From NCBI GenBank assembly GCA_039961735.1, contig JABRVX010000009.1:1-64000 (forward strand): 64,000 nt of DNA. The letters are read 5' to 3'. Made by a program: the position numbers and the translations under genes. This document shows, piece by piece, positions 1 to 64,000 of this stretch; the stretch's first letter is position 1, and each line of letters starts with the position of its first letter. A model generated the notes under the pieces. The model searched no databases, had not been told where the DNA came from, and was given only the letters and a program-made list of their open reading frames with translations. The stretch is from Fimbriimonadia bacterium. GTDB taxonomy: Bacteria > Armatimonadota > Fimbriimonadia > Fimbriimonadales > JABRVX01.

Positions 1-15
1 GGGCGACGCCCAAAC

Positions 16-44
16 CGTCACGCTGAGCCCGTCGAAGCGTGACG
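16..44. repeat. Short dispersed-type hairpin repeat
   Basis: Perfect 8-bp arms (16-23 and 37-44) flank a 13-base loop reading tgagcccgtcgaa. This matches the general form of the 'TTCGACAAGCTCAGGGTGAC' hairpin that I recall as a common intergenic repeat in many bacterial genomes. No second full copy was noticed in this window. It may act as a transcript-end structure for a gene lying before the window. Confidence 0.5.
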
Positions 45-187
45 TAGATCTGCTGCGGCGAAACCACGGTGGCTGCATCGCCGGGACGGCGATGCCACGG
101 AGACAGCCCGCAATGTAGGTTGACAAAGTGGGCGAGTCGTGATAGGATGGTTACAGGCCCGTGCAGCGAGCGGGTCGTGCGGTGCGA

Positions 188-274
188 TCCTCCCCCGACT
201 GCGCGGGCGAAAGGAGTGCCTCGGAGGTGTTACGTGTGACTGCTCAGGTCCTCCCCCGGCTGCGCGGGCGAAAG
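188..274. repeat. Two-copy 26-bp direct repeat, 61-bp period
   Basis: The 26-base stretch at 188-213 recurs at 249-274 with one mismatch, so the period is 61 bp. The second copy ends just before the ribosome-binding site of the pseudogene starting at 290. Only two copies exist, so this looks like a local tandem duplication of leader DNA rather than an array. Confidence 0.6.
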
Positions 275-289
275 AGGAGGGCACACAGC

Positions 290-1161
290 ATGTGCAGGTA
301 CATCGTGTCGGCCTTAGGCCTCCTCACCCTTTGCGGGGGGGCAGGGCCAAGTAGACCATGAGCACTACATTCTGAAGTCGCAGTGGCCGATGGCAGGTTT
401 CGGCTATCTTCGAAGCGCAAACCGGGACAGATACTCGTCACCCGAAGATGCGGGGCCAATCGGCACCACGGTGTGGCAGGTGCAATTGCCCGGCAACCCG
501 GCCATCAACACGGGCATCGTGTGTGCTCCGACGACCAACTACCTACCTCAGGGCGGTCCCGGATCGTCTCCACCCGGCAAGGTTGCCACCGTGTACTTCG
601 GCTCCGACGACGGCTACCTGAACGCTGTCGCCATCAACGAGTACCGCTCAGCCCAACTCGAGTGGCGCTTTCCCGCCGAAGTAGAGGGAGTGCGCTCTCC
701 GGTTCGGTCTTCGCCTACCCTCGTCAAGTTCTCCTCTGGTTCGGACGACTGGGGCATCTGTTTCGGGGCGGACAACGGACGCGTGTATTGCATCAGAGAC
801 ATGGGTGACGAGCCGGCTCTCGTCTGGCGTTCTGCGCCACTCGGAGAGGAAGGCTCGAAGGTTCGGGCCGGTCCGTTGTTCCGCGGTGGGAAGGCAAAGG
901 CAGATCCGGAGCCTGGCCAGACCGCATCCATCGTGCTCGTGGGTGCAATCTCGATCTAGAGCAGTGTTGCTCGCGGGCGGCTTGTGAGGCTACCTGTACA
1001 TCGTGGAGCGCAGCGGAGCCATTGCCCAGTGTTTCCCGGTAGATGTCGGCGGCACGGTCGGACATCCCACCGACCCGTACGGCGCCCGGCCGCACGTAGC
1101 AGTTGATGCCGAAGGAATCATCTACATCGGCAACAACAATGGTGTGATGCGTGGGATTTAG
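290..1161 (+). pseudogene. Decayed secreted PQQ-like beta-propeller protein
   Basis: Translation starts at ATG 290 behind a gaggaggg ribosome-binding site and opens with a signal peptide (MCRYIVSALGLLTLCGG). The frame breaks at a run of seven G (335-341). Removing one G joins it to a frame reading HEHYILKSQWPMAGFGYL and then blade motifs such as VYFGSDDGYLNAVAI and ICFGADNGRVYCI. That frame stops at 957-959. The homology resumes one frame over from 988 (GYLYIVERSGAIAQCF, IIYIGNNNGV) and ends at TAG 1159-1161. The W-P-x(4)-G opening resembles the intact secreted propeller at 23125-24558. At least two frame changes plus internal stops make a normal product unlikely. A sequencing error in the G run is possible for the first break only. 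Confidence 0.75.
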
Positions 1162-1213
1162 GCGCCGCGCCCCGGCGGTGACTGCGAGTTCGAGCCGTAG
1201 GCTCCCCGACCTA

Positions 1214-1240
1214 CCCCGAGCCCCAGAGAGGGGCTCGGGG
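1214..1240. terminator. Strong 11-bp hairpin after the propeller pseudogene
   Basis: Perfect arms 1214-1224 and 1230-1240 enclose a 5-base loop. There is no T-tract on the plus strand, so it may be a weak or Rho-assisted terminator. It ends 21 bases before the start codon of the next gene and could also be a leader structure. Confidence 0.5.
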
Positions 1241-1260
1241 TGCATGGATGGAGGATCAGC

Positions 1261-2088
1261 ATGAGACGTTTTGTGTTAGTTCTTCTTTGTGCCACCGGAT
1301 CGTTGGGTGTCGTCGGTATGTCGCGCGCTCAGGGATTGTGGTGGCAGCACGAGCGACTGCAAACCGGGATGTATGCAGTCTCCGCAGACCCCTCGGAGGT
1401 GTATATCAACTCGCGCGGCGACGTGTGTTACTACGCTGCCGCAACGGCGTACGACTACTTCGATGCATACCGCAACCGCGAGAACCTCTCTGAGTGGTTG
1501 GGTCCAGATCGTGCTGCCCGCACTCGGGGCATCAATGAGAGAGGGCAGGTGCTCTATGAAGCCATCCATCGGGCTCCCTGGGGAGGTCAGATGCTCAGCT
1601 TGTTCGTGGACCAGAAGAACTGGACCGAGAGCCTAGTTGGTCCGGGCATGTCCTACGACATCCACACGTGGCCACAGGCTGGTCAACGGCGCTTGGACGA
1701 TCAAGGCGTGCCCGTGTTCAGCTTCACCGCGGAGTACCCTGGGGGGCGCCAGGTGCTGTACCACGGTGACCGCGCGATCAGTGAGGAGGTGCTCTCGGGA
1801 CATACTATCATTCACGCCGCAGGTATGAACGGTGCGGGTACACTAGTGTGGTCGGGGGAGGGCGCGGAGTTCGGCGGTTACGCTCAGACATTCGTTGACA
1901 CCCGCCCGATCTCCTTCGAAGTGCTGGGCCAGGGTTACGGCACGTCTGGACGCCGGATCAACGAACGAGGGGACGTGCTGTGGGGTGGTGTGAACATAGA
2001 CGGATACTCCGACTTCTTCATCAACGAGGTGAACTACAGCCGCTCGCACTTCGGCAACGTGGGCTACAACATGCTCGGCCAGAAGTGA
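1261..2088 (+). CDS. Secreted N..G-repeat protein, unknown function
   Basis: The 275-residue product begins MRRFVLVLLCATGSLGVV, a clear signal peptide. ATG 1261 has a ggagg site 7 bases upstream, which favours it over the in-frame start 21 bases earlier. The mature part repeats a motif of about 45 residues built on short 'INxRGxVxW' strands (YINSRGDVCYY, GINERGQVLYE, RINERGDVLWGG), each followed by a 'D..N.S..' segment. The same repeat type is found in the dockerin-tailed protein at 55151-56695, so the two are likely paralogues. This one lacks the dockerin tail. The fold is probably an all-beta propeller or solenoid. No enzyme motif is visible and the function is unknown. Confidence 0.75.
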   Translation: MRRFVLVLLCATGSLGVVGMSRAQGLWWQHERLQTGMYAVSADPSEVYINSRGDVCYYAAATAYDYFDAYRNRENLSEWLGPDRAARTRGINERGQVLYEAIHRAPWGGQMLSLFVDQKNWTESLVGPGMSYDIHTWPQAGQRRLDDQGVPVFSFTAEYPGGRQVLYHGDRAISEEVLSGHTIIHAAGMNGAGTLVWSGEGAEFGGYAQTFVDTRPISFEVLGQGYGTSGRRINERGDVLWGGVNIDGYSDFFINEVNYSRSHFGNVGYNMLGQK

Positions 2089-2163
2089 GATGCGTGTGAG
2101 GCCGTGAGCCCGTCGCACAGGTCAGGGGAAGCGCGGGCACGAACCAACGCCCACCCCCGGCGA

Positions 2164-3057
2164 TTACTGCAGTTTGCTCTCTAGGAAGGCGGGCTCTATA
2201 GTTCCGGTGAACACGGCTTCCGCCGGGCCGGTCATGCGCATGTGGAAATCGCCGACCACCTCGACGTGCAGGTCCCCGCCGGGCAGGTGCACGGTCACAT
2301 CCCGCTCCACCAACCCCAGCTTGTGTCCCACTGCCACGCACGCGCATGCTCCAGACCCACAAGCCAGAGTCGCCCCGGCGCCACGCTCCCAGGTGCGCTG
2401 AACGATCTCCCAGCGGCTGACCGTCTGCAGAAAGTGAACGTTGATGCGCTGCGGGAAGATGGGCGCGGTCTCCAGAGCCGGTCCCCACTCGTGTAGCGGC
2501 ACGTGCCCAGCGTCAATTACAGGCACGACGGCGTGGGGGTTGCCCATTGACACCGCCGTCACGATGAACGTCCGACCGAGCAGATCCACGGGTTGAGCGA
2601 TGAAGCTGTCCTCCGGCGGTCCCGTTACGGGGATGTCCCGCCGCCGCCACCGTGCCTGACCCATTTCCACGGTGACCGATTCCACTCGGTTGTCGGTGAT
2701 GCCCAGCTCCAGTTCGAGGGTCCCAGATGCGGTCTCCACTTTTGGGCTCAGCGACCCGCACACGCCCCCCTCGAAGGCGAATTTCGCGAGGCAGCGGATG
2801 CCGTTCCCGCACATTTCCGCTTCGGAACCGTCCGGGTTCAGCATCCGCATCGCATAGTCGTTCCCCGCTTCCTTGGCTGGGCGCAGCAAGATGAGGCCGT
2901 CTCCCCCCACACCGAAGCGCCGGTCGTTCAGGAGGCGGGAGAGCGCAGGCAGCAGATCCTCAGACAGCCGTGAGTCGCGGTCGTCCACGATGACGAAATC
3001 GTTACCGATCCCGTGCATCTTGGTGAACTGCAAGGGTGTCGAGATCTGCGAGGTCAC
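2164..3057 (-). CDS. dapF: Diaminopimelate epimerase
   Basis: DapF interconverts LL- and meso-diaminopimelate for lysine and peptidoglycan synthesis in the cytoplasm. The 297-residue length is slightly above the usual 270-280. The two catalytic cysteines lie in MCGNGIRC (Cys83) and LACGSGACA (Cys233), and the [13 protein letters not shown] opening is typical. The start overlaps the hfq stop by 4 bases (ATGA), indicating translational coupling in a miaA-hfq-dapF operon. Meso-DAP supply suggests a DAP-type cell wall. Confidence 0.97.
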
Positions 3058-3335
3058 TCCTCTTCGCTGCCGATGGGCCCCTCTTCTCTGCCTTCGGACA
3101 CTTCGTGTACAGGCCGATAGCCGCTGATTGGCCGAGCAGGCACGATGGAAGTCACGGCGTGCTTATACACGAGCTGAGTGGGCTTGCCAGGGCTGTCGAG
3201 CAATACGGTGAAGGCGTCGAAGCCGCGGACGAGGCCGCGCAACTGAACACCGCCGATCAGATAAACGGTAACACCAATGCCTTCCTTTCGGCATTGGTTC
3301 AAGAACATATCCTGTAGGTTTATGGCCTTTGCCAT
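3054..3335 (-). CDS. hfq: RNA chaperone Hfq
   Basis: A 93-residue Sm-like protein that forms a hexameric ring and pairs small RNAs with mRNAs. The Sm1 region ([20 protein letters not shown], then LIGGVQLRG) and the Sm2 signature [10 protein letters not shown] are intact. The acidic C-terminal tail ([14 protein letters not shown]) is short. The start chosen at 3335 has an aggagg site and lies 13 bases after the miaA stop, giving the conserved miaA-hfq gene order. Upstream in-frame starts lie inside miaA and are rejected. Confidence 0.95.
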
Positions 3336-3348
3336 CGAACCAGTCCTC

Positions 3349-4263
3349 CTAGCTGTGCAACAAGGGGAGCACACGCTCCCAAACATCTGGACCGTTCCTC
3401 TCGGCACTGATCCAATTCACGTCCGGTTCCTTACGGAACCAAGTCATCTGTCTCTTTGCATATCGGCGTGTATCGCGCCGAATCATCTCCAGGGCCTCGT
3501 CCAGCGTCATCTCGCCATTCAGGTGCGAGATCAGCCAGCGATAGCCGAGCGCCCGCTTTGCGACTGCGGTTTCTGCATAACTCTTTGACAGCAGGTCGCG
3601 TGTCTCCTGCAGCCACCCTGCTTCCAGCATCGCAGCCGCACGTTCGTCAATTCGTCGGTACAGCTCGGACCGGCTCCAGCACAGGCCGACCTTCAGGCTC
3701 CTCAGTGGGATCGGCGCCTTGGTCTGCAGGCTGCTGAACGGTCTGCCACCGGCCTCGCACACTTCGAGCGCCCGTACGATTCGGAACCGGTCGTTCCGGC
3801 CGATGCGAGCCGCGGCCTCGGGGTCCACTTCGGCGAGGCGAGCGTACAACGCTTCCACACCGGACTCCAGAGCCTCCCGGTTCAGTCTCTCCCGCAGAGC
3901 CGCGTCGGAAGGGAGCCGATCCATCGCGTAGCCCTCGAGGAACGCGCGGATGTAGAACCCGGTTCCGCCGCACAGGATGGGAACTCGCCCCCGCGACCGG
4001 ATGTCTTCGACGCTCTCCGCTGCGAGCCGCTGGAAGTCGACGACCGTGAAGTCCTCGTCCACGTCCACCACGTCGAGCAGATGAAACGGAACCCGCATCC
4101 GCTCCTCCCGCGTAGGCTTGGCGGTGCCGATGTCGAGACCACGGTACACCTGCATGGAATCGGCGGACACGATCTCGCCTCCGATCGCTTCGGCTAGGCG
4201 GAGGGCAGTCGCAGTCTTGCCCGATGCCGTCGGGCCGAGGATCACCACCAGGTCTGCGCGCAT
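3349..4263 (-). CDS. miaA: tRNA dimethylallyltransferase
   Basis: MiaA adds a dimethylallyl group to A37 of tRNAs that read UNN codons. The 304-residue product has the P-loop GPTASGKT at residues 10-17, the substrate-loop motif [19 protein letters not shown] and [13 protein letters not shown]. It is first in the miaA-hfq-dapF operon. Its ATG lies 6 bases after a TACAAT hexamer and there is no ribosome-binding site, so the mRNA is probably leaderless. Confidence 0.96.
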
Positions 4264-4269
4264 AATCCT

Positions 4270-4298
4270 ATTGTAAACGAACGTACTCTAGCGAGCAA
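4270..4298 (-). promoter_or_regulatory. Promoter of miaA-hfq-dapF, probably leaderless
   Basis: On the minus strand TTGCTC (4293-4298) and TACAAT (4270-4275) are separated by 17 bases. Only 6 bases separate the -10 hexamer from the miaA ATG, so transcription would begin at or next to the start codon. Confidence 0.6.
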
Positions 4299-4335
4299 CG
4301 GCAAGTATAGCACACGGGTATCAGCCGGCACTCGG

Positions 4336-5724
4336 CTAAGTTCGAGCGCGCTTGGGGCACAGGTACGCGAGCATGAACCACCCGAGCAGGCCGGCAACGA
4401 CGCTGGCCGAGAGGATGCCTGCCTTTGCGCCCTCGATCTCTGAGCCGTTCGTGAACGCGAGGTTGGCGATAAAGAGCGCCATAGTGAATCCGATTCCCGC
4501 AAGGCAGCCTGCTCCCAAGATGTGGTACCACCGCGTGCCCTCCGGAAGAACCGCGAGCTTACAGCGCACCCCGAACCACGAGAAGAGAACGATGCCGAGC
4601 GGCTTCCCAACGACTAGGCCGAGGACGATACCCATGCTAACCGGCCCGAAGTACGCTTCCGCTAGCTTCGCCGTCAGCAGCACACCTGCATTGGCCAAAG
4701 CGAAAAGCGGCACTACGCCGAATGTGACCCAACTATGGAGCGCTCTCTCGAAGCGCTGCAAGGGCGGTTCGAACATGTAAGCGGCCTGCTGCAAGGCGTC
4801 AATGGAAGCCTGGCGGTCGGCCAGCTCGCCCTCAGACTCCGCACCAGCCGATTGCGAGCGCTGATGTTCTCGCAGCATGGAGCGAAGGCGCTCCAGTAAG
4901 CTCTCCGCTTCCATGCCGCAGCGAAGTGGAATCGTCGCGGCCACCACGATGCCGGCAACCGTTGCGTGCACTCCGGAGCTGAGGAATGCTGCCCAAACGC
5001 AGAAACCGAGTATCCAGTACGCGATGGCGTTGCGGACGCGGAAAATGTTGCACACGAGCAATCCGCAGAAGAATACTCCCGCTATACCCAGGGCGCCCCA
5101 GTTGATATCCGAGGTGTAAAACAGCGCGATGACGAGCACCGCACCGATGTCGTCTATGATTGCAAGTGCCGCGAGAAACACCTTCACAACGTCTGGGACG
5201 CGGCTTCCCAGCAGCGCCAACACCCCGAGCGCGAAAGCGATGTCCGTGGCCATCGGCACTCCCCACCCGTGTACCTCGGGCGTGCCGTAGTTGAGCGAGG
5301 CATAGATCAGGGCCGGTACCACCATGCCACCCAACGCGGCAAGTGCAGGGAGCGCAGCCTTGCGGAAAGAGGCCAACTCGCCGACCAGAAGCTCGCGCTT
5401 GATCTCCAGGCCGACCACGAAGAAGAACAGTGCCATTAGGCCGTCGTTGATCAAGTGGTGGAGGTTCGTCCGGGTGACCCAGTCGCCTATGCCGACCACG
5501 ATAGGCGTGTGCCAGAGGGCTTCGTACACATGGTGTCCGCCAAGGTTGACCCATAGCATAGCTATAACCATCGAGGCCATGAGTGCGATGCCGCCGGATG
5601 CCTCGATGTGGAAGAACTCCTGGAAGCGAAGGATCAGCGCCTCCACCGGCACGCGCACGCGGGGTAGCTTGGGGCGGGCCGGTCTTCTGCTCGCCTGTCG
5701 GCCGGAATTGCCGCTACCTTTCAT
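4336..5724 (-). CDS. nhaA: Na+/H+ antiporter NhaA
   Basis: An inner-membrane sodium/proton antiporter for pH and salt homeostasis. The 462-residue protein has about 12 predicted membrane segments. It carries the NhaA signatures MATDIAFALGVLALLG and LAIIDDIGAVLVIALFY; the paired Asp residues correspond to the ion-binding pair of E. coli NhaA. LMALFFFVVGLEIKREL is also typical. A charged insertion of about 60 residues (RLRSMLREHQRSQ... region) lies in a mid-protein loop, as in longer NhaA forms. The start overlaps the argS stop by 11 bases, suggesting co-transcription. Confidence 0.95.
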   Translation of the reverse strand: MKGSGNSGRQASRRPARPKLPRVRVPVEALILRFQEFFHIEASGGIALMASMVIAMLWVNLGGHHVYEALWHTPIVVGIGDWVTRTNLHHLINDGLMALFFFVVGLEIKRELLVGELASFRKAALPALAALGGMVVPALIYASLNYGTPEVHGWGVPMATDIAFALGVLALLGSRVPDVVKVFLAALAIIDDIGAVLVIALFYTSDINWGALGIAGVFFCGLLVCNIFRVRNAIAYWILGFCVWAAFLSSGVHATVAGIVVAATIPLRCGMEAESLLERLRSMLREHQRSQSAGAESEGELADRQASIDALQQAAYMFEPPLQRFERALHSWVTFGVVPLFALANAGVLLTAKLAEAYFGPVSMGIVLGLVVGKPLGIVLFSWFGVRCKLAVLPEGTRWYHILGAGCLAGIGFTMALFIANLAFTNGSEIEGAKAGILSASVVAGLLGWFMLAYLCPKRART

Positions 5725-7396
5725 CGGTTTCCTTCTCCATGCGCTCGGGGGCGGAGACCCCCATAAGCTCGAGGGAGTTCCTCAACGTCACGCGAACCGC
5801 CTGGCATAGCGTAAGTCGTGCACGGCTCCGTTCGGGGTTCGCCGGGTCCACCACTCTGCAGCGATCGTAGAACAGGTGGAAGAGCCGCGCCAGATCTTGG
5901 CTGTAAGTGGTGAGGCGATGGGGCGCTGTCTCGACGACCACGCGCTCCACCTCGTCCGGGAGCTCCAGAAGCTTCAGCTCCAGCACCACTTCCGCCGGGT
6001 CAGTCAATAGTCCCGGTGTGCACTCGCCTGCCTGGAGATCCTCCAGCTCCGCCTTCCGCAAAATACTGCAGATGCGTGCATGCGCGTATTGCACGTAGTA
6101 CACGGGGTTCTCGTCCGACCGCTTCTTGGCGAGTTCCAAGTCGAAGTCCAGCGCCGTGTCATGCGAGCGCATCAGAAAGAAGAAGCGTGCTACGTCTACC
6201 CCCACTTCGTCCAGGACCTCTCGCAGGGTGATCATCTCGCCTGCACGCGTGGACATTCTCACCTGATCTTTGCCTCGCCATAAGCGGACGAGCTGGTAGA
6301 TGAGAAGCTGTAGCTTGTCGGGGTCGTAGCCCATTGCGGCTACGACCGCCTTCATCCGTGGCACGTACCCGTGGTGGTCCGCGCCCCACACATCAATCAT
6401 CAGGTCGTAGCCACGGTCGTACTTGTTCTTGTGGTAAGCGGCATCCGCCGCGATGTAAGTTGGCTCCCCCGTGCTCCGAACGAGCGGTCGGTCCTTGTCG
6501 TCCCCGAAGTCGGTGGAGCGAAACCACACCGCGCCCTCACGGTCGTAGGCGTAGCCGTGTTCGCGAAGCTGTGCGACCGCGGCCTCGACCAAACCATCGT
6601 CGTGCAGCTTCTGCTCACTAACGAAGTGGTCGAAGTGGAGCCGAAAGGCTTCGATGTCCTTCGCCTGGTCGTCTCGCATCTCTTGCTCGGCGAGGCGCTT
6701 GAAGAGCAACTTGTCCTGGGCGTGGTCGCCCTCCGCCAGACTATCCCCGTACTTCTCGCGGATTGCCTTGGCCAGCTCGACAAGGTACTCACCCTTGTAG
6801 CCGTCGTCCGGTAGGGACACGTCGTAGCCGAGCAACTGCAGGTAGCGCGCACGGACGCTCTCGCCGAAGAGTTGCATCTGCAATGAGGCGGCGGAGTCGT
6901 TCAGATAAAACTCTGTCTCCACTTCCCAGCCGGCTTTGCGCAAGCAGCGTGCGAGAACATCGCCAATCACACCATTCCTTCCGTGCCCCAGCGTGAGGGG
7001 CCCGTTCGGGTTGGCACTCACGTACTCGACCAGTGCCCGCTTGCCTCGTCCGATGTCGGTCTCGCCGAATCGCTCGTCCATCGCCAAGACCCGAGGCAGA
7101 TGGCCGGCGATCCAATCCGGGTCTAGACGCAAGTTGATGAAGCCGGGGGCAGCAACCTTGGCAAGAGACACGCCAGGATGAGAGATGTGGGAGGCGATGG
7201 TTTGCGCAACCTCGATAGGAGGCTTGTGCAGGCCGCGAGCGAGCAACATCCCAATATTCGAGCTGTAGTCTCCATGCTCGGGGTTCTTCGGTCTCTCGAT
7301 GCTGATCGGAGGGGTGTCGCACTCAGGCAGGGCACCTTCACGTACGGCGTGTTCGAGTGCCGCTTGGATTGTCTGTGCTAACTCGCCTCGGATCAC
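5714..7396 (-). CDS. argS: Arginyl-tRNA synthetase
   Basis: A class I synthetase that charges tRNA-Arg in the cytoplasm. The 560-residue product contains the nucleotide-binding segment VSANPNGPLTLGHGRNGVIG; the HIGH motif appears as TLGH, with Thr replacing the first His. It also has the DVWGADHHGYVPRMKA motif, VRMSTRAGE at the KMSKS position, and the C-terminal GVSAPERM typical of ArgRS. The start is GTG 7396, with an aaggaagg site upstream that overlaps the end of the next gene. It is followed by nhaA with an 11-base overlap. Confidence 0.95.
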   Translation of the reverse strand: MIRGELAQTIQAALEHAVREGALPECDTPPISIERPKNPEHGDYSSNIGMLLARGLHKPPIEVAQTIASHISHPGVSLAKVAAPGFINLRLDPDWIAGHLPRVLAMDERFGETDIGRGKRALVEYVSANPNGPLTLGHGRNGVIGDVLARCLRKAGWEVETEFYLNDSAASLQMQLFGESVRARYLQLLGYDVSLPDDGYKGEYLVELAKAIREKYGDSLAEGDHAQDKLLFKRLAEQEMRDDQAKDIEAFRLHFDHFVSEQKLHDDGLVEAAVAQLREHGYAYDREGAVWFRSTDFGDDKDRPLVRSTGEPTYIAADAAYHKNKYDRGYDLMIDVWGADHHGYVPRMKAVVAAMGYDPDKLQLLIYQLVRLWRGKDQVRMSTRAGEMITLREVLDEVGVDVARFFFLMRSHDTALDFDLELAKKRSDENPVYYVQYAHARICSILRKAELEDLQAGECTPGLLTDPAEVVLELKLLELPDEVERVVVETAPHRLTTYSQDLARLFHLFYDRCRVVDPANPERSRARLTLCQAVRVTLRNSLELMGVSAPERMEKETDER

Positions 7397-7413
7397 GTTG
7401 TGCCCCGCCTTCC

Positions 7414-8481
7414 TTAGCCGTCGAGCTTCGCCAGCTCCGCCTTCAGCGTGTTGATGGCCGCGATCTCCTCCGGGTCCGTTTCACCGAGAGCTGCAAGGTA
7501 CAGGCTCACGAAGTCACCGAGGTAACAGAGGGAGAGCATCCGGGTCACCAGGTCTCTGGCGTCCACCATAATCCCGTGCACAGGCATCGGCTCGATCAGG
7601 TTTCGTGTGACCTCCCAGCGCTTGTGCATCCTTTCCGACTCAGTGCCGTCGAAGAGCAGTACCACGGAGAACCTGTCGGACTGCGACTGCGCCCGGGTCC
7701 AGCCCACGATCTCGTTGTGATTCATCTCGGGGAGCACGTGGGCGAACGCGTGCATCTTCGAGTTCTCGTTGATCTGGCACTTCCAGCGAGAGGCCACCAC
7801 CCCTCGATAGCCGCCGAGCCCGTACAGGATGGGGATTCGCCCATCCAACTCGGAAGCGAGCCACTTCGCGCCGTTGTCCGAAAGAGGGGTTGCGGGTCCG
7901 TAGGCGTCACGGATACGCTCGAGGTCGGACACCAGGTACTCCACGTTTACCGCCGAGACGATGCCAACTTCCGCTGCTGCGAGAAGCAGCGGAAGAAACA
8001 GGTAGCCCAGAGCCGTGCGCGGCGGCTGTCCGCCGGGGATGGCAATCGCCTGGACCTGCTCGCGCTCGGCCAGTTCACCGAGCTTGCCGCCGCTCGTGAT
8101 GCACAGCTGCTGGCATCCCCTCTGCCTAGCCTGCTCGAAGCAGCTCAAGGTCTCCTCGGTGTTGCCGGAGTAGCTGCAGAACACGGCCCACGTCTCCTCG
8201 CCTGCGAATGCAGGTAGCTCGTATTCTCGGCAAACCACCACAGGCACCGATCCCTGCTCTTCCGCCACAGAGCGCAGCAGGTCGCCACCCGCAGCCGACC
8301 CTCCCATACCACATACGACTACGTTTCGGATAGGATTCTGGGGCGCTCGAAATCCGGACGAACGGTAGATGCTGATCGCCTCCTCACATTGTTGCGGGAA
8401 GGCTAGGGCGAGTCCCATCATGCCCTTCGGGTCATGCTCGGCGAGCCGAAGTGGATTGTCGAGAATTGCGACAGGTTCCAT
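7414..8481 (-). CDS. Bifunctional phosphoglucose/phosphomannose isomerase
   Basis: A 355-residue SIS-domain isomerase of the archaeal/bacterial bifunctional PGI/PMI type, converting glucose-6-P or mannose-6-P to fructose-6-P. Visible motifs are VVVCGMGGSAAGGDLLRS, CSYSGNTEETLSCFEQA (phosphosugar-binding SIS loops) and EMNHNEIVGW, which carries the family's conserved His/Glu region. Start 8481 (MEPVAILDN) is chosen because a ggagg site precedes it; the longer open frame lacks support and runs toward rpsR. It lies 17 bases upstream of argS. Confidence 0.9.
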   Translation of the reverse strand: MEPVAILDNPLRLAEHDPKGMMGLALAFPQQCEEAISIYRSSGFRAPQNPIRNVVVCGMGGSAAGGDLLRSVAEEQGSVPVVVCREYELPAFAGEETWAVFCSYSGNTEETLSCFEQARQRGCQQLCITSGGKLGELAEREQVQAIAIPGGQPPRTALGYLFLPLLLAAAEVGIVSAVNVEYLVSDLERIRDAYGPATPLSDNGAKWLASELDGRIPILYGLGGYRGVVASRWKCQINENSKMHAFAHVLPEMNHNEIVGWTRAQSQSDRFSVVLLFDGTESERMHKRWEVTRNLIEPMPVHGIMVDARDLVTRMLSLCYLGDFVSLYLAALGETDPEEIAAINTLKAELAKLDG

Positions 8482-8576
8482 TCTCTGAAGTTCCTCCGTG
8501 GTGTCAGACAAAACGGCGTGGTCAGCGCCACGCCGTAGGGTCGCGTTGGGCGGCCCGGCTTGGGACCGCCCGATAT

Positions 8577-8972
8577 CTACTGGGCGACGTACGGCAGCAG
8601 CGCGCACTCCCGGGCGCGGCGAATGGCGGTTGCGAGCATTCTCTGATGTCTGGCGCACGTCCCAGTCTGGCGCCTTGGCATGATCTTCCCACGCTCCGTA
8701 AGGAAGCGACGAAGCTTGGGCACTTCCTTGTGGTCAATCACCCGGGCCTTCTCAATGCAGAAGGCACAGATCTTCCGCCGTCGCTTGAATCGGCGTTGGC
8801 GATCGCGGGGCCCCGCCCCAAGACTTTCCGCATCGCGCGGCTTCGGACCGCTGCGGTATGTGCCCGGTTGACGAGGGGCCTCTTCTTTTCCAGTCCCCTC
8901 GCCCGGAGTTACAGTCTCAGCAGGAACGGGGGTCGACTCCTCCACGGTTTCGGTAATCGGTTCTTCACTCAT
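8577..8972 (-). CDS. rpsR: 30S ribosomal protein S18 with N-terminal extension
   Basis: S18 binds 16S rRNA next to S6 in the small-subunit platform. The C-terminal half has the family core ([20 protein letters not shown], then [18 protein letters not shown]). The usual length is about 75-95 residues. This 131-residue form adds roughly 55 residues rich in Glu, Pro and Thr at the N-terminus ([19 protein letters not shown]). It follows ssb by 10 bases in the rpsF-ssb-rpsR operon. Confidence 0.95.
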
Positions 8973-8982
8973 ATCCGTATCT

Positions 8983-9387
8983 CTACTCCGTTTCGAATGG
9001 GTCGCCGTTCCCGCTGTCCACAGGCTCCGGCATGTCGGCGCTAACCGCATCTAAATAGTCGCGGGACTCGCTGTCGCGTGGGCGGTCTAGCCCCTTCACG
9101 CGCTCCGCAACGACTTCGAAATCGTATCGCTTATGGCCCTCTTGGTCCTCCCAGGTCCGAGTCTGCAGCCTGCCGTCCACGCCGACCAGCCGACCCTTCG
9201 TCAGGTAGTTCGAGACGAACTCTGCGGTCTGGCCCCAGCACACGATGTTGATGAAATCGGCCTGCTGCTCCTGGCTGAAGGCTCGATCCACGGCGATTCG
9301 GAACGATGCCACCTGCTTACCCGTGTTGGTGGTCCTCAACTCGGGATCCTTGGTGAGCCTGCCGACGAGCACTATCCTATTGATCAC
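8983..9387 (-). CDS. ssb: Single-stranded DNA-binding protein
   Basis: A 134-residue protein with one OB fold ([52 protein letters not shown]) that coats single-stranded DNA in replication and repair. The tail is short and ends GNGDPFETE. The protein-interaction tip is normally an acidic stretch ending in Pro-Phe at the very C-terminus; here Pro-Phe is followed by three more residues. It sits between rpsF (11-base overlap) and rpsR, the common order for the housekeeping SSB. Confidence 0.95.
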
Positions 9388-9724
9388 CGTTGACCTCCAC
9401 CTTCGCCTTCTTTACTCGGGGAGCGTCGCGCTCTGGGTCCCGGGAGTACACGCGGACTCGCAAGATGTGCTCCGTGATGGACATTTGGCGGGTGAGTTCC
9501 TTGGGCAATGCCGGAGGGGCCTTTATGTGCATTAGGCAATACACACCCTCACGGCGGCCGGAGATCTCGTACGCCAAGCGGCGCTTTTCCCAAACTCCGG
9601 ATTTCTCCACTTCGCCGCCGTTGTCGGCGACGACCTTGTCGAATCGGGCGATAAGGGCCTCTACTTCCGGCTCCGAGACTTCAGGAGCCACGATGTAGAG
9701 CACTTCGTATTGACGTAACTCCAA
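9377..9724 (-). CDS. rpsF: 30S ribosomal protein S6
   Basis: The 115-residue S6 opens LRQYEVLYIVAPEVSEPEVE and contains GVWEKRRLAYEISGRREGVY, both characteristic. S6 pairs with S18 on the 16S rRNA platform. The first gene of rpsF-ssb-rpsR starts at a TTG codon (9724), with an agggagg site about 10 bases upstream. The C-terminus is basic and Lys-rich and overlaps the ssb start. Confidence 0.95.
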   Translation of the reverse strand: MELRQYEVLYIVAPEVSEPEVEALIARFDKVVADNGGEVEKSGVWEKRRLAYEISGRREGVYCLMHIKAPPALPKELTRQMSITEHILRVRVYSRDPERDAPRVKKAKVEVNGDQ

Positions 9725-9980
9725 CTGGCTATAGCCTCCCTACGGACGATGTTGCTCGGCCCGCGAACGGGCAGAGAGGCCGACCGCCTGAGGCGGCCGT
9801 GCGATCCAGCATCATACCCGACATGCTGACTCGGGCATCGGGTGTCGTTGGGCCCCGCGAGTCACTCGGCGCTAACTAGGTTCGGGCGAGGCCAACGCAG
9901 CCCGTACCGGGTATTGTCCGTAGTCACAGTACAGGGTGAGGCGCCCAGCGCGCCGCGAGATCGCTACAAGGGAGGGCATC

Positions 9981-12788
9981 ATGCTGTCGGAGCGCAAGCA
10001 AGAGATGACGCGAGGCCGCAAATTCGGTATCGTCCTGCTGCTCGTACTCGTCCTGATTGTCGCCTTCGGTGGGGCGGCCACGACGGCCTATTTGAACTGG
10101 CTGTGGTTCCTGGAGGACGCGCGGCAGCCTCAGGTGTTCGCGGTGCGGTTCAACACCCGGCTCCTCCTTTTCGCGATTGGCTTCGTGGTGTCGCTCCTGT
10201 TCCTTGGATTGAACGTGGCAGGGGCGCTTCGCTCGTTCTCCATTGTTCATCCGGGCGTGGATCACCCCGCGAGGGAGTTCTATACAGCCCTGATGCGCGC
10301 GGGCCGTGGTGGCATCCTTCGGGTGGCGTGGATTCTGGTCGCGTTGCTCGCCGTGCTGTTCGGCCTAGGCCTCCGAGGGCAGTGGGAGAGCCTGCTGCTA
10401 TTCATGAATGCCTCGCCCTTCGGCAAGACCGATCCGATCTTCAGGACCGACATCTCATTCTATGTCTTCCGGCTACCGTTGCTAGAGAGCCTCGCAGGCT
10501 CGGCCTTCTTCTTGTCGCTGCTGACCCTGATCGCGGTAGCCGGCATCTATCTGGCTGGACGAGCCATCGCTGGTTTCGGTCGGGCGTACCTATCTATCCC
10601 AAGGGCGACCCCCCAACTGAACCTGCTGGCCGCTGTTACCTTGGCCTTGCTCGGTTGGCAGGTTTGGCTTGCACGGTTCAGCTTCCTGTACGTAGGGGGC
10701 AACCTGTTCACCGGGCCTGGCGCAGCCGACGTGTCTGCGAGGCTGCCGGTGTTGGCAGTGATTGCCTACCTGTGTTGGGCTCTCGCCGCGGTGTTTGCGT
10801 TCGGTGCGTGGAGCCTCCGCCGTTTCCATCTGCACGGCTACGGGTTGGGAGCGCTGGTGCTCATGTGGATCGTGGGCTACCTCGTGTATCCCGGCATCCT
10901 TCAGACGACTGTGGTGAGCCCCAACGAGCTCGAGAAGGAGTCCCCCTTCATCAAGCATGCGATTGACTACACACGATTCGCCTACATGCTAGATCGCATC
11001 CGCGTGGTCAACTGGCAGCCGCGTGCCGAGCCTACCGCCGAGGATCTACGAGCGGCAGCCGGCACGTTGGAGAACATGCGGCTGTGGGACTATCGTGTCA
11101 TCAATGACACTTACGACGGGCTGCAGGTCATCAAACAGTACTACCGCTTCCGAGAGGTTGACCTCGACCGTTACAGGATCGACGGCAAGCAGCGTATGGT
11201 CAACATTGGAGCACGAGAGCTGGACACGGACGGCCTCGGACCCGGTGCGAAGACGTGGCAGAACCTGCGCTTCCAATATACACACGGAATGGGTGTGGTC
11301 CTCAACCCAGTCAATGCCGCTGACCCGGAAGGGCGCCCGAACTTCATCGTAGCCGACTTGCCACCTAAGTATCCTCCGGACCTTCCGGTGAAGGAGTCGA
11401 GGCTATACTATACCGAGGGCCCCGGCGACCCGGTTTTCGTGCACAGCCAGATCGCAGAGATCTCCGCGGAGACGGAGGCCCAGCCGGATGGCCAGAGTCT
11501 GGCTCCGTCGTTCCCTGGCAATCGCGGGATCGCGGTCGGCAGCTTTTTCCGAAGGCTGTTAGTGTCAGCGGCTCTATCGGAGTTCAACGTCATAACGACA
11601 GAGGCATTCACGCCTCGCTCCAAGGTGCTGCTGCGTCGCAACATCATGGAGCGTGCCTATGCGGTCTATCCGTTCCTCTCCTTCGACGACGATCCGTATC
11701 CGGTGTTAGCAGATGGGCGAGTCTACTGGATGATGGACGGATATACGACTACGAATCGGTATCCGTATTCCGCACATTCCGGTGGATCGGATTACGCCCC
11801 GAACTACATTCGTAACAGCGTGAAGGTGGTGATTGATGCCGCGACTGGGGCGATGACCGCCTACAACTTCGACGAGCAGGACCCCATCTTGAAGACCTAC
11901 CTCAGCATCTATCCCGGATTGGTGAAGCCGAGATCCGCTATGCCTCAAAGCCTGCAAGCTCACATCCGGTACCCCGAGGACCTGTTCATGGCACAGTGCA
12001 ATCAGCTGCAGCTCTACCACATCGAAGACCCAAAGGTGTGGTACCAGAAGGAGGATCGCTGGTCCTTACCCAAGGAGTCCACGGAAGAGGGCGGGGATCG
12101 TCCGATGGAGGCCTACTACTGCCAGCTTCGGGTGCCGGATGACGACAAGGACAGCTTCATCCTCATGTTGCCATTCACACCTCTCGGAAGGCCGAACCTC
12201 TCGGCGTGGTTGGCGGCACACTGTGACCCCGATCGCTTCGGTGAGCTCGTCCTGTACCGCTTCCCGCGCACCAGCAGCCTAGTAGGTCCGAAGCAGGCGA
12301 GCAATATCTTCTATCAGAACGAGGAGATATCACAGTGGGCCACGTTGGTCGGCCAACGCGGCTCGCGTGTGCGTCGGGGCAACCTGCTAGTGGTTCCTGT
12401 CGGTAGCAGCATCATCTATGTGGAGCCGCTGTACCTTCAAGCTGCCGGCGACCGCCCCATCCCCGAGTTGAAGAAGGTGGCGCTGGCCACCCAGCGCCGG
12501 GCCGTGGTGGGCGACACCTACGCCGAGGCGCTGGCGCGCCTGTTCGGCGACCAGGCGCCTCCCGTCGAGGGGACACCGGCGCCGAAGCCCGGCGCCAAAC
12601 CCCAGGTAGCCGCCGAGGTGCCTAAGGAGACCCCACAGCAGGTGCTTGCTCGGGCCTTGGCGGCTCGGGCCGAGGCCAAACAAGCACTCGCCAAGCAGGA
12701 CTGGGCGGCTTACGGTGCGGCCCAGCAGAAGCTGGACGAGGCGCTTCAGGCCCTTCAGCGCGAGTTCGCCGGCGAAGGCGGTCCCTAG
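9981..12788 (+). CDS. UPF0182 family membrane protein
   Basis: A 935-residue integral membrane protein of the UPF0182 (COG1615) family, whose function is unknown. The N-terminal third has about seven membrane segments beginning FGIVLLLVLVLIVAFGGAA. The long extracytoplasmic part has family landmarks such as YPFLSFDDDPYPVLADGRVY and VEPLYLQA...IPELKKVALATQRR. A C-terminal tail rich in Ala, Lys and Gln looks coiled. ATG 9981 is chosen for its ggaggg site; 15 further in-frame codons upstream lack one. The 256-base gap to rpsF holds the divergent promoters, but I see no clear consensus pair. Confidence 0.9.
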   Translation: MLSERKQEMTRGRKFGIVLLLVLVLIVAFGGAATTAYLNWLWFLEDARQPQVFAVRFNTRLLLFAIGFVVSLLFLGLNVAGALRSFSIVHPGVDHPAREFYTALMRAGRGGILRVAWILVALLAVLFGLGLRGQWESLLLFMNASPFGKTDPIFRTDISFYVFRLPLLESLAGSAFFLSLLTLIAVAGIYLAGRAIAGFGRAYLSIPRATPQLNLLAAVTLALLGWQVWLARFSFLYVGGNLFTGPGAADVSARLPVLAVIAYLCWALAAVFAFGAWSLRRFHLHGYGLGALVLMWIVGYLVYPGILQTTVVSPNELEKESPFIKHAIDYTRFAYMLDRIRVVNWQPRAEPTAEDLRAAAGTLENMRLWDYRVINDTYDGLQVIKQYYRFREVDLDRYRIDGKQRMVNIGARELDTDGLGPGAKTWQNLRFQYTHGMGVVLNPVNAADPEGRPNFIVADLPPKYPPDLPVKESRLYYTEGPGDPVFVHSQIAEISAETEAQPDGQSLAPSFPGNRGIAVGSFFRRLLVSAALSEFNVITTEAFTPRSKVLLRRNIMERAYAVYPFLSFDDDPYPVLADGRVYWMMDGYTTTNRYPYSAHSGGSDYAPNYIRNSVKVVIDAATGAMTAYNFDEQDPILKTYLSIYPGLVKPRSAMPQSLQAHIRYPEDLFMAQCNQLQLYHIEDPKVWYQKEDRWSLPKESTEEGGDRPMEAYYCQLRVPDDDKDSFILMLPFTPLGRPNLSAWLAAHCDPDRFGELVLYRFPRTSSLVGPKQASNIFYQNEEISQWATLVGQRGSRVRRGNLLVVPVGSSIIYVEPLYLQAAGDRPIPELKKVALATQRRAVVGDTYAEALARLFGDQAPPVEGTPAPKPGAKPQVAAEVPKETPQQVLARALAARAEAKQALAKQDWAAYGAAQQKLDEALQALQREFAGEGGP

Positions 12789-12815
12789 AGCGTCAGCCCT
12801 CCGGGACCCCTGGGA

Positions 12816-12843
12816 ATGCCTCCGCCGCTCGCGGCGGAGGCAT
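12816..12843. terminator. 12-bp perfect hairpin after the UPF0182 gene
   Basis: Arms 12816-12827 and 12832-12843 are perfectly complementary around a 4-base loop (ctcg). The hairpin starts 28 bases after the stop codon. It lacks a T-tract but is the only strong structure in this gap. Confidence 0.6.
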
Positions 12844-12961
12844 GGCGCTTCCTCTGTCACCTGTTGAAGTCTCTCACCGGCTCCGATAATAGCCCTAGGC
12901 TTTCCCGACCTATTCGGGTTCTTTTCGGGCATTGAATGCCGATCTGGCGGAGGATATCTGC

Positions 12962-13231
12962 ATGAGGCAAAGGCATCCGCGTGGGGAACAAGCGGTGCCG
13001 ATCAGCGTGGCAAGCCGCATCACCGGGGTGGAAGTGCATACGCTGCGGTATTGGGAGAAGGAGTTCCCGCAGTACCTTCGTCCCATACGCACTGCAGGCG
13101 GTCAACGGCGTTATCGACCGGAGGACATCAGCAGCATCTTTCAGATACGGAAGTTGCTCAAAGACGAGATGTTTAGCATCGCAGGCGCCCGAAGGGTGCT
13201 TCGCATGGAGGCGGACCGCTCCTACAGCTAG
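12962..13231 (+). CDS. DNA-binding-only MerR family regulator
   Basis: An 89-residue protein made almost entirely of a MerR winged helix-turn-helix: VPISVASRITGVEVHTLRYW, EKEFPQYL and RPIRTAGGQRRYRPEDI. There is no effector-binding or dimerisation coiled coil after the domain, which ends MEADRSYS. The sensor may be a partner protein or absent. ATG 12962 has a ggcggagg site. The glycosyltransferase gene starts 123 bases downstream and could be its target, but nothing here shows that. Confidence 0.85.
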   Translation: MRQRHPRGEQAVPISVASRITGVEVHTLRYWEKEFPQYLRPIRTAGGQRRYRPEDISSIFQIRKLLKDEMFSIAGARRVLRMEADRSYS

Positions 13232-13354
13232 CCCGGCGGCAGCCGAGGCCCGCAGTATCCGAGCGGTCAATTTCGGAAGGTGCAGGGGAGAGGAACGGAT
13301 CCGAACCTGGGCCGGGGCGCGAGCCTCGGCCCGCATTCTCTTGGGAGACATGGC

Positions 13355-16300
13355 ATGGGCAGCAGGCGAAGCGCAAGGCAGCTACCGAACACCCTTTGGG
13401 AGGGTCCCTTCTTCGAGCAGCACAGTCTGGGATTGTGCAACCGTGAAACCCTCCTGGCGTTGTTGCGCAGGAACCCGACTTGGCAGGTCGGAATCTTGCC
13501 GGATCGTGTAGGCGAGTTCGGGCGCGAGAGAGAAGGGGACCTGGCCGAGCGGCTCTACGTGGTACCCGACCCTCCCGAAGTAACCGTCCGCTTCCAGTTC
13601 CCACCGGACTTTCGCACGCCCCCTTATGGGCACCTGGTCATCTTGCAGCCTTGGGAGTATTGGGCGGCGCCTCGAGAGTGGGTGAGGGTGGCCAACGAGG
13701 TGGCAGCGCAGTTCTGGGTGCCTACCAGCTATGTGCGAGACGGCTTTGTAGCTTCGGGCATGAACCCCGAGCGCGTGTTCGTCACCCCCCATGGCATCGA
13801 TCCCGCAACGATGCGCCCCGATGGTCCGAAGATGGATATACCGACGGACAAGGGCTTCCGCTTTCTTTTCGTGGGTGGAACGATCCCACGTAAGGGTGCC
13901 GATGTGCTGTTGGAGGCATACCTCGCCGAGTTCGAATCGGACGAAGACGTGTGTCTGGTGATCAAGGAGTTCGGCGCCCAATCCTTCTATCGTGGCCAAG
14001 GCCTGGGAGAGCGTATCCGAGCCGCTGCTGCCGTTCCTAACTGCCCGAGCATCGTGTACCTCACGGCCAACCTCAGCGAGGAGCAGGTGCCAGCTCTGTA
14101 CCGCGCGTGCGATGCTTTGGTCCACCCGTTCCGCGGTGAAGGGTACGGGCTCCCCATTGCCGAGTCTATGGCTTGTGGGCTGCCGGTGATCGTCACCCGT
14201 CACGGCGCGCCGCTGGACTACGTGAACGATGAGATCGCGTATCTCGTGGATGCTACCGAGGCGCCCGGTCCCGCGCAGGGGCTTGCATCGTTCGACCTAG
14301 CGATCCCACCGATGTGGGCCGAGCCGAGCGTGGATCACCTACGCCGACAGATGCGCGAGGTGTTCGAACATCGTGAGGCTGCCCGAGAGGCGGGGCGCCG
14401 CGCATCGGAGCACATGCACCGACACCACACATGGGACCATGCTGCTGCCGTCATCGAGCAGAGACTTCGCGAACTTCAGCCGCTGAGTGTGAAACCGATC
14501 GCCAGGGCGACCTTTGTCGCCGGGCTGGCACTCGACCTCGAAGTGAGAGGTAAGGTCGGGGTGGACCTGGCAGTGGTAGAGCGTGCACTGCGAGACGAGC
14601 CGAATCAGCCTACACTCATAGCTGCACGAGCCAAGGCATTGCTCAACGTCGGCAACTGGGAAGAGGCCGTCAGTTCGTTGGAACAGGCACGAAGACAGTT
14701 CCCCGACTCGCTCGATGTGCTAGGGCAGCTTGCTTGGGCCTATGCCTACAGCCAGCGTGAGGACCTGGCATACGAAGTCGTGCAGCATGCTATGAAGCTC
14801 GATGGCACCGACTACCGCCTGTCGGCAGCCCTAGTGGCCTTGTATGGGTACTACACCAACTTATCTACCTGTCAGTGGATCTCGACGAAGCAGCGCAAAG
14901 ACGCAAAGGCACGTGCCGCCATCCTCGAGGCACACTTGGTGTCGACCGGCTGGTCGCCGGAGTCCATGCAGCCCCTCGGCACTGGGTTGTCGCTTTGTAT
15001 GATCGTGAAGAACGAGGAAACGAACCTACCACGCTGCCTCGACAGCGTTCGAGGCGTGGTAGACGAGATCGTCATCGCCGATACGGGCAGCGCCGACCGA
15101 ACGGTGGAAATCGCCGAGGCGTACGGCGCCAAGGTGGTTCACTTCCCATGGTGTGACGACTTCTCTGCTGCTCGCAACGAGTCGCTGCGGCACGCTACCA
15201 AAGAGTGGGTCCTCTGGCTGGACGCCGACGAAACACTGGAGGCCAGCAGCATCCCCACCTTACGAGAGGGCCTGGTTAGACCGCAGTTCGGCGGGTACAT
15301 GATGCAGATCCTCAACTTCATGTCGGAAGGTGAGGGCGCCGACGTGTTTACCCATCGTCCGTGTCGTCTGTTCCGGCGTCTGCCAGGTGTACGCTTCGAG
15401 GGGCGCATTCACGAGCAGGTGATGCAAAGCATCACCGAGAGCGGGTTACCTGTCGCGAATCTTGCAGGTGCGCGAATTCTGCACTATGGCTACTCGCCGA
15501 CAGCGATGCAAGAGCGTAGGAAGATGGATCGCACGCTCTCCCTCATCCAAGCGGAGTTAGAAAAAGACCCCGAGAACGTTTTCCATCAGTTCAACCTAGC
15601 AAACACCTACTACGTAGCCGGGCGCTACGAAGATGCCGCACGGGTACTGGCGGGTTGTGCCGATCGCATACACGAGCGGCAGGACTTCTGTCCGACAGCA
15701 TATCACCTATGGGCATCGGCGATGGTCAACCTGAACCGTCCCGAAGAGGCCATGGCAGCGTGCCAGTCGGCGGATGCACGGGGAATCGTTAGTCCAGCCA
15801 TCGAGTTCAGCCGTGCCACGGCACTGTATCAGTTGGGCCGGCATACCGAAGCGCTCGAGGCGGTGGAACGCACGCGCAAGATGCCTTGGAAGGACGAGAC
15901 TACCGGCGACTACACGGTGACCACGTTCAAGCTGCGATTCGTCGAAGGTCAGTGCCGGCTCGCTCTAGGTGATGCCGAGGCTGCGATTACGTGCTTCGAA
16001 GACTCCCTGCGTCAGTCCCCCGATTACCCGCTCGGTCATTACTTCCTCGCTCTAGCACTGGCGAAGGTGGGCCGTCCTCGCGAGGCGGTGGAACACGCCT
16101 TGATACCCGTCGACGACGAGAAGGTAGGCAACAGTGCCCTGCTGCTCGCGAGCGACCTACTCCACAACCTGTCAGACTACCGTCTCGCTGCGCAGGTGGC
16201 AGGCCGACTAAGCAAGCGGGCCCCCGAGAACGAGAGCCTCTGGGCACGATGGCTGTACTTTGCCGAGAAGGCCGACGACTGGCAGGAGATCAACGCGGCC

Positions 16301-16699
16301 TACGCCGCTAGGGCCGAGCACGGGGAGTTGAGTGCGGATATGTATATCAACTGGGGCCGGGCATGTGCCAGTCTTCAAGATTGGGACCGCGCCCTCTCTC
16401 ACATGAAGGATGCAATAGACCTGGAGCCCGGCAATGCCAACGCGATGTTCAATGCCGGAGATCTGCTGTACAAGCTGGGAGCGTACAACGAGGCGGCCGA
16501 TGCATACCAAGCTGCACTACGGCTCGACCCCAGGAACGCCGATGGCTGGTTCGTTCTCGGTAACGCTCTGTTTCAACTGCGAGTGTTCGAAGCGGCGAAG
16601 GTGGCGTTCCAGCAGGCCCTCCAGATTCGACCCGAGCACGAGGAGGCCAAGCACAACTTGGAGCTCGTGGACGAGGTGATCCGAGTCACCGCAGCCTAA
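13355..16699 (+). CDS. Dual glycosyltransferase (GT-B plus GT-A) with TPR repeats
   Basis: A 1114-residue multidomain protein. Residues 1-385 form a GT4-type (GT-B) transferase with FLFVGGTIPRKGADVLLEAY and the nucleotide-sugar motif HPFRGEGYGLPIAESMACGL. Residues about 400-540 are TPR-like helices. Residues about 545-760 are a GT2-type (GT-A) domain with LSLCMIVKNEETNLPRCLDS and the metal-binding WLDADE near residue 621. The remainder is TPR repeats, the last reading NADGWFVLGNALFQL. Such fusions often glycosylate proteins or build surface polysaccharide; the acceptor is unknown. ATG 13355 has gggag upstream; the open frame extends 25 codons further. Confidence 0.85.
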   Translation: MGSRRSARQLPNTLWEGPFFEQHSLGLCNRETLLALLRRNPTWQVGILPDRVGEFGREREGDLAERLYVVPDPPEVTVRFQFPPDFRTPPYGHLVILQPWEYWAAPREWVRVANEVAAQFWVPTSYVRDGFVASGMNPERVFVTPHGIDPATMRPDGPKMDIPTDKGFRFLFVGGTIPRKGADVLLEAYLAEFESDEDVCLVIKEFGAQSFYRGQGLGERIRAAAAVPNCPSIVYLTANLSEEQVPALYRACDALVHPFRGEGYGLPIAESMACGLPVIVTRHGAPLDYVNDEIAYLVDATEAPGPAQGLASFDLAIPPMWAEPSVDHLRRQMREVFEHREAAREAGRRASEHMHRHHTWDHAAAVIEQRLRELQPLSVKPIARATFVAGLALDLEVRGKVGVDLAVVERALRDEPNQPTLIAARAKALLNVGNWEEAVSSLEQARRQFPDSLDVLGQLAWAYAYSQREDLAYEVVQHAMKLDGTDYRLSAALVALYGYYTNLSTCQWISTKQRKDAKARAAILEAHLVSTGWSPESMQPLGTGLSLCMIVKNEETNLPRCLDSVRGVVDEIVIADTGSADRTVEIAEAYGAKVVHFPWCDDFSAARNESLRHATKEWVLWLDADETLEASSIPTLREGLVRPQFGGYMMQILNFMSEGEGADVFTHRPCRLFRRLPGVRFEGRIHEQVMQSITESGLPVANLAGARILHYGYSPTAMQERRKMDRTLSLIQAELEKDPENVFHQFNLANTYYVAGRYEDAARVLAGCADRIHERQDFCPTAYHLWASAMVNLNRPEEAMAACQSADARGIVSPAIEFSRATALYQLGRHTEALEAVERTRKMPWKDETTGDYTVTTFKLRFVEGQCRLALGDAEAAITCFEDSLRQSPDYPLGHYFLALALAKVGRPREAVEHALIPVDDEKVGNSALLLASDLLHNLSDYRLAAQVAGRLSKRAPENESLWARWLYFAEKADDWQEINAAYAARAEHGELSADMYINWGRACASLQDWDRALSHMKDAIDLEPGNANAMFNAGDLLYKLGAYNEAADAYQAALRLDPRNADGWFVLGNALFQLRVFEAAKVAFQQALQIRPEHEEAKHNLELVDEVIRVTAA

Positions 16700-16741
16700 T
16701 GGGGGCAGGGAGCGGCCGGCAAGTGGCGAACCGAGGGGCAT

Positions 16742-17617
16742 ATGCTCCGTGTGTGCCTGTACATTTTTGCCTTCGCCTGCGCCTGCGTCACCCTGGGCCA
16801 GCAACCTCAGGTGTCCGTCAATCTGGACCTGTGGCCGATGGCCCGCGCCGACCGCGACGGGAAGTTCCGTTTCCACTGGTACGACGACGTCGGACACCAT
16901 TCGGTGGTATCGGTCACGATGCTCACAGAAGTAGGGTTTCGGGCGTTCGTCTCCCAGCGCCTCGAGCTGATCTCCGGCGATGCAGACAACGAGTACTTGA
17001 ACGAGTTCTACATTGAAGATACCGGCTACTGGCGGGTCGGGAAGCAACAGCTACCATTCGGACTCGAGTCACTGGAGAGGGAACTGGTCACTGCTGCACG
17101 CGCCGACACGCGGTTCGCCCTCGGCGGATGGCCGCTCAAGATTGCGTGGTGTGGCGGCAACGTAGGTTTGCCAACGGGGTACGTGGCGCGTGTGGGGCGA
17201 GCCTTTGGTCTTAGCATCGCGTCCGGGAGGCACTTTGGCGTTTCGGGACTGGCGTTTCAGGAGGTCCGTCGCCCCGAGGACAGTCCCGGCCGGGGTCGGG
17301 GGTACCGGGAGATGTATGGTGCCGACTTCACACAACGACTTGGCAGCCTGCGCTTCGAGTGTGAGTGGGTGCGCACGCGGCGCGGACACTCGGAAGAGGA
17401 TGTGGACAACGATTTCGGGCTCGCCCGTCTGGTATACGTTCTGAACGGCGAACGATCGCTTGCGCTCACGCTAGTGCGTGATTTCGATGCGGGCTTGGAC
17501 TACTACCGGCTACGCCACTCGCTATTGGTTCATGAGCGACTAGAGACGTATCAGCAAGTGCGGTGGCGCAAAGGAAGTGTCAACGAGGCGTCCATCGGAT
17601 TGAGGGTTCGCTTCTGA
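16742..17617 (+). CDS. Secreted beta-barrel (porin-like) protein
   Basis: The 291-residue product has a signal peptide (MLRVCLYIFAFACACVTLGQ). It then shows alternating polar/hydrophobic strands broken by tight turns, and ends GLRVRF with a C-terminal aromatic residue, as bacterial outer-membrane barrels do. Segments such as GYWRVGKQQLPFGLES resemble phosphate-selective or general porins. No specific substrate can be named. It follows the glycosyltransferase by 42 bases, and the next gene starts right after it. It supports a diderm envelope. Confidence 0.65.
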   Translation: MLRVCLYIFAFACACVTLGQQPQVSVNLDLWPMARADRDGKFRFHWYDDVGHHSVVSVTMLTEVGFRAFVSQRLELISGDADNEYLNEFYIEDTGYWRVGKQQLPFGLESLERELVTAARADTRFALGGWPLKIAWCGGNVGLPTGYVARVGRAFGLSIASGRHFGVSGLAFQEVRRPEDSPGRGRGYREMYGADFTQRLGSLRFECEWVRTRRGHSEEDVDNDFGLARLVYVLNGERSLALTLVRDFDAGLDYYRLRHSLLVHERLETYQQVRWRKGSVNEASIGLRVRF

Positions 17618-17618
17618 G

Positions 17619-18368
17619 ATGACTGAGCAGCGCAGTGCTCTCACGCGTCGAGGTCAAAATGGGCGAAGACTGCCCACGTGGTTCATTGTGGCACTGCCTG
17701 CTGCATCATCTGTGGTAGGGGCTGTCGTTGGACTTACTTGGTGGTTGCCGGTGGTAGCAGGTTGCCTCGCCGCATTGATGGCGGCTTACGAGCTCCGACC
17801 CCCTCGTGAGCTACGCCAAACGGACGACATTCCGACGGGGCTGGACTGCGAGGCCGAGTTCGCCTGCCGAGAGCTGCTACAGCAGTGTGATCGCCTAGCG
17901 CAGAACCCTGCGATCCGCGATAGCTCGGATGCACCTTTCTACTCGGAGCACATCACACGTCTTCGCAGCCTCGTGCTAGAGCTAGCCCGAGACAGGGCGG
18001 CTTTGAAGAAACTCATGCTCGGCCTCGACGAGCCCGCACTCCGGCTCAGCACGGAGCGACTAAGCACCTTGGCCGAGGCCAGCAGCGACCCAGAAGTGGC
18101 CGAGCTGTATCGTTCCGCACACCGTGTTAGGGACCAGCAGTTGGCCTTGCTCGAGAACCTGAAGGAGATAAGAGCGGCGGGAGATGCACACTGGGAACAT
18201 CTCTCAGCGGTCATAGGTGAGCTGGCGACTTCCACCGCCCTGCGCGGCATGCGTGGTCGCATTCAGGCCCAGGAACAAGCTCTCCAGAGGCTAAGGAGCG
18301 ACGTAGCGGAATACCGCGCTGTCCTAGACGAGCTGCGTGTTAGTCTCGGCGAAGAAGAGCGCAGTTAG
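17619..18368 (+). CDS. Two-TM coiled-coil protein, unknown function
   Basis: A 249-residue protein with two adjacent hydrophobic segments near residues 20-60 (WFIVALPAASSVVGAVVGLT, then LPVVAGCLAALMAAY). A long charged helical domain rich in Leu, Glu and Arg follows and is probably coiled coil. The start overlaps the tail of the porin-like gene (TGAGATGA context), so the pair is likely co-translated. It could organise a membrane complex; I recognise no family. Confidence 0.65.
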   Translation: MTEQRSALTRRGQNGRRLPTWFIVALPAASSVVGAVVGLTWWLPVVAGCLAALMAAYELRPPRELRQTDDIPTGLDCEAEFACRELLQQCDRLAQNPAIRDSSDAPFYSEHITRLRSLVLELARDRAALKKLMLGLDEPALRLSTERLSTLAEASSDPEVAELYRSAHRVRDQQLALLENLKEIRAAGDAHWEHLSAVIGELATSTALRGMRGRIQAQEQALQRLRSDVAEYRAVLDELRVSLGEEERS

Positions 18369-18423
18369 GTACACAGAGTTGTGGTACGTGAACCCACTCA
18401 GGAGCTAAGTGCGACGGCGTTGG

Positions 18424-19179
18424 TCAGGGCTCGGCAAGCAGGCGAATGCCGTTGAGCGTGAGCATCGGATCCACATGGTGGATCGAGCGGCATGCACCTA
18501 CGATGGTGTCCGCGACGCCTCCCGTGGCTACCACCACAGGGTTACCCCCGAGCTCGGAGCAGATGCGTTCCACCAAACCATCGATGGCTGCGGCGAATCC
18601 TAGCACGATGCCCGAGCGGAGGCTCTCTTCCGTGTTACGCCCAATCGCCGCCCGAGGCACGGTCAGCGATATCTTGCTGAGGCGAGCCGCCCTGTGGAAG
18701 AGCGCGCTGGTAGATATTTCCACACCGGGCATGATGGCCCCCCCCAGGTACTCACCCTTGGCCGAAATCGCATCGAACGTGGTTGCAGTTCCCATATCCA
18801 CTACAATCGCCGGAACGCCGTACTGCTCGATGGCCGCGACCGCGTTGGCGATTCGGTCGGCACCTACCATCTCCGGAGGCTCGTTGAGAATGGGCAGGTT
18901 CTTGGCGGTTAGGTGGGTGATGAAGAGTGGCTCGATCTCTAACCACCTACGCGCATACATGAGAAAGCGTTCAGTCAGCGCCGGCACGACACTGCACACT
19001 GCCATGCGGTCCACACCTTCTGCGGAGCACGCCCTCTGGGTCATTGTGGTAAGGAACGCACCGATCTCGTCCTCGGTCCATGCAGGGTTCGTGTGCTGAC
19101 GCCATGTTGCTCGCCAGTCACGCCCGTCGTGCAGACCATAGAAGATGTGCGTGTTTCCTACATCAATCGCCAAGAGCAT
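18424..19179 (-). CDS. coaX: Type III pantothenate kinase
   Basis: CoaX phosphorylates pantothenate in the first step of coenzyme A synthesis. The 251-residue protein has the ASKHA phosphate loop MLLAIDVGNTHIFYGLHDG, the substrate motif GADRIANAVAAIEQYG and the catalytic-Asp/phosphate region VVDMGTATTFDAIS, followed by GGAIMPGVEIS. The start overlaps glmM by 17 bases, so both are in one transcript. It converges with the coiled-coil gene ending at 18368; no clear terminator was seen between them. Confidence 0.95.
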   Translation of the reverse strand: MLLAIDVGNTHIFYGLHDGRDWRATWRQHTNPAWTEDEIGAFLTTMTQRACSAEGVDRMAVCSVVPALTERFLMYARRWLEIEPLFITHLTAKNLPILNEPPEMVGADRIANAVAAIEQYGVPAIVVDMGTATTFDAISAKGEYLGGAIMPGVEISTSALFHRAARLSKISLTVPRAAIGRNTEESLRSGIVLGFAAAIDGLVERICSELGGNPVVVATGGVADTIVGACRSIHHVDPMLTLNGIRLLAEP

Positions 19180-20542
19180 CGGTCAACTCCACTCTCGAGT
19201 AGATGTCTCCCCCCGCTTCGTCGTGCAGCAGCTCTAGAACGCGCTCGGCCACGCGGTCGCGATGCTCCCGGTCGTGGTGCTCGCACATCACGCGCAGCAT
19301 CGGTTGAGTGCCGGAAGCTCGAACCAAGAGCCTGCCATCGTTCCCCAGCGTTCGCTCCGCCTCGGCGATGCCACGCTCCACTGCGGGTGTGCGCCATGCG
19401 GACCGGTCGCGAACCCGAACGTTGATCAGCACTTGCGGCCATGGCTCGTACAAGTCGGCCAGCTCAGCTAGTCCCTTTCCCGTCTGAGCAATCACCTGCA
19501 GTACCTCGAGCGCGGTAACAATCCCGTCCCCCGTCGGCGCCTTCTCACGAAACACGATGTGTCCGGACTGTTCGCCACCCGCAAGCGCTCCCGTGGCGTC
19601 CATGCGCTCTACCACGTATCGGTCCCCGACTGGGGCGCGGTCGAGTGTGATGCCGTGTTCTGCCAGAAGCCTTTCCATTCCCATGTTGCTCATGACGGTT
19701 CCCACGACAATCGGAGGGTCGAGTGTGCCGAGACGCTTGCGGTGCAGCGCCCATAGAGCAAGAATGTGGTCTCCGTTCACCAGGCGTCCATTCTCGTCGG
19801 CAAAGACCGCTCGGTCGGCGTCGCCATCGAAAGCCAACCCAACCCGTGCCTTAGCCTCGAGCGTCGCCCGAAGCAGGTGCTCCGGCTTGGTTGCCCCGCC
19901 TTCGGCATTGATGTTCAGCCCGTCGGGCTGCACGCCGGTCTCGATTACCTCGGCACCGGCGGCCTCCAGGGCGGGGCGAGCCCACTCGGTCGCGGCTCCG
20001 TGAGCGCAATCCGCCAGAACGCGTAGCCCATCGAGGCGTATGGGAAACGCCGTCCGGATCCATTCGATGTGCTGTTCCAGCAGGCCGCTCAGATGCGAGA
20101 TGGTGCCCACCTTCCGAGGGTCCGCCCGGCGGGCGCGATCGGAGTGCAGTAAGTCCTCGATCTCCACCTCGAACGCGTCCGGTAGTTTCCGTCCATCGGA
20201 CCCGATCAGCTTGATGCCGTTGTCCTCGGCCGGATTGTGCGATGCCGAAACCATCGCCCCCATCGTGTATCCGTTCTCCCGGACGAACCGAGCCAGTGTC
20301 CCCGTCGGGATCACCCCGGCTAGGAACACCTTACTACCACTTGAGCAACACCCGGCAGCAAACGCGGATTCCAGCATCGTGGAGCTAAGCCTGGGATCTC
20401 TTCCGAGCAGTATGCGTGGGTGACCTTCACGTCGAGCTGCGAAAGCTGCCGCGGCACGCCCCAAGGCCAGAGCGAGTTCGGGTGATAAGTCTCGATTGGC
20501 GACCCCTCGCACCCCGTCGGTGCCGAACAGGGTCTTACTCAT
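19163..20542 (-). CDS. glmM: Phosphoglucosamine mutase
   Basis: GlmM converts glucosamine-6-P to glucosamine-1-P for UDP-GlcNAc, peptidoglycan and LPS. The 459-residue enzyme has the GTDGVRGVAN opening, the phosphoserine loop MVSASHNPAEDNGIK, the metal loop LAFDGDADRAVFAD, the sugar loop GGEQSGHIVF and the phosphate-binding RASGTQPMLRVMCE. It lies between grpE (8-base overlap) and coaX (17-base overlap). Confidence 0.96.
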   Translation of the reverse strand: MSKTLFGTDGVRGVANRDLSPELALALGRAAAAFAARREGHPRILLGRDPRLSSTMLESAFAAGCCSSGSKVFLAGVIPTGTLARFVRENGYTMGAMVSASHNPAEDNGIKLIGSDGRKLPDAFEVEIEDLLHSDRARRADPRKVGTISHLSGLLEQHIEWIRTAFPIRLDGLRVLADCAHGAATEWARPALEAAGAEVIETGVQPDGLNINAEGGATKPEHLLRATLEAKARVGLAFDGDADRAVFADENGRLVNGDHILALWALHRKRLGTLDPPIVVGTVMSNMGMERLLAEHGITLDRAPVGDRYVVERMDATGALAGGEQSGHIVFREKAPTGDGIVTALEVLQVIAQTGKGLAELADLYEPWPQVLINVRVRDRSAWRTPAVERGIAEAERTLGNDGRLLVRASGTQPMLRVMCEHHDREHRDRVAERVLELLHDEAGGDIYSRVELTDALGD

Positions 20543-21101
20543 TCGCGCCTTCGTCGAACGGAGCCTTGGTCACGCGCACGCGACTCGCACGGATCACTCT
20601 CCCGTTAAGCACGTAGCCGCGACGAAGTTCCTCCAACACGATGTCCGGAGGATGCTCGGCCGAGACGGCGACTGCTACTGCTTCGTGCATGCTAGGATCG
20701 AATGGCTTGCCGACCGCTTCGATGGGTGTGACGCCAATTTGCTGAAGGGCGGCTTCGAACTGCTTCTGGATCAGTCGGATGCCGTCCACAACGGCCTTGA
20801 CACTAGACGCCTGATCGGCGGAGGCGATGGCGAGTTCCAAGTTGTCCATCGCAGGCAAGAACGCCGACACAGCCTGTTCCAGAGCGTACGCGCGAATCCC
20901 CTGAGACTCCTGTTCCACGCGCTTGCGGAGGTTGCGGTAGTCGGCCAAAGCCCGAAGCGCCTGCTCCTTGGCTTCATTCCGTTCCTTGGTGAGTTGCTCG
21001 ATGGTCTGCTGCAGCGCTGCAAGATCGGGAGCCGCAGTCTCGGCCTGCGGGGCATCAGGTGTGGTCATGGGTGCAGCGGCTCGTTTGGGTTTGGTTGTCA
21101 T
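20535..21101 (-). CDS. grpE: Nucleotide exchange factor GrpE
   Basis: GrpE releases ADP from DnaK. The 188-residue protein has a long N-terminal coiled coil (KERNEAKEQALRALADYRNL, RKRVEQE) and the beta domain ending EAVAVAVSAEHPPDIVLEEL, RRGYVLNGRVIR. Here it heads a grpE-glmM-coaX transcript with no dnaK or dnaJ nearby. ATG 21101 is chosen over the GTG one codon earlier because a TAGAAT hexamer lies 7 bases upstream, fitting a leaderless mRNA. No CIRCE is visible before it. Confidence 0.93.
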   Translation of the reverse strand: MTTKPKRAAAPMTTPDAPQAETAAPDLAALQQTIEQLTKERNEAKEQALRALADYRNLRKRVEQESQGIRAYALEQAVSAFLPAMDNLELAIASADQASSVKAVVDGIRLIQKQFEAALQQIGVTPIEAVGKPFDPSMHEAVAVAVSAEHPPDIVLEELRRGYVLNGRVIRASRVRVTKAPFDEGANE

Positions 21102-21108
21102 CACCCGG

Positions 21109-21114
21109 ATTCTA
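21109..21114 (-). promoter_or_regulatory. -10 element abutting grpE
   Basis: TAGAAT on the minus strand ends 7 bases before the grpE ATG, inside the 15-base gap after the HNH gene. No ribosome-binding site fits in that gap, so a leaderless grpE transcript is likely. No convincing -35 was found. Confidence 0.45.
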
Positions 21115-21116
21115 CC

Positions 21117-21650
21117 CTAGGCTTCAATGGCGAAGTCCTCGAATGCTGGTAGGTAGTTGCGCCACAGTTCGTTCTGTTGCGCTCTAAGGTAGTTTGCCAA
21201 GCTGATATACGGCGTGTAGCGCGGTCGGCGTGGCTGCCTCACCAGCTTCATGTTCGTTAGAGGCAGTAACTTGTCGCCTTTCTTCAGGTTGCAGCGGCGG
21301 CAGCACGCAACCAAGTTCTCCCACGTGTGGGTCCCGCCCATGCGCCTGGGGATGACATGGTCAATCGTAAGATCGCGGCTCGGGCGACCGCAGTACTGAC
21401 AGGTGTGGTTGTCACGAGCCAGCACAGTCTGTCTACACAGCTTGAGCTGTGGTAGTGGCCGCCGCACGTGGTAACGCATTCGCAGAACGGACGGGACCGT
21501 TACTGGTCCCGCGACAGTGTGCAGCTGCCTATCCGCATGGTGCGCAACCTCGGCCTTGCCCAACATCACGAGCGTCAGCGCACGAATGGTCGTGCACACA
21601 TTCAGCGGTTCATAGTCGTTGTTCAGCAGCAGAACTTCCCCAGCCGCCAT
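21117..21650 (-). CDS. HNH endonuclease family protein
   Basis: A 177-residue protein of the widespread HNH family (COG1403-like). It opens MAAGEVLLLNNDYEPLNVCT and carries the zinc/HNH core TCQYCGRPSRDLTIDHVIPR, then NLVACCRRCNLKKGD. These proteins are predicted metal-dependent nucleases of unsettled cellular role and are often chromosomal singletons rather than mobile homing enzymes. Start 21650 follows the family N-terminus; the extra 16 upstream codons are atypical. It lies directly upstream of grpE on the same strand. Confidence 0.85.
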   Translation of the reverse strand: MAAGEVLLLNNDYEPLNVCTTIRALTLVMLGKAEVAHHADRQLHTVAGPVTVPSVLRMRYHVRRPLPQLKLCRQTVLARDNHTCQYCGRPSRDLTIDHVIPRRMGGTHTWENLVACCRRCNLKKGDKLLPLTNMKLVRQPRRPRYTPYISLANYLRAQQNELWRNYLPAFEDFAIEA

Positions 21651-21899
21651 GGACCGTTCAACCTCGCTCCAAAAGAACGACGCCCGCCGTGGAATCACAT
21701 GCGGGCGCGCCTATCCATGTACGGAGAACTCCGCTCCGTCGTTGGCTAAGCGCGCGCGTGGCGAACCAACTGCCAGTCCGCCACCGGGTTGCATGCATCA
21801 CACGTAGTTGCGCCATATTCAGCGAGATTGTACCAACAGCAGTGCCGGCTGTCAAGGGACTTCGCTAAGGTCTGGCTCCGCATCGGGCACAATGGGTGG

Positions 21900-23054
21900 G
21901 TGCGCAGTCAAGACCGGTATCTAGCCGTAGTGTTGAGCGGTGCCGTGGGAGAAGCGAGCCAGGAGCTGGATTGGATGACGCCTCTGCAGGCAGCGCCCAC
22001 GCCGCATTTGGACGTCCTCGCGGCCGAGTCCGAGGTCGGGTGTGCGGAACTACCCGAGGGTGCAATCCCCTCCCGTCCGGAGACATCCGTTGCCGCCCTT
22101 CTAGGCGTAGAGCCGACCTCCATCCCGCACGGACCGCTCCTAGCCGCAGCAACCGGAGTGAGTCCGGATGACCGGGACGTCTGCTTCCGATGCGAGTTCG
22201 TCGCAACGGACGGCGACACGCTGCTCGGGCCGACGGGACCCCTGCCCGCACAGCACGAGCGCGAGTTGATCAGCCTGGTGCAAGAGAAGCTGAGTACGCG
22301 ACGGCTACACGTGATCCCTAACGGCTGTGGCCCGCACCTCCTGATATGGACGGACGGGCCCCGCGACCTGGAGTGTTTGACACCCGAGACGGCTAGGGGA
22401 CTGGCGCTTCGCCAGGCGCGGCCACGTGGCCACGGCGAGGACGTGCTCCGCTGTTTCCTCGACGATTGCCTCAACCTGCTTCACGACCACCCTTTGAACC
22501 GAGCGCGAGCCGACGAAGGCATGCTGCCGGCGAACCTTCTGTGGCCCTACGAGAACGGTGTCGTGCCGAGCTTGCGGCCCTTCGTGTTCGAATGGGGATT
22601 GCCTGGCGGTTTGGTCTCTACTGCTCCGGAGGTACGAGGCCTCGGCTACTTACTCAGGATGAAAGTGGCAAATTCGTTCGGTGCGGAAACCGAGTACGAC
22701 GGCACGCTTGCGGCAAGTCTAGAGCTGCTGAGTTCACACGGCTTTGCTCTCCTGCACATTGCGACCTGTACCGCTGCTAGGATGCGGGGCGATGAGACCG
22801 AAGTGGCATACACCCTGCGGGACCTGGATGCTCGGTTGATCGCCCCTCTGCATGAGGCCCAGTCTGCCAACGGGTTCCGCCTCATGGTGGTGGGCGCCAC
22901 AGCGATAGGCTCACAGAGGCATATGATCTACCTGCTCTCCCCTGGAGAGACCGTTGGTCCACACCGTCCATTCGACGAGCGTATGGCTTTGGATGGTGAA
23001 TTCCCTCCGGTCGCAGCCAGGGACCTGATGCGCAAGCTACTGCACCCCTCCTAA
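21900..23054 (+). CDS. ApgM-family protein lacking catalytic residues
   Basis: A 384-residue homologue of archaeal-type cofactor-independent phosphoglycerate mutase. The scaffold is recognisable: MTPLQAAPTPHLDVLAAE, VCFRCEFVATDGDTLL, LHDHPLNRARADEGMLPANL and GGLVSTAPEVRGLGYLLRM. The active site has been replaced. The N-terminal metal-binding Asp-Gly reads VVLSGA. The Ser-Asp nucleophile region reads PETSVAALLG. The D-E-A-G-H-D-G-D metal motif reads IATCTAARMRGDE, and the later A-D-H reads VGATAIG. It probably cannot act as a mutase and may be regulatory or structural. GTG 21900 is inferred from homology and from CACAAT 6 bases upstream; the start is uncertain. Confidence 0.8.
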   Translation: MRSQDRYLAVVLSGAVGEASQELDWMTPLQAAPTPHLDVLAAESEVGCAELPEGAIPSRPETSVAALLGVEPTSIPHGPLLAAATGVSPDDRDVCFRCEFVATDGDTLLGPTGPLPAQHERELISLVQEKLSTRRLHVIPNGCGPHLLIWTDGPRDLECLTPETARGLALRQARPRGHGEDVLRCFLDDCLNLLHDHPLNRARADEGMLPANLLWPYENGVVPSLRPFVFEWGLPGGLVSTAPEVRGLGYLLRMKVANSFGAETEYDGTLAASLELLSSHGFALLHIATCTAARMRGDETEVAYTLRDLDARLIAPLHEAQSANGFRLMVVGATAIGSQRHMIYLLSPGETVGPHRPFDERMALDGEFPPVAARDLMRKLLHPS

Positions 23055-23076
23055 GTCTGGCGCAGCCAACAGCGAA

Positions 23077-23099
23077 GCGGGCCGCCGGAGACGGCCCGC
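23077..23099. terminator. Bidirectional hairpin between convergent genes
   Basis: Arms 23077-23084 and 23092-23099 (8 bp, GC-only) enclose a 7-base loop in the 70-base gap between the two stop codons. It probably ends both transcripts. Confidence 0.65.
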
Positions 23100-23124
23100 C
23101 GCCAATCCGCGAGAAGATTTTGGC

Positions 23125-24558
23125 TTAGCGGCCGAATGGCGACGCGGGAATGCCGAAGCCGAAGCCGGGCGCTGGGCCACCAGCGTTGTTCCGATACACC
23201 GAGACCGAGTTGCCGGTGGATACGAGCAGGAGCGGTGATGGGGCACCCTGCGGCTGCGCTATCGTCACAGGGGTCGAGATCGGCCCACCTACGAAGATCG
23301 GATAGTTGGCCCGCGTGTTCAGATTCGAGTCCAGCGAATAGAGGAACCCCTGCTCGTTGCCGATGTAGATGTTCCCTGCGGAGTCGATCACCGGGTGCGT
23401 TCGGAGCTGGCCGATGTCGGTTCGTGAGGCGATGATGGACATGGTCGTCGTGTCGACCGCATGAATGCCGCTCTCCCCGTCGCCTAGGGTGACTACGTAT
23501 GCACGGTTGTTCGTCGAGTTGTATGCGGGCCCGCCCACGATGGAGCCGTTGGCGAACGTCAGCCGGGTGGGGTTCCCAACTCCCGTGTTGGACAGCCGGT
23601 AGAGAATGTTGCCTTTTCGTCCCGTCTGTGGGTTGATGGAACTCGCCCACAGCAGGTCACCGTTGGCAAGCACCACTACCGGCCCGTCGAAGGACTCGTC
23701 GAATCCGCGCTGCCAGGCCACAGAACCCATCATTAGATTCACGGAGGTAACAACGCCGTAGTGGCCCACCATGTACATCGTGTTGCCGTTCGTAGCGAGT
23801 GCCGCGCTTGCAGGTGAGAACATCGTCGTTCCTGTGGCGAGGCTGGAGATACCGGCGTCTGCCCACGGCTTGGGCACCTGAAGTGAGAAAACGTAATCTT
23901 CCGGGTTCCGCCACTCGCAGTTCACGTAGCGCCAGTAGATGGTGCCGCTGATGGTTGTCCACAGGAATCCGGTTACCGTTACCGGCGTGTCCGTATCCTT
24001 GAGAGGCACCGTCTGCGTGGTGTTGGCCGTCGGTGCCTGTGACCGCCAGGCGCCTCCCACCACGTAGAGAACGATCGAGCCGAAGCCGAACGGGTCAGGG
24101 AAGTACAGGTAGTTACGTCCGTATCCTGACCAGGCCGATGCGATCCACTCCGGGGAAGCGCAGTTACCACTATTCACCTCGTCATCGCACCACCGGAACG
24201 GGTCGAGGCCCTCGGTGTCATGAATGTTGAATATCATCTTGCACTGCGTTGCGGCCGAGGTGTTGCCCGGAGTCGTATTCATCACGTTGTAGGCCTGCCC
24301 CATGGTGGGATCGTAGGCTCTCAGCTGGGGGCCCTGGGGAGTCCAGAAGTAGCTGCCGTCCCAAGTGGCCTCTTCGGTGGCGCCTAGGCCCACCCAACGC
24401 ACCAGTAGACTGGGATTGGATGGGCCTGCCAAGCTGACCTTGTGCCGATTCTGAGCATCCACGCCCCACTTAGGCCACCCCGAGTTCAGCAACTGACCCT
24501 TTGCTGCCGAACCAATCCCAAGTGTCGCTACGACGAACGCCGCCAGAAGGAAACGCAT
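23125..24558 (-). CDS. Secreted PQQ-like beta-propeller protein
   Basis: The 477-residue product has a signal peptide (MRFLLAAFVVATLGIGSAAK) followed by WPKWGVDAQNRHKVS, the opening typical of secreted propellers related to PQQ dehydrogenases. Repeated blade motifs include LATNGNTMYMVGHYGVVTSV, PVIDSAGNIYIGNEQGFLYS and LVSTGNSVSVYRNNAG. No redox cofactor or catalytic residues are evident, so a binding or scaffold role is likely. The ATG follows an aggagg site at 9-base spacing. A decayed relative lies at 290-1161. Confidence 0.8.
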   Translation of the reverse strand: MRFLLAAFVVATLGIGSAAKGQLLNSGWPKWGVDAQNRHKVSLAGPSNPSLLVRWVGLGATEEATWDGSYFWTPQGPQLRAYDPTMGQAYNVMNTTPGNTSAATQCKMIFNIHDTEGLDPFRWCDDEVNSGNCASPEWIASAWSGYGRNYLYFPDPFGFGSIVLYVVGGAWRSQAPTANTTQTVPLKDTDTPVTVTGFLWTTISGTIYWRYVNCEWRNPEDYVFSLQVPKPWADAGISSLATGTTMFSPASAALATNGNTMYMVGHYGVVTSVNLMMGSVAWQRGFDESFDGPVVVLANGDLLWASSINPQTGRKGNILYRLSNTGVGNPTRLTFANGSIVGGPAYNSTNNRAYVVTLGDGESGIHAVDTTTMSIIASRTDIGQLRTHPVIDSAGNIYIGNEQGFLYSLDSNLNTRANYPIFVGGPISTPVTIAQPQGAPSPLLLVSTGNSVSVYRNNAGGPAPGFGFGIPASPFGR

Positions 24559-24703
24559 AAGTTCGACCTCCTCTGCGCCCCGGCCTGCCCGCTCACGGGC
24601 AACCGGTCTGAGCGCACAGCATGACGGTATGATACCGGACGAACACCCAGCCTCGCCGCGTGCGCGCCGTTCCCTATAGATTAACTCTCGAACAGCCGTC
24701 CGG

Positions 24704-25198
24704 TTACTCCGATTTTTCGTCTGGGTCGTACACTGTGTACATGTCCCAGTCGGGGCACTGAGCGAGCCGCAACGCGCATATCTGACCCAAGTGGTAGGCG
24801 TCGTGTGTAACGACCCACTCGGTCAGCACCTTCCATCCCGGCCAGGTCGCGAACGACACCTTCATCAGCGCATCGAGGTCAACGCCACGGAGCCGCTCCG
24901 CCACCTTGGCAAGGGCCTGCTCCCGGAGTTCGCCCCACTCGCGCAGGAGGTGAACGAGTCCTTCACCGCTCGGCCGCCAGGCTCCGAAGTCGTGTTTGCG
25001 GCCCTCGAGCTCTGCCGACAGCGCGAGGCAGTTGTCGGCTAGATGAACGAGCGTGTCTCGGACGGACATTATGCCCTCGCCGAATCGGAAGTCCGCCTGC
25101 TCCTCGGTCAGCCCGGTCACTGCCCGTTCGATCTGACGACTCACCATTCGCGCCTGTCGTATGATTAGAGATAGCGCTCCGGCCTGTTCACTTCCCAT
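24704..25198 (-). CDS. DinB-like metal-dependent protein
   Basis: A 164-residue four-helix DinB/YfiT-type protein. The metal-site histidines appear as VRDTLVHLADN and WVVTHDAYHLGQICALRL (the HxxxH pair). Family members include thiol-dependent S-transferases and damage-inducible proteins; the substrate here is unknown. Start 25198 (MGSEQAG) has a gaggggg site; the longer frame extends 8 codons upstream. The start overlaps the stop of the SLBB gene by 11 bases, indicating co-transcription. Confidence 0.85.
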   Translation of the reverse strand: MGSEQAGALSLIIRQARMVSRQIERAVTGLTEEQADFRFGEGIMSVRDTLVHLADNCLALSAELEGRKHDFGAWRPSGEGLVHLLREWGELREQALAKVAERLRGVDLDALMKVSFATWPGWKVLTEWVVTHDAYHLGQICALRLAQCPDWDMYTVYDPDEKSE

Positions 25199-25781
25199 CG
25201 TCGCCCCCTCGCTCCTCACCATCTCGCAATGAGCCTCTGCTCACGTAGATCACGTCGCCCGGTTGCAGCTTCTGCACGTCTGGCTCCGCTGATAGCAGTT
25301 GCCTCACCGTGTACTCGTATCGAACAGGCGCTCCGCTTGGCATCCACCGTTCGATCCGAATCCGATCGGAGTCCCCCGTCGCCAGCCAGTGTGCTCGGCG
25401 CAACGCCTCGAGCGCGATCAACCCCGGTTCGAACTCCACGGGCCTCATCACGGAACCGGAGCGTATCCACACAGAGGATCTCGCCTGCCGCAATATCACG
25501 ATACGATCACCGTCTCGCAGTTCATAGTTCTGCGCCGGGTCTCCGAGTCTGGTGAGGCGCGTGAGGTCTATCGGAATAAGGTCTGTGGAGTTCTTGCGCT
25601 GAAGCGTCACGCGCGAGGTGTCCGCGCTCTGCAGCATCCCACCTGCAGCATCCAGTGCGTGCAACAGACTCGCTCCGGCGGGCAGCACGTGCTCCCCGGG
25701 CACCTGGACCTCGCCGATCACCACCACCCGAATCTCACTGACACCAAGCAGCAATGCGACAGCCGTAAGCAACGGACTCAT
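25188..25781 (-). CDS. SLBB domain protein, polysaccharide-export-like
   Basis: A 197-residue exported or membrane-anchored protein with a hydrophobic N-terminus (MSPLLTAVALLLGVSEIRVV). An SLBB-type soluble ligand-binding beta-grasp domain follows (VVVIGEVQVPGEHVLPAGAS, LLHALDAAGG), then a second segment ending VQKLQPGDVIYVSRGS. Such domains occur in Wza-like polysaccharide export proteins, but the PES motif is not evident, so this is a small SLBB protein rather than a full Wza. The ATG lies 6 bases after TACGCT, which could be a leaderless start. Confidence 0.7.
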   Translation of the reverse strand: MSPLLTAVALLLGVSEIRVVVIGEVQVPGEHVLPAGASLLHALDAAGGMLQSADTSRVTLQRKNSTDLIPIDLTRLTRLGDPAQNYELRDGDRIVILRQARSSVWIRSGSVMRPVEFEPGLIALEALRRAHWLATGDSDRIRIERWMPSGAPVRYEYTVRQLLSAEPDVQKLQPGDVIYVSRGSLRDGEERGGDDGK

Positions 25782-25804
25782 GTTGGAAGCGTACCCCGCC
25801 GGGG

Positions 25805-26683
25805 CTACTTCGTCAATAAGTCTCGAAGCTGGCGACGCCTTGCGAGTTGGCGCAGCTTCTTCAGTGCCTGCATCTCGATCTGTCGGACGCGCTCTCGAGA
25901 TAGCTGCAACTCTCGCCCGATCTCCTGGAGGACGTGCGCTTCGCCTTCGGCTTCCAGGCCGAGCCGCCGACGCATTACTTCAATTTCTCGGTCGCTCAAC
26001 TCCGCCATGATCTCGGTCAACTCCCGAAGCAGTTCCGCAGAGAGCATCGCCTGCTCGGGATTCGCCGTGATCGCATCGTGAAGCAGCGTGCCCAGCGTCG
26101 TCGTGTCGTCCTCACCGATGGACATGTCGAGTGACAGCGGTTCCTGTGCCGACTGCATCAGGTGAATGACCTTCTTCATGCTGATCCCGAGCGCTTCGGC
26201 GATCTGCGAGGGAGTGGGATCAATCCCCCGCTCGCGCCGGAACCGTGCTCGCTCGCGCTCGATACGGCGTAGGGTCTCAGAGACGTGAGCGGGCAGCCGG
26301 ATGGCCTTCGCTTTGTTATCTATCGCTCGCCCGATCGACTGCCGGATCCAGTGAGTTGCATAGGTGCTGAAGCGGTATCCCTTCGAGGGATCGAAGCGGG
26401 CGACCGCGTTCATCAAGCCGATTGCGCCTTCCTGCACGAGGTCCTCGAATGGAATGGCACGGTTTCGGTAGTGTTTGGCGATGTTCACTACCAACCGCAT
26501 GTTGGCTTCGACCAGCTTTCGGCGGGCCTCCTCGCAGCCAGCCACCGCCTCACGCGTAAGGTGTGCTTCTTCCTCTGCGCTAAGGACTTCGGTTTGGGTC
26601 AGGCGGTTCAGATACGACGGGATATGCTCATCGTCCGAGCCACCTCTGGAGTGAACCCAGTCCGCCCAGTGTTGTTCTGGCAT
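25805..26683 (-). CDS. RNA polymerase sigma factor, RpoD/SigA-related (group 2 type)
   Basis: The 292-residue product has region 1.2 ([20 protein letters not shown]), region 2 ([38 protein letters not shown], then [19 protein letters not shown]), region 3 ([20 protein letters not shown]) and region 4 ([20 protein letters not shown]). It lacks the long region 1.1 of primary sigma factors, so a group 2 (stationary-phase or stress) sigma is more likely than the housekeeping factor. The ATG has an aggggatgagg site. It lies 23 bases upstream of the SLBB gene. Confidence 0.9.
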
Positions 26684-27029
26684 GGCCGAACCTCATCCCC
26701 TTTGCTGCGGTATCGCGAAAACTCGAATCCCTTCGAGCATGCAAATCCTTCAACGAGACAACCAAATCCGAGGCTTCGGCACTCGTACCGAATCCTCCTT
26801 CTCGAAATCGTCATTCCAGCCGAGAGGCTCGCCACGCGCCGCTCGCCTCTCGGGCCGCAACCTAGCGGCGGCACGATTGGGGCCAATCGCCCGTGTCTCC
26901 CCCGCGGCGTGGCAAAGCAGTATACAGCGACTGGCACCCGTTCCCAACCTGACAAAGGTACTCGTCTATTCACTGGAAACCACGATTCCCGGTAACGGAA
27001 AACAGTAGTCCTCCTGGTACACTTTCCGA
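26684..27029. other. Divergent intergenic region, no gene seen
   Basis: This 346-base gap separates the sigma factor (minus) from the thioredoxin-like gene (plus). Open frames here lack ribosome-binding sites and family features. A TACACT hexamer at 27018-27023 lies 6 bases before GTG 27030. I found no other convincing promoter pair or hairpin. Confidence 0.5.
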
Positions 27030-28088
27030 GTGCCCATCGGGCTCATTATCCAGAATAGACGCCCGGGGTTCGCAGGAGGTTTAGCGGTGATTAGTGTTTT
27101 GTTCGGAGCGTTGCTTACGCTCTCTGCGTCGGCGGTGGGGGACGCAAAGGCCGAGCAGATGCTCACCGAGTATGGCCAGAAGCTCTCCTCGCTCAACTCG
27201 TTGCAGGTTCAAATCGAAGCTTTTCGGGGTGGGGAGAATCACGGTAAGGCATCTCTGACCCTGGCTCGGCCCTCCTATGCGCGGATAGAGCGGGCGGGTC
27301 GCATCAAGGTTCTCGACGCAAAGAATTGCTCGGAGTTCTTCGCCTCCAAGAACCAGTACTACACGCGGTCTTTGCGCAGCGGCGAGCTCGCCGAGAGCCT
27401 TAGCGATGATCTTTTCCTCGCGTGGAGTCCCTTCTTCGAAGAAGAGAGCAAGACGCTTGCCAGGATGAAGAAGTCCGCGACCTATGTCGGGTCGGAGACC
27501 ATCGAAGGCTCCAAGTACGATTGTGTGAAGGTCGTCCTGGATCAGACAGCAGGTAAGACGATGAAGCTGTACATTGACCCTTCGGACGGCTTGGCCAAAC
27601 ACGCCGAGATCGCGATTGGCTCCGCCAAGGAGAAGGCTCCGTTGTTGATCCTGAGCGATAACTTCGACACCGAGCCCCTCATTGACCTGAAGGCCGTGTT
27701 CGCCATGCCGAAGGGAGCCCAGATGGTCGCCGAGGCCGATCTGGTCGGCGCGCGCTGGTATTACGACTTCGACGAGGCCCTTGCCGTTGCGAAGTCCTCC
27801 AACCGGCTGATGATGGTGGACTTCTACACGGATTGGTGCGGGTGGTGCAAGAAGCTCGACTCGGACGTGTTTTCCACGCAGAAGTTCATGGAAGCGGCCC
27901 GCACCTTCGTGCTGGTGAAGATCAACGCAGAGAAGGGAAAGGGCGTGTCCCTCGCTCAGAAGTACAACGTGAATAGCTTCCCGCGAATTGTCTTCGTGGA
28001 TAAGAATGGCGAAGTCGTTCATGAAGTGTCTGGATACATGCCCCTCGATCCGTTCCTCGCCGAGATGCGGAAAGCTCAGGGTGGCTAG
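27030..28088 (+). CDS. Secreted thioredoxin-fold protein with LolA-like N-domain
   Basis: A 352-residue exported protein. After a signal peptide comes an N-terminal domain of about 190 residues with DUF2092/LolA-like features (MLTEYGQKLSSLNSLQVQIE, then YDCVKVVLDQTAGKTMKLYI). A C-terminal thioredoxin domain carries the redox motif DWCGWCKKLDSDVF and the cis-Pro loop NVNSFPRIVFVDKNG. It is likely a periplasmic thiol-disulfide protein. GTG 27030 gives a charged RR n-region and sits behind TACACT. An alternative GTG at 27087 has an aggagg site but leaves an uncharged signal peptide. Confidence 0.8.
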   Translation: MPIGLIIQNRRPGFAGGLAVISVLFGALLTLSASAVGDAKAEQMLTEYGQKLSSLNSLQVQIEAFRGGENHGKASLTLARPSYARIERAGRIKVLDAKNCSEFFASKNQYYTRSLRSGELAESLSDDLFLAWSPFFEEESKTLARMKKSATYVGSETIEGSKYDCVKVVLDQTAGKTMKLYIDPSDGLAKHAEIAIGSAKEKAPLLILSDNFDTEPLIDLKAVFAMPKGAQMVAEADLVGARWYYDFDEALAVAKSSNRLMMVDFYTDWCGWCKKLDSDVFSTQKFMEAARTFVLVKINAEKGKGVSLAQKYNVNSFPRIVFVDKNGEVVHEVSGYMPLDPFLAEMRKAQGG

Positions 28089-28491
28089 CTAGAACAGCCT
28101 AGCATGCCCTCGCCGCTCGCGGTGCAGGCATGCGGTTTCGAGGCGCGGCCCCTCTCTCCTTCTTCTGTGGGCGGGCGCCGGGTTCCCCGACGCCCGCTAC
28201 CGTCACGCCGAGCTCGTTCCCATAGCCTCCACCACTCCTGCACCGGAGGTAGAGATGTAAGAGTTCGCACCTTCAGCGCTGAGCGAATGCGGACTGACCT
28301 ATGCGGCATGGCACCTTGCGCCCCGTATCCGTCCGTTATGCCGAACCTGTCGAAGTATACGGTTGCATCCCGCATGCCACCGACTTCTGCCCCGACGCTC
28401 GCGGCCCCCGAACGCATGTTCAGCATGACGTGCCCACAGTCTGTCAGCACCGGAACCGGCCAGCCTTGATGCGGTACAGCACTAACGACCC
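28089..28491. other. Gap between the thioredoxin-like gene and glnS
   Basis: About 400 bases with no gene I can support. An imperfect hairpin near 28103-28130 (core ccgctcgcgg, the same core as the hairpin at 12816-12843) may terminate the upstream gene. The minus strand stays open and reads plausibly for a short stretch (GAASVGAEVGGMRDATVYFD), but it runs into glnS in another frame and has no start or ribosome-binding site. It could be a gene remnant. Confidence 0.4.
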
Positions 28492-30195
28492 CTAGTTGCC
28501 AGGTGAAAGTGTTTTCTCGATCTTCGCCCAAGTGTCGCGGAGGGTGGCCGTGCGGTTGAAGACGAGACGCTCGGGCGTGGAGTCCCGATCCACACAGAAG
28601 TAGCCCGTGCGTTCGAACTGGTAGCGAGACCCGACGGGAGATCCCACTACGCTGGGCTCTATTCGGCACGTGGTGACTGTCAGCGAGTCGGGGTTGAGGT
28701 TGTCCAAGTAGGTTTGCCCCTCCTCTACGTCGTCGGGGTCCGGCTTCCGGAATAGGTGATCGTATAGCCGCACCTCTGCTTCGACGGCGTGCTCCACCGA
28801 CACCCAATGAAGCGTCGCTTTCACCTTCCGTCCATCCGGCGCATCTCCGCCGCGCGTTGACGGGTCATAGGTACAGTGAAGCTCCACCACGGTACCGTCC
28901 GCATCTTTCACCACATCCACACAAGTTATCAGGTATGCGTTTCGCAACCGTACCTCGCGGCCTGGTGCCAGGCGATGGAACTTGGGTGGTGGGTCTTCGC
29001 GAAAGTCGTCTTGTTCGATGTACAGTACGCGACCAAACGGCACTTTCCGCGTGCCGGCAGAAGGGTCCTCCGGGTTGTTCACCACGTCCAGCTCTTCTGT
29101 CTGACCTTCGGGATAGTTCGTCAGTACCACCTTCAGCGGCTTCATCACAGCCATAACGCGCGGCGCATGCTTATTCAAGTCCTCCCGAATGCAGTCCTCC
29201 AGCACCGCTACGTCCACGACGCTGTCAGTCTTGGCCACCCCGATACGGCGGCAGAACTCACGAATCGCTTCGGGGGTGTAACCTCGGCGACGCAGGCCCG
29301 CCAAGGTGGGCAACCGAGGGTCATCGTAACCACTCACATACCCGCCGTTCACAAGCTGGATGAAGCGACGCTTGCTCATCACCGTGTAGCTCAGGTTCAG
29401 ACGCGCGAACTCGATTTGCCGCGGGTGATAGATCCCGAGCTGGTCCAAGAACCAGTCGTACAGCGGGCGGTGAATCTCATACTCCAAGGAGCACAGGGAG
29501 TGCGTGATGCCCTCGATGGAGTCCTCCAGCCCGTGCGCCCAGTCGTACATCGGGTAGATGCACCACTTGTTGCCTTGCCGGTGGTGCTCGGCGTGCAGGA
29601 TGCGGTACATCACGGGGTCGCGCATTAGCAGGTTGGGATGGGACATGTCAATCTTGGCGCGTAGTGTCTTGGCGCCGTCCGGGAACTCGCCAGCCTTCAT
29701 GCGCTGGAACAGGTCCAGATTCTCTTCCACACTCCGGTTGCGATACGGGCTCTCGGTGCCGGGTGTCGTGAGGGTTCCGCGAGTCGCGCTCAACTCCTCG
29801 GCCGAGAGGTCACACACGTAGGCCAGCCCCTTTTTGATCAATTCTTGGGCCCAAACATACATTTGATCGAAGTAATCCGAGGCAAAGAAAAGCCTGTCGC
29901 CCCAGTCCGCACCGAGCCATCTGACGTCCTCGATAATGGCGTCCACGAACTCCTGCTCCTCCTTCACAGGGTTCGTGTCGTCGAAGCGCAGGTTGAACAG
30001 CCCGCCGAATTCCTGGGCGATTCCGTAGTCAATCCAGATGGCTTTGGCGTGACCGATGTGCAGGTAAGCGTTGGGTTCGGGGGGGAAGCGTGTGTGCACG
30101 CGGTCGAATCGCCCCTCTTTCAGGTCCTGCCGAATGGCCTCTCGTATGAAGTCCGTTCCTGCGCCGCTTCGTGTTTCTCGGTTACCCTCTTGCAT
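28492..30195 (-). CDS. glnS: Glutaminyl-tRNA synthetase
   Basis: A class I synthetase that charges tRNA-Gln directly. The 567-residue product has the HIGH motif in [20 protein letters not shown], the KMSKS equivalent in [34 protein letters not shown], and the two C-terminal anticodon-binding barrels. Direct GlnRS is absent from many bacteria that use the GatCAB route, so it is informative here. The ATG follows cggaggc. The 227-base leader region upstream has no T-box signature that I can see. Confidence 0.96.
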
Positions 30196-30422
30196 GTGCC
30201 TCCGCGCTCACTGGGCTGCAATCAGCTCTGAGGGCGCCTAACGACGGGGCTCTTAGGTCGTTTATAGGCCGCACTCCTTGCCTTCCCTATGATACTCGGT
30301 ACTCAGGCTCGTGGATGGGGCCTCCCATAACCGGTCTTTCCGATGGAATGCGTCTCCCGAAGGACCGGTGCGTGCAGTCTCCTGGCTGACAAAAGCGACC
30401 GAGTGATTGTCCCCTAAGGCAA

Positions 30423-31574
30423 TCAGCGGCGCTTGACAGAAGAGTTTCGGGTTTGCAGCACAGAGATCATTCCGGCGAATTGGACGAAGACGCGGCCGGT
30501 GCGCGCGTCGGGGAGGACGGTGAGCGGAAGGTCGTCATACTCGAGCACGGAGACGACACTGCCCGTATCCGCATCCAGCACGAAGAGCCGATAGTCGAAG
30601 AGGTGGGTTACGTACAACCGCCGGCGTAGCGGGTCGAGGGTGATGCGTGTCGGTCGGCTGCCGACTCGAACCGACCAGACGGTTTTCAAACTCCGGCCGT
30701 CCAGTGCTAGCACGGTGTCCGAGTGATCCTGCATCGGGACGTATACGTGCGACGACGCGGGGTCCGCAAGCACGTTTGCCGGGAACTCGTGCCACGACCG
30801 CTTGCCATCGCCGAAGCTGCGGCGAGCGAGCACGCGTCCAGATCCCACCGCAACCACGGTGAGACGGTGCCGGCGCGGATGCGCAAGATACAGCCAGTCG
30901 CCCTTGCACTCGGGACGCCCACCCACCAACGCGACAATACGCGACTCTGTGGAGTTCGCCGACCCGAAGACCTCGACCGCTTCCTGCAACGTCCCGGTCA
31001 GCACTACCGACCGGAAGATCCGCGATCCTGTCGAGTCGGTGACGGCGGGCCACCGCTCAGGGACCTCGTGCAGGTGCGTGGCCCTCACCAAGCCGCCCTT
31101 CTCGGGCAGCGGCACGAGCGCGGTGATGCCGGGCTCCGAGGCGACCAACGCCTTTCTCGCTGCGCTGTATGCTAGGTCCGAGCAGGGAAGTCCAGGCCCG
31201 TCCACGCACCATGTGGTCTTCGGCATCAGCGTCACCGTGTCGAAGGCCACAATCGTGTGCCGATCCTCGAGGGTGACGAGCAGTCTTCCATCGGCGGGGT
31301 CGAGGGCGATCGCGGACGCATGGCCAATCAGTGGCACGAGACCGAAGGGGCGAAGTTCGTCACCGGAGAGCACCTCGACGAGGGTGTGAGGCCTCGTAGC
31401 GAATCGTAGGGGAGGAACGGGCGGTGCCTGCTCGGTTCCTACCATCTCAACGCCGCGTTCGATCGGGACAGCAACCCGCGGGCGCTGGCTCACCGACAGA
31501 ACTATGATACACACTAGTCCAAGCAGGCCCCCTAGGAGCAAGAACGCAAGTAGACGAACTGTGTTCTTTACCAT
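30423..31574 (-). CDS. Membrane-anchored YVTN-type beta-propeller protein
   Basis: A 383-residue protein with one N-terminal membrane segment (TVRLLAFLLLGGLLGLVCII) and a propeller of YVTN/NHL-like repeats outside the membrane: AIALDPADGRLLVTLEDRHT, VYVPMQDHSDTVLALDGRSL and ITLDPLRRRLYVTHLFDYRL. It is the last gene of the sigma/anti-sigma/CHAT operon. Its ATG (31574) overlaps the CHAT stop by 7 bases, so it is translationally coupled. The longer open frame upstream lies within the CHAT gene and is rejected. A ligand-sensing or scaffold role next to the protease is inferred from position only. Confidence 0.8.
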   Translation of the reverse strand: MVKNTVRLLAFLLLGGLLGLVCIIVLSVSQRPRVAVPIERGVEMVGTEQAPPVPPLRFATRPHTLVEVLSGDELRPFGLVPLIGHASAIALDPADGRLLVTLEDRHTIVAFDTVTLMPKTTWCVDGPGLPCSDLAYSAARKALVASEPGITALVPLPEKGGLVRATHLHEVPERWPAVTDSTGSRIFRSVVLTGTLQEAVEVFGSANSTESRIVALVGGRPECKGDWLYLAHPRRHRLTVVAVGSGRVLARRSFGDGKRSWHEFPANVLADPASSHVYVPMQDHSDTVLALDGRSLKTVWSVRVGSRPTRITLDPLRRRLYVTHLFDYRLFVLDADTGSVVSVLEYDDLPLTVLPDARTGRVFVQFAGMISVLQTRNSSVKRR

Positions 31575-34291
31575 CCCAACACCACGAACGCCGCCCAGTC
31601 GTATGGTGGCGCCCCGTCTGCGATGAGGTGACAGACTGCCTTCTGAGCGGCGTCCGAAGCATATAGGCTCTTGGCGTAGTACCGATAGAAATAAGCTAGG
31701 TACGATTCCGTAGCAGCATCGCGATCTGCCCACCGCGACCCGATGCAAGCGTGGGCGCCTGCCGCCATCACCGCGCCGGTTAAACCCAGCAAGCCGCGTC
31801 CGCGCACCGAGGATGTCCTCCCAGTGTCGCATGCGGCCAAGAACACTAACCTTGCACTACACTTAGCGCTGGCAATCTCCCAGCCCCGAAGAATGCCCGA
31901 GTCTCCCTCTCCGCGCGCGAGCGAAATGTACGAGGCGGGAGGGTAGTCGTCGGCGTATGTCCCGTGTGCGGCAACGTGTAATACGTTCGCTTGGGAGAGC
32001 GCACGCATCATGGCGTCCTTGGTTGCTGCAGTACCCTCCGCTACAACAACTCGGCCTCCCAGCGCCTGGCGCACAATCTCTGCATCGTGGATCGCAATGG
32101 ATGACTCGCGCGGGCTCAGCTCGTAACGTGACTCGTCGTTCGCCACGCCATTCGCGACGACCCTTACATCCCGCAGCGCACCTCGGCGTAGTTTGCTCGA
32201 ACGGGCAGTCCACTCCACAGCCGCATGCACCGAGTTAGCATAAGAGACGACATAGCGTTGGATCAGGTAGTGGGTCTGCGAGCCTTGGCGCTGCCACAAC
32301 ATCTCGAACGGCAGTGACCACAAAACGCCATCGGGAACGATGACGAGCCTTTTCGTTCCGTGCAGTTCGGGTTCAATAGGTGCGATGAGGGTGTCATACA
32401 GGGCGCCGAAGAGACGGGGCGTCGGATCGGACTTCCACGCGTGCTCAGGGGAGAGTCTGTAGTTGCGTATGAGGCCTGCGAGAGCCCGCAGTTGATCTTT
32501 CGGGACCGTCAGTCGCTTCGCCTTCAGGCCTGCAGCCGTGATGATGAAGGCGATGCTCTCGTTCTCTCCCAAGCAGTAACTCACGATTGCACACTCTCGT
32601 TGCCTCGCCACCTCTCGTGCAGCGTTCGTGATCCAGTCTGGTCTCACGTCGCCAGTGCGCTCCTGCTGGCCAGCGAGTCGCAAGAGCTCGTTGTCCAAGA
32701 GCTGCAGTTCGGCGGTGGCTCGTGCTCGGGCGCTGGGATCCCGAAGCCCATTCTCGTGCAGGGCACGTCTCGCACTGGCAATGGCTGTGCGTATGTCAGA
32801 TACCCGCTTTTCCATCTGCCCGCCACCGGCTAGGCCGAGACCTGCGTCAGACCGGTCGGCCAACGCTGCTAGTGCCTTCATCTCCTCCGATAAGGCGAGC
32901 GCCAGCTGGGCGTGGCCCTGGCGCACGTGTGTAGCAACAAGCAGGCTGTATCCATACCAGGGCGACTTCGGGCCGTCCTCGTACGCCAGAGCCGGATCGA
33001 GCACACCTCCCGCCCAGTCGCGCACAACCTGCACTGCCGCCATGAGCTCGTTCGTTCCCTGGACATCTTTGCCTACCCTGAGCAGCGCCTGCCCCAGCCC
33101 TGAATGGGCCTGCCACAGGAGCACAGGCAATGGCACACGCTCCTGTGCTGTCACAACGGCCTTTCGAAAGAGGGCGATAGCTCCATGGTTGTCCTTTCTC
33201 GCCAGGCTTGCTCTGCCCATCAGCAGCAACCGCTCCACACGCTGCTTTGGTGGCAAATCGAGCGGCAGCTCTCCCAACAGCAATAGGCCCTCGGAAGCCC
33301 TGCCAGTCTCGATCAGGTACGCGGCGTATGCCAGCCGAACGCGGTCCCGGGCATACGGGTCGTTCACACGCAGCGCAAGCTCGTACCATCGCTCCGCGAG
33401 GTCCGGCCTTCCTGCCTTAGGTGCCCATTCGGCCATTTCGGCCAAGATCATGTACCTGCGATCTCCCAGATTGGACCGAAGTGCTATGCGACGAGCGTTC
33501 TGGCCCTCTCGGATTGCTTCCTCGAATCGTCCGAAGGCAGCAAGAATTCGCGCCCTGCCCGCGCTTGCCATCAGTGCTGAGTCGTTTGCTTTTTTGCACT
33601 GCCAATACTGCTCGGCAGCGGCCAGGCATTGAGATGCAATCTGCTCTGCGCGAGCGAATGACCACCAAGCTTCGAGCAGTTGTCCCGACTCCGCCTGCAG
33701 TTGTCCTAGCTCTGCCAGAACCTCTGCATAGTCTCGGCTCGGCACCCCGTGTCGCTCGAACAGGTTTCTGGCGGCCTCGAGCAGCACGCCTGCATCCATG
33801 AACCTACCCTCGTCACCAGTCAGGTTGGCCCGCTGCGCCTGTATGCGGGCCAATAGGCCGAGGTCTCCGAGTCTGCGCGCTATCGGCTCGGCCCTGTCGA
33901 GCGTCTCTCTAGCATCCGGACGCCTAACGGCGTATCTGTACTGCCTGGCAAGGTCCACCAGATCCCTGGCTAGCACGTCGTCTGATACCCCACGGCGAAG
34001 ATCCAGCTCGACGATTCGCTCACCCCACTCGTAGGCGTTTCCAGCATCTCGTGCATGCTCGGCCAAGAGTCGTAGGACTTCATCTACGCCTTTCAAATCA
34101 CCGCGGACAGAACGGGCGCGCAATGCCTCGAGAAGATAGGGTACGGGCTCGCCCGACTCGTGTGCGATTAGTGAGCGTGCATGAGCTACTAGACGGTCGG
34201 TGGACACGCTTGCCACGGGTCGCAGCTCCGGCGCAGTCGTACTCGTGGCTATCATGAGCACACTGAGCACGAACAGTCCCCTGCGGAACAT
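31568..34291 (-). CDS. TPR-CHAT caspase-like protease
   Basis: A 907-residue protein with an N-terminal signal or anchor segment (MFRRGLFVLSVLMIATSTT), about 500 residues of TPR-like helical repeats (for example RFEEAIREGQNARRIALRSN), and a C-terminal CHAT domain (clan CD protease fold) from about residue 620. The catalytic dyad is intact: His near 776 in VLHVAAHGTYADDYP and Cys near 821 in VFLAACDTGRTSS. GLLGLTGAVMAAGAHACIGS is also typical. It lies 10 bases after the anti-sigma gene and overlaps the propeller gene. CHAT proteases are usually activated by ligand or partner binding to the repeats. The N-terminus suggests an extracytoplasmic location. Confidence 0.9.
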   Translation of the reverse strand: MFRRGLFVLSVLMIATSTTAPELRPVASVSTDRLVAHARSLIAHESGEPVPYLLEALRARSVRGDLKGVDEVLRLLAEHARDAGNAYEWGERIVELDLRRGVSDDVLARDLVDLARQYRYAVRRPDARETLDRAEPIARRLGDLGLLARIQAQRANLTGDEGRFMDAGVLLEAARNLFERHGVPSRDYAEVLAELGQLQAESGQLLEAWWSFARAEQIASQCLAAAEQYWQCKKANDSALMASAGRARILAAFGRFEEAIREGQNARRIALRSNLGDRRYMILAEMAEWAPKAGRPDLAERWYELALRVNDPYARDRVRLAYAAYLIETGRASEGLLLLGELPLDLPPKQRVERLLLMGRASLARKDNHGAIALFRKAVVTAQERVPLPVLLWQAHSGLGQALLRVGKDVQGTNELMAAVQVVRDWAGGVLDPALAYEDGPKSPWYGYSLLVATHVRQGHAQLALALSEEMKALAALADRSDAGLGLAGGGQMEKRVSDIRTAIASARRALHENGLRDPSARARATAELQLLDNELLRLAGQQERTGDVRPDWITNAAREVARQRECAIVSYCLGENESIAFIITAAGLKAKRLTVPKDQLRALAGLIRNYRLSPEHAWKSDPTPRLFGALYDTLIAPIEPELHGTKRLVIVPDGVLWSLPFEMLWQRQGSQTHYLIQRYVVSYANSVHAAVEWTARSSKLRRGALRDVRVVANGVANDESRYELSPRESSIAIHDAEIVRQALGGRVVVAEGTAATKDAMMRALSQANVLHVAAHGTYADDYPPASYISLARGEGDSGILRGWEIASAKCSARLVFLAACDTGRTSSVRGRGLLGLTGAVMAAGAHACIGSRWADRDAATESYLAYFYRYYAKSLYASDAAQKAVCHLIADGAPPYDWAAFVVLGW

Positions 34292-34301
34292 CCTACGCCC
34301 C

Positions 34302-35402
34302 TCAGCGCTGCCGCTCTAGCCCAGAGCGGATTCGCCATGCCTGGTACACGTCGCGTCCTCGAGTCGTCTGTCCCATGGACTCTACCGCGTCAGCGTAGTA
34401 GCGATCTGCTGCTCCATACATGCCGTAGATCTCGTAGAGTGCCCCGAGGAGTAGTGAATCCCCTCGGCAAAGCTCCGACAGGCGCCGGACCGTTTTGGCG
34501 AGCGGTTCTGGTGCGGTGCTGAAGAGCCGATCTTCAGATCGCAATCCCGGGTCGTTCTGCAAGTACGATACGATGGTGTACGTGCGCCCATGGACCAACT
34601 GCTCAGACAAGTGCATAGCACTACCCGAAGGAACCTTCCACCGTCCCACTGCGCTCCCGGATTCCTTATCGAAGACCTCGACCATCGTGGTCGAGTCCCC
34701 CGGTGTTCGCACCAAAATATCGAGATCTCGACTAGGCAGGACATCCATAGGTAAGGGATATATGATCCGCACAGGAGGCTCCAGAGATTTCGCGCCACGA
34801 TACTGGTTGCCTTGTATCGTCACTGCAACGCCTGTGGTTCGCGTGAGATTCCTGCACAGCTCGCGCATCACTTCTCGCTTCTCTGCAGGAAGCTCACGCA
34901 GCAACGCTGGTGGCAGCGCAACGGTTACTACGCCGTCTCGATTGACCGGATGACTTGTGCCAAAGAGCCACCACGCGCCGATCACAACCAGCGCAACTGC
35001 GAAAGTGACGGCGGCATCTCGCCACGAGCGACTGAGCGTCCTAACCACCCCCCGGCGAGGGTAGTTCGTGACAGTGGCGGCGGGCTGGCTGCACAGCATA
35101 CGGTCTTCTTGCAATCGCGCGAGCCGCGCTTGACACATGGGGCACTGCTCGATGTGTGATTGAACTAGCTGCCTACGCGCGCCGCCGAGCCCTCCATCAG
35201 CGTACTCGGACAGAGTGACGGAGGCGATGTGTTCGGACGCTGCGATGTGAGCAAATAGCGCAGCAGGTGCTGCCTTAGAGAGCACAGCCTGACAGACCGT
35301 GCACGATTCCACATGGGTACGAACGGCATCGGCATCGGATTCGGCAAGCGCTCCTGCGAGCCAGCGAGTTAGTTCGCCCGAGCTGGGACAGCCGTCACTC
35401 AT
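34302..35402 (-). CDS. Double zinc-finger transmembrane anti-sigma factor
   Basis: A 366-residue protein. Its cytoplasmic N-terminus carries two zf-HC2-type zinc fingers: H30-x3-C34-x2-C37 in THVESCTVCQ and H83-x3-C87-x2-C90 in SHIEQCPMCQ. A single membrane segment follows near residues 130-148 (AVTFAVALVVIGAWWLFG), then about 215 extracytoplasmic residues with a beta-rich part and a short helical C-terminus. This is the layout of anti-sigma factors that sequester a sigma factor until regulated proteolysis. ATG 35402 has an aggagg site and overlaps the sigma stop by 8 bases. The usual single finger is duplicated here. Confidence 0.88.
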   Translation of the reverse strand: MSDGCPSSGELTRWLAGALAESDADAVRTHVESCTVCQAVLSKAAPAALFAHIAASEHIASVTLSEYADGGLGGARRQLVQSHIEQCPMCQARLARLQEDRMLCSQPAATVTNYPRRGVVRTLSRSWRDAAVTFAVALVVIGAWWLFGTSHPVNRDGVVTVALPPALLRELPAEKREVMRELCRNLTRTTGVAVTIQGNQYRGAKSLEPPVRIIYPLPMDVLPSRDLDILVRTPGDSTTMVEVFDKESGSAVGRWKVPSGSAMHLSEQLVHGRTYTIVSYLQNDPGLRSEDRLFSTAPEPLAKTVRRLSELCRGDSLLLGALYEIYGMYGAADRYYADAVESMGQTTRGRDVYQAWRIRSGLERQR

Positions 35403-36519
35403 TCGAAGCCTCCTGCAATCCACTTCCGCTCGTGCCTGTGGCGGTACCCAGGATGGCTCGTGAGATCCTTCGTTGAGCCGATCGTCGGAGGTTCGAAGTG
35501 CATATCTGTGCGTCACGTTGAGCGAGGTGTGGCCGGCCAATGAGTGCAGCAATCTGTGTGTCTGGTACAGGTAACCGGCGTAGAGCATCCTCTCCATTTG
35601 GCGGGAAGGCGATCGCAAAGAGGGCATGGAGTCGGGACACCAATTGGGGCCGAGCAGCGCGCATAAGGCACCGCGCCGTTTCGCCTTCCAGATGAAGAAC
35701 GAACACAGCAAGACGATCGTCGTCGAGCAGCTCGCATGCTGCGGCGATCTCCTCAACTACTTGGAGGGCCTCTACCTCATGTGCGATGTCACTAGAGTCA
35801 GCGGGATCGGCCCTACTGGCTAGTAGGTGGTCGAGAGGTACATGCCGCACCTCTCGGAGGCGTCGCAACTCGAATATAAGAGACACAGCGTGTGTGACCG
35901 GAACTGGGGTCCCGAGGTACGTTAGCAGTGCCTTCAGCAAAGTTGTAGTGTCGAGATGAGAGCTCAGCCCCTGACGCAGCCGGACCGCTCGGCCGAGCCT
36001 GATCGTCTGGAGGGAGTCCAGGTAGGCGTTAGTGGGAACGATGCACGTACCTTGCCACTTACTCAGGCCAACGAGATCTGCGCCGTCGCAGTACCAGAGT
36101 GCCAGTCCCCGCTCCCCGCGACGGCCGCGTGCGATGTCCACGATCTCGTCCTTCACACTGGTCCACACGGGGCCGTTCTTGCGCAGTACTTGACGGTATT
36201 GGTTCGCTATCAGCTTGTTCAGGAACGCAGCCTGGTGCCTAATCCGGTGGCTAGTTCCGATCAGAGCGGGTGCTGCGCGAACGAGGACCTCACCAGCGAG
36301 GTCTTCCAGATCGTCTGAGGACAGCATCCTGGCATGAGCATGTGCGGCCACCCGCGCTACCACGGCCTGACGAAGTGCCTGCCATGCGCTGTCCCCGTCA
36401 AGCTCGAAGCGCTGGGCCGGACCTAGCGAGCCAATTCGCGCTCGGATCCAAGCCGGTCCCACCGGTTTCACTCCAATCGAGGAGCAGACCCCGCACATGC
36501 AGTATGCCGCTGCTTGCAT
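35395..36519 (-). CDS. Divergent ECF-like sigma factor
   Basis: A 374-residue protein, larger than standard ECF factors (about 180-200). Region 2-like sequence is visible as SSDDLEDLAGEVLVRAAPAL and FLNKLIANQYRQVLRKNG. A region-4-like helix-turn-helix lies near the C-terminus (DTQIAALIGRPHLAQRDAQI, then SNLRRSAQRRI). The roughly 200 residues between are unfamiliar. Assignment rests on these motifs and on the 8-base overlap with a zinc-finger anti-sigma gene. It heads the operon behind a consensus promoter, leaving a leader of about 130 bases. The N-terminus is Cys-rich (CMCGVC), and the exact start is uncertain. Confidence 0.7.
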   Translation of the reverse strand: MQAAAYCMCGVCSSIGVKPVGPAWIRARIGSLGPAQRFELDGDSAWQALRQAVVARVAAHAHARMLSSDDLEDLAGEVLVRAAPALIGTSHRIRHQAAFLNKLIANQYRQVLRKNGPVWTSVKDEIVDIARGRRGERGLALWYCDGADLVGLSKWQGTCIVPTNAYLDSLQTIRLGRAVRLRQGLSSHLDTTTLLKALLTYLGTPVPVTHAVSLIFELRRLREVRHVPLDHLLASRADPADSSDIAHEVEALQVVEEIAAACELLDDDRLAVFVLHLEGETARCLMRAARPQLVSRLHALFAIAFPPNGEDALRRLPVPDTQIAALIGRPHLAQRDAQICTSNLRRSAQRRISRAILGTATGTSGSGLQEASNE

Positions 36520-36654
36520 CCTAGCTGACCTCGCACCTCCTCTGAGATGATTAGACTCGGCGCGAACGTCGATCTTAACCGGCTAGGCTATCCGGCAGCG
36601 ATTGACTCACCCCACTCCTGTGCAAGTGAGGCCGCACGGCGGATGCTCCCAAGC

Positions 36655-36683
36655 ATAATAGCCGAGGATTCGGAGTCTGTCAA
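36655..36683 (-). promoter_or_regulatory. Consensus promoter of the sigma/anti-sigma/CHAT operon
   Basis: On the minus strand TTGACA (36678-36683) and TATTAT (36655-36660) are separated by exactly 17 bases. This is a strong housekeeping-type promoter and no other strong one is seen upstream of the sigma gene. The 5' leader is about 130 bases. Confidence 0.75.
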
Positions 36684-36785
36684 CCTCGGTCCTGCGTAAG
36701 CCACCGTGCTGGAAGCAGACCATCGCGACCAGAACGTTCTGCTGTCCCGGCATCGGCGAGTGGCGCGATGCTGTAGGCTGGCAAG

Positions 36786-39700
36786 CTAGTTCGAGAGCCG
36801 ATAGACTCGTACCGGGTGTAGCACCACGGGTCCCATCAGGCCTGATGGGATGAGTGGCGTATCGGCACGGTTGTGGCGCCATGTGGTGAAGGTCTTGCGA
36901 CGTGGCTCAGGACGAGGAGTTCCCTTCACCAGCCACTCCGGCCACGAGCTGAAGGTAACGCCCTGCCAACCGATGTCGTCCGGAAGTTGCTCATCCCCGA
37001 TGAGTCGGTTCACCCATAGATTGGTCACCCGCACCTCGAGCTCGTTGCTGCCCGCCTTCACAGCATCGGTCACGTCGAGACGGAACGGTGGCCACCACAG
37101 CACTCCGAGGTTCTTTCCGTTCACCAGAACCTCGGCGATCTCGCGCACGGTTCCTAGGTCGAGCACCAGTCGCTTGCCCTCGCCCAGCAGAGCCGAATCC
37201 ACATCGAACTGCCGGTGATAGGTGGCGGTGCCGGAGAAGTACTTGATTCCGACCTCTTGGTGATCGGTCCACGAGATCAGATCGCCGAAAGTCGCGCTTT
37301 CGGGTGCGTCCCACCCAGCCGGGAATCGGACCTCCCAAGGACCGGGCAGCTCGAGGGAACGCGACACCTCTGCTTCGATGGCCTGGCTGGCACCAGAGTC
37401 GTGTATCACGCGATACAATCCGGTCTGCCATGCGTGCAAGTAGAACGCACCGTCATGTTCCTTCAACTCCCAGCTCACACTAGGCACCGCGCGCGCTCTG
37501 CCAATGCGGAGGGTCTCGCCCTCTGGGATAGTGACTGTGCGCTCCTTCCCCCCGTCAGAGTAGATCACACGTAACTGCTTCACGATGTTGACGGCGGGGT
37601 CGCCACCCATGCTCTCGTTCGTAGCTTCCACCTCTCCGAACGTTGCAATCGCCTCAGCAACCAAGTCTGTCACATCTCGGCTTCTCCACATGTCACCGAT
37701 TACGCCGTACTCGGCCCTGATGACCTTCACTGCGCTCTCCACCGGGGCCTCTGAAACGCCCGCTTCCACCGTGACCACCGGATCCGCCGTCGGAGCCTCG
37801 CTCCGGAACACCACGAACACGGACCCCGCGGGACCGAGTCTCAATGGCAACTCCACGCCGCCGGGAACCCGCTTGAACATCGCCGCCTTCTCTACCACAC
37901 CCGACTCGGGATGCCACAGCTCAGGCTGACGCCCTTCGATGCGGAAGAAGCACTTCGTCTCCACTACTTGCCGCCCGAACCATGTTACGAAGTATGCGTC
38001 GGCATCCCCGATCCGACGATGGATCGCGTTGACGCCACCCCTCTCGCTGTGGAAGTCGGGTGGGAGCTTCAGGTCTCTCAGTGCGTCGGCAACGGTCGCG
38101 CGTATGGAGCTTCCTATGTCCAGGCCCGCGGAGAGCGGGTCATTCAGGCCAGCCGTCTGGCTTGGAGGTGCACCCACGACGGTTGCGCCTGCTGCAGCAA
38201 GCTCCCGAATCTTCGCCGCGAACTGCGATGACATCCGCCCCGAGGCCGGGAGCGCCAGCAAGCGATAGCTCATCCCTCCCGGCAGCACGAGCCGGCCGTC
38301 CTTCACCGTGGCACCCATGAGGACACGCGCGGTGCAATAGTCGAAGCCGTACCCTTCCGGCACCTGAGCCACACCGTGCATCTCTTCTCGATACGCCTGC
38401 GGCTCGTCCTCGCCCGTGCAGACACACACGTCCGCCACGAACTCGCCTGATTGCAGCAGATACTGGCACCTAGAGAGATAGTCATGCCACGATGGTGCAA
38501 GATGCCACCACGTCTGCGTACGATCCACATGAGAACCCCATGGCCCCATCGTCATGCCCGGCAGCACGCCGCTCGGCCACGGCTGATGAGTGAACCGATG
38601 ATAGATGATCCGGTTGATGCCATTGATGTAGCCGCGGTCGGCGAACGGCTTCCACTGATATGGGTGGTTGGACCAGCCGGCTCGGTCAGGGGTGGCGGTG
38701 AGCGCCTCCGCTCCGACCACCTTCCGCCCTAGCACGTGGGTGATAGATGACGACAGCTTTACACTCGAGTTGATAGTCCCTTCTCCGACCCAGTACTCTC
38801 CCATAATCAGTCCCGCAGGCTCGGCATAGGTGAACGCGTTGAAGGGGCCGTTGCCGTAGGGCTCGACTGCCAACTGCATGCCGTGCTGCTTCAGCCGTTC
38901 GGCAAAACGCCCCGCGTAGTGCTCCGACCACATCTCGGCGATGGTGCGGCGGAAGTCGAATAGGAAGCGCTGAGTCGTGTCTGTGTCGTCGATCCCCACG
39001 CCGCACAGGGCAGGGAGGTAGGGAAGCAATTCGTAGCCGCGGCGCTTGCGGAACTCCTCTGGCATACTCTGTGTCCAGTTCTGCCTACCCGTCTCATAGC
39101 TGTCGATCAGCACCGTGGTGAAGGAGTCGCCGGCAAGCGGACCAGCATCTTGGATGAGGGGGAGCAGACTGCCGTCGAAGTAACGGTCGAACGACTCGCG
39201 GGACAGCTTGTCCACTTCGAGCCCTCGCCCGCTGTCACTTGAGGCGACGTTCTGTGCTCCTGTTAGTGTCCAACCGACTCGGAGTATGGTCCAGCGACCT
39301 TCAGGAATAGACCACGTCAGACGCCCACCGGTAACATGCGTGCTCACATCGGTGAGGCGCGTCCGATCCACCACTGGCCACTTCAGCTCATCGAACGGCT
39401 TGCCGTCGTTGTCACCCATGCTTGTCAGATATGCGTGGTGCGCATCTGGCTGTGCTGGCACATCTACCTCCGGTAGCGCGAACACCGCGATGTCGTGGTA
39501 CTCGTCGTGCACCGTCGGTGGTTGTGGGAGTGTGGTATCGTACTGCGAGGGCCCTTGGACTACCACCGTGGACCACACCACCTTCTTCATCGCATCCTCG
39601 GGTTTCACCCACGGACCGCCGCTGGATGACCATCCGGCGCAGTTGTGTACGGTAATCTCCAGGCCGAGCCGCTTGGCTTCGCGCATCGCGTGTACCATCA

Positions 39701-40061
39701 GTGCTCGCCACTCGGGGGTGTTGTACACGATGGGGCCCTTCGGCATGGTCACGTAGTTGCCGTTGCTGTCGTGGCCGCCGAAGCTGCCTGCGTTAAAAAT
39801 GTGTGCCCCGCCGAGGCCTGCCTGCTTCATGGCCTCTAGGTCGGTGGTTATGCCCTCTTTCGTGACGTTGCCGTCTATCCAGTGCCACCACGTGTGGGGG
39901 CGCGACCACGCAGGTGGCGAGGCAAACTGGTCCCGTAGCTGGTCGCCGGTGTGCTCGCTTATAGGCGAGACAGACTGGTCTTGGATCTGGCCGCCGCCGA
40001 GCGCTTCGGCGAAGGTGATAAGAATCGGAGTGATCATGACGAGACTCCCTAGTGCGTGCAT
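36786..40061 (-). CDS. Secreted GH106-type alpha-L-rhamnosidase
   Basis: A 1091-residue exported glycoside hydrolase. After a signal peptide (MHALGSLVMITPILITFAEA) comes the family opening RPHTWWHWIDGNVTKEGITT, then DLEAMKQAGLGGAHIF and LEITVHNCAGWSSSGGPWVK, matching GH106. Catalytic-domain segments such as LAVEPYGNGPFNAFTYAEPA and a C-terminal galactose-binding-like domain (LDLGTVREIAEVLVNGKNLG) follow. It would cleave rhamnose from plant or microbial polysaccharide outside the cell. Start 40061 has gagg at 8 bases; ATG 40037 also has a ribosome-binding site and would give a shorter signal peptide. Long upstream codons to 40325 look spurious. Confidence 0.88.
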   Translation of the reverse strand: MHALGSLVMITPILITFAEALGGGQIQDQSVSPISEHTGDQLRDQFASPPAWSRPHTWWHWIDGNVTKEGITTDLEAMKQAGLGGAHIFNAGSFGGHDSNGNYVTMPKGPIVYNTPEWRALMVHAMREAKRLGLEITVHNCAGWSSSGGPWVKPEDAMKKVVWSTVVVQGPSQYDTTLPQPPTVHDEYHDIAVFALPEVDVPAQPDAHHAYLTSMGDNDGKPFDELKWPVVDRTRLTDVSTHVTGGRLTWSIPEGRWTILRVGWTLTGAQNVASSDSGRGLEVDKLSRESFDRYFDGSLLPLIQDAGPLAGDSFTTVLIDSYETGRQNWTQSMPEEFRKRRGYELLPYLPALCGVGIDDTDTTQRFLFDFRRTIAEMWSEHYAGRFAERLKQHGMQLAVEPYGNGPFNAFTYAEPAGLIMGEYWVGEGTINSSVKLSSSITHVLGRKVVGAEALTATPDRAGWSNHPYQWKPFADRGYINGINRIIYHRFTHQPWPSGVLPGMTMGPWGSHVDRTQTWWHLAPSWHDYLSRCQYLLQSGEFVADVCVCTGEDEPQAYREEMHGVAQVPEGYGFDYCTARVLMGATVKDGRLVLPGGMSYRLLALPASGRMSSQFAAKIRELAAAGATVVGAPPSQTAGLNDPLSAGLDIGSSIRATVADALRDLKLPPDFHSERGGVNAIHRRIGDADAYFVTWFGRQVVETKCFFRIEGRQPELWHPESGVVEKAAMFKRVPGGVELPLRLGPAGSVFVVFRSEAPTADPVVTVEAGVSEAPVESAVKVIRAEYGVIGDMWRSRDVTDLVAEAIATFGEVEATNESMGGDPAVNIVKQLRVIYSDGGKERTVTIPEGETLRIGRARAVPSVSWELKEHDGAFYLHAWQTGLYRVIHDSGASQAIEAEVSRSLELPGPWEVRFPAGWDAPESATFGDLISWTDHQEVGIKYFSGTATYHRQFDVDSALLGEGKRLVLDLGTVREIAEVLVNGKNLGVLWWPPFRLDVTDAVKAGSNELEVRVTNLWVNRLIGDEQLPDDIGWQGVTFSSWPEWLVKGTPRPEPRRKTFTTWRHNRADTPLIPSGLMGPVVLHPVRVYRLSN

Positions 40062-40572
40062 TGGCGTCGCCTCAATCGCGGTGCTGTACTCCTGATTCTG
40101 GGCCTCCCGCGCACCCCCTGCCAGCGGCTTGTACTGCAAAATGGGCGCCGGCCGCTCCTGAGCTGAGGGGCACGGGAGTGGATGAAAACCAGTCATCTTC
40201 GAAAGACGCTCCCCTAACTCCACTTCGTGCACCATCGCGGTCTCCCAAACGCCTCGCGAGATGTGACCGGGCTGCAAGCTTCGGGGGTCACTCCCGTCCG
40301 GGTGCACCGTCGCCTTATCCCACACGCCTTATCGGGATGACGCGGGTTCGTGCTCCAGCCTATCCCGCCAAAAGGTGTTGTGGTGTAACCTATGTCTCCG
40401 CACCGATTCGTCACCGACGTACCGGGAATGGACTAGTGAAAACGTGGTACAATGTCACTTCCGGGCGGCAAACATGACCTTCGCTGTCGAAGTGACCCTC
40501 TAAGCACCACGCCCCAGACCAGCTAGAGGAATCGGTACGCCGACAATCCACGTGGACGGAGCGTAAGGCTAA
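40062..40572. other. Gap entering the accessory island
   Basis: About 510 bases with no supported gene. It should hold the promoter of the rhamnosidase gene (minus) and that of the unknown gene at 40573 (plus). A TACAAT hexamer at 40448-40453 on the plus strand is the best -10 candidate, but no -35 sits at normal spacing. I see no integrase fragment or att repeat. Confidence 0.4.
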
Positions 40573-41268
40573 TTGGTAGACGAGCAGTACCCCTTGCCTA
40601 GCCAGGCTGAGTTAGAGACAGCGCGGTCGGCCTTCTATGAGAACGAGTTGAGGGACCTGTTCTACCGTGCGGCGAACTACCTGGTGAGCCAGGCGTTCGA
40701 TGGTGATTCCCCTCTGACCGTTGGCGAGGCTATCGGTGTCCTACTCCAGACCTGGAACCAAGCGTACTACCGGTACCACAAGCCAAGTAAGAGGCACCTG
40801 GACGACCTCGAGGCGCTCATCGCCAAGTACCAGGTCCGGCTCCTCCGGTGGCGCAACACCTCCATCTGCGGACTCACCGACGAGTCTGGAGTACCGGAGG
40901 TCTTCGAGGACTTCGAGCGGTTGCTGGGTCCTGTCGGTGCGTCCAAGGCCCTCCACCTACTGTGCCCGAAGCTCTTCCCGCTGTGGGATCGAGCAATCAC
41001 CAAGGCGTACCGCGTCTGGCTGGGCCCTACGGGCACCAACGGGAAGTGCTACGCGGACTTCATGGCAGTATGCCGCAACCAAGTCACGAACCTGTACCCA
41101 ACCGGCAGCGCACCCGACGACATCCTGAAACAGCTTGACGAATACAACTACTGCCGCTTCGATACTTACCGGCCTGGAGAAAAATCCGCCGAAGAGAGGA
41201 AATCCGCGCTTGACATGTTGGCAGACTTTGCTATATTCTGCTCATCAGTTGCATGGACGTTACCGTAG
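40573..41268 (+). CDS. Unknown protein at the island edge
   Basis: A 231-residue soluble protein starting at TTG 40573, with a purine-rich ggagcgtaagg sequence upstream. The central motif GPVGASKALHLLCPKLFPLW, followed by DRAITKAYRVWLG and a Cys-containing segment (GKCYADFMAVCRNQV), reads like a compact helical domain. The spacing resembles families that end in a conserved Asp after a Pro-Leu-Trp turn. I cannot name the family. It is followed after 12 bases by an HTH protein and then the restriction-modification genes, so a defence or regulatory role is possible but unproven. Confidence 0.6.
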   Translation: MVDEQYPLPSQAELETARSAFYENELRDLFYRAANYLVSQAFDGDSPLTVGEAIGVLLQTWNQAYYRYHKPSKRHLDDLEALIAKYQVRLLRWRNTSICGLTDESGVPEVFEDFERLLGPVGASKALHLLCPKLFPLWDRAITKAYRVWLGPTGTNGKCYADFMAVCRNQVTNLYPTGSAPDDILKQLDEYNYCRFDTYRPGEKSAEERKSALDMLADFAIFCSSVAWTLP

Positions 41269-41280
41269 AAGGCAAAATGA

Positions 41281-41472
41281 ATGACCAAGTGGATGACAGT
41301 CGAGCAGGCGGCGGAATACCTCCAGATGGGCAAATCCACCGTCTATAAGCTGGTGCGTGAGTCCCGCATCCCTGCCCATAAAGCCGGGCGGGAATGGCGC
41401 TTCGACGCCGCCGAACTGGACGAATGGCTCAAGGCCGGGAAGCTGGCATTGCCGGCGGAGAAGGAAGCGTGA
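41281..41472 (+). CDS. Excisionase-family HTH DNA-binding protein
   Basis: A 63-residue MerR-like helix-turn-helix of the HTH_17/excisionase type: MTVEQAAEYLQMGKSTVYKL, VRESRIPAHKAG and REWRFDAAELDEWLK. Such proteins serve as Xis factors or small regulators and are common in mobile DNA. It follows the unknown gene by 12 bases and precedes the Fn3 pseudogene. No integrase lies nearby. Confidence 0.85.
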   Translation: MTKWMTVEQAAEYLQMGKSTVYKLVRESRIPAHKAGREWRFDAAELDEWLKAGKLALPAEKEA

Positions 41473-41473
41473 A

Positions 41474-41584
41474 ATGCAACGGAAAATGCTTGAAATGGCG
41501 CGGAGGAGGCTTGACAAGCCTCATGGAAGGCGTGATTCGCGACGAAGAACGTTTTCTCCATGGAAGAAGAAGCCTTCGCTATGA
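41474..41584 (+). CDS. Possible small basic ORF
   Basis: An ATG immediately after the HTH stop opens a 36-codon frame rich in Arg and Lys (MQRKMLEMARRRLDKPHGRR at the start). The whole 41440-41700 stretch is purine-rich on the plus strand, so several frames are open by composition. I give this little weight; it may be non-coding leader DNA for the Fn3 gene. Confidence 0.2.
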   Translation: MQRKMLEMARRRLDKPHGRRDSRRRTFSPWKKKPSL

Positions 41585-41703
41585 CAGAGTAAACGTGATT
41601 TGAGGCGAAGCAAGCGGGACCCATGACCGGTCAAGCGTGCGACGAAGCGAAGAAAACGAGTGGAAAGACGGAGTAAGTCAGATAACGACAAGGAGATAGA
41701 ACC

Positions 41704-42310
41704 ATGGCGAGATTTCCGAAAAGCGAAGCCGAGATTCTGGCGCTCGGCCAATCAATGGCGACCGGTTTGGCGGCGAATGCGGCGGTTTATCCGGCACCGC
41801 CCGTTAGCGTAGCCAACCTCGGCGCGGCGTTGAGCGCCTATGTCACGGCCAAGAACGCGGCCACGGCTGCCCAGGCGGCGGCGGAACAGGCGACGGCCCA
41901 AGGACGAGGCGTTGCAGACCCTCACCGACGCGATGAAGGCCGACATCCGCTACGCCGAGAACACTGTCAACTACGACGACGACAAGTTGAAACTCATCGG
42001 CTGGGCGGGACGTGCCGCCAAGACCTCGCTCGAAGCGCCCGGGCAAGCGCGCACTCTCGAAGCGCCCCGCGAAGGCGAAGGCTGGGTCTTCCTCGATTGG
42101 AAGGAGCCGGTGGACGGCGGCGCGGTTGCGGCCTATAAGATTCAACGCCGTCTGCGCCCCGATGGGCCTTGGTCGGATGTCGGCCTGGCCGTCGAGAGCG
42201 AAATCACGCTCACAAACCAGGAACGCGGCAAGGAATGGGAATACCGCGTCATTGCCGTCAACAAGTCCGGAGAAGGCCAACCCAGCAATACCGTCATGGC
42301 GGTGCTGTAA
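41704..42310 (+). pseudogene. Fibronectin type III protein gene with a +1 frameshift
   Basis: The first frame (ATG 41704, behind aaggaga) reads MARFPKSEAEILALGQSMAT and ALSAYVTAKNAATAAQAAAE. It breaks at 41897-41899, where one extra C in a CCC run shifts the frame. Skipping that C gives KDEALQTLTDAMKADIRYAE, then an Fn3 domain (GWVFLDWKEPVDGGAVAAYK, ending GEGQPSNTVMAVL) with its own stop at 42310. The repaired protein would be about 200 residues and matches a recurring small protein type: Ala-rich helical N-half plus C-terminal Fn3. The function of that family is unknown to me. Confidence 0.8.
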
Positions 42311-42332
42311 GTTCTTTTAGAAAAGGCAGAGC

Positions 42333-43203
42333 ATGACAAAGAGCAGGCAAGAGGTAAAAAAACGAATTTAAGCAGGTTCTCCGCAAGCTTGCCCAAACCC
42401 TGAGTGGCCACGTTGCCACCGAAGATCAGCAATGGACGGTGAAGGGATTCATTGACGTCTTTCGCAACGTATATACAATCTCTGCGGATACTAAAATCGT
42501 CTCGAAGATTCTTGAGATTCACCTGTTCCCGGTCCTGCTGAAGTTTGCGCAGGAGCATGGTTATCGGATCGTATTGGCCGACCATCAAAACTATTATCCA
42601 GACCTGTCCTTTGTCTCAGCCAAAGACGATTCGCTGAAATTCGCTGTTGATTTCAAGACAACCTATCGCCTGCTGAACAAACCCGGATTCTGTAACGGCT
42701 TCACACTAGGTTCGCATGGCAGTTACTTCATTGAGCGCGACAAGAAGAAGAATATCCAATTCCCCTACAGTCAATACTCTGGTCATTTTTGCCTTGGGAT
42801 TATCTACACTCGGACTGACTCTGGGGATATAGACGAGACGCGGGTTTACAAAGACGACCAACTACAAAGCATCGTTTCAGTTATTAGGGACATCGAGTTC
42901 TTCGCCTGTGAGAAGTGGGAGATTGCCAGTGATTCCCAAGGCAGCGGAAACACGGCCAACATAGGAAGCATTGTTCGTATCGAGGATATTCTTTCGGGGA
43001 ATGGCGTCTTCAAGAATCTAGGGGAAGAATGGTTCGATGAGTATTGGATGAATTATGGGAAGATTACGATCAAGTCGAAAACGGGGAAGCAGAAGAAACT
43101 TACAAAGCTAACGGAGTTTCTTGAGTTCAAAGGGAAAGACCCTGGTCTTGCCAATCCCTGCGTTCGGACAAATCGCAATAATGGGGGGAATCAAGATGGC
43201 TAA
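42333..43203 (+). pseudogene. EcoRV-type restriction endonuclease with early frameshift
   Basis: The protein is a clear relative of R.EcoRV (GATATC). It has SADTKIVSKILEIHLFPVLL, the catalytic PD...DxK as NYYPDLSF and FAVDFKTTY (Asp55, Asp71, Lys73 counted from GTG 42439), QGSGNTANIGSI and the C-terminal DEYWMNYG. A natural start is ATG 42333, but its frame stops after 12 codons because of an A7 run (42356-42362); with A6 it would read straight through (NEFKQVLRKLAQTLSGHVA). An internal GTG (42439) could still give a 254-residue protein lacking roughly the first 35 residues. The end overlaps the methylase start by 8 bases. Confidence 0.85.
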
Positions 43204-44104
43204 AATTCTTGTCCCCCCAATCAAGTGCCAAGGTATCAAGACTAAGATTGTCCCTCTCATTCTTGTTAATGTTTCGGTTCCCAAAGACGGACTGTGGATA
43301 GAGCCATTCATGGGCTCTGGCGTTGTTGGTATGAATGCGCGCCCGCCAAGGGCGCTGTTCGCTGACATCAATCCGCATATCATCGCGTTTTATAGCGCAC
43401 TCAAGAGCGGAGAAATAACTCCTGATTCGGCGAGGGCCTTCTTGGAGCATGAAGGTCAGATTCTGAAAGAAAAGGGTGAAGAGCATTACTATTCTGTGCG
43501 CGAGCGATTCAATGAAAATGGGGCACCCCTTGACTTCTTGTTTCTGTCGCGAAGCTGCTTCAACGGAATGATTCGCTTCAACAAGAAAGGCGGCTTCAAT
43601 GTGCCATTTTGTAGAAAGCCGGAAAGATTCTCACGCGCCTATGTGACAAAGATTGTAAATCAAATTGCCCGCTTCTCTGAGTTGCTTCATTTCCATGAAT
43701 GGGATTTCAAACATCAGGACTTCGAGGAAACAATTTCGAGTGCTTCCGCGTCCGATTTCATCTACTGTGATCCGCCCTACCTTGGAAGGCATGTTGACTA
43801 TTTCAATTCTTGGAATGCTTCAGACGAAGAGCGTCTTTGCCGTTGCTTGTCCAAGACAAAGGCGAGATTCATTCTTTCCACGTAGCATAGCAACAAGTAT
43901 CGAAAAAACGAATACATAGACTCTCTCTGGTCGCGTTTTCATGTGGTTACGAAAGAGCACTTCTATCACGTGGGGGCTAAAGAGGATAACCGGAATTCCA
44001 TGCTGGAAGCCCTTGTAATGAACTTTTCCCCTGACTGCGAAGCAATCGTAGAAGACGTTACTCCACAGCCTTCCCTATTCGATTACATTGCTGAATCAGT
44101 GTAG
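43196..44104 (+). pseudogene. M.EcoRV-type adenine methyltransferase with in-frame amber codon
   Basis: A Dam-family N6-adenine methyltransferase paired with the EcoRV-like nuclease. MAKILVPPIKCQGIKTKIVP opens it (ATG 43196, gggggg site). The AdoMet motif WIEPFMGSGVVGMN and the catalytic FIYCDPPYLGRH are present. Codon 230 is TAG (43883-43885), where the context ARFILST-x-HSNKYRKNEYI implies an original Trp (TGG). The frame continues for 72 more codons with conserved HFYHVGAKEDNRNSMLEALV and ends at 44104, giving 302 residues if read through, about the length of M.EcoRV (298). Without the tail the enzyme is probably inactive. Confidence 0.85.
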
Positions 44105-44125
44105 GCTGAGTCTCGCCCCGACCAG

Positions 44126-44191
44126 TTAGCCGGATTCGAAGGTGTAGGGCTCCTGCTCCCGCGTGTCGACGACGACGGTGACCCGATTCAC
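44126..44191 (-). pseudogene. Truncated ERCC4-type phage nuclease stub
   Basis: A GTG at 44191, one base after the DUF669 gene, opens MNRVTVVVDTREQEPYTFES and then hits TAA. The V-V-D-T-R-E-x-E-P motif is the N-terminus of ERCC4/XPF-type nucleases that follow DUF669 genes in phage recombination modules. Only 21 codons survive. The cut lies some 20 bases from the methylase end, marking a recombination junction. Confidence 0.7.
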
Positions 44192-44192
44192 G

Positions 44193-44732
44193 TCAGAACG
44201 GAGCCAGGGCGTTGCGCGCCGCCGAGTCGTATTCGTCTCCGCCGTCTTCGAGCACGATGCGCCGGTTGATGTAGACGTTCTCGTTCTGGCCGCGCGTGCG
44301 CTTGGTGATCTCGAGCTTGACGTTGATGAGCTTTTCCAGGTTGGCCGGAAGCTCGGAGAGCTTGTCCAGGTTCAACCCGCAGGTGTGCAGGTCCGTCTTG
44401 AGCCACTTGATGTTCTCGCGGGTGGCCATGACGTTGTTGCGCCACAGGAGCCTGCCCCGGAACTTCGGGGCGAGGATTCGCAGCGTCCACTTGAGCATGG
44501 GGTTTCCCGAGGTCTGGGCCCGGGTCAGCTCCACCCGCTCGACGTTCACCTGGTATTTGCCGTCCGGGATGGTCTCGAACTCGCGTTCCTCGACCTCGGC
44601 ATGCGCGAAATCGTCGTCGAACTGCGCGAGGTCGATGTCCTCGTGGCCGCGAGGCTCGTCGAAATGTCCACCGCAACCTTGGCAGGTGGCTTGTATAGAA
44701 CGGTAGCACCGTGTATACTGTTGCGTAAGCAA
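44193..44732 (-). CDS. DUF669 phage protein (recombination module)
   Basis: Residues from DIDLAQFDDDFAHAEVEERE onward match the DUF669 phage family, found in single-strand annealing/replication modules. Landmarks are IPDGKYQVNVERVELTRAQT, SGNPMLKWTLRILAPKFRGR, LLWRNNVMATRENIKWL and a C-terminus ending YINRRIVLEDGGDE. The first 25-30 residues (TTG 44732) contain a CQGCGGHF knuckle and are not family-typical; the true start is unclear and the 5' end may have been joined to other DNA near the tRNA. It is followed by the ERCC4 stub, the usual phage order. Confidence 0.75.
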   Translation of the reverse strand: MLTQQYTRCYRSIQATCQGCGGHFDEPRGHEDIDLAQFDDDFAHAEVEEREFETIPDGKYQVNVERVELTRAQTSGNPMLKWTLRILAPKFRGRLLWRNNVMATRENIKWLKTDLHTCGLNLDKLSELPANLEKLINVKLEITKRTRGQNENVYINRRIVLEDGGDEYDSAARNALAPF

Positions 44733-44762
44733 TACGCCGCTGTCGGGGCGCGTGAGTGACTT

Positions 44763-44838
<76 letters not shown>

Positions 44839-44872
44839 ACCGGAGAGCCGAGGCGGTGCCTCGGGGACCGTC

Positions 44873-44902
44873 ATTATGGCGCGGGAGCCTCGTCTCCGTC
44901 AA
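44873..44902 (-). promoter_or_regulatory. Promoter of tRNA-Lys
   Basis: On the minus strand TTGACG (44897-44902) and CATAAT (44873-44878) are 18 bases apart, placing the start about 28 bases before the tRNA. A 7-bp hairpin (44848-44854 with 44858-44864) lies in the short leader. The -35 falls inside the repeat at 44888-44917. Confidence 0.65.
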
Positions 44903-44978
44903 GGTTGGGGAGCCTCGTCGCTTGCAGCACACATGCAGAATGCCATCACCTCGTTTCCGTCAAGGTTGGGGAGCCTCG
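44888..44978. repeat. Two-copy 30-bp repeat carrying the tRNA promoter -35
   Basis: The 30-base sequence at 44888-44917 recurs at 44949-44978 with one mismatch, a 61-bp period. The copy nearer the tRNA contains its TTGACG -35. The second copy may be left from a tandem duplication of the promoter or of a lost neighbouring tRNA gene. Confidence 0.65.
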
Positions 44979-45603
44979 GGTGCTCCGTGCCAGGCCTTGG
45001 GCCAGCGCGCGACCAGCAGCCGGCGATTGGCCGCGGGCTGAAGGCACACTGTCCGTGCGCGCGTCGTGCCACCGGAGTCCCCGCCCGACCTGTCGTAGTA
45101 ATGGCGGGACTCGACGGGAGCACTGGCAGACGCCGAGATTAGAGCGTCGGATTCTTTGGACGCTGACCTGGCGTGGAGCGCAGGGTGAACACGGGCAGAA
45201 TGCAGGCCGTTCGACAACGCTACTGCAGTCCGTTCTCCACTTGCCCCTCTCCACTCACTTGGTTCGGCAGTGTGAGCGGCTCGCAGGGTTGTAAGGCCAT
45301 CCCTCCTCATTCGATGGCAAGGTCCGATAGCTTCGCATCGGGCAGGCGGTTGCACGGCAGGCCAGCGCGGGGAGGCTACGCCACGCACTCGCCCGCTGTA
45401 CGGCCTCGTGGGGGATGATCAGCCTTTCATGATCGCGAGCGAGGCAGTCGGCCCTCATGGGGTGCGACGACTGCCGGTGACATGGTATGCCTCTCGGCCC
45501 TCCATGCAGGCAGCCAGGAGGCTGGCTACCGTTCACGGGGCCGTCCCGGCCATGTAGAGCTGTGACGGGCAGGATCCCGTAATAGTGTGCCCAAAGTAAT
45601 CGC
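44979..45603. other. Gap between tRNA-Lys region and DUF4268 gene
   Basis: About 625 bases with no gene I can support. Open frames on both strands are Arg-rich, GC-driven and lack ribosome-binding sites or family motifs. No clear promoter pair was found for the DUF4268 gene; a TAGTGT at about 45583-45588 is weak. The stretch may be degraded mobile DNA. Confidence 0.4.
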
Positions 45604-46539
45604 ATGATTGGACGGCTGAAACGCGTTTCCCTTCGAGAGGTGTGGAAGAACGAGGCAGCGGACTTCACCACCTGGCTGCAGCACAACCTCGACGTACTCA
45701 ACGAAGTCCTGCCGTTCTCGCTGGAAAGCGCCGAGCGGGAGCAGGCCGCTGGGAACTTCGCTGCGGACTTGGTGGCACAGGACGTAAGTGGCAGCACTGC
45801 CATCATCGAGAATCAGCTCGAGAAGAGCGATCACGATCACCTGGGCAAGATTATCACCTATCTCGCCTCGTTTGGTGCAAGAGCTGCGGTGTGGCTGGTT
45901 TCTGAGGCCAGGCCCGAACATGCTACCGCAGTTGCATGGCTCAACCAGACAAGCCTCGCCGACTTCTATCTCATCAAGGTAGAGGCGGTGCGCATTGGCG
46001 ATTCGCAGCCAGCTCCGCTTTGTACCGTCGTAGTTGGGCCCAGCGCCGAGAGCAGGGAGATCGGGCGCGCAAAAAAGGAGTTGTCCGAAGGCGCGGCACT
46101 GCGGCAGGCGTTTTGGGAGCAACTACTCGAGCTCTCCTGCAAGCGAACCGCGCTATTCTCCAAAGTGCGCCCCGGTACGGCCGGCTGGGTTGAAACAGGT
46201 GCAGGATTCTCCGGCGTGACCTTCGCATACGTAGTCTTTCGAAAACAGGGTGCGCGGGTCGAGGTGTACATTGACCGAGGCAGCTCGGATATGGAGAACC
46301 TAGCTCTCTTCCGAAAGCTCCAGCAGAATAGAGCCATGATCGAGGAGGAGTTTGGCAGCCCCATTGAGTGGCAGGAGCTTTCAGGCAAGAGGGCCTGCCG
46401 CATTTGCTACCGCTTCGGAACGGGTGGGTGGGCCGATCCGGACACCTGGCCCGTGCTGCAACGGCAGATGGTAGATACCATGGTGCGCTTCGAGAAGGCG
46501 TTCAGGCCACACATAGATGCCATGAAGCTGGATCCCTAG
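45604..46539 (+). CDS. DUF4268 protein with PD-(D/E)xK-like N-domain
   Basis: The N-terminal half of the 311-residue product has NFAADLVAQD and STAIIENQLEKSDHDHLGKI, an Asp55...Glu69-x-Gln71 arrangement seen in predicted restriction-like nucleases, followed by HDHLG and a tyrosine. The C-terminal half (from about residue 165, REIGRAKKELSEGAALRQAF) matches DUF4268, which often accompanies restriction or other defence genes. It is therefore a candidate nuclease of unknown target. No partner methylase is adjacent. Its stop overlaps that of the convergent dehydrogenase gene by 4 bases. Confidence 0.78.
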   Translation: MIGRLKRVSLREVWKNEAADFTTWLQHNLDVLNEVLPFSLESAEREQAAGNFAADLVAQDVSGSTAIIENQLEKSDHDHLGKIITYLASFGARAAVWLVSEARPEHATAVAWLNQTSLADFYLIKVEAVRIGDSQPAPLCTVVVGPSAESREIGRAKKELSEGAALRQAFWEQLLELSCKRTALFSKVRPGTAGWVETGAGFSGVTFAYVVFRKQGARVEVYIDRGSSDMENLALFRKLQQNRAMIEEEFGSPIEWQELSGKRACRICYRFGTGGWADPDTWPVLQRQMVDTMVRFEKAFRPHIDAMKLDP

Positions 46540-47558
46540 TACCCGGCCACCAGGTCTACCGGGTTGACGAAGTCGGTGCGGCCGGCCGATGCCCGGCAAA
46601 TGTTCTCGATCACCTCGTCCCAGCGAGCTAGATCGTCCAGCGGCGAGGCGGCTCGGTGGAGGGAGAGCACCACGTTGGGCAGCTCGTGGAAAGGGAAGTG
46701 GTAGGGGTATCGGCGACCGTTTGCATGTGGATCCGGTCGGTACTCGTACCATACGTCGATCGCCGCTCCCGCAATCACCCCGTCGCGCAGTGCGACGAAG
46801 AGAGGTTCCTCTTGCACCACCTCGCCACGTCCCACGTTTACCAACAGGCCCGTGGGTCCGAGCAGCTCCAGTTCGCGTCCACCTATCATCTCCTTCGTCT
46901 CGTCGGTCAGTGGCACGGCGATCACTAGCACATCGCACTCGCGGAGGAAGTCATGCAGGCTGTCAGGTCCAAACAGCCGATCGATACTGGAAACCTCTCC
47001 ACTATCTCGTCGCATTGCCACGAAGCGCACGTCGAAGCCCGATAGCATGGAATGCACGTTTCGGTTGATAGCGCCGTAACCTAACAGCCCAATCGTGCGA
47101 CCACGCAACGGGATGCTCGCGGCCTCGGTGTCGCCCGTGCGCCATCGGCCTCGTGCCATCCACTCATGGTGTGGGATCACGCGGTTGGTTAGTGCTAACA
47201 GCAGCGCCACGGCGTGCTGGGCGGCAAAGTAGGAGTTTCCGTGGCCGTTCACGAGAGCGACGGGCCGCTCGAGCGCTCGAAACATCTCGATGAGATGCTG
47301 CACGCCCGCACCGGGATTGACGAATAGCCTAAGCCGATTCGCAGCACGCAGCAATTCGGGGGTGGGACGCCATCCAACCATAACGTCGGCGTCGGGTGCC
47401 AGTCGCCGGAGTTCCTCCGCCTCCGCCATCTCGGGGAACAACAGGCGAACCGGGTACCCGCGGAGGCCAGCCGATAAGTACTCGCGCAGCCGCTGGGGCA
47501 CGTCCCAAAGGAATAGGACGGTGGTGACGTCGCCACCGCCCGCACTAACATCCGCCAA
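46536..47558 (-). CDS. D-isomer-specific 2-hydroxyacid dehydrogenase
   Basis: A 340-residue NAD(P)-dependent oxidoreductase of the D-2-hydroxyacid dehydrogenase superfamily. The Rossmann motif is IPLRGRTIGLLGYGAINRNV. The catalytic Arg lies in LLVNVGRGEVVQEEPLFVAL and the catalytic His probably in VVLSLHRAASP, where TPH is more usual. GHGNSYFAAQHAVALLLALT is also typical. The substrate cannot be told; phosphoglycerate, glyoxylate and other keto acids are family options. It starts 11 bases after groES and is probably co-transcribed with it under the CIRCE-controlled promoter. Confidence 0.88.
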   Translation of the reverse strand: MADVSAGGGDVTTVLFLWDVPQRLREYLSAGLRGYPVRLLFPEMAEAEELRRLAPDADVMVGWRPTPELLRAANRLRLFVNPGAGVQHLIEMFRALERPVALVNGHGNSYFAAQHAVALLLALTNRVIPHHEWMARGRWRTGDTEAASIPLRGRTIGLLGYGAINRNVHSMLSGFDVRFVAMRRDSGEVSSIDRLFGPDSLHDFLRECDVLVIAVPLTDETKEMIGGRELELLGPTGLLVNVGRGEVVQEEPLFVALRDGVIAGAAIDVWYEYRPDPHANGRRYPYHFPFHELPNVVLSLHRAASPLDDLARWDEVIENICRASAGRTDFVNPVDLVAGY

Positions 47559-47569
47559 TGCGCCTATGC

Positions 47570-47851
47570 TCAGTCCACTATGCCCAGGATGTCGTCCTGC
47601 CGCAGTATCATGTATTCCTCGCCGCGCACCTTGATCTCGGTGCCGCTATACTTGGCATATAGCACACGATCGTCCGGTTTCACTTCCATGGGCGCCAGCG
47701 AGCCATTTTCCAATCGCTTGCCTGGTCCCACGGCCATTACCTTACCGTGCAGCGGACGTTCCCTGGCGGTTTCCGGCAACAGAATGCCGCCCTTCGTCCG
47801 CTCCTCCTTGTCGGGCAGTACGATAACGCGGTCATGCAAAGGCTTTAGCAT
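47570..47851 (-). CDS. groES: Co-chaperonin GroES
   Basis: The 93-residue GroES heptamer lid has MLKPLHDRVIVLPDKEERTK, the mobile loop GGILLPETARERP and KPDDRVLYAKYSGTEIKVRG. Start 47851 is fixed by homology; the longer open frame crosses the operator. groEL does not follow: the next gene is a 2-hydroxyacid dehydrogenase 11 bases downstream. The chaperonin must be encoded elsewhere. Confidence 0.96.
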   Translation of the reverse strand: MLKPLHDRVIVLPDKEERTKGGILLPETARERPLHGKVMAVGPGKRLENGSLAPMEVKPDDRVLYAKYSGTEIKVRGEEYMILRQDDILGIVD

Positions 47852-47884
47852 GGTTTCCGTCACCCTCCGATGCGTTCGAGATGG

Positions 47885-47918
47885 TTGGCACTCGGTCCCC
47901 CCGAGTGCCAACATTATA
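47885..47918 (-). promoter_or_regulatory. CIRCE operator (HrcA site) and -10 of groES
   Basis: The inverted repeat TTGGCACTC (47885-47893), nine bases, then GAGTGCCAA (47903-47911) matches CIRCE (TTAGCACTC-N9-GAGTGCTAA) with one compensated change per arm. A TATAAT on the minus strand (47913-47918) abuts it, so HrcA binding would block transcription or clearance until heat shock. Confidence 0.93.
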
Positions 47919-48192
47919 CCTCCTGGCAGGTTCCACGGCTGCATGCTTATGGGCTGCGCGAGCCTGCTCATGCTTTACCCCAGAGGCCTTGCGCAAGCAA
48001 CGCGAGAGCGCGAGCAGGCTCGGGCAGCCCTCGCGGCCGCCGAGGTAACCGCAGAGCAGACGACCCGGGCTACGTGTGATAGAATGAGGGCAACAGGCGG
48101 GCTGTACAGCCTACTTTCTGCCCCATCAGGGCCGCACCCTGAATAGGTCGCGGCCCTTGCCTTTGCAGGAGGAGAGTTGCGTGCGTAGCAGT

Positions 48193-48738
48193 CTACGACT
48201 CGATCAGCACCAGGTTGCCGTCGGAGCGGCGGTAGATGAGGCTTGCCGAGGACGTTGTCGCATCTCGGAAGAAGAGGAAATCCTGACCCAGAAGGTCGAG
48301 TTGGAACGCGGCCTCCTCCGGCGTCATCGGCTTCTGATTTAGCGAGCGGCGCTCGGCGATGCGTGGGATCGGGTCTTCCTCCATCGCCTGCTCAGGGGAA
48401 GAAGCGAACTCAGCGAATCCCTCCGGCATCTGCTTGTTGCCCTTTGAGCGGTGATAGCGGATGATGCGCCCTCGGAAGCGCTTTAGCTGTGTCTCCAACT
48501 TTTCCACGGCGCGATCAATCGCAGCGTGCAGGTCCGTGTCTGTGTCGCCCCCCCGCACGAAGTATCCGTCTGCATCCACGGTGAACTCGACCGAGTGCTG
48601 CCCCCGCAGCTCGTCGTACACGAACTCGACAGCGCCCACTTTGTGAAAGAACTTCTCGATTTTTCTCAGCTTTCGTCCTGCATATTCCCTTGCATGATTG
48701 GGAACGGGTTTACCAACGGACCGAAGCAACATCTCCAT
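48193..48738 (-). CDS. hpf: Long-form ribosome hibernation promoting factor
   Basis: A 181-residue protein with the RaiA/HPF N-domain (KLRKIEKFFHKVGAVEFVYD, then DLHAAIDRAVEKLETQLKRF) and the C-terminal dimerisation domain (PMTPEEAAFQLDLLGQDFLF, ending YRRSDGNLVLIES). Long HPF dimerises 70S ribosomes into 100S particles in stationary phase. The ATG has a gggagg site. The start lies 3 bases after the ispDF stop, so the genes are probably co-transcribed. Confidence 0.94.
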   Translation of the reverse strand: MEMLLRSVGKPVPNHAREYAGRKLRKIEKFFHKVGAVEFVYDELRGQHSVEFTVDADGYFVRGGDTDTDLHAAIDRAVEKLETQLKRFRGRIIRYHRSKGNKQMPEGFAEFASSPEQAMEEDPIPRIAERRSLNQKPMTPEEAAFQLDLLGQDFLFFRDATTSSASLIYRRSDGNLVLIES

Positions 48739-48741
48739 CGT

Positions 48742-49887
48742 TCATTCCTCCCTGTTTGCACGGATCGTGGCGACAGCGTACGCCGCAATGCCCAGTCCAG
48801 CACCCAACGCACCCAGCCCTTCGTTGGTGGTGGCCTTCACATTCACGGCCGAGGGGTCCACCCGCAGCGTTTCTGCTAGCCTCTCGCACATCTCGCCAAT
48901 CCAGTTTGCCAAGCGAGGGGCCTCCGCCACTACCGTGCAGTCAATATTCTCGGTAACCCAGCCTTCGCCTGTTAGCCGTTCTCGCACGTCGGCTAGCAGG
49001 GACTGCGAGTCGACGCCCCGGAACCGCTCGTCGGTGTTCGGGTATAGCCGTCCGATGTCCGGCATCCCCGCTGCGCCCAAGAGTGCGTCGCAGACGGCGT
49101 GGGTCAGGACGTCGGCATCGCTGTGACCATCCAGGCCCATCTCGAACGGGAGGTGCACGCCACCCAGGACCAGTGGCTTGCCTTCCACCAGCCGATGCAC
49201 GTCGTAGCCGAAACCCATTCTCACCCGTGCCGTCGTCCCCTCCATGCAGGCCCTCAGGGCCGCAAGGTCTGCCGGAACAGTGAGTTTTAGGTTTTCCGGG
49301 TCCCCTTCGACCACCGCCACGCTTCCACCCACCGATTCGATTGCCGAAGCCTCGTCCGTGAACACCCCATTCGCCCCCTCCAGTGCGGAGCGAAGCAAGG
49401 CCACGCGTGCAACTTGCGGCGTTTGCACCCGAACCAGCGAACTCCGGTCGGGTGTGTCCACCACCCGTCCATTATGCACCCGTTTCACGGTGTCCGACAA
49501 CGGTACGGCGGGGACTACGGCGTCCGCATCGCATGGTGCCAGCAGGCGGTCCAAAAGCTCCCGCCTAAGGTTCGGTCGGGCGGCATCGTGAACGGCCACC
49601 CACTCGACCGAAGCAGGCAGTGCGCGCAGTCCGTTCAAGCATGAGCTCTGGCGGTCGGCTCCGCCCGCGACCACTTGCGATCTCAGCGGAATGGAGGCGG
49701 CGATAGTCGAGAACCGCTCAACTAGTTTTCCAGGCGCGACGATGACCATGTTTTCAATCGCGGGATGTTCGGCCAGCGCAAGCGCACCATGAAGCCAAAG
49801 CGGGCGCCCTCGAATGGTGGTCCACAGTTTGTCGCCCGTTCCGCTAAATCGAACGCCGCTGCCGCCTGCCAGAAGAACCGCGTACAT
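48742..49887 (-). CDS. ispDF: Bifunctional MEP-pathway enzyme IspD-IspF
   Basis: A 381-residue fusion for isoprenoid synthesis. Residues 1-225 are IspD (2-C-methyl-D-erythritol 4-phosphate cytidylyltransferase), with the nucleotide loop [32 protein letters not shown] and [17 protein letters not shown]. Residues about 230-381 are IspF (MEcPP synthase), with [20 protein letters not shown], the metal-binding [20 protein letters not shown] and [13 protein letters not shown]. Start 49887 (MYAVLLAGG) fits the family; it overlaps the PIN-TRAM gene by 44 bases. The two activities catalyse non-consecutive steps, IspE acting between them. Confidence 0.95.
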
Positions 49888-50953
49888 CGTAGCCGTCTCC
49901 GTTCTGTTCGCGGTCGGGCGCCGCAAAGATCATCTTGCCGGCGACCGTCTGGATGACCGAGGTGACGCACACCGGCACGGTGTGCCCGAGTAGGTCGGCC
50001 CCGCCTTCTACCACCACCATCGTGCCGTCGTCCAGGTAGCCGACGCCCTGGCCGAGTTCCTTTCCCTCGCGCTGGATCGTGACCGTCATCGTCTCTCCTG
50101 GCAGCACGTTGGGTTTCATGGCCAGCGCCAGGTCGTTCACGTTCAGCACCTTCACGCCTTCCAACTCGGCCACCTTGCTCAGGTTGAAGTCGTTCGTCAC
50201 CACGTCGCAGTTCATCGCTTTGGCAAGCCGAACGAGTCGGGCATCGACCTCGTCGCCCGCAGGTGGAGCGAGGCGATCCTGCGTGCGCACTTCGACGTTC
50301 TGTTCCTTCTGCATGGCGTTCAGGATGTCGAGCCCTCTGCGCCCGCGAGCACGGCGTAAGGGATCTGAGGAGTCTGCGATGGCCTGCAACTCGTCCAGCA
50401 CGAAGCCCGGGACGTAGATCTGGCCGGACAGAAAGCCGGTCTTGACGATCTCGCCGATCCGTCCATCTATGATCACGTTGGTGTCCAGAATGTGTATGTT
50501 GCGGCGCCGTGATGCCGGCTTGCTCGACCAGGGAAGCCCTTCCTTCACGCTGTTCACGCCCGCGACAACTAGAAAGACGGACACGAGCGTCACCAGCATG
50601 GCGAGGAACGGGCCGACGACGTTGATCCTGAGTAGGAGTGGGTAGAAAGCCAAGGAGATGAGAATGCCAATGGAAATCCCTATGATGGCGTTGACCTTCT
50701 CCTCGGTCTCCATCTCCTCCATCTGCCGCCCGAGGTAGCTCAGGAAGATGGAGATTTCGGCGCCGAGGATTGCACCCGCCAAGGTTCCCACCATCGTCAG
50801 GCCGGAATGCACGGTCCAGGTGCGATAGCTTTCCATCTCTTCGGCCGGCACATTGAGCGAGCGCGCGATCGTCATCAGAACGTCCGTGCCGTACGTCCAT
50901 GCGAGGATGCCGCCTGCGATCATACAGGTGACAACGAGAAACATGCGTATCAC
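49844..50953 (-). CDS. PIN-TRAM domain membrane protein, YacL type
   Basis: A 369-residue protein with four hydrophobic segments in the first 135 residues ([52 protein letters not shown]). A PIN ribonuclease domain follows ([40 protein letters not shown], conserved acidic residues present). The C-terminal TRAM domain ends with [16 protein letters not shown]. YacL-type genes commonly sit before ispD/ispF, as here. The target RNA is unknown. It overlaps ispDF at its 3' end. Confidence 0.92.
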
Positions 50954-51049
50954 GCGCAGTACGTCTATGCTTCCCTCTCCTCTAATACGATGGTCGCGAG
51001 AGACGCATTGTTAGACTGTTCTACGTCTCAGATGTCTCCTAGAAAGCAC

Positions 51050-51459
51050 TCACAGCTCCTCAGATATCCTGAGTCGATTCTCGGCGCGCTCCAGTGCAGC
51101 GCGATACTCCCTCGCCTTCGGATCCCCAGCGGGAAGCTGTGCCAGTCGTTCGCGAGCCTCGGTTAGGGCCACGCGTGCCCGATCGGGGTCAATCTCCGAG
51201 GCAATCTCTGCGGTGTCGGCCAGAACGATGGTGCGAGTGCCGTCCACCTGCATAAACCCTCCGCCAACGGCCATCCGGACCGCCACGCCATCTGCCCGTG
51301 TGTACGTCAAGCGACCGATCTTGAGTTCCGTCATCAGTGGGATGTGCCCAGCCATTACGCCGAGGTAGCCGTCCCGGCCTGGTGCAATCAGCGACACACA
51401 CGGCTCATCTGCCACCGTGCGTTCCGGAGTTACTATCGAGAGACGAAAGGTGGTTGCCA

Positions 51460-51460
<1 letters not shown>
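51050..51460 (-). CDS. atpC: F1F0 ATP synthase epsilon subunit
   Basis: The 136-residue epsilon subunit has the N-terminal beta-sandwich (FRLSIVTPERTVADEPCVSL, GYLGVMAGHIPLMTELKIGR, GGGFMQVDGTRTIVLADTA) and a C-terminal helical hairpin. It couples the F1 rotor to the c ring and can inhibit ATPase activity. Its ATG overlaps the atpD stop (TAATG), as in most operons. Confidence 0.95.
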
Positions 51461-53570
<2,110 letters not shown>

Positions 53571-53627
53571 GTCGAGACGGATTCTACCTGCAGCGAGTGG
53601 CGTGGGCGAGGGAGCCTTGTTGGCTGC

Positions 53628-54437
53628 CTAGCGGAACCGCCAGATCAGGTTCGCTCCTTTATCCATCGCGAGGATCGAAGCTGCGCTGTACTGCTTCGCA
53701 TGCCCGTCGGCAAAGATGATAGTCGTCTTGCCCTCGTCCTTGCCAGTACGACCGTGGCGGCAGTAGACCGGTTTCAACTCGCTCGGCAGTCGGTCGTTCA
53801 ACTCGATGACGAGGTCGCGGTCGGATACCAGCGGCAGTCCCAGCCCCCATTCCGTCGGATGGTCGTTGCCGTTATACGGGTCGAAGACATAGGCGCGATA
53901 CTTTTGCTGACGTGGGCCGTGCGGAGTGTCGGCGAAGAGCGGAATCCTGGCCGGCTCCTTCAAGACTGGCAGTCGGACGATGCTGATGAAGCCCTCGCAG
54001 CCACGATGGCCTTGCTCGGCCGGATCGCAACCCGTCGGATCGTAGGCGGTTGCGGAGTTGTAGCCAATCGGCTGCCAAGAGCGCGAGTCCCAATCGGCGG
54101 CATACGCAGCGCGCTCGGCCGCGGGGCAGAGGAACACCGACTTGTCCTTCACGTACGGCTGCACCAAAGGAGGCCAGACTCTCTTAGGATCGGTGGTCGG
54201 GGCTCCATAGTTGGAAGATGGTGGTAGGGCAGCGTTTTGTGAGTCGGCGTACATGTCCACCGAAAGCGCGAGCTGTTTCATCTGCGACAGACAGGCAGTC
54301 GTCTTGGCCTGCTCTCTGGCTTTGGCGAACACAGGGAACAGGATCGCCGCCAGAACGGCAATTATCGCAATCACGACCAGTAACTCGATCAGCGTGAATC
54401 CCCGCGGAACCTTCATCTCGTTTCGTCGAACCTCCAT
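53628..54437 (-). CDS. Type II secretion/pilin-like prepilin (H...DG type)
   Basis: The 269-residue product has a prepilin peptidase site and helix: PRGFTLIELLVVIAIIAVLA, then AILFPVFAKAREQAKTTACL. The C-terminal motif RHGRTGKDEGKTTIIFADGH is the H...DG signature of the pilin-like family abundant in Planctomycetota, Lentisphaerota and Armatimonadota. It is probably a pseudopilin or surface fibre component. ATG 54437 follows TAAAGT by 7 bases with no ribosome-binding site; ATG 54416 is another option. No assembly genes lie nearby. Confidence 0.85.
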   Translation of the reverse strand: MEVRRNEMKVPRGFTLIELLVVIAIIAVLAAILFPVFAKAREQAKTTACLSQMKQLALSVDMYADSQNAALPPSSNYGAPTTDPKRVWPPLVQPYVKDKSVFLCPAAERAAYAADWDSRSWQPIGYNSATAYDPTGCDPAEQGHRGCEGFISIVRLPVLKEPARIPLFADTPHGPRQQKYRAYVFDPYNGNDHPTEWGLGLPLVSDRDLVIELNDRLPSELKPVYCRHGRTGKDEGKTTIIFADGHAKQYSAASILAMDKGANLIWRFR

Positions 54438-54560
54438 CGCACTCACTTTAAAGCAAGTTGCGAGCCAGCCAATCTCATAAACAGAATTTATCCCACGATA
54501 GTTGCATCAGGCTCTTTTGGTTTTCCGCCCGCACGTAGGCCGTCCGTTCCCAGACCGCGC

Positions 54561-54589
54561 TTGACTTTTCAGACAATCTTTGCTAGTAT
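54561..54589 (+). promoter_or_regulatory. Promoter of the small gene at 54657
   Basis: TTGACT (54561-54566) and TAGTAT (54584-54589) are 17 bases apart, giving a leader of about 60 bases with a strong aggaggag site before the ATG. Confidence 0.65.
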
Positions 54590-54656
54590 TTGCGCCAGTG
54601 TCTATCAATATGCGCTAAGAAGCACACCCAGATACTCCAAGGAAGGAGGAGTGCCG

Positions 54657-54962
54657 ATGGCGTATTGGGACCCTTTGCCGGAGTTCAGCAGGGAAGAACT
54701 GCTCCGGATCACGAAGTCGCGTGAGTTCTACGACATCCTGGAGGACCTTGTTCGAAGGGAGTTGGCTCGTGAAGGGCGCCGCGAGCTTTCACTGGAAGGG
54801 GAGCTTGCGCGCGTCGTGGCGGTCGCGGTGCGTACTTGCGTAGAGTTGCTCCTGCCGCTCACCGATGATACCGGTCCAAGCGCGGGTCGCCTACCCTACG
54901 ACATCATGTCCGCTCCGCCGCCCTTCTCGGACTTTCCGAAGGACCCCGACGACATGAACTGA
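54657..54962 (+). CDS. Small acidic protein of unknown function
   Basis: A 101-residue soluble protein (starting MAYWDPLPEFSREELLRITK) with an aggaggag site and a good promoter upstream. It is predicted helical in the middle (YDILEDLVRRELAREGRREL, LARVVAVAVRTCVELLLPL) and ends in a Pro/Asp-rich tail (PPFSDFPKDPDDMN). I recognise no family. It stands alone between the prepilin gene (divergent) and the dockerin protein. Confidence 0.7.
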   Translation: MAYWDPLPEFSREELLRITKSREFYDILEDLVRRELAREGRRELSLEGELARVVAVAVRTCVELLLPLTDDTGPSAGRLPYDIMSAPPPFSDFPKDPDDMN

Positions 54963-55003
54963 AAAGCTTGCACCGATTTTGGGGCGCAAACCGACAGAAG
55001 TGC

Positions 55004-55032
55004 TGGCAAATCGGCGGAGTCTGGTGTAGAAT
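55004..55032 (+). promoter_or_regulatory. Promoter of the dockerin protein gene
   Basis: TGGCAA (55004-55009) and TAGAAT (55027-55032) are 17 bases apart, about 110 bases before the ATG at 55151. Confidence 0.5.
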
Positions 55033-55150
55033 ACTGATAGACTCCGGCGCTGCGGGGCTGGGTCTAACTTTGTGTGTCCTAGGTAGGCGGCAACGTTCCC
55101 ATCTTCTGGATGAGCTTGAATTACACTACGTGCCGGAAAGGTAGGAGCGT

Positions 55151-56695
55151 ATGCAGGTTCGCCCAATCGTTGCCTTGCTTCCTCTCGCTTTAGCAGCCAC
55201 GGCTGCTGCGGACGAAGTCACCTTCCTCTCGGCCAAGATCGCCGAGACCCCAGGCTTCATCGGAAGCGCCGTCTTCGGTGAGGACGGATCGCTCTTGTAC
55301 TCCGTTCAGAACCCGATTACCAACACTCAGGACGTCGTTTACAACGGGGTCAACATTTCGGCTGACCTCCTGGGAGCCGACCGCTTCGCATTGGCAGCCG
55401 GCATCTACGACGGTCTGCCTGCATGGTGGGGATATGGCCAGCTCACCGGCGGCGACAACAGGTCTCGCGTGTTCCTAAACACCACCGACGTCAGTGGAAC
55501 TTGGGTTCCCGACCTGGAATGGGCCAGGGCAGCCGCAGCGTCGCCGGCTGGCATCGCATGGTACTGTAAGAGGTCAGGTTCCACGAACCTGGACACCTAC
55601 AGGAATGCCCAGTTGCTGAGCGGATTCCTAGGAGCCACTAGGAACACCCTGCCCACTGATATAAACGACCTCGGACAAGTGGTCTGGCACGGCTTCGGAT
55701 CTTCGACTGGCGGCAACCGCGACGTCTATGTAGACTCGACGAACTTCACAGCAAGCATACTCACGGGCACTCGACTTGCCACCTCTGTCGCGATCAATAA
55801 CCGCGGTACCATTATCTGGTTCGGGCGCGGTGACAACACCTCCAAGAAAGAGCACGCGTTCGTGAACGCCACCGACATCAGTGCTCCCCTCGTCGGTGCC
55901 AACACCGTCGCGCGTTCGGTTCTACTCAACGAGAACGACCAAGTCGCTTGGGTTGCCTACCTGACGAACGGTGAAGGCATCTCCGACGTGTGGTTGGGAG
56001 ATCGGAACGTCAGCGCAGCCATTCTCGGACTCGACCGAGAGGCTTGGCCGCTCGCCCTCAACGACGCCGGTGACTTGCTGTGGTTCGGCTCCGGCAGAAA
56101 CCTGGACGCGGTGCAGGACATCTTCGTCAACGACTTCAACCTGTCGAGATCGGTCCTCGGTCCGAACCGCCCTGCAAGTAGTGGCGTCACGATGAACAAT
56201 CGCGGATGGGTACTCTGGCAGACGCCCAACGCGCTGCAGCGGGTAGATACCACTGTCTCCATGCCGTGCAATCGGCCAGTGAGCGGCACCGTGGCGCTCA
56301 GCCAATACGTCGGGAATCTGGCGAACGTCCAACTCACCTTCCACGTTCGAGAAGCCAACCAGGGTTGGGACATGGGCGCGGTCAATGCCTATCCCAACGC
56401 CAGTGGCCAGTTCTCGGTGATGCTGCCCGATGGTGTGTTCGACGTGACTGTCTCGGCCCCGACTTTCCTCCAGAAGCGAATCGCCAGTCTGGACACGTCG
56501 GGCTCCGGCGTCGAGGGGCTGTACGTCTCCCTGCTCGGCGGCGACGCGGATGGCGATAACGACGTGGACTTCTCCGATATCGCCAAGGTCATGTACTTCT
56601 TCGGCAAGCAGACTAGCGACCTCAACGGCGATGGCGTTATGGACTTGCACGACATGAACCTCGTGCTCACGAACCTCGGACTTCACGGCGACTAG
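55151..56695 (+). CDS. Secreted repeat protein with C-terminal dockerin-like domain
   Basis: The 514-residue product has a signal peptide (MQVRPIVALLPLALAATAAA) and at least six repeats of about 48 residues built on 'NxxGxVxWxG' (TDINDLGQVVWHGFG, AINNRGTIIWFGRG, TMNNRGWVLWQTPN). Each is followed by 'DVFVN..N.S..', which reads like a narrated text-property repeat rather than an enzyme. A beta-sandwich-like part (VSGTVALSQYVGNLANVQLT) precedes a dockerin type I domain of two calcium loops (DADGDNDVDFSDIAKVM and DLNGDGVMDLHDMNLVL). The dockerin suggests attachment to a cohesin-bearing partner, none of which is visible here. It is related to the protein at 1261-2088. Confidence 0.85.
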   Translation: MQVRPIVALLPLALAATAAADEVTFLSAKIAETPGFIGSAVFGEDGSLLYSVQNPITNTQDVVYNGVNISADLLGADRFALAAGIYDGLPAWWGYGQLTGGDNRSRVFLNTTDVSGTWVPDLEWARAAAASPAGIAWYCKRSGSTNLDTYRNAQLLSGFLGATRNTLPTDINDLGQVVWHGFGSSTGGNRDVYVDSTNFTASILTGTRLATSVAINNRGTIIWFGRGDNTSKKEHAFVNATDISAPLVGANTVARSVLLNENDQVAWVAYLTNGEGISDVWLGDRNVSAAILGLDREAWPLALNDAGDLLWFGSGRNLDAVQDIFVNDFNLSRSVLGPNRPASSGVTMNNRGWVLWQTPNALQRVDTTVSMPCNRPVSGTVALSQYVGNLANVQLTFHVREANQGWDMGAVNAYPNASGQFSVMLPDGVFDVTVSAPTFLQKRIASLDTSGSGVEGLYVSLLGGDADGDNDVDFSDIAKVMYFFGKQTSDLNGDGVMDLHDMNLVLTNLGLHGD

Positions 56696-56721
56696 CCTGA
56701 TCACACGGCTGCAAGGGCGCA

Positions 56722-56750
56722 GGGAGGCTGGACCGATGGTCCAGCCTCCC
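56722..56750. terminator. 13-bp perfect hairpin after the dockerin gene
   Basis: Arms 56722-56734 and 56738-56750 pair perfectly around a 3-base loop, 27 bases after the stop codon, and are followed by a short T-containing stretch (acgtcttt). This is a good intrinsic terminator candidate. Confidence 0.8.
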
Positions 56751-56836
56751 ACGTCTTTGTGGCCCAATGTGCCGCCGTTGGGCCATAATCTTGCGGCGCA
56801 GGACTTGGCGCGGTGTGCACGGAAAGTGGAGGTTGC

Positions 56837-57448
56837 ATGGCGGACTTGATCGGAGCTTGGCGAGTGGCACTGCCAAAAGTGAAGACGGCGGTCACGGGAA
56901 GGACCTTGTGGCAGGCTCTGGACATGGTGGTGCCGGTCACCATGGAAGGCGACTTGGTGGTGCTGGGTGTCCCCGCGCAGCAATCAAACCTCGTCGGCCA
57001 TCTCCGGTCCACCCCCAGCAAGCGCGCCATAGAACGAAACCTCTCCGACGTCCTTAAGCAGGAAGTCCAGGTCGAGATCATCGGCGGCGATTCCATTGCC
57101 GACTGGGAGCTCATCAAGACCAAAGCCGAGCACGTCAAGGACCTGCAGGAGAAGGAGTATCAGCGCTCCACTGAATCGAAGGCTCGCCAACAGGCCTGGG
57201 AGTCGAGCTACGAGCAGCTATCACGCCTCAACGCAGCAGTGCCGAACAAGGCCTTGCCTCAGAACCGAGCCCGCTTGCTGGTCGATGGACTGAATGTGAT
57301 CGTGGCCGCCGTACGAGAGCAGGGAGATCTGGACGATCTGGGCGAGCGAAACATGGCCAGACTTATCGAACGACTCGCCGGCTACACAGATGTCCCCGCG
57401 CCCGTCGTTGCCTACATGGTGCTGGAGCGACTGGACGCTACTCCGTAG
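56837..57448 (+). CDS. Unknown protein with a DnaA-N-like first half
   Basis: A 203-residue soluble protein with a ggagg site before ATG 56837. The first 90 residues (LIGAWRVALPKVKTAVTGRT, LVVLGVPAQQSNLVGHLRST) loosely resemble the DnaA N-terminal domain in strand and helix order, with a V-P-x(4)-N/L-V-x-H turn. The middle is a charged helix (KTKAEHVKDLQEKEYQRSTE) and the end is a compact helical segment. This likeness is by eye only, and I cannot assign a function. Confidence 0.6.
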   Translation: MADLIGAWRVALPKVKTAVTGRTLWQALDMVVPVTMEGDLVVLGVPAQQSNLVGHLRSTPSKRAIERNLSDVLKQEVQVEIIGGDSIADWELIKTKAEHVKDLQEKEYQRSTESKARQQAWESSYEQLSRLNAAVPNKALPQNRARLLVDGLNVIVAAVREQGDLDDLGERNMARLIERLAGYTDVPAPVVAYMVLERLDATP

Positions 57449-57769
57449 CGCGTGCGGATCGCTGGATCTGCTGCTACTCTGGCCACTGGGAATGGTGGAC
57501 GTTGCGAGTGTGCATCCGGCCATCCCTTCTGACCCTCTGTTTCGGGTATTGTGGTGCCCTGGCTGCGGTCGTTACCGATGCGGGGGCGCCGGGGGGAACG
57601 GCCAGCCAGAGTAGTTATCGGTAATCCTTCGCCACATACCGGTCTCAGCCGGACTAGACGCCGCGAGGCGTCACCACTTGAGCATCGGGGGTCTATCGTT
57701 TCGTCGGGATGCGACGGCGGACGTACCTCATCAGTCGAAGCATCCCTTGCAACCTTAGGAGGTAAGACG
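57449..57769. other. Gap before the cupin gene
   Basis: About 320 bases with no supported gene. An open frame continuous with the cupin gene extends upstream to 57551, but its codons are Arg- and Gly-rich with no ribosome-binding site. Neither a promoter pair nor a clear hairpin was found. Confidence 0.4.
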
Positions 57770-58156
57770 ATGCACGTTTCCATGCGCGACGTGGAAGTGA
57801 CGATGGAGATTCCAGGAGCCGTGGTCCGACAACGGATGGACTTCGGTGACGCTTCCGGCTACGGCAAGATCAGTGCCGAGTACTTCAGTCTCTCGGAGGG
57901 CGTGGATACGACCGCGCTGTTCGAGGGATTGGACGGCAACGCGTGCCAGTGCCCGCACTGGGGCTTCGTGCTCCGTGGTCAGATCACCACGACTGACGCG
58001 AGTGGAGCGAAGGAGACGGTTAGACAGAACGACCTTTTCTACTGGGCTCCCGGGCACAACGTGAGGGTAGATGCGGACGCGGACATCATCATGTTCAGCC
58101 CTCAGCGCGAACACAAGCATGTCATTGACCACATGTTGGCGAAGGTGCAGGGCTAG
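57770..58156 (+). CDS. Small cupin-like protein
   Basis: A 128-residue single-domain beta-barrel. ATG 57770 follows ggaggt. The conserved cupin strand reads NACQCPHWGFVLRGQITTTD, followed by RQNDLFYWAPGHNVRVDADA. A histidine and cysteines (CQCPHWG) could hold a metal, but the classical two-His-one-Glu set is incomplete. Enzymatic or ligand-binding roles are both possible. A large hairpin follows the stop. Confidence 0.75.
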   Translation: MHVSMRDVEVTMEIPGAVVRQRMDFGDASGYGKISAEYFSLSEGVDTTALFEGLDGNACQCPHWGFVLRGQITTTDASGAKETVRQNDLFYWAPGHNVRVDADADIIMFSPQREHKHVIDHMLAKVQG

Positions 58157-58173
58157 GCCTAGCGCAGCGCAGC

Positions 58174-58230
58174 AGGGCGGATGCATGGGGTGCCGGCAGG
58201 TCGCTGGCAGCCACCTCACGCATCCGCCCT
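58174..58230. terminator. Large hairpin after the cupin gene
   Basis: Arms 58174-58184 and 58220-58230 are perfectly complementary (11 bp), and the loop holds a second imperfect hairpin (tgcc/ggca). It begins 18 bases after the stop. The rest of the gap to 58521 holds no gene I can support. Confidence 0.6.
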
Positions 58231-58509
58231 CCTGCCTATGTCCCGTCCCCACGTCTGGCTATGCTGCCCGTGCGAGCTACACGTGTTCGGCGACAACGGG
58301 CACTCCCTGCGCAAGCCTCGCGATCTTGGCCATCTCTTTGCGGCATCTGCGTGACTATACAGGCCCGCCCGCAGCGCCTGCATTGGCATGATGCGCACAC
58401 GTTTCGGCTGCCGCTGCCGCGATTCTCTCGGCAGCGCTAGGTCAGCAGCCGAAGTGTTTTTGCACGTAGAACAAGGGCTGCCAGCTCACGTATCTTAGTG
58501 GTCGCCCTG

Positions 58510-58515
58510 TACAAT
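58510..58515 (+). promoter_or_regulatory. -10 element of a leaderless start
   Basis: TACAAT ends 6 bases before ATG 58522. Transcription would start at the initiator codon. No -35 at 16-18 bases and no ribosome-binding site are seen. Confidence 0.5.
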
Positions 58516-58521
58516 GGGGCC

Positions 58522-60921
58522 ATGAACGGACCCGGACGCCTCAGATCGCTCCCGATCCTCTTCCTCGTCTCAGGTCTGATTGCGCTATCGTGGTCTGCGG
58601 GTTGGGCACTGTCGGGGCCACACACCACGATCCTCGTTCCTCTGTCGGCCTCGCCGACCTGGAAGGACATGGTTTTCCTCGCCGCCGTGCCAGCAGCCAC
58701 TGTGGCTAACGACGGAGCGCCGTCCGTAATTGCCTTGGATGCGTCGCTCCAGATCGGGCCCGAGATACAGGACTATGCGCGAAGGTACCGCCCCGACAGA
58801 GTCGTTCTCGTCGCCGACGGGCACGCCGATGTAGTGCTCGGCGCGCGCAAGGCGCGCACGATCCTAGCCAAGTCTGCCGAGGAAGCGGCTCTGGCCCTGA
58901 GCAGCGCGTACTGGAAGACGAGTCGCATGGCGGTCGTCTGCTCAGAAGACGATTACGCCTCGGCCCTCGTGGCCGCTCCGCTCGCCTCACTCTTGAGGTC
59001 ACCGCTGTTGTTCTCCCGGCGGCAGGGTGTGTCCGACGCGACGGTCGAGGAACTGGCGAGGCTCGATGTGCGTGAGGTGATCGCAGTGGGACTGGACCAG
59101 AGTCTGGTGCGCAGTCGGGCTTGGAAGCTCACCACTTTGCGGAACGCGCTGGACGTTGCCGCGTGGATGCGGTCGCGTGGGCTCGCGGTCCGGTATCTGG
59201 CCGCCGTCAATCCAGAGGACCGAAGCCGAACGGTAATCAGGAAGCTCTCGCTGGCAGGGGCCCTACTGGCGGCTGGGCGCGGTGGCCTCGTCGTTCCTCT
59301 CACGTATGACGTTCGCTGGAAGCGAGCAGCCCGATCCTTCGCACTTGACGGAGCGGTTCCGGATGGCGTCCCGAGATCTGTCGCACCCGCCAAGTCAGGC
59401 ACCATCGTGCTTGATCGAGAGACGTACCCGTACGTCCTGATGGGTGAGCCCGAAGAGCGGAATCTACGCCTATCGCTCGATGCGAATCGAGATGGGCTGT
59501 TCGGCCAGGTGGGGGAAGGACCGTTCGCTTCCGGTGACACGGTCCAACTTGGCGGGAAGACCTACGCGATCTCCCTCGGGACGCGCACCAGCTTTGGCAA
59601 GACTGATGTGCACCTAACTTGGCCGACCGCAGAGCAACTCTGTAGCGACCTCCGCCGCTTCTACCGCGCGCTGGGAGCACCACCAGAGAGCCTTTGCTTA
59701 GTCGGATTCCCGGATGCCATTCCGCAGGCCATCATCGGTCACGGAGCAGTGGTCGAGGAGCAGGCGTCCGACCTGCCCTATGCCAACGCCGATGAAGATC
59801 CATTTGCCGAGATAGGAGTGGGGAGGGTCATCGCCGAGAACGTGTCGCTTGCGACGCTCTACGCCAGCCGCGTCCTGACCTACCGCGACCTGCTTAGTCC
59901 TGAGTGGCAGGACCGGGCATGTCAGGCCGAGTGGGAGACCACCTACAAAGGGCTGTTCGAGAACGTCGGCTTCGACGCAAGCTACGTACACACGGAGGAG
60001 GACCTAGCGTGGGTAGACCCTCCCGCCGACGGAAGCCCTGGCGTCCGCGCACAGAGCTTCAGCCAGCACTCGCCTCTGGCCAACTGCGCCGTGATGAGTC
60101 ATGCCAGCCACTCCTGGTGGCGTGGCCTGGGCAGCACCTTCTCGTGGGACGCGACGGTGCTGATGGCCCCTGCGGTCGTCGAGTCGGGCGGGTGCGGCAC
60201 GGCATGCATCGATCGCGAGCCGGACTATCGATCGGTCGTTGCGCGCCTGTTTCGGCAGGGGGCGGTCGCTTTCCGTGGGGCGACAAGGGAGATCCCAGCC
60301 GAGGCTGAGCCAGGACGTCAGGAGTTTTGGAACGGAGTCTTAGCAGGTGCCCCCATCGGTCAGGCTCACAGGCGTGCGGTGAACAGTACGATACTAGCAG
60401 TACTGGACCTGAAGGAAGGTCCCGATGGGATTTATCGCTACTCTCTACATATACACTCGCTGTTCGGCGACCCTGCCTTCGTTATGCACCTGCCAGCGAA
60501 GCCGCGCTCGCGGCCGGCGCACGTGGCCGTGGCGGGTCACACAATTTCCGTTCACGCGCCGCAGCAATGGTGGCCTGTCAAGTTCACTCCTCCCTCGGAC
60601 TGGAAGGAGTGGGCGGACAAGGATCTGTACGTGATTCGTGGCGCGGGAGCGTATGCGCTGTCCGACTGGTGCGGGCAGGGCTACAACCTCGAGCAGATGT
60701 ATGTCACCGCGGAACTCACGTCGCGCCGCCGTGTCACGAGTGTGGAGCAGGTCCAGACTCCCCCGGCGCCGCTCGGATGGCGAGGAACCTGGTACTGCGA
60801 TCCCAACCCGGACGGCTCATACACCTACCGCTGGGCAGTGCGACTGATAGACTTCGACCAGATCGCCGGCAAGATCAAGAACTCGATAGAACGCCTAGAC
60901 TACGAGGTGTCATTCGAGTAG
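58522..60921 (+). CDS. Exported C25-like (gingipain-fold) caspase-family protein
   Basis: A 799-residue exported protein. MNGPGRLRSLPILFLVSGLI starts a signal or anchor. Residues about 50-250 resemble cell-wall-binding repeat 2 segments (ALVAAPLASLLRSPLLFSRR, VEELARLDVREVIAVGLD). The C-terminal half has the gingipain-like protease layout: His527 and His530 in CAVMSHASHSWWRG, and Cys558 or Cys562 in VVESGGCGTACIDRE, followed by VARLFRQGAVAFRGATREIP and SLFGDPAFVMHLPAKPRS. The catalytic dyad is plausible but the exact Cys is uncertain. ATG 58522 sits 6 bases after TACAAT, so the start is probably leaderless. Substrate unknown. Confidence 0.7.
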   Translation: MNGPGRLRSLPILFLVSGLIALSWSAGWALSGPHTTILVPLSASPTWKDMVFLAAVPAATVANDGAPSVIALDASLQIGPEIQDYARRYRPDRVVLVADGHADVVLGARKARTILAKSAEEAALALSSAYWKTSRMAVVCSEDDYASALVAAPLASLLRSPLLFSRRQGVSDATVEELARLDVREVIAVGLDQSLVRSRAWKLTTLRNALDVAAWMRSRGLAVRYLAAVNPEDRSRTVIRKLSLAGALLAAGRGGLVVPLTYDVRWKRAARSFALDGAVPDGVPRSVAPAKSGTIVLDRETYPYVLMGEPEERNLRLSLDANRDGLFGQVGEGPFASGDTVQLGGKTYAISLGTRTSFGKTDVHLTWPTAEQLCSDLRRFYRALGAPPESLCLVGFPDAIPQAIIGHGAVVEEQASDLPYANADEDPFAEIGVGRVIAENVSLATLYASRVLTYRDLLSPEWQDRACQAEWETTYKGLFENVGFDASYVHTEEDLAWVDPPADGSPGVRAQSFSQHSPLANCAVMSHASHSWWRGLGSTFSWDATVLMAPAVVESGGCGTACIDREPDYRSVVARLFRQGAVAFRGATREIPAEAEPGRQEFWNGVLAGAPIGQAHRRAVNSTILAVLDLKEGPDGIYRYSLHIHSLFGDPAFVMHLPAKPRSRPAHVAVAGHTISVHAPQQWWPVKFTPPSDWKEWADKDLYVIRGAGAYALSDWCGQGYNLEQMYVTAELTSRRRVTSVEQVQTPPAPLGWRGTWYCDPNPDGSYTYRWAVRLIDFDQIAGKIKNSIERLDYEVSFE

Positions 60922-60960
60922 CTGCACTGCGCGCTGGCGCTAAGCACTGAGCGATGGCAG

Positions 60961-61033
60961 ACCTACCCGTTCCAGCGGAAGGGGTTGTCGTTCACCACGT
61001 TCGAGTGGCTCGCAACCAGGCTCCCCCACGCGT
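60961..61033 (-). pseudogene. RHS core fragment
   Basis: The 73 bases repeat 63611-63683 of the RHS gene with two mismatches. They read ASHSN...NDNPFRWNG on the minus strand. It is a stranded piece of RHS core at the far end of the toxin locus, consistent with repeated cassette recombination. Confidence 0.75.
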
Positions 61034-61076
61034 GTTGGAGCTCGGTCGGGCTACGCCCTCCCTCTCTCCAACACGC
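61030..61076. terminator. Hairpin at the end of the RHS locus
   Basis: Arms 61030-61040 and 61066-61076 are perfectly complementary (11 bp) around a 25-base loop. The hairpin begins where homology to the RHS gene ends and may close the minus-strand transcript. Confidence 0.5.
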
Positions 61077-61109
61077 TCCGTGCCACAATCATCACCAACG
61101 CGGGAGGAC

Positions 61110-61331
61110 TCACCTTAAGATGTCTTCCAAGAAGGGGGCAGGCCACCAGCTGCTCTTTAGGGGCTCCCCCTCTTCCTATACCACCACGTGCACATGGAGT
61201 GTCGCCTGACGGGTCTCTCGATCAACCGCCGCCGGTACTAGGTCGAGCTCTCCATCGTGGATCAGCGATGCCAGTCGATCCAACTCGGCGCTGTCGTGAA
61301 CCTCGAATAGGACTGTGCGGTCGTTCACCAT
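61110..61331 (-). pseudogene. Small immunity-like ORF split by an amber codon
   Basis: ATG 61331 opens MVNDRTVLFEVHDSAELDRL, then GELDLVPAAVDRETR, and stops at TAG 61176-61178. The same frame continues EEGEPLKSSWWPAPFLEDIL and ends at TGA 61110-61112. Read through, it would make about 73 residues. Its position after the second immunity gene suggests a third, decaying immunity gene; no family was recognised. Confidence 0.45.
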
Positions 61332-61395
61332 AGTGTTAGTTCAATCTGTCTCAGAGCGAAGCAGTGTGGGCCCAGGCGCCCAGCCCTAGCCCGTG

Positions 61396-61746
61396 TCAGG
61401 ACAGTGACGCAAGTGCAACCCAAGCCAGCACGAAGCCGATCGCCATGCCACTCCCAAGGAGTGCACAGCCGGGTTTCTGGCGTGCTGGGGTGGTCACTCG
61501 CCAGGACGGATCGGTGTAGTGCGCGGGCGGGTCTTCATACAACTCGAGCAGCTTCAGCTCGGTCGCCCAGGCCTTTACGTGCGCAGGTCTATCTAGTCCA
61601 TCCCACACCCGGTAATCTGGATCGTCCGAGTCGAAGAACTCCTGATCCATTGCCAGCTCATCGCCTGAATCGTACAACGTGTCAGCATCGGACGGGTCGT
61701 ATCTGAACTCCACACGAAACGGTGGCTGTGGTTGCTCCGGTTGCAC
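61396..61746 (-). CDS. Putative immunity protein with C-terminal membrane segment
   Basis: A 116-residue acidic protein starting 4 bases after the stop of the orphan RHS toxin cassette. The first 90 residues are Asp/Pro-rich (DPSDADTLYDSGDELAMDQE). The end is one hydrophobic helix (GCALLGSGMAIGFVLAWVAL). Its place after a toxin segment makes it a candidate immunity protein. The membrane helix would suit a toxin acting at or crossing the inner membrane. I recognise no family. Confidence 0.6.
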   Translation of the reverse strand: MQPEQPQPPFRVEFRYDPSDADTLYDSGDELAMDQEFFDSDDPDYRVWDGLDRPAHVKAWATELKLLELYEDPPAHYTDPSWRVTTPARQKPGCALLGSGMAIGFVLAWVALASLS

Positions 61747-61750
61747 TACC

Positions 61751-62353
61751 TTACCACCCTTGCCATGGTCGATGGCGGCCTATGGCGCCACCCGGTCCTT
61801 CGAATCCCCTGTGATAGTGCGGCCACCTCCACCAGGGCGCTGGAGGTCCACCCTTCTTCGGCACCCACCTGTGGATGTCTGCCGCGAACACTCGCTCTCC
61901 ACGGTTGTAGAAGTTCAGGCCGCCACCTCCAGTATTGCGATAGCGCATGAGCTTGGCACCACGCCCCCACGCGGTACCACCAGCCTGGAATCCTCCGCCA
62001 ATGCCGATCGACAGTCCGGCGCCGGCAACCTGGCCGCCCATGTACCAGCCAGAGCCCGTGTCCACCACATCGCCAAGCCCTCCGAGGTCCCTAACGATCT
62101 CCGTGGCGCCGATGGACAGGAAGTCCCCCATCCCCGCGAAGAAGTCGGTGAGGTTGTCGAACCAGTCCCTCGGCTTAGGAGTGATCCGCGAGACAAGGTC
62201 GGCGACTTCCTCCATGTCGTAGCCCGGCCCGTCCGTGGTCCAAAGTCCGGCCCACCACGGAGCCGGCGTGGCCGCGCGCAGACCGGCTGGGTCGGCGGCT
62301 TCCACAGGGTTGTTGGCGCAGTAGGCACAGAGGTTCGTCGCTGAGTCCCGGAG
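61751..62353 (-). pseudogene. Orphan RHS C-terminal toxin cassette
   Basis: After a stop at 62354-62356 the frame reads the RHS C-terminal junction (NLCAYCANNPVEAADPAGLR), then a different toxin domain: DWFDNLTDFFAGMGDFLSIG, GGGLNFYNRGERVFAADIHR and a C-terminus PGGAIGRHRPWQGW, with His residues that could be catalytic. There is no start codon before the junction except an in-frame GTG at 62305, so this is a displaced cassette. It can be expressed after recombination onto the full RHS gene. It abuts the first immunity gene and its own immunity candidate. Confidence 0.75.
62289..62326. repeat. 38-bp RHS junction repeat shared with 63449-63486
   Basis: The 38 bases are identical to 63449-63486, 1160 bp away, and encode the CANNPVEAADP end of the RHS core. 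These are the homologous sites through which C-terminal toxin cassettes swap. Confidence 0.85.
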
Positions 62354-62357
62354 TCAC

Positions 62358-62819
62358 TCACGGCACAAACTCCATCGTCAGCATCCCGATCCAGGTGTGT
62401 CCTGGCGGTGTGGGGCCGTCTGAGAGGTCCCATCCACCCCACGAATGAGCCATGAGATGATCGTGATCGGCCACTCCGCGTGCCAAGTGCCCTTGGAGGA
62501 CTCCTTGGATGACCGCGAGCCCTCGCGAGTCGGCAGCGATGCGTAGCTCAGTGCGCTCCGCCAGGCTGACCAGGATGTAGTGGTCCTCCGTGGTGGCCTC
62601 CGTGGCTGTCAGAATTACGGCGTCTATCAGCCTGTTTCTCCCCCAGCGGGGCGTAGCGCAGGTCTCATCAGCGCCCAACGCCGAACTCCCCAGAAGTCTC
62701 TCCCCGCCAGATACTGCCAGCGCGCCGAGCGTGTCGGCCAGCAAGCGTCCACCATCGGCGTTGTAGAACAGATACGCCGTGGGTTCTGGCCGTGAATCGT
62801 CAATCTCTGCGCTTATCAT
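62358..62819 (-). CDS. Putative immunity protein, Imm32-like
   Basis: A 153-residue protein whose ATG overlaps the toxin stop by 4 bases (ATGA), the classical toxin-immunity coupling. Family-like features by memory of Imm32: IAADSRGLAVIQGVLQGHLA, VADHDHLMAHSWGGWDLSD and a C-terminus ending TWIGMLTMEFVP. It should neutralise the toxin domain at 62816-63222. The family name is tentative. Confidence 0.7.
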   Translation of the reverse strand: MISAEIDDSRPEPTAYLFYNADGGRLLADTLGALAVSGGERLLGSSALGADETCATPRWGRNRLIDAVILTATEATTEDHYILVSLAERTELRIAADSRGLAVIQGVLQGHLARGVADHDHLMAHSWGGWDLSDGPTPPGHTWIGMLTMEFVP

Positions 62820-63222
62820 CGGGCTTGCTCCACTACCGCATCGGCCAGCGTCGCTTTCTCGGGCCTTGGTTGCCCGGGGACCCTAGGGTAGTTCACATCC
62901 ACATGAGGGCCATGAGGTGGACCGTGATCAGGATCCAGGTGATAGGAGAAGCCAGACCTTGGGTTGACGTAGCCACCTCGTCCAGAGACCGGATCAGGAC
63001 CTCTTGGGACAAGCCCCTTCTTCCGAAACATCTCATCCAGTTCCTGTGGTGACTTGCCTTTGAACGGGCTCTGCCACCCTCCGCCTCCTCCGCCACCGGC
63101 TGCTGCCCCAGCGAGGCCGACGCCGATCCCGACGTAGTTCTCTAGGACCTGCTCGGCGCCTCTCGCGGCCGTTTGTCCGATGGCACGAGCCCCGTTTCCG
63201 TACTGGTCATCAGATCGGCAAG
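62816..63222 (-). pseudogene. RHS C-terminal nuclease-like toxin domain in shifted frame
   Basis: The frame that follows the RHS core after a shift somewhere in 63195-63225 reads GNGARAIGQTAARGAEQVLE, a glycine-rich linker, then a compact domain: PFKGKSPQELDEMFRKKGLV, GRGGYVNPRSGFSYHLDPDH and PPHGPHVDVNYPR. The YHLDP...PHVDV pattern resembles polymorphic toxin RNase domains (possibly the type 17 family). The ATGA overlap with the immunity gene confirms this is the natural end of the RHS protein. A base appears to be missing relative to a fused frame. Confidence 0.7.
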
Positions 63223-63999
63223 TTCGTCGCCTTCCTCGGTACCGTCGCGGTACGGGTCGCCCGTGATCGCCTCGAAGCCAGCCGTTCCAGGCGCCAGCTT
63301 CGTCTGGTTGTACCCCAGAACCCACTTCAGCGCCTTCCACGGCAGGCTCAGGAGCCATTCGGTACCGCCCACGACGCAATCCCACCAGCTCTTCTCATCG
63401 GACAGATTGCTCGCCCGCCCCAACGCCGCGAAGTGGCGCAGGCCGTCGGGGTCGGCGGCTTCCACAGGGTTGTTGGCGCAGTAGGCGTAAAGGTTGGGGT
63501 GGCCGCCGGACATGCCGATGGGGTCGCGCTGAAGCCAGCGGCCCACCGTGGGGTCGTACTCCCTCGCCCCGGCGTGGTACAGCCCGGTCGGCGCGATGTA
63601 CCGGTACCCGACCGACCCGTTCCAGCGGAAGGGGTTGTCGTTCGCCACGTTCGAGTGGCTCGCAACCAGGCTCCCCCACGCGTCGTAGGTGAAGGTGCGT
63701 GATCCCGCACTCATCAGCCGGTTGGTGTCGTAGGTGAACGTCACCCCGGCCCGACCGGTAAGATTGAAGCCATCGTCGTAGGCGTACGAGTCGGCACCCG
63801 GTCCCGACTCGCTGCCGAGCTGCCCGATAACCGGCGTAGGCGGCGCCATGCGTCCGCCGCCGGTAAAGGCACCCCCGGCTCGCCACTGCGTCTGTGGCGT
63901 CTGGTCTGGAATCGTGCTCTGCGCCCGGACAAAGGCAGCGCTCGGTGCGAATAGCACTACAAGTAACGCGATTCCTCTTGTCACGAAGGAGACCATCAT
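63142..63999 (-). CDS. Miniature secreted RHS repeat protein, frame ends early
   Basis: The 285-residue product begins MMVSFVTRGIALLVVLFAPS, a signal peptide, unlike the giant RHS proteins of T6SS loci. One or two YD-type repeats follow (DSYAYDDGFNLTGRAGVTFT, RTFTYDAWGSLVASHSN), then the RHS core hallmark GLYHAGAREYDPTVGRWLQR, DPIGMSGGHPNLYAYCANNP. After the core and a linker the frame ends at 63142, while the toxin domain continues in another frame. Unless frameshifting occurs, the present gene makes a toxin-less core. The ATG pair at 63994-63999 lies at the window edge, so an upstream extension cannot be excluded. Confidence 0.8.
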   Translation of the reverse strand: MMVSFVTRGIALLVVLFAPSAAFVRAQSTIPDQTPQTQWRAGGAFTGGGRMAPPTPVIGQLGSESGPGADSYAYDDGFNLTGRAGVTFTYDTNRLMSAGSRTFTYDAWGSLVASHSNVANDNPFRWNGSVGYRYIAPTGLYHAGAREYDPTVGRWLQRDPIGMSGGHPNLYAYCANNPVEAADPDGLRHFAALGRASNLSDEKSWWDCVVGGTEWLLSLPWKALKWVLGYNQTKLAPGTAGFEAITGDPYRDGTEEGDELADLMTSTETGLVPSDKRPREAPSRS

Positions 64000-64000
64000 C

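Follow-up and report, generated by a model that had tools for sequence, protein, structure and literature searches.

We identified a four-gene operon on the minus strand of the window (the whole 64,000-nucleotide stretch analyzed here) that encodes, in order, a sigma-like protein, a membrane anti-sigma factor, a TPR-CHAT protein and a beta-propeller. We consider it plausible, at about even probability, that this operon is a transmembrane sigma-factor switch in which CHAT proteolysis of the anti-sigma factor releases the sigma factor, which we name LSIG (a family name coined here; members are 330–420 amino acids (aa) long). Sequence evidence establishes the genes, the domains they encode, the catalytic residues and the recurrent association of the genes. 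In the proposed switch, the paired zinc-finger domains of the anti-sigma factor would retain LSIG in the cytoplasm, while the TPR-CHAT cysteine protease is predicted to be exported and to lie across the membrane, next to the outer domain of the anti-sigma factor. A signal, detected by the TPR part of CHAT and perhaps by the anchored propeller with it, would activate CHAT to cut that outer domain; ordinary intramembrane proteolysis would follow, and the freed LSIG would steer RNA polymerase to a putative regulon. Site-2-type M50 peptidases are encoded in the genome. More tentatively, the operon may belong to an undescribed, widespread module. Its sigma factors would form an unrecognized family of long proteins in which an insert separates regions 2 and 4, and their control across the membrane would lie with exported CHAT or C14 peptidases that make the site-1 cut in a double-zinc-finger anti-sigma factor dedicated to the system.

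ORF coordinates bear out the close gene ties described in an earlier note on this DNA: the sigma-like and anti-sigma ORFs overlap by 8 nt, a gap of 10 nt separates the anti-sigma and CHAT ORFs, and the CHAT and propeller ORFs overlap by 7 nt. The promoter claimed there was likewise recovered (36683-36655, read along the minus strand); none of 3,000 shuffles of the upstream 300 nt matched it, and only three sites of this grade occur in the 64 kb. The features of the operon are as follows.

36655..36683, minus strand: sigma-70 type promoter (TTGACA-N17-TATTAT; 11/12 matches), lying 135 nt ahead of the first ATG
35395..36519, minus strand: LSIG, long divergent sigma factor, 374 aa (family profile against ECF sigmas)
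36160..36387, minus strand: LSIG part resembling sigma region 2, residues ~45-120 (aligned by profile with ECF sigmas)
35773..36159, minus strand: LSIG-specific insert between regions 2 and 4 (LSIG family alignment)
35437..35772, minus strand: LSIG part resembling sigma region 4, residues ~250-361, with HTH-like helices at its C terminus (alignment, model and ECF profile)
34302..35402, minus strand: membrane anti-sigma factor, 366 aa from ATG, with two zf-HC2 domains (PF13490, E = 4.3e-11, two stretches)
35292..35315, minus strand: first HxxxCxxC finger (H30, C34, C37), invariant in the family alignment
35133..35156, minus strand: second HxxxCxxC finger (H83, C87, C90), invariant in the family alignment
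34959..35015, minus strand: the one transmembrane helix of the anti-sigma factor, flanked by 5 K/R on its N-terminal side and 1 on its C-terminal side (N terminus predicted inside)
34305..34958, minus strand: anti-sigma outer domain, a putative FN3-like beta-sandwich followed by TPR-like helices (family conservation; model with weak FN3-type fold matches)
31568..34291, minus strand: TPR-CHAT protein, 907 aa (PF12770, E = 2.3e-52; TPR_12)
34217..34279, minus strand: hydrophobic signal segment at the N terminus of CHAT (hydropathy)
31964..31966, minus strand: codon of CHAT His776 (CHAT alignment)
31829..31831, minus strand: codon of CHAT Cys821 (CHAT alignment)
30423..31574, minus strand: membrane-anchored YVTN/PQQ-type beta-propeller, 383 aa (TIGR02276 and PF13360 just below cut-off)

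The label 'sigma-like' proved correct for the 374-aa protein, and demonstrable only via its relatives. Searched alone, the protein had no sigma-family match in Pfam, NCBIfam or PADLOC, whereas the LSIG family matched the profile of ordinary ECF sigmas (hhalign 98.5%, E = 3e-14). Against the ECF sigma profile the single protein scored 23.2 bits, with shuffled copies reaching at most 2.1; a relative (L139_6) exceeds the Pfam Sigma70_r2 cut-off, and the region-2-like part also aligns with an ordinary ECF sigma in another locus (L092). These comparisons are strong evidence that LSIG is homologous to ECF sigmas and belongs to the sigma-70 family by its match to regions 2 and 4. The check on sigma identity named in the earlier note did not turn against this assignment, as the profile evidence is strong despite the non-significant best PDB match (sigma-28, Foldseek E = 0.54) of a low-confidence AlphaFold model (pLDDT 66). 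The insert carries an LALW...GL..W motif and then a stretch that weakly matches the RNA polymerase delta subunit (E = 5.5e-4); this HARE-HTH likeness is a mere hint, because PF05066 gave no confirmation.

The anti-sigma factor has the layout of the zf-HC2 (class I) type, with an HxxxCxxC domain followed by one membrane helix, encoded beside a sigma gene, and both fingers claimed earlier were confirmed as separate zf-HC2 stretches. The profile of its family also matches the anti-sigma factor ChrR, and its structure model is of low confidence (pLDDT 62). No CHAT gene other than the third gene of the operon was found in this genome, and the profile match and His/Cys dyad of its product place it among CHAT peptidases (clan CD). 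That the dyad is intact, as previously read, was verified by alignment: H776 pairs with His and C821 with Cys, each in 147 of 148 CHAT ORFs. Every LSIG-linked CHAT inspected retains the dyad, which suggests selection for catalysis. The signal segment, preceded by Arg residues (MFRRG...), holds up as a hydropathy-based prediction, and an N-terminal export-type segment is carried by 21/22 LSIG-linked CHATs, against 26/45 ECF-linked CHATs and 36% of background proteins. CHAT and the anti-sigma outer domain are predicted to share one side of the membrane, outside the cytoplasm, so the membrane-side test set by the earlier note was not refuting; the same layout is seen in the fusion protein DdvA of Myxococcus xanthus, which acts as anti-sigma factor on the ECF sigma DdvS (PMC4374960). 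A single-protein scan of genome contigs found no close relative of the window's CHAT protein, and its exact version is therefore lineage-specific. The fourth product is still best described as a YVTN propeller, with PQQ_2, YVTN and YncE matches all sub-threshold; phmmer found no homologue of it in LSIG loci and, on this comparison, it is an accessory of this lineage that is not conserved in relatives.

Searching relatives for the four-gene order upheld a three-gene core far beyond chance, and not the full arrangement, as the order and strand of the trio vary and the propeller lies outside the conserved unit of sigma factor, anti-sigma factor and CHAT defined by these neighborhoods. Of the 33 LSIG-bearing genomes of the phylum, 16, drawn from eight families, have a CHAT gene no more than 7 kb from LSIG; the trio was also found in a second phylum, the Acidobacteria. 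LSIG genomes contain only 0–8 CHAT genes each, and the arithmetic chance of such proximity is ~0.4–2% per locus. The same double-finger, one-helix anti-sigma gene adjoins LSIG in most loci, an anti-sigma factor of the zinc-finger membrane type accompanies nearly all CHAT-linked LSIG genes, and in three loci a caspase-type C14 peptidase substitutes for or joins CHAT. In half of the LSIG loci CHAT is absent from the vicinity (one, L091, has a protein kinase beside the pair instead), and LSIG pairs must therefore also function CHAT-free. Across the full LSIG tree the CHAT-linked loci form no cluster, which calls for the assumption that the link was lost or gained more than once. Many CHATs in related ordinary ECF-zf-CHAT loci have no export segment, and same-side geometry is therefore not universal. 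Among the relatives fetched there was no zinc-finger-CHAT fusion, the genes being separate in all; one candidate (L111_5) was rejected as a chance motif in a signal segment. In two loci (L236 and L239) genes first labeled CHAT because of TPR repeats lost that label after a Pfam CHAT search.

CHAT could be the output of the switch rather than its trigger: the anti-sigma factor would be its own sensor, by way of its outer domain or of zinc-finger chemistry, and freed LSIG would boost the neighboring secreted protease, whose targets would be other envelope or foreign proteins. ECF sigma genes are commonly adjacent to their own targets, which fits this reading, as do the LSIG pairs without CHAT and the many loci in which CHAT is encoded on the other strand and has a promoter of its own. 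We nevertheless judge it somewhat unlikely, as a single consensus housekeeping-type promoter serves all four window genes, the upstream regions of LSIG and CHAT from eight loci shared no bipartite motif above shuffles (a comparison of low power), and DdvA has CHAT fused to the anti-sigma factor itself. The same fusion shows that CHAT can share a chain with an anti-sigma domain, and so lends something to the idea that CHAT, with its TPRs and the propeller, is a ligand-binding partner that alters the grip of the anti-sigma factor on LSIG without cutting, or that the cut is zymogen-like self-processing; retention of the dyad in all LSIG-linked CHATs inspected makes this improbable.

Were the N-terminal segment an uncleaved anchor, with TPR-CHAT in the cytoplasm, the protease would have as its target either LSIG or the portion of the anti-sigma factor that faces the cytoplasm. 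Sigma proteolysis has been proposed for ECF54 (PMC8999054), and the related ECF-linked CHATs without export segments point the same way, but the Arg before the segment favors an outside C terminus, the neighboring propeller is likewise N-anchored and CHAT comes after the membrane helix in DdvA; we hold this reading to be quite improbable. Least credible is a chance operon with a non-working sigma factor. The 374-aa protein is indeed highly divergent, forming a long branch on the tree, and has no Pfam match of its own, but the recurrence of the trio over eight families and a second phylum already contradicts that view, and the sigma profile match speaks against it too.

To our knowledge, the bacterial roles of chromosomal CHAT (caspase-like) proteases beyond CRISPR and defense are largely unknown, and the conserved trio offers a concrete candidate substrate for one. 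The proposed proteolytic switch would carry the CRISPR CASP logic over to envelope signaling and would make the DdvA fusion one version of a more general arrangement. The trio also brings to light LSIG, a sigma family mostly unrecognized by Pfam.

The closest known system is DdvS/DdvA, followed by ECF54 and the CRISPR Csx29/Csx30/CASP-sigma set, and a link between sigma factors and CHAT is not in itself new. DdvS/DdvA shares with the window a sigma factor whose membrane-bound anti-sigma partner bears a zinc finger, and a CHAT placed across the membrane (by prediction in the window). Two profiles from this analysis align with DdvA, that of the anti-sigma family at residues 7-90 and that of CHAT at residues 822-938 (DdvA structures in the PDB: 8rot, 8rw5 and 8rlz). 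In DdvA one finger domain, the membrane helix and CHAT form one chain, whereas the window has a separate, predicted exported CHAT, a two-finger anti-sigma factor with its own outer domain and a long divergent sigma factor. ECF54 sigma genes share with the window a CHAT gene in conserved context, their neighbors being CHAT, subtilase or carboxypeptidase; the proteolytic control proposed for them (PMC8999054) involves no anti-sigma factor, by which description they are set apart from LSIG with its zinc-finger membrane anti-sigma. In CRISPR type III-E (CASP/Craspase), a TPR-CHAT protease (Csx29) has been shown to cleave the sigma inhibitor Csx30 (PMC10028731); protease, inhibitor and sigma factor are encoded together, as here, but the inhibitor in the window is a zinc-finger membrane protein and CHAT is predicted to be exported. 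The description of the operon as CRISPR-free holds at the locus: the surrounding genes that were examined, in a scan without Cas7-11 or Csx30 profiles, included no cas gene, nothing like Cas7-11 or Csx30 and no repeat array. It does not hold for the genome, in which cas1 is present, though only on other contigs. Operons that pair a metacaspase (C14) gene with a sigma-70 gene are known in myxobacteria and others (PMC3501461). They resemble LSIG loci, some of which also bear C14, in having a gene for a clan CD cysteine peptidase next to that for a sigma factor, and differ from the window, which has CHAT in place of C14. Lastly, sigma factors held by anti-sigma factors of the RseA/RsiW type are freed by regulated intramembrane proteolysis, with a site-1 and then a site-2 cut. 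The one-helix membrane anti-sigma factor of the window resembles these and our model borrows their site-1/site-2 scheme, but with a caspase-like enzyme, rather than DegS or PrsW, as the proposed site-1 protease.

The four-gene operon was recomputed from its gene ends, and both its layout and the promoter with a 17-nt spacer described in the earlier note were recovered:

36683-36655, minus strand: promoter, score 11/12, spacer 17 nt
30423-36519, minus strand: four-gene operon, its successive junctions being an 8-nt overlap, a 10-nt gap and a 7-nt overlap

When the 300 nt upstream were shuffled 3000 times, no shuffle reached the promoter's score, and only three sites score as well in the 64 kb, counting both strands. 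Directly upstream of it lies a GH106 alpha-L-rhamnosidase gene (36786-40325, minus strand). Pfam assigned two zf-HC2 stretches to the second operon protein (E 4.3e-11), CHAT (E 2.3e-52) and TPR to the third and a sub-threshold PQQ/YVTN propeller match to the fourth, and gave no useful match for the first. The sole PADLOC result among the operon proteins was a similarity of the CHAT region to BovA (E 9e-11).

By homology, the first protein is identified as a sigma factor, which upholds its earlier description as sigma-like, and it is recognizable as such only through its relatives. Its family, here called LSIG (alignment A3), consists of 330-420-residue proteins. Compared with a profile built on 41 ordinary ECF sigmas and seeded with sigmas passing the Pfam cut-off, a profile of 34 LSIG proteins matched at 98.5% probability (E 3e-14); the match covers regions 2 and 4, which a long insert separates in LSIG, and control comparisons against the anti-sigma family were null. 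On the ECF profile the window protein alone scored 23.2 bits versus 2.1 for its best shuffled copy, and one family member (L139_6) scores 28.7 bits with Pfam Sigma70_r2, above the 24-bit cut-off. The AlphaFold model of the window protein is of low confidence (pLDDT 66, pTM 0.47), and a PDB search with it returned nothing significant, the top row being sigma-28 (E 0.54). The insert (35773-36159) resembles the N-terminal domain of the RNA polymerase delta subunit (E 5.5e-4), a likeness not confirmed by PF05066.

LSIG was searched for in 291 genomes of the phylum (E 1e-15 or better) and matched in 33, in most of which an anti-sigma profile match adjoins it. With the Pfam CHAT model, 16 of these 33 genomes, spread over 8 families, showed a CHAT domain no more than 7 kb from LSIG on its contig (G000, the window's own genome, G013, G097, G121, G147, G149, G210, G226, G227, G231, G232, G236 and G241-G244); several loci with no linked CHAT are cut off by the end of a contig. 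Since these genomes, 2-7 Mb in size, have 0-8 CHAT genes each, chance linkage is estimated at ~0.4-2% per locus, which is no formal probability because the genomes are related. In a further genome, G157, an anti-sigma factor and CHAT are neighbours on one contig. The same trio, with the same anti-sigma factor and LSIG, occurs in seven Acidobacteria loci, which were ascertained through CHAT and so lend the linkage no independent support. In the LSIG tree the window protein sits on a long branch within a 12-row clade (support 100/99) in which 10 rows are CHAT-linked.

Of the four-gene order that the earlier note suggested searching for, a trio recurs. With relatives' genes called mechanically, the window-like same-strand order LSIG, anti-sigma, CHAT was found in G013 (locus L262) and Pyrinomonadaceae locus L148, while other trio loci are arranged CHAT-LSIG-anti-sigma or convergently; in G119 a Ser/Thr protein kinase gene follows LSIG in place of CHAT (L091, 7329-9578). 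The propeller gene had no phmmer homologue across LSIG loci and is therefore considered accessory. Propellers and clan CD peptidases recur in LSIG loci: just upstream of an LSIG/anti-sigma/CHAT/CHAT run, G013 encodes a 1209-aa fusion of a WD40 beta-propeller and a C14 caspase domain (L262, 3602-7231). The window holds a second caspase-fold peptidase, an 807-aa ORF (58498-60921, plus strand) matching Peptidase_C25 (gingipain-type, clan CD; E 1e-11).

The window is one instance of a general sigma-CHAT neighbourhood theme, since relatives in the same taxonomic order repeatedly have an ordinary ECF sigma gene (above the Sigma70_r2 cut-off), then a gene for a zf-type membrane protein, then CHAT, and a sigma gene lies near 45 of 99 CHAT genes in the 80 named loci. 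In five loci (L062, L067, L070, L076 and L084) two different sigma genes flank one zinc-finger gene with CHAT after, an arrangement kept in several genomes. PEP-CTERM-type proteins are encoded immediately downstream of ECF-linked CHAT genes (L053, 5919-6704; L085, 7578-8315), and Armatimonadota-type pseudopilin (DUF1559-like) genes are present in relatives (for example, L090 and L237), from which the phylum is probably Armatimonadota.

The double zinc finger and intact catalytic dyad reported earlier are conserved: both HxxxCxxC motifs are invariant in the anti-sigma alignment (A4), and H776 is retained in 147/148 CHAT ORFs, as is C821. Anti-sigma members have a single membrane helix, and their outer domain (~220-300 residues) is conserved too; among PDB entries, the family profile hits ChrR (E 4e-6) and DdvA. 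Five K/R residues precede the window protein's helix and one follows, so its N-terminus is predicted to lie inside. By a crude hydrophobicity measure, rather than a signal-peptide predictor, 21/22 complete LSIG-linked CHATs have a hydrophobic N-terminal segment, versus 36% of background proteins and 26/45 ECF-linked CHATs. PDB chain 8rot_B, a 991-aa 'CHAT domain-containing protein', shows the anti-sigma motif in residues 7-90 and matches CHAT over residues 822-938. Where the two align, its N-terminal portion has the same sequence as 'Antisigma factor DdvA' (8rlz); from this common sequence, we take 8rot to be the Myxococcus protein.

We favour, while giving it an even chance, a mechanism in which CHAT would cleave the anti-sigma factor and subsequent intramembrane proteolysis would release LSIG. 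Two observations, the DdvA fusion and the conservation of the trio, speak for CHAT acting together with the anti-sigma factor. Retention of the dyad points to catalysis, and the topology as predicted would let CHAT reach the outer domain; M50 peptidases are encoded in the genome. The main rival, that CHAT is instead a product regulated by LSIG, was addressed by a search for a shared promoter motif, a weak test that was negative.

Among known systems, DdvA is distinguished by having the anti-sigma motif and CHAT in one chain; in Myxococcus xanthus it serves as anti-sigma factor to the ECF sigma DdvS, and its inactivating signal is not known (PMC4374960). The conserved context of ECF54 sigmas includes CHAT, subtilase or carboxypeptidase proteins, and control by proteolysis has been proposed there with no anti-sigma factor (PMC8999054); sigma-70 genes in metacaspase operons were reported in 2012 (PMC3501461). 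The earlier description 'CRISPR-free' holds for the locus but not for the genome, where cas1 matches lie on two other contigs (C42:3628-4497, reading through a stop codon, and C12:119358-120014). Csx29, the TPR-CHAT protease of type III-E CRISPR, cuts the CASP-sigma inhibitor Csx30 (PMC10028731), and CalpL/CalpT/CalpS form a parallel, Lon-based system (PMC11417357).
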